Part shown: positions 1-64,000 of the stretch, piece after piece | How positions within the stretch are numbered: the stretch's first letter is position 1 | Layout of the letters: each line of letters begins with the position of its first letter | NCBI GenBank assembly: GCA_008933995.1 | Contig: WARS01000008.1 | Coordinates: forward strand, 15,796,148 to 15,860,147 | Direction: 5' to 3' | Source of the DNA: Datnioides undecimradiatus | Taxonomy: Eukaryota > Chordata > Actinopteri > Lobotiformes > Datnioididae | DNA: 64,000 nucleotides | Translations under genes and position numbers: made by a program | Notes under the pieces: generated by a model | What the model was told of the DNA's origin: nothing | The model's database searches: none | Seen by the model: the letters and a program-made list of their open reading frames with translations, nothing else

Positions 1-1245
1 AAATGAATGCCGTGTGTAATCATGGAGTCATTAATTAGCTTTGGCTGCATAGAGACGAATATATAAGAAGCTTTAGGAAACAAGTGTTCGCAGTGTATCC
101 GTCATCAGGAGTCTGTTACTCTTTAAAACACCGTGTTGAATCTGTTGTTGGGGGAGATCGATGCCGGCCGGCGAAGTGGGATCGGTTCAGCGGGAGCAAA
201 GTGCTCAGTCAAGGCAGCGTCGAGGCAAATCTCTGGGGAAATTTAAAGAGATTCAATTTGTGATGGAGCTGAGTGGCTTTCATGGTGCGGCTCGCAGGCA
301 CTGTGTGGCTGCTGCAGAGCCATTAACACACATTCAGCCGAGCCGGCGTATGTGGCCCGCGGAGACGACGATAAGGATGTCATCACCTGCGGAGCCGGCG
401 CTGATCAAACTTTGTCCTGTTTCTCGTCGCCGCGGCCTCCGCTGTCACCTTTTATCACGGCGCGGCGGAAATATTGCTGGAAATTGATTCGCTCGGTGTA
501 ACCGGGCGGATTCCTCCCGCCTCTCAGGCAATCACGCAGTTGATCTGAGCAATTCAGGAGGATTTAGAACTGAACTGACTCTATAAAACGACTGATTTAG
601 AGTGATGATACGTATTCATAACTGATTCCATGTAATGTGCCATAATAAATGCATAAACTAAAATAATAAAATGATAATAAACTTTACGTCTTGACGTTGT
701 TACAAAGCGAGGGAATGAATCAAACAAGGAGAAGGTTGCTGTGATGGAGACGGAGAGGGCTATTTTATTCAGGACTCACCTTCACATTAAGCAGCATCTC
801 GTAGAGCCTGACCTTTCAATGACTGCAGGTACTCGATAGCTTATCGACAAACTATAAAGATATTTGATTGGAGAAATAATTGCCCTCCGGGCAGCTCATT
901 AATCACTTAAACCCGATCAAATGCATTATTTGTGAGTGCGCGCTCTTGTGTCGTGGGTTTGTACCGGGGTTGTAAAAAGCATTTCGTGCACTGAAATGTA
1001 ATTCGGTCTGACTTGTATTGTTTCATACAGGAAAACACAAGGCTGCGTGTAGTGCAGTAACATAACGAGACAGTCAGAGTTTGTGACGTGCGGCTGGACG
1101 CAGAACATTTAAAATCAAGGTTTTCGTTGATGCCGAAGATCAGAAACAGTTTGCAAGACGGCACTTAGGCTGCAATCTGTGATGTTAATGCTTAAAACTA
1201 TTGATTTGTTCAAGTGTTTATGCGCTGTGCTGTTTGTCTCCCCAG
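1..1245 (+). other. pde2a intron (no exon seen)
   Basis: This stretch ends at the TCCCCAG acceptor before the first recognised pde2a exon. The short reading frames here show no similarity to the GAF domains, so the preceding exon must lie further left. Confidence 0.6.
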
Positions 1246-7762
<6,517 letters not shown>

Positions 7763-8136
7763 CACCAGCGGGCGTCTGGCGGTTTCTCAGAAGTTTTCTG
7801 TGGTCCAATAAGAGGCTGAGGATACCTTTTTAGCGACCGAAGAGGGAGGGATCTCTCAGCTGTCAATCACTTAGATGCTTAGCAGGCCGTGCAGAGCGGA
7901 CAGGACAAAGTTTCAGACTAATCGAATCCGACGTGTGATTTGAAACGAGCGGATCCATCTGAGCCGGTTCGGTGATTAGATGTTGCTTGTGTTTCCAGTT
8001 CAGGAAAAGAAGCAGAAGGTGGTGACTTTTATCCTTTTTTCAGCAGCTGTACTGGAAAAATACGTTTTTACCACGAGTCACACACGAGTTCATTCATACA
8101 GTACTGATCCTGATTGTAAAAACTCACACACACGCG

Positions 8137-8177
<41 letters not shown>

Positions 8178-11100
8178 ACACATATGTACATGCGCATACT
8201 GTTTAGACACACAGCAGAGAAAAAAAAGACTACTTCGACATGTGACAGTGAGACAAAGTGCTATACTTTCTGTAAAATGTTTCATAATAGCGTATATTGA
8301 TTTAAATGGCTCCGCTTTGTTCACACACGAGCAGCCGCCACAGTCCCTCACCCGATGCTTATGAGTGCATGCTGTATGGACACCTCATGTGTTATTCCTT
8401 TTATCTTCGTCATCGTCGTTTTCACCGCGGCTCAGAAATCAGCGCAGTCCATTTTTATACCATCAGAACCGGTTTTTGTATTCAGCTTTTCAGAGTGCGT
8501 TTAATTACTTACAGCGCGTCCACCAAGATGATTTAGTTCCTTTACGCCGCGTTATTAACCCCGGCGTGTATCGGTTCATTTTACCTCATCTCTGGGGCGT
8601 TTAGGGGACAATTTGACAATCACTGATCAATGACGGAGTCACAGATCCCTCACCGTAACACCCCACTCCATGCATAAAACATTAAAAACACACACCCTGT
8701 GCATATTAAACCACGTGTCACTCCATCGAGTGTGCGTCCACACCTCAAACAGAAGCCAGTCACGACCTAAAACAGCCCCTTCATGCAGTTTTCCAGTTAC
8801 CCTTCCCTCTCCTGCGCACCCCTTGCCCCTTTCTTTTTCCTGTTTCCTTCACTGATTTCCTCATGAACCACTTTCGATCGAGAGCGGCCGAAGCCCTTTA
8901 AAAGATCCATCTCATCCGTTTGTGTAAATGTGCCGGAGGTAGAGCGCGTTACATGGCGTGTGTCACTGAGTGTGTCATATGGATCTGCCTTATTGCGCAT
9001 CTCTGCTGCCTTTCTTAGAGCTTTTAATATATGAAAAATTGAAATAAAGAGTCTGTTTAGTATGTATGTTGTATATTTGTTATAGACTTAGTTTGAGTAT
9101 CAGCGTGTTGACTGAATGATCGCCGTGCTCAGAAGATGTATATTTGTGAAATACCTGTGTGGAGACCTCAGATCTCATGTTCATTTCACTTCTTTCTATT
9201 TTAAGTTATATATAAATATATATATATACACACACACACACACAACCACCAGTGGATTTTAGGCAGACACAACAGCAGCATCTTTTCTCAGTTCTCAGTG
9301 CACTCAGAAGATGTTTTAAAGAAGGAACTAGAGATGTAGCCGTCATAGAAAAGACTCTGTCCTGAAAGCATCAGCAGCTCACAATTGCTGCATCCCAAAG
9401 GAAGTGTGTGCAGTTACGTTCTCAGATTGTGCCTCATGTTAAAAAGAAAAGAAAAGAAAAGGAACGAAACGGGGCTTTTGTGTTACGGTATGCCATATTT
9501 AGTTTTGCAATGTTTAAGGAAAATGCTGCAGGGTTTTGGGTGAGATAACCACAGAAGAGTTACGAGAAGAGGAACTTCAACTGTGCTGCGTGTGGGCTGC
9601 ATGTTGGAGGGGTGATACTGACTGGATGGATGGACGGACGAGTGGGTGTGTAGATGAGAGACAGAGAGAGAGAGAGAGAGATGAGCGGAGGTAGATTGTT
9701 TAAGATCTAGAGAGACGTGTTTGGTACAGCCAGTCCTCACAAGGGCCGGTGTTGATAACAGCGATGCAGACCTCAAGTGATCCCCCTTGAATTTCTTCAA
9801 TTACGCCCCCTTTCATACAGCCCTGATTATACTGGTGAAGGTAGATGAAAGCAAAAAATAAAAAATAAAATAAACATGGCAAGATATGTCAGATATATGA
9901 TTTTTCTTTTGAGAGGGTCTTGGGGGGGGTGCTTTGGGGAGGAAGGTTAATTGGTTAGCAAAGTGGTTTGATGTATGTTTTATACCTACATTGGGATATG
10001 CATTAGCCTGACTGGATGAAATCGTTTGATCTGCCTTGGTCTGCGTTCATGGACTGAATATTATTATTTGTGTGTGTGTGTGTGTGTGTGTGCGTGCGTG
10101 CTAAATTTCTTAAAGGGCATACCGTGTTTGTAGAAGAGCCTCTCCCTCCTTCTCTCTCCAGCTCTCTCTCTTCCCTCACACGTTGGGTTTCCCCGTGTCT
10201 ATGATTTTCAAACCACTGTTTCATAATGTACCTGCCTTTTTCATGTGCAATATGAAGTGTCTGCCTCCGTGACGTTGCATAGATTCCTATGTAAATACCT
10301 ATGCCTCTTGTTAAATTATTGCTTTAGTTCTGAGTTCCCGAAGGCATTTGAGTGTTAAATCACGATGTTTCCATTCAAAAAATAAAATCCTGTGATGGTT
10401 TAAATCCTAAAAATGCTTTTGAGAGTTCAGATCTATAGGAGAGTTTTCTATACTGAGTGTGTATCTGTCCCTTTATGTTTGTTGTAGAGAGTCAGGGCTA
10501 AATGTGCCAAGCAAACACTGTCAAACTTCCTGGTGTGAGTGGAAACCGGGCGTGCATACAATTAGTTTTTGTTCTCTGGTGTTGGGGTAAAGTCCAGGGC
10601 TGTGTCCTTATATAAAACTTTAATGACATCATGACATCATCCAGGAAGCCTGAACCCGATCTGTTTCCCCCGTCATCACCGAGCAGCAGGACTCCAGCCT
10701 GTGACGTCATTGTAACGATCGCCCGTGACATAACTGTTAAAAGTGGCAAAAATATGATTGCTGTAAATAATCAAAGTTTTAAAAAAGAAAATGTTACTTG
10801 ATTGTCTGTCTGATTATTACAATGGGAAGTATTTCAATTCTGTAATGTATTTAAAGTGGTTGCATCCTGTTTTCTTTTTTTTTTTGTCATGCCATTTTTG
10901 AACAACCCCGAGCTTAGACTTTACAGACAGAGGGGATGAAAGAAAACTATATGTGTACTTAGGATATGCATATGATATTCTACCAAGAACGAGAACCCAA
11001 ACTAATCTGAGGTGTATACATGATGCTTAAATCCAGTCATCTGTTTATTTGTTTTGTTGAGTTCTGAGTGCTGGTGGTCTTGTTCTTCTTCAGATGTAAT

Positions 11101-12600
11101 GAAAAAGGACATTTTTGACAAGACAAATGGATGAAGTTTTAATTTTTTTTTTCTTTCTCTCTTGGAATAAATCTGGTGAAAAGCTTCTCGGTTTCACTGT
11201 CTCTACACGTGCACAACACGCCGCATGCTGTCGCCTTAACATTAAAAGAGATCAGGTGACACATTCGCGCTCTGTGACACATATTTAGTCATCAACGGTG
11301 GCATCTCTGTTGATCCTGTTGGCCTAGCCCACATACTGATACTGCATAAGAATGGACAGATTAACACGCCGGGGGCCCTGGGGACAAAAGGCAACTACAC
11401 TTCACTACTCACTCCTCCCCCCAGGCAATCAGCAGTCACACTACATCCTGCATGTAGTCAGAGTGACAAGATCAAAATTTGTTTGAGCTTTAATTTAGGA
11501 TGAGGCTCCAGTGAGGACGTGCCTACTTTGCATGTTGCTAAGAGCTCCGGAGACCAACAAACTAATGTTAGATTACATGAAATGTTACTTTGTTCAGGGT
11601 GCCATCAGAGGCTGGACTAAAACATTATCTATTACCAGACACATCTGGATGTAATCAAATAACCCCAACTGAAATGTGACATATGGATCTGCCGAACTAT
11701 TAAACTATTAAACAAAATATTAAAATTAAAAGCCATCAATTTGGCATTGCATGTAAAATGAAAATGCATTTTTAAGATAACCTGTAAACTCTGTATGAAA
11801 GTGACACTTTAATCATTAATTTGATTAAGTTTTGCAGAACAATTGATGCATTTTCAATCAATAACAACATGAAATAAACTGTAACTACACCCCCTTAGAA
11901 GGAAGTGATTCCCAAACATACAGGACTATAATCTGCATTCATCCACCTGATCCAAAGACAAATCAGGCAAGAAGAGACACATATTAAAACATAAACACCA
12001 GCAAATCATCTGATCTAAAAAAAAATGTGCAGAACAATTTTACATGACAAATGTAAACAAGTGCATGATATGACAAGACTCATTCTGAATGACAACTTTA
12101 GTATTACTTTTGATTATATACTTTGATTATATATATATATCTTTAATTCATTCAAGTGAGTTTGCAGTGTTAAAATGTTCAGAGTAGAACCACTCTTAAA
12201 GCAGAGTGGCTCCTGACAACATTAGACTGTTTGTCCATATATTATGAGATAATTCTATTGAATAATGCATTGATTAGTCAATTGCATTAAGCATGCATCA
12301 AGCAGGACTTTAAATTAGTAGTTGGTGGTGGTGGATAAACACTGTGCACACAACAATATCTTATGAACTTATCAAATTGTGGATAAAATCTAAATCTGAA
12401 AAACATCTAATGACCCCTCAGGTCCACGTAAATCTAAACTGGTACACAGGGAGAAGAACTAGTAGAATAGAGACTAGTAGAGACAACTACTGCATAAAAG
12501 CTCTTATAACAACACTCCCTGATTAACTTTATGCAATATATTTGTAGTTAATCTAAATTATTCTGAGGGACAGGTGCATGTAAAGTTGGGTAAATGTTCC
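7763..12600 (+). other. pde2a 3' UTR and AT-rich intergenic DNA
   Basis: No coding exon was recognised. Candidate AATAAA poly(A) signals on the plus strand lie at 9042, 10381 and 11166. The stretch contains (CA)n at 8141-8171, a TA/CA run near 9215-9244, (GA)n at about 9660-9680 and (GT)n at 10071-10093. A TGACGTCA palindrome lies at 10702-10709 inside probable UTR. From about 11.4 to 12.55 kb the DNA is AT-rich and featureless up to the cul3 promoter. Confidence 0.5.
8141..8171. repeat. (CA)n microsatellite
   Basis: About 31 bases of pure CA in the probable pde2a 3' UTR, preceded by a less regular CA/CG stretch. Confidence 0.9.
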
Positions 12601-12852
12601 AAATTATTAATTTCTCGCGTGACTTGGAGTGCGTGAGCTCTGCGCAATGAGAACTGCAGGTAGTCCGCCATTGCTGTATGAAGAACTATCGGATTTGGCG
12701 TCGGGCTGTCAACAATAAACTTGCGGTGCCGGGACGCGGAGCTACGAGGTCGAGTGAAAGCTCGTCGGCTGCTCCATAAACCAGTAGTCACCCCCCGTCC
12801 CTTCCCCGGAGAATACTTTCATATGAATACAGAGCCAACGGACAAGGCAACC
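12600..12852 (+). promoter_or_regulatory. cul3 5' UTR / CpG-containing promoter region
   Basis: Composition changes sharply from AT-rich DNA to CpG-bearing DNA at about 12.6 kb and stays so past the start codon. A CCGCCAT element lies near 12666, of the kind often found at TATA-less housekeeping promoters. No TATA box was seen. The transcription start cannot be fixed from sequence alone. Confidence 0.4.
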
Positions 12853-24883
<12,031 letters not shown>

Positions 24884-25551
24884 AACAAGTGAATCCAATG
24901 AAAGCTAACATCGAGTTGAGAGAAACTGAGAGCCTTGGGGGTTTTTTTGTGGACTGCTATGCGTTTGAAAGAACTTGGAAGTGCTTTCATCATTGATTCT
25001 GGGAAACACTGGGAAGCTTAACTTTTCTTCCATAAAATGTGTAAAAAAAAAAAAAAAGAAAAATCATGCAACAGATGGGGAAGTTTTCTAGCAATATTAG
25101 ATTTCTTCTGCTGAGAGAAGTGAACGGAGGGGGGATCTAGTTTTGTACAAAATCATGCTTCTTGTGGCCTTTGGAGAGAATCGGGCGAGCCTGTTTGCCA
25201 GTTAACTGCGTGCTGTCGTGAGCGAGCGTACACATGTCAAAGCAAACACGCGGCTACACGGAGACCGAGAAAACATTTGAACTCACTCCCCTGTTTTAAA
25301 TGTTGATGTCAATGTGTTATGTTTGGGGGTTTTTTTGTGGCACATTGATGGCTGTGCGGGTTGACAGACGCTGTTGGCCTTTTTCCTCCCAGAGGATTTT
25401 AAATTTAAAGAAGAGGACGAAGTGTTAACTGGTACAGACCTGGTTTACAGCGGCAGTGAAATACGTTTTGAGTACTTGAGGAAAAGTGCTTAATCTATGT
25501 CGCAAATGTGTTGTTTCTTTTTCCCCGAAGTTGTTTTAACTTCTGATTTGA

Positions 25552-25557
25552 AATAAA
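25552..25557 (+). terminator. Candidate cul3 poly(A) signal AATAAA
   Basis: AATAAA about 670 bases after the cul3 stop, in a sequence without coding potential. It is a plausible 3' end of the short cul3 UTR form. Confidence 0.5.
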
Positions 25558-27340
25558 TGCACCTCACACAGCTGAAATATTTAACGCCATTTTCAATATT
25601 TTGGCCAGGTCTGTACTGGTGGGTAGAGAGATCAAGAGCTGTAGCTTCACAGCATGCTTTTATCTAAAGGATCAACGGGGGACATAAGACGCACATAAAA
25701 GCTCCATAACTGGTGTTTGGTCTCTCATGACACACTTTTCACTTCAGGCCTGCTGTACGATTGGCCGAAAAAGATTTGACTCCTCTCTTTGAATGGAAGG
25801 TTCCTCGCGGTGCAGGTTTCAAAGAGGATTTTTATTTTTATTTTTTTTTTTTTTTTTCCATTCTCGACTGCATTTTGAACGGGTGGAACCAGTCTGGCAC
25901 CATGTTCTAATGTGTACAAATTGTAAAATAATTATTGTACTCACTGCGAAGGTGGATTGTACAGGGCCTTGTTTTCATCATATTAAATGTAGAATTAAAA
26001 AAAACAAAACAAAGGGGGTGTTTTTATTTTTTTCCTCGTCTTTCATGAGAAGGCCTCGGAAAATGTCAGAAATACTTGCCTCTCTGACCATAATTAAAGC
26101 TTAATGTAAATGGTAAGCCACAGACAAAATCCCCATGCTCACACGAGGAACTTTGCCTCTGAAGTACATGGTTTACTCCGGTATTTTGAGATTCATGTGT
26201 AACTCTTCTCGCACACACACACACACACACACACAAATGTTCTGAGACATGTGGATCAACTATGTAGTCTTCAGCAACATTTGAGAGTCTGCACAAGCAC
26301 CATGAACTGTAACCTTCTGAAATTAAATCAACACCTTTAAAAAGACAAAACCTATAGACTCTAATGTTTATAGGCCTAAATGTTCAATATCGTTTAAAAC
26401 AGTGTATAATAAATTGTTTAAATACAGAATATGTAGTATAACCATGAAACTGTTGAATATCCACGTTTTAAAAACTCAGCTCATCATTATGAAACTTTAA
26501 TATTTCTGCTTTTTTACTCTTTCAGAAATGAAATAGTCTGTTAAGCCTCATTCAGACCAAGGTCTCTGCGCAGCTGCTCTTTTATTGACAGACAAAGACT
26601 CGATTAAAAGCATCGTCGTGAAGTAGAACATTAGTAGAGGGGAAAAAATGACATTGTGAATTAAAAACAGAGGGGAAAGGGTTTAAAAATAGGAACTAAT
26701 GGAACTAAAATGAATTATCGTGAACATTTTATCAGAATGAGCTGGGTCGAAAGCATTTATGGGGTTATTTTACAAAGACGTGGTTACGTTGCATATCATA
26801 CATGTATTAAATGCTGTGACAAAGGTCTCATTATTATTTCAGATGGCTGTTGTATTAAACTATACTGATTTTTGATGAACATGCAGTTTGACGGGTTAGA
26901 GAGTTTTATGGGCTTTTCACTTGGAAACCACCGGGCCTGTCAAAATGCTGTGCGCCTTAAAAGAGGGAGCTGTTCAGTAGTTTAATGCTCTTACCGAGGT
27001 TTTAACAAACAATGTCTTTAATTTTCAGGGTTTAGAGCCTCCCCTCCATACGTGCCCTGCACTTTTAAATCTGCCCTGTCCGTCTGGACCGTCTCCTTTG
27101 TCTTCTCATATTGTTAGACGGATGCCATCTGCTCCGTGTTATTATAGGCGGCTTTAGATGTAAAGCAGCCCAACTTCTGCTGGTCCCTTTCGCCCAGACT
27201 TCAGTCTTACTGACATCCTGAACACAGTCCAGCACGCGTTTCTGCAAAACTCCGCTGCGCTCGCTTCTACTTTCAGTCCTTCCCTCTTAAATGCGAGAAG
27301 AATTATCCACAGTCAGCATTTTATCATAACGGTATATGGT
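25558..27340. other. Intergenic DNA between cul3 and fam124b
   Basis: No gene was recognised. The stretch holds a T-rich run at 25835-25858, a (CA)n microsatellite at about 26213-26235, and otherwise AT-rich unique-looking DNA. Confidence 0.4.
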
Positions 27341-27347
27341 CGCCTGG

Positions 27348-27355
27348 TGACGTCA
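27348..27355. promoter_or_regulatory. Palindromic CRE (TGACGTCA) in fam124b promoter
   Basis: A perfect 8-base cAMP response element palindrome lies about 190 bases before the first candidate start codon of fam124b, in a CpG-bearing stretch (27340-27620) that looks like its promoter. CREB/ATF binding is inferred only from the match. Confidence 0.4.
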
Positions 27356-27540
27356 GCGTCCCAGCAAGAGTCTCGTTTTTGTGCGTGCGCGCGTGCCTGT
27401 GCGCTCGTGTGTGTGTGTGTGTGTGTGGAAAGAAATCAACCAGGATGCTTTTCACTCTCAGTCCGGACCGCTGCAAACACAGCTCAAACTCTGGGTGCAG
27501 GAGGGTCGACCGGATGTGAAAGGTCCCGAGTAACCGGACT

Positions 27541-30500
27541 ATGTTTCGAAGAGCGGCGGCGTTTAAGTGCGCCGACGATGAAAACGTGGACTCCGGAGCT
27601 GAAACTGCCGAGTGAGTCAACTGTTGTCTCGGTGTTAGCTGCGGGCTAACACTAGCTAGCCTGCTTCCACTCGTTAGCCGTAACCACAATGGAAATTAAC
27701 GTTATCCTAGACAGTATGCCGTGTAAGGGCTAACATTTTAAACATTAATATTAATATTTAGTAAACTTTACAGCCGTTTACCAAATATCTCTGTAACTGT
27801 TTTACATTTTGTGTTTTTGTTTTTCTCATAAATCGGCGTTTTAAAACTTGTGTTAGCTAACAACAGATAATGGGTTGTCATGGTGACCAAAGTCAGGGGG
27901 CAGGTTTCCAAACCAACAGCCGCAAGATGGAGACAGATTTTTGTCTCTCCTCCAGCCAGTCTAAACAAATAAAAGTGTTTATGAAGTAATCACTCATCTG
28001 TTTTTTGTTTTGTGTCTTGTTCAGATCTGACTGCAGCAGGATGTCATCATCTGGCAGTAAGTTTTCCTTCACTTATACAGATGTTAGCTCAGTTAGAAAT
28101 ACACAAGCTATCATGACTTTTAATCCCTACACGTCCCATAATGCAATTTGATACTTAATAAAGACCTGTCTTGTCAGTTCCCGTGCAACCAATGTGTGAT
28201 GCGGTCTTTACATATCGGAGATTTGGGGGAAAATCAAAACATGAAATGCATTCTTCAGTTTGTGTGTTTTAATTTCACTTTTCATCTGCTTAAAACTCAC
28301 GAGCATACTTCCTGACAAGAAAACTGATCTGGATGTGTAACATCAGGCCGATGCCCTTTTACCTCACTAGACATTTGTTAAGGCTTAAGTAAAAATATTC
28401 ACCTGCCTAAAATATATTTCTACACACTGTCTCTTTGACCCCAGTTGAGCTCATGACCAGCCGGGTCAGGCAGCATCGGCAGCAGCAGCTCCTGTTAATG
28501 AACTTGCACCTGCTGGCCAACCCTGGGGACTCGCTGCTGCTGCAGCACACGCTGGATCGCCTCCTCCGCTGGCTGTGCCCAAGCCTCCGCATCTTTCACG
28601 TGTCAGAGAGAGCCTCCCCACTCAGAAGTTACACCCGCCTCTGTCCTGTCGCAGGTAAACACCCGTCTCGTGTGGTCTTGCGTTTATTTACGTGCACCTT
28701 GATGAACAGTTGGGTCTCAGGTCTGAGTTTCTGTCCATTTAACCTCACAGCATATTCTGTAGGTGTCTGTAACTTACACACATGAGAAAACAACATGTTT
28801 ACAAGAATTTAAACTGTTTCAACTTCCCTTACATGTCAATAAGCCCCTTAAATGCTGCACTCTAAGCTGAATATTACATTCATTCAATGTATGGTGTAAA
28901 CATGCCATTCCAAAATGAGATCTCCTCATTAGAATTGTTTAAGAGGCTGATTAAGAATAACGCTTCACCAAAACTGTTTCAGGATACCCTTCTCTGGCTA
29001 TCACTTTCTTCCTCCATGAGGCGTACGGAGAGGAGCGAATCCTCAAAGTGCTGGACTTCTTTCAGCGTCCGCCTTGGCAGTACCACCACACCGAAAGCTG
29101 CGGCAGGAGAACCGGAGGAGGGATCCACATTACCTCCAGCAGCTCCCCGGCCAATGCCCTCATGCGGCCTTACCTCCTGCCCAGCAGAGACTTCTACAGT
29201 TTGGGTGCAGGGATGCCTGTATGGGGAGTTCGACCGGTGCACTGTGGAGGAGAAATACTGCGTGTGACACTGTACAGTGGATATGACAACTATGAGGACG
29301 CTGTTCGGCTTTATGAGACAGTGCTGCAGCGGCAGGCAGAGGAGCAGAAGACAGGCTTCTGCTGGTTCACTCTCCACACTGGTACGTCTTTGACGGGTTG
29401 AACTTTGATTTTTGCACTGTGTATATGCTAACGCAATGAAAATTAGCATTCACCTCAGCAAGTCCAGCTTTAATCACTCTCTCTTCATAACTATAAAGAA
29501 GGCAGATGGACACTGAAGTGAAACAAAATCACTGGTTTAAAATATACATTTCTTTGCTCACGTTGCAGAACAGCTTTGCACCTAGTAGCATTATCTCAAC
29601 AAGACCAAATAATCAGCAATATTCAAAATATCATTTGGAAGAAATTCCCAGAACAAGTGAAACAGCATGACGTAAAACTAATCTGCTCTATTTCTCTTGC
29701 TTTCATTTCCCCTCCCCACGCAGAGCCTGGTCTGTGCCTTCAGTTGGCTTTGAAACAGTTGTCACCAGGGGTGCGGGTGGAGCCCTGCAGCTCTGCCGTT
29801 TTGCAGTTCAGCGTGGAAGAAATTGGCCAGCTGGTCCCTCTGTTGCCCAACCCCTGCACCCCAATCAGCAGTACACGCTGGCAAACAGAAGACCTGGATG
29901 GCAACAAGGTTCTCTTCCAGGTCAGTGCGGCTTGACATACATCTAATTCCCTAAGTTTATTCTGTCCTCCAAAAGTGATGAAAGGTTTTGATGAAACAGT
30001 CAAATATGTTTCTCGTTGCCGAATGCTTTGTGTCATGGACATGATGGCTGAGTTCCTGCTGATTGACTGTTTGTTTTACATGTAGCCTAATGACTGAAGG
30101 GTTTTGATTTTATTTATTTTTTACATCCTTTAGTCTTCCACACACACAGACAGAAGGGGCAAACGCTTCCCCTTGATTTATGTCAAGTTAAATCATGAGG
30201 TTTGTCATACATCAGTGGCTGCATCAGTCTGAAGCAGTCCTTCATTTACCACTGTAAACACACAGCAGTCTGCAGGAAGGTTCCCTCTATAATCATCTCA
30301 CAACGTGCAGAGCCCAGAGAGCACGATCTTTGTTCTTTGTCCTGCTTAAACGTTATTTGTTGAGGAGGAGATTTCCGGTTGTTTGACAGTAATGAGTTTG
30401 CTTCAGATGGTGAGTAGCAGTTGTTTGTGAAATGAAGGAATGTTAATGTGTTGCCCGTCAGTTTCATGGTCATGTTTCATGTTATGTTTGACAAGCTGAT

Positions 30501-30627
30501 GATGATTTCACCTGGAATGAATCAAAAAGAAGCGTTTTACCCTTTCATGGTTACCAACAATGTAAAGAAGCACACATCAGTTATTGTGCTGCCTGCCAGA
30601 GGAAAGTTTAGCAGTGCTATATATATT

Positions 30628-30662
<35 letters not shown>

Positions 30663-32445
30663 ATAGATAATGTATTGTTTTTACCCGTATAGATGTACAA
30701 TTATGTACCAAATGATTTACTGCGTGGTCTGGTTTGGAAACTCATATGTGTTACATGTGATTGGTCACTTCTTCGCTTATATCTTAAATTCTGCTAACTG
30801 GTGCCGGTGTCTCATCACATATCTAATTTCTCAACAGTGTCAGTTTACACCAAGCTGATCAGACACAGCCCAACAAAAATGAAATCAAAAAGACATGTGG
30901 TGGCTGTTTAGGAGATCATCTCAAAGCTGTCACGGTAGCCATATGTTAGATGCGTGTATGTTAATTCTGTCAAAGTTACTTAACTTGCTTAAATCTCTGT
31001 AGCCCTGGTCTAAATCATAATCCCTGTCCTCCTGTGCTGCAGGTGAAAACCCCAGTTCAACCTCAGCGACCTCTGACCTGTGCTTTCCCGCTGACCTGCC
31101 CCAGCGTGTCTCCTCGAGGAATGCAGCTCAGGAGCTCAGGACAGGGCCACGGCCCGTCGCCCAGCAGCTTCACCTCACCCCTGTCCTGGCAAACACACAG
31201 GCAAGGTATGTACACAGAGGTAAAAACTGGGCTTAAGATGCTTTGTGCAGCCGTATCAACAGTGACTGAGTCAGCCGGGATGATCCGACTCAACTTCTGA
31301 CAGTAATGTATTTACTTTTCCCCTCGCAGATTGCCAGTGTGTTAAAGTGACCGTTCTTACGTGGGAGACTTTTTCTAGTCGTCAGCCTAACATACAAAAA
31401 TGAATCAGAGACGTGGAAAGTTTGTCCAAGAGTGTAAATTAAAAGGTATTCAGTTATTCTATATAGTATTTAAGCGTTTATTTCAACGAGACCGTTCAAA
31501 GTGCTTCACAGAGAACATGAAAGACAACATAAGAAAATAACATTTGAAAAGAAATAAAAATAAAAAGACTGACTGAATAAAATTCAGCAGCAAACACAAA
31601 AGTCTTCAGCCGTGACTTAAAAGAACCGAGAGCAGAGCTGCAGTTTTCTGGGAGCTGTTCCAGGTAGAGCATAAAAACTGAGCTCTGCTTCTCCATATTT
31701 AGTTGTGACTGTGGAAAGAGACTTGGCACTCTAAGCTGTCGTGTTCAGTGACATTTGAGAAGAGTAGCTTTCTAATTGCCCACTGTGGTGACTGTGCATG
31801 ACGTGCTTGTGAATGTGTCTTTGGTTGTCAGTGGGCCACAGGCCGCGCAGCGACCCTGTCGTGGAGAAGCTTCATGGTGGATGCTGCGGAGCAGAGAGTT
31901 TTGGATCAGGAAGCTGCTGCAGCACCCCTCCAGGCAGCTCCTGTTACTCATCCCAGCGCAGCAGTCCCGCGCTGCTCTCGAGCACTAATCACCCTGACTC
32001 TCCTCTGCGTTCCTCCATCACCCGTTCCCTCTCCCATCTCCTCCTGGAAGAGGATGAGGAGGAGCCTGAGACCAACGTAGACACAGGAGTCTCTGTCTCA
32101 CTTTGCTCTGACACCGCAGTCAAAACAATGGCTCGCTCCTCCTCCATGGACCTTTTGATGTCTTTCCGCTCTGAGAGACCTGCAGCTGTTGGGGCTTCAG
32201 CTGGTGAGGTTCTGGCCAAAGAGCTGATTGAATGTCTGCCATGGACACACACACCCCCTCAAGACCCCTCCAAGACATGGGGCTCTCCTGGTTGTACAGA
32301 TGAAGTCAGGAAGGGCTGTGGCAGCAGGACTGTGGCAACAGGACAAAGCCCCTCCAAAGGGCCCGTAGTGGAGAACAGGACTACTGCTGAGCTGCTGTCA
32401 ACACGCACAAACACTGAGGAGCCCGTCGATGAGTTTTTCATCTAA
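27541..32445 (+). CDS. fam124b: FAM124B-like protein, 7 exons, up to 561 aa
   Basis: FAM124B is a poorly understood protein; reports link it to CHD7/CHD8 chromatin complexes. Exons: 27541-27611, 28025-28056, 28445-28654, 28983-29381, 29724-29920, 31043-31205, 31832-32445, with all phases consistent. Recognised family segments are LHLLANPGDSLLLQHTLDRL, FHVSERASP, PVWGVRPVHCGGEILRVTLY, SGYDNYEDAVRLYE and PLLPNPCTPISSTRWQTED. The last two exons are Ser/Pro-rich and acidic, probably disordered, and end in DEFFI. The position directly after cul3 matches the CUL3-FAM124B neighbourhood of tetrapods, which favours B over A. The start is uncertain: 27541 gives an open frame through exons 1-2, but Met codons in exon 2 (28041) or exon 3 (28453) could equally be used, and the mammalian N terminus is shorter. 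Confidence 0.85.
30617..30662. repeat. (TA)n/(GT)n microsatellite
   Basis: An imperfect AT run merging into pure GT within fam124b intron 5. Confidence 0.85.
31480..31735. repeat. Probable dispersed repeat fragment in fam124b intron 6
   Basis: An A-rich stretch (AAATAAAAATAAAAAG-like) is followed by a segment about electrically 'unique' in composition but resembling a piece I associate with interspersed repeats in fish genomes. No terminal repeats or target duplication were identified, and the class is unknown. The assignment rests on recall of the pattern only. Confidence 0.3.
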
Positions 32446-35400
32446 AATCCTGCCACTACGCTGCGCACTGTGATAACAGGCACAGTGCAATTAAACACAG
32501 AGAGGTCAGACAAGACAAGAAACCCTGAGGATCTGGTATCATGCAGGACCCAGCTGTGTAGTCTGATGACAAAGCAGTTTTCTGATGACAGAGGAAACCA
32601 AAGTTCAGCTGCAGGTGACACTTTCCACTCAGAAGCATCCGAAGTCTTTAACTGGTTTGACCTGTCCCATAAATTCCACAATGCACCGTAACAGACCTGC
32701 CAGGAGATTGGTACAAGATGAGTGATAATCTGAGACAGCGCAGGTATTAATAATGTTGTTCAATGTCTAAATGACTTTTTATTTAGATCCAACTAATGAT
32801 TTGTGCAGCTAATGTGCTAAAATGTAGCCCTGTGAATAGCAAATGTATCAAGTGTTACTGTCAGGGCTTTAGTGCCAGTCTAGGTTCCTGTGCAGCTACT
32901 CTGTCAGGAGAGTAATGTCTCATTTTGCAGTCGCCTTTGAAAGAGACCGAGATGATCTCAGCGTGAAGTCGCTCTTTGATGTCTCTGTTGATCGTGATTA
33001 GAAATCTGATTTAGTTTGATTGCCCTCTAACTTCCAGCGCTGTCTGCGTTACAGCTCTGAAAGCAGACTTTACGTAGTAAACGTATAGCCTAGTGGCTTT
33101 TGATTACATTTGTTTAAACGCACTTCAAATGATCCTTGCTCTAGTATTTGAGTGGTACAGCGAGTAAGTAGTGCACTTGACCAGACCAAATTAAAAGAGG
33201 ATTAAATATTCTTAGACTGAAGATGATTTTGAGATTTAGACGGAGTATCTTGTGTATAATATATATGTTGTAATATTAATCTTACCATTAATAGGTGAGG
33301 TGTCTGAAACAGCCCAAATGTGTCCAGAGACGTCGGAAATGTTAATTACAGTAAGGCCACAGTAAGCTGACGGATCAGCGGACAGATTAACTGAAGTGAA
33401 AACTTGGCTAATACATCACGTATTGGACTGATCAGTTCCAACAGATGGTGGAAGAACCCACTGTTGTGCACAGAGCTCATGATCACTGCAGCGGGATCAG
33501 CTGTTGAGACACAAGTCTGATAAAAGGGGATATTGTATTATGTAAGGAAAGAAAAACACTATTTATTGACCAGACGAGTGGCTCAAGTCGTTCTAGTCTT
33601 TTTCCAGTTGACTAACTTAACTTTCAGTTGTGGCCAGGGACCATCTGAATTTAACCCACTAGCATTTAAACCTGTGTCTGGTACATGGATTGTGGCCAGT
33701 GTTTGATCAAATGCACGTCATTTAAGTTTATATTTTATAATTTCAGCTGTTCAACTGTTTACTGTAAATGGGTGTTACTGGAAACACAAGCCAGCATGCT
33801 CATACAGAGAGCATCAACATTGAGGCTCCCTAGCGTAACATGTTCAGTGATGCAGGCAGATGTCATAAGGCTTAGTATTCAGGGTGAATGAATAAAACCT
33901 GCTCTCTGCTGTGGTCAAATTGTGAACGCCAGCTCTGTGTGTGTGTGTGTGTGTGTCCTGACTCCTGAGATGTTTCCCACATGACAAAGAGTTGAGACGA
34001 ATGAAAAGGTCCGAGGTGAACGCTGGAGGTTTCCCTGAATTACTGTTCCTGCTCATATTGTCCAAACGGTGGGACTGACCAATTACTTCCTGCATTGAAA
34101 GATGTCAATCAAAAGTGTGACTTCACATAAAGCTCAGGCAGTTAAGTATTTTAATGGAAGTGAATTTGGACCTCTGCTATAGAGAGCGATTAGGAGGGAC
34201 ACAGTCACAGGCTAAAGGAAGTGACAGTTTACACCTAATCAAACATCTTTTAGTTTCTTTTTCAGTGTGTAAATGTGATAAAAAGTGGTTTAAAAGCACT
34301 GCTACACGCTTAAAAGTGCACAGTTCTACCATTATCAGTATAAATGAGGCTGTAATTGCACATCCATATTACCATATACAGTGATACACAACGTACCAAA
34401 AGATTGCACTTTGCCTGAAGCCTACAGCGCCCTCTGATGGTCACATGGCGTCATTTCTCTGAGGACCAGAAGATCACATCCTTCTCCAGCGACCTACAAC
34501 CTCGACCAGGGCTTATCTCCTGTTCTCTGAAGATGCAGAGGCATCCATATAGACATATCAGTGCCCCAGTCGTCCTCTGTCACACACCAGTCCAGTTTAC
34601 CAGCCTGCAGGGTTTTACTGTGGACTTGATCATGTTGGAAGCTAAACACTGAATCTGCAGAGTAACCAATGACTCTAAAGGAGCTGCGAAATGAGTTAAT
34701 AGTAATAATAATAGAATCTTCCCTCTAACGTTTAACATCTACGTGTGGATACATGCTCTACATTTATCATCCTCTAAAGCAGAATCACCACCATTGTGTT
34801 CCTTGATGCAAAGATGCATCTAGAGTTTTCATGTTTCTTGTCACAGGGCACTCGGAGAAGGCCAGGAGCTGTGGGGACTGACATTCAGGTTTCCTTATTC
34901 TGCTTCTTATCAAATAACAATGCCAGCACCAGGTATGATTCCCAAATACACACAAAACAAGAAGCACACAAATGCCTATAGCTCGTATCTCCAGGCAGAT
35001 ATTCTGACATTTATGCTAAAAAAGCTACAGTAGCACAAAAAGATAACAGGCTAAAAATGTCTGACAGTACATCACAGTAGGTTGCACATCTTGACAGAAC
35101 TCAGTTAACCCTGTCAGGTGCAGCTCTTGTCTCCGGATCCGCTTGACATTTACACAGGAGCTGCAGTTGCAATCTGCAGAAGTGACTGCCGCTGTGTGGA
35201 AGTCAGGTTGATAAGGAGAAATGAACTCAGCATGTGGCACATTGTTCAACACCAGCTGAGCAGTAACAATGGTTACAATGGTTAACTGGTAGTGAAGCCA
35301 TTTAAAAAGTTAACTGTTTAAAGAGAAATAAGGAAACACGTTGAGCTCTAATGTAAGAGGAAAGCACATGCAGCTCAGTGGCAGACTAAAAACTAAATGC

Positions 35401-35500
35401 AACTACCACCATGGCTGCTGTTGAAACAGTTTCAATGCAATGAAAAATACTGTAGCACCTGATATTTCATAAAACAAAAAAATCCTTATCTTTTAAAAAA
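32446..35500. other. fam124b 3' UTR and intergenic DNA
   Basis: No coding exon was recognised. A candidate AATAAA for fam124b lies at 33891-33896. A (GT)n run sits at about 33937-33956, and a CTCF-like core on the minus strand at 34426-34440. Several short reading frames here show no family resemblance. Confidence 0.4.
34426..34440 (-). promoter_or_regulatory. CTCF-like core motif
   Basis: Read on the minus strand, this is CCATCAGAGGGCGCT, a close match to the CTCF core CCANNAGRKGGCGC. It lies between fam124b and the transposase-derived gene. Occupancy cannot be judged from sequence. Confidence 0.45.
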
Positions 35501-35503
35501 CGA

Positions 35504-35528
35504 ATTATTATTATTATTATTATTATTA

Positions 35529-35569
<41 letters not shown>

Positions 35570-35590
35570 TATTATTATTATTATTATTAT
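35504..35590. repeat. (ATT)n microsatellite, about 87 bp
   Basis: A nearly perfect ATT/TTA array with two single-base interruptions. It ends about 110 bases before the proposed start codon of the transposase-derived fusion gene. Confidence 0.9.
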
Positions 35591-35703
35591 GCAGTATTTT
35601 AAATGAAGTTTTAAAAGGGGGAAACCATAGTTCCTGGAGGAGGCGGAACCGTCAGGCGGATGTCAGGGTTGCACCGCTGCTTCATCAACATGCAAGAGCC
35701 AAG

Positions 35704-38700
35704 ATGGCGCAGGCGTGCGGGGCGTGTGGTGAGACGAAAGGGGCGCGAGAGCACATTTCTGGGCGTGTTGAAGGGTGAGAGCAGTTTTTGTTGGGGAGAT
35801 ACGCGGAGGGAACCTTTACCTTGTGTCTGTATGTCACCGACATCAACAGTGGCGCTACTTAGTAAAGAAAAGCTGTCTTAGCTACGCAAACTGGTCTTGA
35901 GCTAACGTGAGCCTCCAGAATGACGCTGAAGTTGTCTGTGGAGTCTTTAAGTTAAGGGGAAAGTTAAGGGGAACTTAACTTACATCGCTGAGCGACTGAG
36001 CTTTCCCCTTTTCCGCCTTAAACACGTTTTGGACATTTAAGGTGAAGCCTTAAGGCTCTGGGACACCTACTGTCAGATTTATGACACCGCTACTTTATTT
36101 GTGAAGGTTTAACAAAGACCTCTACCACCTCTAGACCACATTAGACCAGATCCAGGTTTATATTAATCCTGATAATTTAGGGACTTTTCAGAGTAAGTTT
36201 TAGATATGTGAAAGCCTTAGTGCAAAAAAAGGGGGAATCACACTACCACACAGGACCCAGCTCTACATGAAAAACCACTTTACTTAATGTTAAACTGCTC
36301 AGATCTGAACTACATTAAATCAGATAAACCAGAAACACTTTTACACAGTTTCAAACCTTTATTCTATTTCTAACAGACACACAGATTGCACTGTTTACAC
36401 CCTACTGGACCTGGTCCGGATCAAAAACTGGTCAAATCTGGACTGGTTCATCACAGAGAAGCGAGAGACTCTAAAACTCCAAGTTTCAGATTTGTAAAAC
36501 TTTTTGTAAAAGTGCAAAAAAAAAAGAAGCAGAGTATAACCAACGTATGTTTGATATGAGGTAATTTCCCTTAAGTCTGTCACACAGGCTTTTATTCAGT
36601 AATTGAACATGCACAGCACCCGATGAAACCAGCTTTTTGAGTCCAGTTTTAACATAATGAGACAAGACAGGCTCAAAGATTAAGCAAAACACCAATTAAA
36701 GATAATAAATGATAATACAACTTGTGATATCACTGCCAGAGAGGTTACAGCTAGGTGGCCGGTATATCAGTTGTCTTATGTTAATATCTGTGATGTGTGT
36801 ATAAAGTTCATTTTGCGTCCTGCAATGATTATTTGTATTTTCACTTTTCCGTCTTTCTCACCAGGAACCTGCACGTCACAGTGCGCCGGAGATCAGATGG
36901 CCGCATGCGCCTGGAGCTGTGCAAAGACTGCAAGCTGTACCACTGTCCCTTCTGCCAGCCGTCCATCTACAAGCCAAAGGGAGACTATGCGAGTGTTTGG
37001 ACGCATGTGGAAATCCACAGGATGAGGGCTTTGCAACATGGAGGTCAGAATACACCTGAAATACATCCAGCGAGTAATAAAAGCAGTTTTTACGTGATAT
37101 CATCATCATGTTTTCTCTTTTGCAGAGTTTAATATACATTCGTGCCACTTGCAGTGCAGAGGAGAGAGACATTTTCATTGTCCGTACTGTGCAAAGACAA
37201 TCATAACTCGGAAACAGTTTGAAAATCATATGGACAAATGTTTGGAGACGCAACAGTCAACGAAGGCGGCAAAGGGAGGCCAGAACGCTGCTCCTGCTGG
37301 CACCGCGGTCGGCCAGTGCGCCATCCTCCTGCTCAGCCTCACTCCACCTTTTCCTCAAACTATCGCGATGGGACAGTGTCCTGCTCCAGCCGAACCACCT
37401 GCTCAGCCAAAATCCACAGCGGACCAGCACCCTGCGTCGCCTGTCAAACCAAACTGCACACCGGGCCCGTGTCCCGCTTCACCTGACCCCCTCGTTGAAC
37501 CCACAAGCACCGCCGTCCCACCCGCTGCTCCGCCTGGCCCCTCGGCTGTGACACAGTCAGCTCAAATAGTCAGAACGATACGGAGAAAAGTAAAATGTCC
37601 AATGTGCAACTTATACTTACACAAAAGCAATCTGAGGAAACATAAACTGAGGAAGCACCTGGTTTCTGAGAAGGACATAACAGCCAAAGACCACCTGAGA
37701 AGTCAGTGCATTGACTCTCACAATGGCGTGTACGCGGTGGCAAAGTCTTACCATGCCACTGCCGTACCGGTCCACGTCATTAAAAAGACATCAGGCAGCA
37801 CGCACAAGCTGCTGTGTGAGGAAGAGCGCTGCAAGGTTATTGCCGACTTTCGCAGGAGGAGCGGCCTGTCGGAGAGCCAGTGTCCTCACCTGCGCTCTGT
37901 TGATTTTTGTTTCGCCCACGCGAGCAGAGAAGACTTGAAACCGTGCACGTTAGACGAACTGGTTGCTAATAAGTGGATCGGGAAGGACATGGCTGCCAAG
38001 TGCCTGAACCGCCGTGACCAAGCGGCCGAGAACACGGCGCCACTCGTTACTCTTTTGGATCTGGGTGGAAGCCATTGCCTGTATCTGTCTGTGCATGAGC
38101 CCAACGCGTCGGAGTGCAGCGAGCTGGGAAGAATATTGGTGACGTACAACGTAAAAGGAAGGTTGTGGCATTGTGATTGTTCCCGAGGGAGAGTTCCCTG
38201 CTTGCACAAATGCATAGCCAAGTGGTATCTCTTCCAAACCAACAAGGAGCTGTTTCCCTCAGGTGCCAAACAAGGTGCAGAGCAGAGTATTGCTGAGCTG
38301 ATGGAGGACTTGCCTGCAGAAGCCTCCACAGAGAAGTCGGCCAGAACGCCGTACCCACGAGGAGAAGAAGGCCTGAAACAAATGGCAAAGTACATTTACG
38401 GCAAAAAGAAACTGCCCGCCGCGTTTTCAGAAAACATCGCCCAGTTTGAGTCCGAAATACCGTTTTCAGATCGTTTGATTCCAGCGGAAAGTGTCTGCCA
38501 AGAGTGTCCGGGACAGGTTTGCCTAACAGAGCCGGTGCTGATCACCAACAAAGCCAGAGTCTTCACTTTAACCGGAGTGATGGAAGGTTTGCCCGACCAC
38601 AGCATGACGCATTCTGTTGTTGTTGTTGTTGTTGTTATTTTGTCGGTCTCATTATGACTTCTTTTCATGTTTTCTAGATAATTCCACCTTTTTTAAGATG

Positions 38701-41700
38701 TGTCCAGACTGTGAAATGGTCTACCATTACCAGGAGTGGACTGAGGGTCTTCACAACTACAACAACCACATAATCCTGAGTCTGCAGCTGTGCATGCTGC
38801 TGCAGAACTCAATCAAGGTACTCGGTACAAGGTCGTTGTGAAAGAAGCTAAATAAATAAATAAATGACATTTTTGATTTTCTCTGTGAGTTGATCACCTG
38901 TTTGTTTTTGTTTTTCAAGAATCAGACCGTCGATGGCGGAGTGGTGGAGGTGCTGGAACGGACGATAGGCGACAAGTCTCCATGCGGCATGGAGGTGCTG
39001 CAGGCGTACCTCCACTTTGAAGCTCTTACGAGACGCGACTGTCGGTCCGCAGTCATGATGGATCTGTATCAGAAGGGGATTTTCAACATGGCGGGTGAGC
39101 GTTGTGGTGTATTCGTGTAGGAACGCGTGCTTTTGACATTTGATGTTCTTGTCGATCGCCGTGTGGGTGAGCGGCAGCCTTTGTGTTTAATCTCGCGTGC
39201 TCACACGAGCTTTGCCTTTTACTCTTGCAGGGATTGAGATTAAAGGCCTGCCTGAGTTCTTCAGTGGAGACGTGAATGCAGAGGAAATCTGGGACTCAGT
39301 GTGTGTGGAGATAATAATGAGCAGCCTGCTCGCCCGTAAGCGTAATTTGCAGACTTGTAGTTCACATTTAATGTAGTTTAGAATTCACCGGGATGTTTAA
39401 TGTCAGCCTTACAGTGTTAACAATGCCCTAACCCACTGAGGAAGCCTTTAAGCATTAGTTATCAAGCCTAAATGGGGTCAGAGGTCAGCGTCTGGCCTGT
39501 GGACTAATGAAGTTAGCCGGTTAGTACAAGAAACCAGTACCTGCAGTTTCATAATCAATTAACTGATAAAGTTAATGTGATAAAGGTCACGCATCTCAGG
39601 TTTCCAAGTCAAAGAGGACAAAATGCCCTCATTTCATTGGTTTATTGACATTTCAGAAGGCCTGTTTTGCTTTTTTCTGCCGTGATGTGAACCGTCAGAC
39701 AACATTTTGTCCTCCTTAACTTGGAAATCTGAGATGTGAGAACATTTTCACGTGTTTCTGAAAACGCCCACGGGAGCTTTGGTGAAGGACTCCACTGTGA
39801 ACCACACTGTTGAAGCACAGCCTTCTCCTCCATTTGGATTTATCCCATTTGCTGCTTTTGTCCTTCAAACATAATACCAAACAGTGTAAATAGAGGAAAT
39901 AAAACAAAGTCTGATGTTTTTATCCCTGTGTTTCCTTCTTAACGCAGGAAGTCCTGCCTGTGCTGCGCCCTCAGACAGTAAGCTCAGAGAGGCTGCGGTG
40001 TCTGCTGTCACAGCCTCCTTCACGCTGGCTGACAGGAAGAGGCTGAGCAGACAGAGAACGGAGGAGTGCCACAGGGCGGTGACCAGATATCTTGTGAAAG
40101 CATTGCTTCCCTTGTCCACAGCGGAGTCGCCGTGGTTCAGGTGGGATTTATTAACCTGGATGCACAAATGTGATCGCGTACGTCCGCCGATACTGATGAA
40201 TTTCTGCTTTCACGCAGGGAAATGACAAAAACACTCAACCCAAAGTACCACCTGCCCTCCAGAGATCAGCTCATTAACACGCTGATCCCTTCGTGGTACG
40301 GTGTAGAGAAGAAACTCCTCATCAAAGAGCTGCTTCAGGCGTCCAAGGCTGCAGTGACGTGCGACTGGTGGACGAGTGTCAGCCACGATCGTTACCTGAC
40401 CGTCACTTTGCACTTCACACTGAAAGGCCGGGTGAGGCAGAAAGTGCTCGGTACGAGGCCGCTGTACGACGCTCAGACGGGCGCAGTAGCCGCGGAGCAG
40501 ATTGGTGGCGCGCTGGAGGAATGCGGAGTCCTGGACAAAGTTGTCGCCATGACGGCGGGTGACGTTTCCGTTGAGGAATTGCACTTTAGGAAGCTGAGAT
40601 GCTTCGCGCGTGTGCTTAATCTCGCCGCGCAGAAGGTTTACACCAGCAGCACCGTGACCAGGTGGGCGTCAAAAGTAAGAGCGGTCGTCGTTTGGATCAG
40701 ACGGTCGTCCGCGGCTCAAACCGTCCTCCAGCAGAAACAGCAGCTCCTCAGTGAGTGCACGAGATCCGTCCCCTTGTCTGTCTTTAGCATTGGTTGTCAC
40801 TCTTACACTGCACGTAAGAGGCTGAAGGTCAGAGCTGCGTCTGTCTTTTAGATCTGCCACGACGCTCTTTAGTGCTGGATGTCCGAGCACGCTGGAACTC
40901 TTTGTACCTCATGGTCGAGAGGTTTGTAGAGCAGTACGCTGCCATACAGGCCACCACCGCAGACCCACTCATCAAACCGTCCGTGGAGAAGAAAAGGTAA
41001 TGATAGTATAGTTAGGCCGAAATGTTGTTAATTAAGTCGATATAAAACTTCTGTTATTTCGCTTTGATTCACTCCGAAGGTTGGAGACGCTGTCAGACGA
41101 CGATCACCGAAAGGCGGAGGAGTTCGTCAGGATCGTGAAGCCTCTGTACACGTCCTCGCTCTGCGTCTCGGCCGACAAGAGTCCGACATGCAGCCAGATA
41201 TATCCCATCCTGAAAAAACTGGAGGCGCACTTCGAAACCCAGGACGAGGACACTCTGTTCACAGCCACGCTCAAGGGGAAAGTCTGGGGTGACCTGTCCG
41301 CGTGTTATAAGGTTTGTGCAGTCCTTTCCACAGGAGAGCAAATTCAAATTTAGCTGTTACGGTACGAGACAAGTAATGATTCCAGAGGTGAGTCGTTCCG
41401 TCTGTGACAAATATAATTTACTAAAACCTAAGAAATCATTCACACCACTCAAACGTCCACAAGACTCCCCGTCACTGCTGTTTAAAATGGAGAAAAGCAA
41501 CAAGTCTCGCTCAAACGGTTTCAGGTTCATTTTCTTTTGATTGACGAATGAATTAAACAGCTGATTGTTTTATTTAGTTCTCAAGGTAGATTTTCGTGTA
41601 TTTTGTTCAACTTTGCCGGAAAAAGTCAAAAACAAAACGACGCTGAATCATAAAAACAGATTAAAACGTGCCGAAAACTGATAACAGGGGGGAAAAATAG

Positions 41701-42848
41701 ATTTCTGAATGATTTGGAAGCACTTGTGTTGGAAATTACTCATAGTTTCCTTCTGAGAAATTCGTTTCTCGTCGTGGCTGAAACAGCTTCCAGAATGATC
41801 ATGAACAGCCACACTCTCTGTGCTTTATTTCAGGATGGTGATACTTGGAAGTTCCTGCAGGAGGCGAGCGCCATGGATCCGAGGTTCAAGAACAGAATTG
41901 ACTCAGAGGAGATTTGGTACAGAGTGAGAAATGCAGCAGTTAGGGACGCGACCACGACGCAGGCACGGTGACCTCTTCTGTTGTTACACCTCTGTGACAG
42001 TATGGTCTGTGTCTGGACTCACTCATTAAGCTCTGTACTGCGCTTTCAAAGTCTCTTCTTATTGCCTGAGAGGGCTGTCAAGACTACGTTTTGTTTCTTT
42101 GTAGTTAAAGGCATAGTTCAGGGTTTCCCATACATAGACTTAATGGGGGAATGAATACTTCAAACACAGGATGCACCAACCACTACAAAGTATCGCTAAG
42201 CATCTTAACCTTGCTGCAAAACCCTGAGCTGTCACGTTAAGTCTTCAGGCGATGAGGTGACATGCTCCCCTTTGTTGTCAGTTTTCAGACTCATCTGTGT
42301 ATTATTTTGATTTAGGTGTCAAATCAGGAGGAACACAGACTTTTACTGCAGGACACTGACGGGGACGATGTGTCTGAGCAAAAAGACAAAGAGTATTCAG
42401 ATGAGGTAGTGACATCCACGTGATACAAACATTTTTATGTTCAATTTACAGTGCAGTTTAACTGGTCTTGTCTTTCCAAATTCAGTTTCCCAAAAGGCCG
42501 AGGTTGTCTGCCCTGGAGGAGCTTTTTGCAGAGGAGGACAGAGCTCTGAAGAGCAGCGCAGCAGTAGAAAAGATGCCTTCGATACCCGAGAGAGTCCAGC
42601 AAGAAATCCAGCTGTACAGAAACCTGCCTGCTGTGCCCACATCAGAGGACGCCCTGGCCTGGTGGTGGGAGAGACGAGACACTCTGCCTCTGCTGTCTGA
42701 GCTCTCCCAGTCATACCTGTGCATCCAAGCATCGTCCACTCCTCGTGAGAGAGTGTTTTCCACAGCAGGGGACTCGTTCAGCCCAGAGAGGTCACACATT
42801 GAACCAGATCTGGCGGATGAGCTGATTTTCCTACAGAAAAATGCTTGA
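35704..42848 (+). CDS. Transposase-derived fusion gene: zinc-finger/SWIM (Zisupton/KDZ-like) half joined to a hAT (ZBED-like) half, 13 exons, ~1258 aa
   Basis: Exons: 35704-35774, 36865-37043, 37126-38586, 38678-38817, 38920-39094, 39231-39335, 39948-40140, 40218-40750, 40852-40996, 41080-41311, 41834-41923, 42316-42405, 42486-42848; every junction keeps phase (3777 nt). N-terminal half (about 1-710): paired-cysteine fingers (LCKDCKLYHCPFC; YCAKTIITRKQFENHMDKC; CPMCNLYLHKSNLRKHKLRKH), a SWIM finger at about 433-444 (CDC-x6-CLH), then CPDC...YQEWTEGLHNYNNHIILSL and VMMDLYQKGIFNM, which resemble Zisupton/KDZ-type proteins as I remember them. C-terminal half (about 711-1258): hAT features CDWWTSVSHDRYLTVTLHF, VRARWNSLY, MDPRFKNRID, an acidic patch, LEELFAEED, and the dimerisation segment LAWWWERRD / RERVFSTAGDSFSPERS. 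The second catalytic motif is degraded. The many introns and long open frames argue for a host gene. Whether one transcript spans both halves is inferred from phase alone; two adjacent genes remain possible. Exon 1 is the least certain. Confidence 0.7.
38618..38640. repeat. (GTT)n run in fusion-gene intron
   Basis: GTT repeat directly after the donor of the large exon. If the intron were retained, the frame would read a poly-Val stretch before a stop. Confidence 0.8.
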
Positions 42849-43107
42849 AAAACCAAGACAGTCAGCAACCAAAACACGCAATCCTGTTATTTATGATCTA
42901 TGTATTCAGGCACATCACTCAGTGTGTACATGTGTAATACGTTGATGCCTGATCAGTGACCTACAGAATAACAACCAGGGTAAAAAAAAAGGTTTTTGTA
43001 CATATGTAAGTATTGCTAATTTGTCTAAAATGTATATATTTTATATCATAAAGGTCCAAATTAAAACAGTTCTACCAGTTTTTCTATTATTTGAATGCAC
43101 TTTGACT

Positions 43108-43113
43108 AATAAA
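43108..43113 (+). terminator. Candidate poly(A) signal of the fusion gene
   Basis: AATAAA about 260 bases after the stop of the hAT-like last exon, in AT-rich non-coding DNA. It supports a normal polymerase II 3' end for this gene. Confidence 0.45.
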
Positions 43114-43985
43114 ATCATTATTTATACTTGTAGAGATCATTATTACAGATATTCTTACATTTGTAGGGAAACACTCAGCAAATCAAATCTGAGCATGGTA
43201 TTTGATATCCCCAGTTCTGTTTGCTTTAGACGTGTATTCAGTGTCACTGCAGGATGTTAGAACGTCAACAAGGTGACTGAATGAACTGGTGAGCTTTGCT
43301 TTGGAAAGTGATAAAGCAATGCGGAAATCAGGTGTAGCAACGTCCCAAAAAAACGCGTTTGACGGCTCCAGGTGAGAAATGATTCAGTGTTTTAGCAAGC
43401 GCTGTTATACCGGAAGTGATCTGTGTTGCCATCGAAATAAGAGTACTGACTAAAAGTAGTGTTAATGCACTTAAGACCGTTCACCCATCAATGCCTTAAT
43501 TATGCATTTATAATTGGAAAACATTAAAAACAGTAAACGTTTAGCAAATATGGTCTTTAAAGGAAAATATATTAAAACTTAATGGATGATTTTTGAAAAT
43601 CCAGGGATTTCAAAGACACGTTTGGTTTTAAAATATAAAACTCAAGGGGATGTTGGATGCAGGGAATAGGAATGATCATGGTGATGTCAACCGTGAGTCA
43701 GTTGAGCTGCTAAAGAGTCCAAGGTCCCTTTGGCTTTTAATTTGAAGGTATGACCGGATGTTATGGTCATCGTGGGGGACTTGCCGCTCCTGTATGTAGC
43801 CGTCTGACCTGGCAGGCGCATATGTGATCGTAGATAGCAGTACTGCAGACAGAAAGGAAACCAGGCTATTGATTTTGTTGTAGGATAGCCTTGTAGCACA
43901 ATTCTAGCATATCTGCGGTAAGGGGGTAACATAGCTGTTAAGCTAGCTCAGTGTAGGTCAAACCAAACCACGGCGGACTGTTCAG
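43114..43985. other. Intergenic DNA and bckdha promoter side
   Basis: No gene was recognised. An 81-codon minus-strand reading frame at 43687-43932 has no family resemblance. The segment ends in the bckdha 5' UTR; no TATA box was identified. Confidence 0.35.
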
Positions 43986-47913
<3,928 letters not shown>

Positions 47914-48750
47914 CCGAGCTGTTTGTTGAACAGAACACGGAGGGGGGTGAGGATCCAGACTGGGATAAACTGTTGCACACCTTTTACTGTATTCATAAAG
48001 ATATAGTTTTGATATGATGTGGTGTCGTTTCTTTCTGCACGACGGGGCGGGGGGGGCAGAATGTGCTGTCAGAAACACTTCCTCTACTTCGTCACGCCTC
48101 TGGGTTTGGTGCCTTATGTTAATAGAGTAACTGTCGGTAGTAAAAGCTCCTATGAATCACCTTTGGTTTCACCGCAATTCCGATTTTTGTGCCGCAGAAA
48201 GCGTGGTGCCGTTTAACGCTAAAAAAGAAACCTCTAACAGAAGTGATAAACGGTGGAAGCTAACCTCTGTGTACAACAACCTCTTTTGCAACTGATTATA
48301 CTGTTTAACTGGTTTCCTTGTGCTGAACAATGTTCCCATTTCAGTGTGTTTCAGTAGCGAGGTTCCGTTTTTTTGGATGGGTCTGTGTGCCGCTTCACGC
48401 CGCTCTCACCCATCTGGGCTCGTGTTACATGTTTGGTGTTTTGTGGAAAATAAACTGTGGAACTTTGAACCATATGGGTCGAATTGTTTTATTTAAATTG
48501 CGCATGGAAATGGAGTGGGTAAAGGTCACATCTAAACAAAGTGTGGGTGATTTGACTGGATGTATCAAATGGCCTTCCTGGACGCTCGCTCGGCTTTCAG
48601 ATGCCTCCCCGTCATGACACCCAAGTCCCTTTGAAACAGTACTACACATTAGAAATCCTCCCGCTTCATCGCCTTGAAACAGGGCGGTGGAAAAGACAAA
48701 GATAAAAGTTAAGCCGTTGCTTCAATAAATGTGTCTTTAGCTCATCCTGT
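47914..48750. other. Convergent 3' UTRs of bckdha (+) and b3gnt8 (-)
   Basis: Plus-strand AATAAA signals at 48449-48454 and 48724-48729 could serve bckdha. A minus-strand AATAAA (TTTATT at 48488-48493) could serve the glycosyltransferase. The two messages may therefore overlap tail to tail. No coding exon was seen. Confidence 0.4.
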
Positions 48751-50031
48751 TCAACAGGTCAGAAAGGGGCTGTGAATCCCCTTCCACAGCTTCTTCATCT
48801 GCTGCGGCGAGCGCTGGTGGATCAGGATCAGATCCTTGTGTATACACATATTCTCTCGATCCTGCTCCTTCACATCGAAAGTCTGGAAGCCTGCGTGTGC
48901 CTCGGGGGAAACTCCCAGAGCCTTGAAACACATCGCGGTGTAGACGTCGTCGATGGGGAAGAAGGGTATAACGTGCGAGACTGAATACAGGCGGTGCAGC
49001 AACGACCCGGACATGAGAAAACCTCCTCCGCCTGCATAAGCAGGGTACGGGCTGTCATAGAAGCTCAGGGGGATGTAGTATTTGCTTTCAGGGTCCCTGA
49101 GGGGGTTTGCAGTGCTTATGACATGTCCGACGTACAAGAGGGAGGCCTTCGGCGGCTCTAGAGACTGCAGGTAGCTCAGCAATGCCTGCGAGTTAACGAA
49201 CACGTCATCATCCCCGCTGAAGACAAAGCTGACATGAGGGCAATATGTCAGCGTCCACTGGAGGAGCACGTTCATTTTAAGCGTCAGGTTCAAGAGGGAT
49301 TCGCGGAAGTCCCACTGCAGGACGTCCCCGAAGTGTCTGGCTTCAAACGCCAACATTGGACTGAGGTCCGGGTCGTCCGGCGAAGAGCTGCCCAAGACGA
49401 ACACAGTGTGAACTCTCACTCCGCTCCGATACGTCCCCTCTCGGCCCCAGGTCTCCCGCACCGCCTGTCTCCGCTCAAAGTTTGCAGGGGTCGACTTGAT
49501 GGCAAAAAGCAGCGAGGTGTGGTTCTCTCCTGTCGCTTTACTGGAGCTGCATTTGTTGGGTTGATTGATCAGGACTGGAGGAGACCTGCAGCTCATGCCC
49601 TGCAAAAAGTCCTGGAATAAAACCGGGTAGGAGGAGAAGTCGTGCACGTTTGTGTGTAGGAGCTCCTGATTTGTCTCCCTGCAGCGAGACCAACCGGAGT
49701 CACGTGTGGAAGGATTCACCCCCTTCTCCAGGTTCCTGAGGGCCGAGTACAGCAGACGGTTCCAGTACGCGCTGTTCTGAGAGACGGTCTCTCTCAGGCC
49801 GTCAGAAACAGACACATTGTGGACATCAGAGTGGGGCGCAGTGATGCTCTCCTGCTTTACGGTTTGCGTCGTCACATCACTGTCGTGCACCTGGAGGTCG
49901 GACAGCTTCAGGATGTCCTCTGGTCCGACCCTGTGACTGCGCGCCGTCTCCAGGTGAAGGGTCGAGTAGAAAAAGATCAGAAATACAGTAACGAGGAGGA
50001 CCATAGCGATTAATGTTTGAATGCGTCTCAT
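48751..50031 (-). CDS. b3gnt8: Beta-1,3-N-acetylglucosaminyltransferase, B3GNT8-like, intronless, 426 aa
   Basis: A Golgi type II glycosyltransferase of family GT31 that adds GlcNAc in beta-1,3 linkage to galactose, extending poly-N-acetyllactosamine chains. A short cytoplasmic tail (MRRIQ) and one hydrophobic anchor (about 6-22) precede a stem with N-glycosylation sequons. The catalytic domain keeps RRQAVRETWG (188-196), the metal/nucleotide-sugar motif DDD (274-276), YPAYAGGGGFLMSG (329-342) and DDVYTAMC (361-368). The protein ends with the cysteine of SPFLTC. The stem segment DFSSYPVLFQDFLQGMSCRS and the end resemble B3GNT8, and adjacency to bckdha supports that orthology. B3GNT2/B3GNT3-type members are the alternative. 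The open frame has no intron, as usual for the family. It starts at the first Met, which directly precedes the anchor. A 5' non-coding exon is likely to lie upstream (above 50.1 kb) but cannot be placed. Confidence 0.85.
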   Translation of the reverse strand: MRRIQTLIAMVLLVTVFLIFFYSTLHLETARSHRVGPEDILKLSDLQVHDSDVTTQTVKQESITAPHSDVHNVSVSDGLRETVSQNSAYWNRLLYSALRNLEKGVNPSTRDSGWSRCRETNQELLHTNVHDFSSYPVLFQDFLQGMSCRSPPVLINQPNKCSSSKATGENHTSLLFAIKSTPANFERRQAVRETWGREGTYRSGVRVHTVFVLGSSSPDDPDLSPMLAFEARHFGDVLQWDFRESLLNLTLKMNVLLQWTLTYCPHVSFVFSGDDDVFVNSQALLSYLQSLEPPKASLLYVGHVISTANPLRDPESKYYIPLSFYDSPYPAYAGGGGFLMSGSLLHRLYSVSHVIPFFPIDDVYTAMCFKALGVSPEAHAGFQTFDVKEQDRENMCIHKDLILIHQRSPQQMKKLWKGIHSPFLTC

Positions 50032-52493
50032 TGGCTCGGTGTAAGTAAACGAAGCAGTGTGGCGTGTTGTTTCCGGATCTTATTTCAGAGGAGATGGTCC
50101 GGGGCCTGCTTTGTTATTGTCTTCAGGTTGCAAAGGCTCTATCAGCAGGTGACACACAGGATGTACCTGCCAAGGGGAAAAGTACATGAGACGTCAGCAC
50201 ACCTTGACGTAAATGAGCCATGAAACTCAGGATTTAAGACAAATGCGTGGATCCGGCTGCTGGGTGTTAATGATATTTTGTCAAACTTTGCTATAATTGG
50301 AAAAAATGAGTGAGTTGCTGTGAATAGTATATATTTTAAAATGTCATATTAAAGTAAAATAACATTGAAAGTATCTTTGAGGTCGTGTTCCTCTTATCCG
50401 CACGGAGAAGGTCACGGTGCTCGTGGGCAGCAGTGTAAAGTCACCCGGGCTGCATGGGGAAGCGCCGCTGATTTGCTTATATCAGTATGAGGCTGAGGAA
50501 CTTGGGCATCGGACTGTGCGCCATTGTGCACAGCTTTGTGTTCACGCACGGGAAGGCAGATTAAATAATGATAGTGGTTTGGGTTTTTTAAAAATATTGT
50601 TTTTTTATGCTGAGAAAAAAAAAAAGAAAATGAGGATTTTAAAGTTTTTATAATATTTAAATACAGTTTATTATAGATGTGCCTGAAATAAGGGGTAGCT
50701 TGCACGGTTGCAACTGAACACACCCTTCTCTCCAGTGGTTAATTAGAAGTAAACTGTTCTGCACAAATACCAGAAAGAGCGGCGTCCCGAGGGACCAAAG
50801 TGATTAAAACAGCATCGCAGTGAACTAACACCTGAGACCAGCGAACTGTACAAACACATGACGCGCAAATGGACACTTTATACTGCGGCTTTCATACGTT
50901 TCACGTCATTTAAATGTGTTTTAACTGTTCGTATTTAAGTATTTAGTTTATATTCACACGTTAAAATGCGACAAACCTGCCCGGGCTTTAAAGACACGCG
51001 CACCGAGCTGTACAAACACACCTGCGCAGGTGCAGCTGAGCTTAAAGAGTCGAATAAAAGCGCAGAGGATATAATTTAAGGCTCAAGTTTTGCAAATATA
51101 CTCACTAAAGCCCGTGTGAGCGCACAGCGAGCAGAGGCTGCAGCATGTCTGAAGCGCCAGAGGAGCAGAATAACGTCCAGGAGCCTCCAGATCCCGCGGG
51201 CAGGGCAACAGGTGCGCAAAACCGCATCATTTAGTTTTCAAACCCGTATTTGTGGGAGCGGGTCAGCGATGCGAGCGCATGCAGGTGCGGGTCTGAACAG
51301 GAGATCAGGTGATCACTTCGGAGCAGGCAGGTGGAGGCCACGCCCAGGATGCTGTGCGTCCAAGACAGGGTTTATTCAAACGTTTGACAGGAAACAGCAC
51401 TGATGTACAAATTATTTAAGACCAGCTGTCTGTGGACAACATCATCGGGAGGGTACATGAGCACAGTGTTCAGATCAGTAAAGCTCCTTTTTCCCCATGT
51501 ATTGCATCACGTGCAGGCCTTTTTTTTATTTAAACCAGCCTGGTTTGTTATGACAGAAAAAAACAACATAAATCAGACAAACACAAAAAAAACCCCCCAA
51601 AACATTAGAGAAACAAATCCTATACAGCAGAAAACCACTGCGCTAGTCTTCTCATCCATCCCAAACCATGCAAACGTTCATACAGGCGATGGGCCTTTCG
51701 CCGTCGCCTGCGGAATAAAAGCACTTTTAAATGGAAATGACAGAAACAACTGAGCAAATTAGGTGACGACGCTTCTAAAAGCACGATTTCTTTTTATTCG
51801 TTCCATAACCGAGTCCAGCTGTCCACGTCCTGAGAACTTCGCGGTATAAGGCAGAGGGGGGGACACAACCTCAGAGGCTCCCGTCCTCTCTGCTCGGAGA
51901 GGAGCCCTGCAGCGGAGATGAAGCGCTGTTTAATTAGCGGTGCCCTGATTGTGACCTACAGTACACTCCAGCGCTCCAACAGTACCGAAAACGTGATGTG
52001 AGCGCTTTAGTCTGTGTTGGCATTTTGGTCATTTTATTAGAAGCACGTTCTGGAAAATAGATGCTGTAGATGGGAATTATTGGCAGACTCTCATCCATGT
52101 TATAAGAAACATCACATAAAACCTTTTTATAGAAGTGTGCTGGTATGAGTATTTGGTATTGCAGCCCATTATGGGTTTTTAACTAATATTGGGCCAATAC
52201 CTGTATAATAATATACAATTAACATACTGTGTGCAGCGTGCACTCAGGAAACATAGTGTTCAAACCTATAAAGATGGGTTTTTTGGAGCGCTGAGCTGAG
52301 CAGATTAAAAAAAGGCAAGAAAGGAAAGAAAATACTGCAGACGGCGGGAGAGGAACGCAGAATCTGTGAAGGGGGGGGGGGGCGCAAAGGGCCGAGGGGC
52401 AGAGAGTTAAGATCGCTGCTTGAATGGAAGTGAGAGGCTCGAGGCAAAAAACAGGGATGGTAGTCGCGCCGGTCGGGGGGGCCCCGCGGCGGA
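50032..52493. other. Intergenic: b3gnt8 5' side and napa 3' UTR
   Basis: The CpG-bearing segment 50990-51360 may be the b3gnt8 promoter or that of an unknown gene. Minus-strand AATAAA candidates for napa lie at 51793-51798 and near 51525. A G-run interrupts 52371-52382. No further coding exon was recognised apart from the weak candidate near 51145. Confidence 0.4.
51144..51210 (+). other. Weak candidate first exon (MSEAPEEQNN...)
   Basis: ATG in a CpG-bearing stretch opens a short acidic, Pro/Glu-rich frame of about 22 codons that reaches a GT-type donor (ACAG|GTGCGC). No downstream partner exon was found before napa, and the family was not recognised. It may simply be a chance frame in a promoter. 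Confidence 0.15.
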
Positions 52494-55400
52494 TCAGCGA
52501 AGGTCGCTCTCTTCGTCCTGTATGGTCTTCTTGATGCGGAGGAGCATGGTGGTGAGCCACTGGTCCAACCGGGAGATGGTGTCATACTCCTTCACCTGGT
52601 AAAAGAGCAGGTAAGCGTTACAAAGACATCGCCCGTGCAGCAAGTGATACAAAAAAAGAGAATAAAGGTATTTTTTATGCATTTTGGCCCCAAACAATAT
52701 TTGCTGCTGTCCTTTCACTTTAAACGCAGATTAGAGCCGGGCAATAACAGCACACGCTGTCTGCATCTATCTGTGGAGGTATGGCCACGCCGTTCCCATC
52801 ACAGAGGTCGTCTCACGGTGTCACTGCTCTATTTGCAATGCGCGTCTATGCAGATTTGCAAACCACCATTGCATTTAAAATATTCAAATATGATGAAGCC
52901 GAGTGTGTTGTTGTTGTTGTTTGCAACCATCTCTAGACTGTATCTGTAGAATAATTATTTGTACATTATATGCACCATGCACATATAAACTGATGCATCA
53001 AAACACACGTATTCATCTTTCAGGTATAAGACAGTTCAAACTGACACACTGTCAGTCAAAGGAGGCCGCCGGGTGCCTGTTTCTTATCCGAACACACTCA
53101 CAGGGAGTCATTTGGTCAGAAACTGTGAGGCAACGCGGCGTAAAAGACGCACAAACGCTGACAGACTGTGCACTCACCGAGTCGGTATAGGCCTCCACGT
53201 TCTGTTCTTCGTAGGCATCTAGAAGTTTCTGGGTGGATAAAAACATTTTTTTTTACAAAGCTGCAGGACGTTAGCACGACTGCTCACAGAGGAAAAATAC
53301 AGCGCGGGGCTTAAACATTGTCTGACACAACCGTCCGTGATAAACATCCCGCTTTGAAAGGCGTCAGCGTCGCCTCTCTGCATCCGGAGGCTTGCTCGGT
53401 GTTTCCTACCTTCAGCAGCTTGCACTCTCTGGAGTCTGAGAACGCCGGGAACATCTCTTCATACTTCTGCACGGCAAGCTGTTTGACGAGAGGGTGAACG
53501 TTAGCACGGCGGCTGGCGTTGCGCTCGCGGCACATGAGCGCAAAGTTCTGTGTCGGGGGGCTTACTTTGGCGTTCAGCATGTCTACGCAGAAGTGACAGA
53601 GCGCCGCCTTGAAGAAGTGATCCTTGGCGCTGTATTTCAGGAGCGTGCTGTCCATTGCGTGGGTCCCAACCTGAGATCACAAAGCGCAGTTCACGCCCGT
53701 TTGATTTGCTGTTAGCTCCGGCACATAAAACGGCCCAGACAACGTGTGTGCATCGTGATCGCACCTGTTCGTAGATCTCAATCGCTTTTGGGTACTGCTC
53801 CAGCTGAGCGGCGTAGGTTGCTACTTTCAGAAGGCACTTGTTCGCTGAGCTGAAGAGGACGGAAAAGCAAGTCTTACAATTGACATCTATTCACAGACGC
53901 ATTCAAAGACCACCAGGTAACTTACACTGGGCGCTGTAATAACACAAAGATTTCAAATGCGAAGGAAAGACAAAAACCACACGAGCGTATTAAAACATCT
54001 CACCCTAAAATGAAAATACTGCATATTTGAAATAGTCACCTGGTGGATTCTTCACCTTTGTAATAATCTGCTGCCTGTTCATAATGAGCAACAGCCTGGA
54101 CATTAGACAGAAGAAGAGATTATTAGCAGGTTTATAAAACTCTGAATCACTGTCAAACTAGAATGAAAATGATCAACATCAAACACGGGGATCTGGTCCG
54201 ACCTTGTCGATGTCCACCAGCTCCGTCTCATATATTTCAGCGATGCTGATGTGATGTTTGGCTGCGATGGTGAAGCGTCCCTGAAACAAATAAGTAAACA
54301 AACGAAAAAAAGCCAACACAAGAGAAGAGAAGAGATGAACAGCGGGAGTCACATCCTGTTACGTAAGAGAATCAGATGCTAATCACAAAAAGGCCATTTT
54401 CTGAGAGGACTCACCATATCCGTGTATATCTCAATAGCTCGGTTTAAGCAGTTTATAGCCTCTGTTGGGAAAACACATCAATATTTATATCAGACGTGCG
54501 GCTTATTCTCTGAGGCCATGTCACTGCAATTATTCTGTGTGTTTACGTCAATAAAAGAGCAAAGTTGAGCAAACTTAGAAGCTGCTGGGAGAAGTGCAAG
54601 GTTCAAGGTGTGAGCCTGTTTCTCTGCACAACTAAAGGATGGCGGTTATTTATTGACACTCTTCTCCGGTGCAAAGCACTCACTGGCCCACGCGTCCAAT
54701 CGCAAACTGCACCGCGGGACAAGCCGCGAATAACGCCGCTAAAGCGCTTCATCTGCAGGACCTTAATGACATCAGATGACACGGGCATCGTGTGCACGGT
54801 GCGGATCCTACGACGAAGCGTTTCAGCAGCCGTACATGTCGAGGGCGGTGGCGAGCGGTCGTTACCTTGCGGATCTGCTTTTTTGAAGGCGTTTCCAGCG
54901 TCTATGAAGTTCGTCGCGGCATCGTGTTTGCTCTGCATCTGGAGGTGGAGGCAGGCAGCTTGGGAGAACGCGTTTCCAGCAGCTGAAAAGAAAACGGTTC
55001 ATATTAACGGGGGAGTGAAACTCTAAACCTGAGCGAAGGAAAAGGAGATAAACACAGCGTTTTCTTTTGCATTCAATCTGATAAGTGTTCTTACCACACC
55101 AGTTTTTGGCCATTTTGTACATGTTTGCCGCCCTCACGTACAGGTCGCAGGCCTCTTCCATCTTGGAGGAACCCCTGTGTGACAGCACACACGTTCAAGT
55201 CAAACAAGACCCACACAGATTATATTGTTAATGTAGGGATATTCTGGGTATGAAAACCAGGTATAATGAAAACAAACCAGGCTGGACACTAATACAATAT
55301 GATTCATTTCAAAGGGAAAAGGGTATTGTGTTCTTTAAAGCTCCGTTGTGCAAATTCTAAGCAAAGTTTAATAGCACGCTAATCAAATGAGATACTGAAA

Positions 55401-56500
55401 TGGATCCGTTAACGTGTTTAAAGGGATCTGTGCGAGGTCACGCATGAGTGACATGCAGTTCATTACACTGAGCGTCAATTTGACTATTATAGCTTTGACA
55501 TTGGAGTTATTTGCCAAATTATGCTAAACCTACTGACAGGAATGCAGGTTGAATTAAGTGTTTTATTGTTGTTTGAATGGTCATTCCAACAATTAGCCAA
55601 GTGCTAATTTTAAGCTGTTTCCCAACGGCTGACACTGGCAAATTGAAAGTGATGCTCCTCCATGTGCATTGTCACAGAAAACAAATACATTGTTGTCGTT
55701 TCCCTGCACAGCTTGTAATCTGTGTGCATGTATGTAATGTTCTGACTCAAACAGGAACACGCTTGGACACCGGTGACCTGGTTTGGGGCAGTACTGGACT
55801 GAGATCTCCATGCGCAGCTGTGCGGCTGGGTGGCAGCTTATCTTGCTCACCATCACGCTTACTGTCAAGCCACTCTGCCACCATAAACAAATGTGCAGGA
55901 CATGTGATTTGCACGCAACGACTGAGCGACGTGGCAACGTTTCCCCAGTAGATGGCGCTAAACCAGCAACACTCCAGTTAATATGCAGTGTCTTTAGATC
56001 AGCGTTTTAACACTTAAAATGCGACCACTCGTGTTTAGTTACAGCAAAATCAACACCTGGTGCAATAAAGCCAACCTCAACCAGTCAGCATGTTGTTGCT
56101 GAGGCTCATTTGTAGCTGCATGTAGCTCTGTTTTAGTTAACATTTCTCAAAGACAGCTCCGGAGTGATCTGAAGGAAGATAAGGCTACACAGACAGCTAA
56201 ACTGCAGCGTTGACAACACTCGCCTAGCGACGATTACAACAACTTAGCATTAGCTACAAAGCAAAGCGTTGCACTGGTGTTAATAACTTGTTTTTTTGTG
56301 GTTCTCTGGCGCTAACTGGTCAGCTAACGTTACCCACCTTCCGCTCAGTTGGCCTTTTAGCTTAACAAAATTAGCCAAACAGTAGCTAACTGACACACTC
56401 ACCCAAACAGCGCTCCGAAAAACGACTGCGACGATTTCATTTTCTTTTCGGCCTCGGCCATTAAAGCCATGGCTTCCTTTTCTTTCCCGCTGTAATCCAT
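52494..56500 (-). CDS. napa: Alpha-SNAP (NSF attachment protein alpha), complete, 11 exons, 295 aa
   Basis: Alpha-SNAP loads the ATPase NSF onto assembled SNARE complexes so that they are taken apart after membrane fusion. Exons in coding order: 56500-56403, 55174-55095, 54982-54866, 54461-54415, 54280-54203, 54095-54040, 53849-53765, 53670-53566, 53478-53410, 53228-53178, 52595-52494; phases close to exactly 295 residues, the usual family length. The start [20 protein letters not shown] and the membrane-attachment loop [11 protein letters not shown] are intact. TPR-like helices follow ([63 protein letters not shown]). The NSF-stimulating C terminus ([19 protein letters not shown]) ends in the conserved ESDLR. 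The exon 5 donor (AAG|GTCGGA) is weak. Beta-SNAP is the only realistic alternative; the sequence fits alpha better. Confidence 0.95.
55945..55959 (+). promoter_or_regulatory. CTCF-like core motif in napa intron 1
   Basis: CCAGTAGATGGCGCT matches the CTCF core CCANNAGRKGGCGC. It lies in the first intron of napa, about 540 bases from the start codon. Binding is inferred from the motif only. Confidence 0.45.
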
Positions 56501-56829
56501 TTTCGTGTCACCGCTCCGATTCCGAGGAGTAACGGGGGATTGAGAAAGTCAACAAACTTGCTAACCAGTGCTAGCAGGTTCGGTTTGCCTTGTCACATCA
56601 CCAGCCGCAAAGGAACCTCTGTCACATGACACGGAAGCGGAGGAAACGCTGCGTTCAGGTGCCTTTTGTAAAGTCCACTGCTCCACCATATTTGTTGTTA
56701 GAGGGCAAATGATAAAAGAACAGAACGAGGGCGTCGTTTAGAATAAATTATCACAACAACAATAGTAACAATAGTAATAATCTTTATTTTATGGCATTTG
56801 TATTATATGGCATAAGTATTTTGTCTAGG
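56501..56829. promoter_or_regulatory. napa promoter / 5' UTR region
   Basis: CpG-bearing DNA directly upstream of the napa start (minus-strand direction), with CCGAT and GTCACATGAC-type elements around 56515-56630. The latter resembles an E-box. Beyond about 56690 the sequence becomes AT-rich and ends at the aamdc-like exon. Confidence 0.3.
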
Positions 56830-57583
<754 letters not shown>

Positions 57584-57748
57584 CAGGGGAGAGCGCGAAC
57601 GCAGTCCCCCACTATCATAAATTGTGCAGTTGAGATTCCCACATTTGGGGAATTCACAGAGGTCAGCAAAGCCTGGAGTGCAATGGCCTAGCCTCGCCCT
57701 GGGTGAACCACCTTCGTGATCATGGTATCGCCCCTGCCAGGTAAGTAT
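57584..57748 (-). ncRNA. RNU1: U1 spliceosomal snRNA (variant), 165 nt
   Basis: U1 pairs with 5' splice sites at the start of spliceosome assembly. Reading the minus strand from 57748, the RNA begins ATACTTACCTGGCAGGGG, the full 5'-splice-site recognition sequence. Stem-loop I keeps the U1-70K loop (GATCACGAAGG) and stem-loop II keeps the U1A loop ATTGCACTCC. Stem-loop IV (GGGGGACTGCGTTCGCGC) and the 3' end CCCCTG are intact. Against the human sequence as remembered there are about 18-20 differences, including an inserted A after the U1A loop, paired changes in stem III, and a Sm site reading AATTTATGA instead of AATTTGTGG. It may be a functional variant or an early pseudogene; a PSE-like motif upstream favours expression. 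Confidence 0.9.
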
Positions 57749-57795
57749 GAGTTGCTTTAATCTGAGTCACGCATCTGTTCCCCAGTCACACCATG

Positions 57796-57808
57796 CTGAC
57801 TGATGGTA
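57796..57808 (-). promoter_or_regulatory. PSE-like element of the U1 gene
   Basis: On the minus strand this reads TACCATCAGTCAG and lies 48-60 bases before the U1 5' end, the position of the proximal sequence element bound by SNAPc. A similar 13-mer sits at the same distance from the U2 gene. The call rests on spacing and that match, not on a known fish consensus. Confidence 0.5.
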
Positions 57809-58753
57809 CTGATTATACTGAAGTTCCCTAAACCAGTTTCTATATAGAGCTGTGTAAAAGTGCAGTAGTATGAATGCAGACGAAAGCGTATTTTGTACTA
57901 AAAACAGAACAAAATGCGTTTAAAATTTAGTTAATGAATAGTGGTTACATATCCCACAATGCAGTGCGGCATGCCCACATCACCAGCTACCGTAAAACCA
58001 CAAGCTTGTATCTATTTTACCTACAACAAATGAATAACGGATAGGTTCAAAGTTCAAAGCTGAATCACATTACCGTCAAGGGATGTTTGTCCAATGTTTA
58101 AAATTCAGAAGAACTAGAAAAACACTGAGGAAATCAAGTTTATCCATCACATTAGAACCACTTCCTGTTCCTTTGATCACCGCTGGTGGGAAACCCGGGT
58201 TCCTGCTACCGCCACCTACAGCTCTGGAGTGCGAATAACGTTCAGCACCAGAAACAACTGCTTTCAAAACGATCCTGCGGCTCAATCAACACATTTCAAC
58301 ACGTCTCAACAAAAACTATAAAATAAAATCCCGGTGAAATGACCGCATTGACCGTTTTAGCTGTTCTCAATTGAAAACTAACAACTAGGTGCATTGTAAT
58401 ACACAATACGTGCATTCGTGTTGCTGTTTCACCGTGCGTAGACAAATTACCAAAGTAACTGTAATAAAGTGGAAACGTGTGTTAGGGAAAAGGGCGCGTT
58501 TTGTATTTTGCCTCACAGCACAGATTGAATCAGCGTGAGTAATCGATGAATGGGTGTTTTTATAAAGAGTGTAGTAAATCAGTCAACATAGTCCCCTAGT
58601 AAATTAATGCTACCACTGCGTGTACATGATGTTTCCAACATGCTACTTAAATGACTATGAATCTTAGTACCATTCTAATATAAATATAGCCTGATATACG
58701 TGAAAAAAACCGTGCAAATGCTACTTTGGTATTATTTTTATACAAAGAAAGGG

Positions 58754-58941
58754 GGGTGCACCGTTCCTGGAGGTACTGCAATACCAGGTCGATGCGTGGA
58801 GTGGACGGAGCAAGCCCCTATTCCATCTCCCTGTTCCAAAAATCAATTTAATATATGGTCCCCGGGTAGGGGACGTATCAGATATTAAACTGATAAGAAC
58901 AGATACTACACTTGATCTTAGCCAAAAGGCCGAGAAGCGAT
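58754..58941 (-). ncRNA. RNU2: U2 spliceosomal snRNA, 188 nt
   Basis: U2 pairs with the intron branch point. Reading the minus strand from 58941, it starts ATCGCTTCTCGGCCTTTTGG. The branch-point recognition sequence GTAGTA is intact within ATCAAGTGTAGTATCTG, as are the stem II region and the Sm site GATTTTTGG. The 3' stem-loops (CATCGACCTGGTATTGCAGT, CCAGGAACGG) and the end TGCACC are present. Only a few substitutions separate it from human U2 as remembered, all outside functional motifs. It has the appearance of an active gene rather than a retroposed copy, since no A tail or target duplication is seen and a PSE-like element precedes it. Confidence 0.95.
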
Positions 58942-58988
58942 ACTGAACAACGGCGATGAACAAGGGAGTCATTCTCCGGACCACAACT

Positions 58989-59001
58989 CTCGCTGACGGT
59001 G
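58989..59001 (-). promoter_or_regulatory. PSE-like element of the U2 gene
   Basis: On the minus strand this reads CACCGTCAGCGAG, located 48-60 bases before the U2 5' end. It shares ACC-purine-TCAG with the motif at the same place upstream of the U1 gene, consistent with a SNAPc-bound proximal sequence element. Confidence 0.5.
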
Positions 59002-59360
59002 TGAATTTACAATAAAGTTAGAAATCAATTCGTTGAGATAAACACAATTACCCTACACACACTGCAAACGAATACAAGTCAGGCGTGGCGGAAAAATCTG
59101 TAATTTTAGCAATTTAATGTCGTCGTATACGAAGATACACGGCACTTCCTGGTCATGTGACAATGTGGACCAATAGGAACTTCATAACGTGGTAGCTGTG
59201 TTATTTACTATCAGAGAGACAGTTACAGCTTATATTTTAGGCGAAACTAAAGTAAACTGAATTATAAATAAATATAAAGCTGCATTTTTAATGATAAAAA
59301 TTCCATTGTAAGGAAGGAAAATTACGTTTTATTTGATAAACCCATGACACACTGTGCTCC

Positions 59361-59387
59361 TGCGCCCTCTATGGCGCCCTCTAGAGG
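59361..59387 (-). promoter_or_regulatory. Two tandem CTCF-like cores
   Basis: On the minus strand, CCTCTAGAGGGCGCCA (59372-59387) is followed by CCATAGAGGGCGCA (59361-59374). Both approximate the core CCANNAGRKGGCGC and they overlap by three bases. They may be one ancestral site duplicated in tandem. Confidence 0.45.
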
Positions 59388-61170
59388 CTAAATGGCGAAT
59401 TGCAGTCCTGCTCTAAAATAACAGGCCTACAGTAGGGGGCTGGTGCTAAACTACAGTTTATACAGATATATGACGATTTCAAAAGTATACTTTTGCAAAC
59501 AACTGCAAACTAAACGACAAGGGACACCTGCAAACTTGTAAATAAAGCTCATAGTTATTTAAAACTGCTCGGTTTACAGCACTTCTGACCCTGGAGTCCC
59601 TAATGAAGGTCACATGAGGTCGCCTCAGTTCTTTATGTATGCTGCAAACAGACGGCCTGACAAAACGAAACTAATTCCAATATGTTTGGTTTAAATACGT
59701 TTATCAGTGAAACCTTTGATTTCTTGTGCTTTTTGAATAAAAAAGCTATTAAATCCACAACAATGTCATCGCTAGCTTAAACGTCGTCGTTTTCCACCGT
59801 AGCTCGTGGACGCTGAGCAGGAAAACGCGCCTGCGCAGACGAACAGCAGCGCGTGCTTAATTATTGTTTCTTTAATTAACTACGTAATGAAAGTAAAACA
59901 TAGGCAGTTTAAGACTTTTTGGCGATATAACCGAGCTCAAACATAATCGCAGCACTACTTAAACGCGTTCAGTTTTCAAACAGCTTTAGTAACATGTTTC
60001 AGCTCAAGCTCATTAATACAATTACCCATGAATTCGCTAATATAACTCCGACAATCAAATATACCTTTTTGTCTAACACTTTTAATTAATTCGCAACAGG
60101 TTTTTAAATGTTTTGAAGCATTTTATATTCAAATGTCCCCTGACGTCATGGCTGCAAGAAGACGCGACACTGAAGTTCAACGTTGACCTGAGGTGCATAA
60201 CTCAAGGCAAATGGCCAACAAAATAAAGTAAAGTGTGCTCACTCATAAGCGCTGTTTGTCCAGGAGCGTCGCTTGTGTTTCAGACCGACTGTAGCTTCAG
60301 TTAGTCGTGTCGCGCAAACTGCATCACCTCTGCAGGGCCCTCAATCAATCAGTGGTTCAGGTAGTAAACGGCCGTGTGCACTCCCACTAAAATCATGGTG
60401 TAAATAGAATTAGAGAAGCCAAACGAGGAGACAAGAGAGTCTTACTGGAGCGTTTCCTGACGGCTGAAGAGGAAATGAGTGAGAATGGAGCATGCAATCC
60501 TCAACAGATGAGCATCTTTTACGGAGTTTAGAGCGAAGGCTGGGAAAAAAACAGGTGGAAAATTAGTGGAAAGTGACATTAGTTTCGCTAAGTCTTAGTT
60601 AGAAATTAGATAATGTAAGACCACCATGCGGTATGAACATGCAACCTGTTTAATTAAGACACGAGATACAAACTTGTTAATGAGATTCTCATTACCTGCA
60701 CATATAAGGACTGCTTGTGCACTGTCCTCTCGAATGCATTAATGAGTCTGCAGTCCCTGATCTCTCTTCCACAAGGTACTGTTTCCCTCCAAATTCAGTC
60801 ATAATAATGATTAACTAATGATTTTTGATGTCATTGTTACTTCTACCCTACTTGACTATAAAGGCAAATAGGTTACAATACAGACAGCTGACTATCAGCA
60901 GTTATGTTTGTGCATGTGGCCCTATTGATTTATGTTTTATCTATTATTCGGAGAATATTAATGCATTTACAAAAACTTATGTACTGTGCAAACAAACAAC
61001 TCTATCATGTTATTTTCACCTAGCTTAGGACAACGATTGTACACAGTCATGGTTTCCTGTCCAAGACTTTAAAGACTTGCCTGAGCCTTGAGTAAAATTA
61101 ATAGCAATCTGAGATGATCAAAATGTATACCATTTATAATTTATATATACATTTATTGTGAAAAATAGAT

Positions 61171-61210
61171 TTTGTTTTTTAAAACAAACAAACAAACAAA
61201 CAAACAAACA
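61171..61210. repeat. (AAAC)n microsatellite
   Basis: About eight AAAC units upstream of ech1. Confidence 0.85.
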
Positions 61211-61663
61211 TTTTTAACATGTGCATTATGTGCACAAAAGTTGTCAAAGACACTGTAATGGACCGAAAGGCTAATTGACTCTGGTTGGCGTAGCCGTCAG
61301 GATGTTTGAGCCCAGCCGGCCACCGTATCAGGCTGTTTCATATAAAGCTAAGCTAGCGAAGGAAGAGTTAATGTAACTCGCGTTGTTTTAGCGCACTTGT
61401 GTCGAGTGTACACAGCAGTTAGGTTTCTGTCTGTCTCCTCTTTTCGTGCGTTTGCTGCTAACTTTCACACCAAAGACTCGCGGTAAGCGGCTGTTTTATA
61501 ACTCGCTGCCTGTGCGCGTCAGTGAAGGCAACATTACAGGCTAACACACACCGCACAGCTGCAAGTCACACAGTAAACACTGCACACCACACGATACACA
61601 CCGCACAGTTTGTTGTTTAATCTCTTTGGATAAACTTTGGACTGACGCGTTCAAACGGAAACC

Positions 61664-63846
61664 ATGTTGTCAGTCGTTGTCAGGTCGGCTCTCATGAAAT
61701 GTAAGTGACCGTGTTTCTGTGTGTGTGTGTTTGCGTGTTCGTCAGCTGCTTCTTGTGTTATTGTAGAGAGTCTATAGTAATGTGTGAATGTGCAGAGTGC
61801 ACCTGATGCACCTGTGCAGGGTGTATTATCTGGGAACAGTTTGTACATTGATATTCATGTCTGGAGGTTAACCGGGTTTGCAGGCGCTATGTAGGTGAAA
61901 GGTCATGCAAGGTTGTATTGCAGAGTTTATGAGAGGGGGACGAATTAACCCCGATTATTATTATTTCTGAGTAGTTTGATCTGTAAAATGTCAGGGTGTT
62001 GTAGGTCATGTGAGCAGGCCATTAAATTGCCGGTTTTCCCAGAATCAAATCCCCAAAATATTCATATTTTTTGACTTAAATGATTAACCGATTATCAGAA
62101 TTGCTGCAGATTCGGTTTTTGTGGGCCGACTAACAGATTTCAGTAAACCATGCTGTTAATATTTCACATGCTGGACACAGTTACAGAGTTCAAAACTGCT
62201 TTTAAGACTAGTTTAGCCCCTTTACCTGCACATGAGTTGTCCTTTGGTCCTTATTGCATGTTTTTATTGTTAGCTCTAATGTTTTATCACCAGTGCCTTT
62301 TGATTTTGTTGCTTATTGGACGTTTTAACTGATTGTATGTGGTGTAAAGTGAGTGCCATGAAAGTTTCCACTAAGTAAGATTTATTATTATTATTATTAT
62401 TATTAGAAGTAGGATTTATTATCCTTTTGTCTCCCTCTCTCAGACAGACAGATGCGGCTGCCCAGTCACGCTGTGCTCAGAGCCATGTCGTCTTCAGCGG
62501 GTCCCACCTCTCCGTACACCACCCTGGCCATCAGCCACCCCGCAGAGTTCGTCACACACGTAGAGCTTCACCGTCCTGAGAAGCGCAACGCCATGAGCAA
62601 AGCTTTCTGGAGGCAAGAGCCGGTTTAATTAAACATGCGACAATCTGTACCCTTTAAAAATACCTTTTAAAAAGATATGAAACAGTGATGAAACAGTAGG
62701 TTCCTGTTGAGACAGGAAGCAAATCTCTGTTATAAGTAACATGAAAGATTTAATATTGTAACATTTAGCGAATATTAAAGGTAAATAAACCACTTTACGT
62801 CATTTTTATTTGACGTTGTTGGGTTTTTTGTTCCCCCAGTGAGATGGTGGACTGTTTCAACGAGATAGCTGTGAACCCGGACTGCAGAGTGGTGGTGGTT
62901 TCTGGATCAGGGAAGATCTTCACTGCTGGTCGATATCAGGCTGCTTTTATATTAATATGTATACACATCTTTTTTTTATGCTGCAGCCTTTGTGTTGGAA
63001 CTGTGTTTGTTAATCCTGCGAGTTGTGTTTTTTACCCAGGTATCGACCTGATTGACATGGCCGGCGACGTGCTCCAGCCGGAGGGCGACGACGCGGCCAG
63101 AGTTTCCTGGAACATCAGGAAAACGATCACCAAGTTCCAGGAGACGTTCTCCGTCATAGAGAAGGTGGGAGGTTCTGTTCAGCACGCCAAGGTCACAGAC
63201 CTGATGATGCATCTGAAGGATGTGAAATCACTGATTGCTGTTTTCTCCTTGTAGTGTCCGAAGCCTGTCGTAGTGGCGGTCCATGGAGGCTGCATTGGGG
63301 GAGGTAGAGCATCAGCATCATCATCGTCGTCACACTAGTGTAGTGCAACAACTACAAGTTCAGACTTTAAAGTAGAAATTAATTGTAAAAAGTCAGCTGG
63401 GTTACTTCTTCTGTCACCATGGTAACGGATGCTGCACAGCCTACCTTAGGTTCAGAAACCTATCAACAGCCCGACCGCTGACCAATCAGATCACTGGAAA
63501 AAGCATCCAGTCATCATTCCAACAGGATCCTGACACGGACAGTAAAATGACAAGCGATAAAGGAAAGAGACATTTGTACAGATCAGCACTTTGCTTCTCA
63601 CACTTTTGTCAGTTTGTCTGGATTTAAAACACAACACGACGTGACAGTGTTGATGGTTTTAAACCTTGATATATCAAGTGTCAGTGGCTAAATTTGGACC
63701 TGTAACAGAGGCCAACACGAGCGAAACACCTGAAACAGTAACAGAAGTCGTGTTCACTGTGGATGTCGTGCTCTCTGCCAGGTGTCGACCTGATCACAGC
63801 CTGCGACATCCGCCTGTGTACCCAGGACGCCTGGTTCCAGGTGAAG
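61664..63846 (+). CDS. ech1: Delta(3,5)-Delta(2,4)-dienoyl-CoA isomerase, first six exons (3' end outside window)
   Basis: ECH1 isomerises 3,5-dienoyl-CoA to 2,4-dienoyl-CoA during beta-oxidation of odd-position unsaturated fatty acids, in mitochondria and peroxisomes. Exons: 61664-61700, 62444-62612, 62840-62928, 63040-63164, 63255-63303, 63782-63846, giving 178 codons with consistent phase. The N terminus (MLSVVVRSALMKYRQMR) is basic and hydrophobic, like a mitochondrial presequence. Crotonase-fold motifs follow: VELHRPEKRNAMS (CoA site), SGSGKIFTAGIDL (first oxyanion-hole segment), PKPVVVAVHGGCIGGG (second segment) and VDLITACDIRLCTQDAWFQVK, in which Asp of the TACDIR strand is expected near the active site. 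The peroxisomal C-terminal tripeptide would lie right of the window. The second intron begins GC rather than GT (TGGAG|GCAAGA), and the third exon's donor is weak (GTCGAT). Confidence 0.93.
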
Positions 63847-64000
63847 GTACGTGTCCAGCTGGACATTTTGAAAAGTGGTGAGGGAAACAGGAAAACAGAG
63901 CATCAGCAGTTATTTTTCTTAAGTTTACATTAAAATGCTCTGTAATCATTTAATTCACCAGTGTTTTCACCGATGTGTTTGATATGTCACGCAGACAGGA

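Follow-up and report, generated by a model that had tools for sequence, protein, structure and literature searches.

A probable percomorph host gene that joins KDZ/Zisupton-type zinc modules to a BED-less hAT transposase

Results and discussion

We analysed a 64,000-nt stretch of the genome of Datnioides undecimradiatus (GCA_008933995.1, WARS01000008.1, positions 15,796,148–15,860,147, forward strand), referred to below as the window, and found in it a gene whose protein changes at a single exon boundary from one transposon family to another. The first ~711 amino acids correspond to the half of KDZ/Zisupton-type fish proteins that carries the cysteine cluster and SWIM finger, and the remainder is a Hermes-like hAT transposase that lacks a BED finger. 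We think it likely that this is one conserved percomorph host gene, in which a KDZ/Zisupton zinc half was joined to a BED-less hAT by splice capture, and that it encodes a DNA- or chromatin-binding multimer. The first-pass annotation had described a protein built from two transposons and kept as a cellular gene, and this description is supported by the switch in homology between exons 6 and 7, by orthologues that span the switch, by the trees of both halves, and by the absence of near-identical genomic copies of exons 3 and 8.

Gene structure and genomic context

The gene was rebuilt from the window as 13 coding exons on the + strand, whose phases are mutually compatible and give a single open reading frame of 1258 residues with a stop at 42848. 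All introns of this model have a GT donor and an AG acceptor. Since the phases agree, the frame is open, the introns are of GT/AG type and 16 other species encode the same chain, the 13-exon gene of ~1258 residues proposed in the first-pass annotation is borne out.

Exon 1 (35704–35774) carries the start ATG and encodes an N-terminus that resembles those of the database proteins P0002, P0003 and P0009. The CpG observed/expected ratio is 0.89–1.35 in 300-nt windows over this exon, compared with 0.70 for the whole window and 0–0.37 in the 300-nt windows from 36.0–36.5 kb. Exon 2 (36865–37043) encodes an N-terminal cluster of zinc ligands (C43, C46, H50, C51, C54, H71 and H75). The long exon 3 (37126–38586; 1461 nt, phase 1-1) encodes zinc fingers, a proline-rich linker, a C2H2 finger, the SWIM-like finger CDCSRGRVPCLH and the beginning of the CxC4 cysteine cluster, the second half of which is in exon 4 (38678–38817). 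Exon 5 (38920–39094) also belongs to the KDZ-type half, and exon 6 (39231–39335), which has a phase-1 donor, is the final exon with KDZ-type homology. It is followed by the fusion intron, intron 6 (39336–39947), and by exon 7 (39948–40140), the first exon with hAT homology. Exon 8 (40218–40750) encodes the hAT RNase-H region, in which the first catalytic Asp is lost (VDN to AGD); exon 9 (40852–40996) retains the second catalytic Asp (LDVRARWNS); exon 10 (41080–41311) encodes the hAT helical region; exon 12 (42316–42405) encodes an acidic linker; and exon 13 (42486–42848) encodes the hAT C-terminal dimerisation domain, including the third catalytic residue, a retained Glu, and ends with the stop codon.

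The 3′ edge of exon 11 (41834–41962) is uncertain. An end at 41923, as in the first-pass annotation, gives the 1258-residue protein; an end at 41938 gives 1263 residues; and an end at 41962 with a GC donor gives 1271 residues, all three being in frame. We favour 41962, because the orthologues P0002 and P0003 continue here as ...TQ/VSNQEE, a reading which in the window requires a GC donor past 41962. P0009 is slightly different in the exon 11–12 region, and the Epinephelus isoforms P0014 and P0018 read otherwise. A GT after 41967 was rejected as the donor because it breaks the frame. The GC at 41963–41964, where the donor GT would be expected, may indicate a GC-AG intron or a recent change of the donor.

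Neighbouring genes in the window include a cullin, FAM124, an E1 dehydrogenase gene, which we take to be BCKDHA, a galactosyltransferase and a SNAP gene. Full-length matches to U1 (57584–57748) and U2 (58751–58941) snRNA lie ~1 kb apart on the − strand. Intron 6 contains a MITE-like inverted repeat (39577–39751) with 49-nt arms that are 84% complementary; a search of the 64-kb window at up to 30% mismatches found no second copy of the arm.

The N-terminal half

Zisupton is a zinc-finger/SUMO-protease transposon. In the window protein, Pfam identifies the CxC4 domain (PF18717) with an E-value of 9.9e-12, above the cut-off; Pfam describes this domain as 'associated with KDZ transposases'. CxC4 was matched in all 18 N-half proteins tested with Pfam, three of which are fusion proteins, while SAP was matched in 13 of the same 18 (at E up to 10, and mostly below the cut-off) and Ulp1 in two. 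The KDZ transposase catalytic domain is absent from the window protein according to Pfam, and the complete Pfam results for eight relatives, among them P0022, list no KDZ transposase model even with E values as high as 10. The KDZ/Zisupton origin claimed in the first-pass annotation for this half thus stands as far as CxC4, SAP and Ulp1 are concerned, but is not matched by a KDZ transposase model in those eight relatives. Judged by these domain matches, the fusion gene is taken to share the KDZ cysteine half, and is not classed as a KDZ transposase.

The CDC-x6-CLH motif noted in the first-pass annotation is present at residues 433–444. The SWIM label, for which the SWIM motif consensus was used, rests on this motif, because Pfam gives the window protein no SWIM match with E values as high as 1. 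The zinc ligands hardly vary across the fusion proteins; a CxxC near residue 658 is found in nine of nine KDZ-type sequences and is missing from the fusion sequences. The predicted structure of P0022 is poor (mean pLDDT 47), and a fold search with it gave no match at E ≤0.001, with a SAP-domain chain among the hits listed. A sequence search of the PDB with the N-terminal half gave no meaningful match (best E 0.29). We note that P0037, from Aldrovandia affinis, combines N-half-like sequence and a cytidine deaminase domain in one model, and is either another fusion or a merged model.

The C-terminal half

The hAT identity proposed for the C-terminal half is confirmed by three results: Pfam identifies the hAT C-terminal dimerisation domain (PF05699, E 1.2e-14), the half matches Hermes by sequence (E 3.4e-11), and its fold is Hermes-like. 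With E allowed to reach 1, Pfam listed no BED finger (PF02892) for the window protein. Pfam found BED in six of six stand-alone hAT proteins tested, five of which had been picked because BED was already annotated in them. The relatives of this half are fish 'ZBED1-like' hAT proteins, of which 8 of 57 are annotated with BED, many of the others being partial models. Full-length stand-alone hAT proteins are about 45–54% identical to the C-terminal half of the fusion.

The catalytic triad of the window protein is G-D-E. Among 18 fusion sequences, the DDE triad is substituted in seven (including the window), complete in ten, and falls in a gap in Takifugu. Catalysis may persist in the ten with a complete triad, and its loss is not implied for these. 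Four of the 18 have a damaged or absent dimerisation end: Thunnus and Scomber have a common 9-residue gap, the Pampus model is truncated, and the end of the Takifugu model is broken.

A stand-alone hAT copy and the probable route of capture

Elsewhere in the D. undecimradiatus genome there is a decayed stand-alone hAT copy, here called L002, that includes a BED exon; over 326 columns it shares 86% identity with P0043. The introns of L002 coincide in column and phase with introns 7/8, 8/9 and 9/10 of the fusion gene, and its exon 2, the counterpart of fusion exon 7, likewise begins in phase 1. The next L002 intron is at the matching place, but lies past the point where the frame is broken, and the region of introns 11/12 and 12/13 is missing from L002. 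Gain of introns in the hAT half after capture was also considered, and is ruled out for the three introns that are also present in L002.

Because the introns and the exon 2 phase of L002 match those of the fusion gene, a KDZ-type gene probably captured the hAT by splicing past its BED exon. In the KDZ-type gene, an intron-containing hAT element would have come to lie downstream of exon 6. The phase-1 donor of that exon could then be spliced to the acceptor of exon 2 of the element, also in phase 1, bypassing the BED exon. The introns of the hAT half would have been carried along with the captured element, and the second half of the KDZ protein (SAP, catalytic part and Ulp1) would have been lost.

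The hAT half could instead derive from a resident ZBED1-like host gene, already domesticated and bearing introns, and not from a transposon. L002, with its three matching introns, is the sole match above 33% identity that the exon 8 protein found in the genome, as this explanation would have it. We nevertheless consider it unlikely: the frame of L002 is broken and part of its sequence is missing, and the family of stand-alone relatives looks mobile from its sequences. A protein from Sparus (sea bream) is 94% identical over 565 residues to one from the cyprinid Anabarilius, Merluccius contributes four sequences, and the species are intermixed in the tree. Within this family, P0039, P0041 and P0047 are 87–94% identical between sea bream, cyprinid and hake, which suggests horizontal transfer. 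We retain capture of a transposon as the preferred origin of the hAT half.

The junction

BLAST of the whole protein and alignment both place the homology switch at the exon 6/7 junction (39335/39948). In BLAST, 15 of 16 KDZ-type sequences (P0022–P0037) end at residues 704–719, the other, P0037, ending at 466. On the hAT side, 48 of 53 stand-alone sequences (P0038–P0092 minus the fusion models P0071 and P0074) start at residues 712–777, and many of those starting at 777 are partial models that begin at the counterpart of exon 8; the outlying starts are at 682 (P0049), 704 (P0051), 782 (P0090), 847 (P0073) and 931 (P0083). When nine KDZ-type and four fusion sequences were aligned, KDZ homology reached the final residues of exon 6.

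Identity to the window protein is lowest, with a mean of 54%, in the junction segment (residues 711–745) and the proline-rich linker; in the other segments the mean is 68–79% (11 of 14) or 60% (residues 481–530). The weak conservation of the junction segment is what would be expected if gene prediction had merely merged two adjacent genes, one KDZ-derived (exons 1–6) and one hAT-derived (exons 7–13). Also in line with two genes, there is an AATAAA within intron 6 at 39898, an unspliced exon 6 meets an in-frame stop after 12 codons, and an in-frame ATG lies shortly upstream of exon 7. However, a merger is quite improbable in view of the one-chain models found in 16 other species. The junction is also crossed by the partial Perca fluviatilis model P0071 and by the predicted Epinephelus lanceolatus isoform P0018, in which exon 2 is joined to exon 4 and the SWIM exon 3 is skipped. 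Finally, exon 7 corresponds to an internal exon of L002 rather than a first exon, with equal phase. We note that the exon 3 skip seen in P0018 would also preserve the frame in the window, because exon 3 there is phase 1-1.

Orthologues and trees

The orthologue search, which the first-pass annotation had recommended, scored the best 7992 candidates by shared words and gave 22 matching proteins. These show that 16 other percomorph species encode a predicted protein that spans the junction, with a coverage of 92–100% and an identity of 59–76%. The rest of the 22 are two more Epinephelus isoforms, partial models from Xyrichtys and Takifugu, both of which cross the junction, an N-half fragment, and a KDZ-type protein from Boleophthalmus. 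All of the orthologues are predicted protein models, and most are labelled 'uncharacterized protein' in the database. The 18 species that carry the fusion are all Percomorphaceae, 15 of them Eupercaria and three Pelagiaria (Thunnus, Scomber and Pampus). Searches requiring shared exact words found the fusion in no named species outside the percomorphs.

Trees were calculated separately for the two halves. In a quick, unrooted tree of the N-terminal half (residues 236–710), a branch with support of 100 separates 20 fusion sequences from 14 of the 16 KDZ-type sequences, P0036 and P0037 having been left out. The unrooted tree of the C-terminal half separates 18 fusion from 32 stand-alone sequences with support of 98, and a careful tree search separates 17 fusion from 18 stand-alone sequences with support of 100/100. 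The pairwise distances of the two halves are correlated (r 0.81, 15 sequences), and none of 9999 permutations gave a correlation as high.

Comparison with the orthologues also bears on whether the gene, functional elsewhere, is in decay in D. undecimradiatus, which would explain the loss of the first catalytic Asp, a changed His in CFAH, and the GC at the exon 11 donor. We regard this as very unlikely, since the frame is open, the zinc ligands are retained, the four orthologues with the best scores are 74–76% identical to the window protein, and several orthologues with substitutions in the triad still have a long frame.

Copy number

The 581-Mb D. undecimradiatus genome (497 contigs) was searched for further copies. 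Exon 3 DNA is found in one genomic place, in a search that passes over very common words. Exon 3 protein matches itself and one other locus, L011, at 26% identity; L011 resembles a distant SWIM/cysteine-rich protein. Exon 8 protein matches itself, L002 at 51% identity, and 16 further places at ≤33%. The first-pass annotation had pointed out that active elements, rather than one conserved gene, would be indicated by many near-identical copies of either half; neither exon 3 nor exon 8 has a near copy in the genome. The gene shows three features expected of a host gene, namely a single copy (in this genome, by exons 3 and 8), orthologues, and a single group in the trees.

A chimaeric mobile element with both halves still jumping is hardly credible, even though each part has relatives among mobile elements, because no near genomic copy of exon 3 or exon 8 was found, the first catalytic Asp is lost, the inverted repeats flanking the gene are weak, chance-like pairs (judged on 25 of the 37 pairs), and the protein differs by 24–41% from its fused counterparts in other species. 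A recent mobile chimaera was rejected on the absence of near copies of these exons.

Putative function

By analogy with Hermes, the product of the fusion gene would be a nuclear multimer that binds DNA or chromatin. Its hAT core and dimerisation domain may form a multimerising scaffold, as they do in Hermes, where they bring BED fingers together so that DNA is bound tightly; in the fusion protein the KDZ zinc modules would replace BED and supply the targeting. The protein is probably not a transposase, because several lineages, that of the window among them, have substitutions at catalytic residues. A more specific proposal, which we put forward tentatively and give a fairly low probability, is that the gene encodes a transcription or silencing factor specific to percomorphs. 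Its dead hAT core would then multimerise into a ring and bring the KDZ zinc/SWIM modules together on DNA. Such a factor might repress the source transposon families, and alternative skipping of the SWIM exon might produce two forms that read DNA differently.

Comparison with known systems

The fusion gene is a well-resolved union of two transposon proteins: the break falls at a single exon boundary of matching phase, and three introns of the hAT can still be recognised. It resembles KDZ (Kyakuja-Dileera-Zisupton) elements in that its N-terminal half matches CxC4 and fish proteins that carry CxC4, SAP and, in two cases, Ulp1. However, the KDZ-type relatives continue beyond residue ~711, whereas the fusion gene lacks that part and has hAT instead. 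P0020 and P0034 carry database names that suggest HMGXB3 ('HMG domain-containing protein 3'), which has an HMG box, is not known to have a hAT half, and may have a link to KDZ.

Likeness to hAT/Hermes and the fish 'ZBED1-like' proteins lies in the three common introns, the dimerisation domain, the Hermes fold and the level of identity given above. The fusion gene differs from hAT elements in having no BED, in its substituted triad here, and in having KDZ-type zinc modules as its N-terminus. The described ZBED genes retain the DDE triad, as far as the account in PMC3606216 goes, in contrast to the 7 of 18 fusion sequences in which it is substituted. The gene thereby adds a mode of capture, in which a transposase seems to contribute the core used for multimerisation but to lose the finger that binds DNA, and the zinc modules of another transposon do the targeting.

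The first-pass annotation knew of no described gene with this architecture. A KDZ-hAT fusion gene is indeed described in none of the titles and abstract openings inspected, but the kind of event has precedents. Fish F-box::CxC7 genes, as outlined in PMC12062965, join a KDZ cysteine cluster to another domain, there CxC7 with an F-box, as opposed to CxC4/SWIM with hAT. SCAND3/ZBED9 and GTF2IRD2 are host genes that include a hAT-derived or hATC part, and SCAND3 has been named an exceptional fusion among retroelement-derived genes; in the descriptions given in these sources, the remaining parts of these genes are not KDZ cysteine clusters (PMC3257199, PMC5426749). The closest precedent is provided by ZMYM1, ZMYM5 and ZMYM6, whose N-terminus is like that of the Crypton-derived ZMYM2 and ZMYM4 and whose C-terminus comes from hAT transposases, so that there too, on the account in PMC3212892, a transposon-derived C-terminus was replaced by hAT, although in eutherian mammals and with a MYM-type rather than a KDZ N-terminal half.
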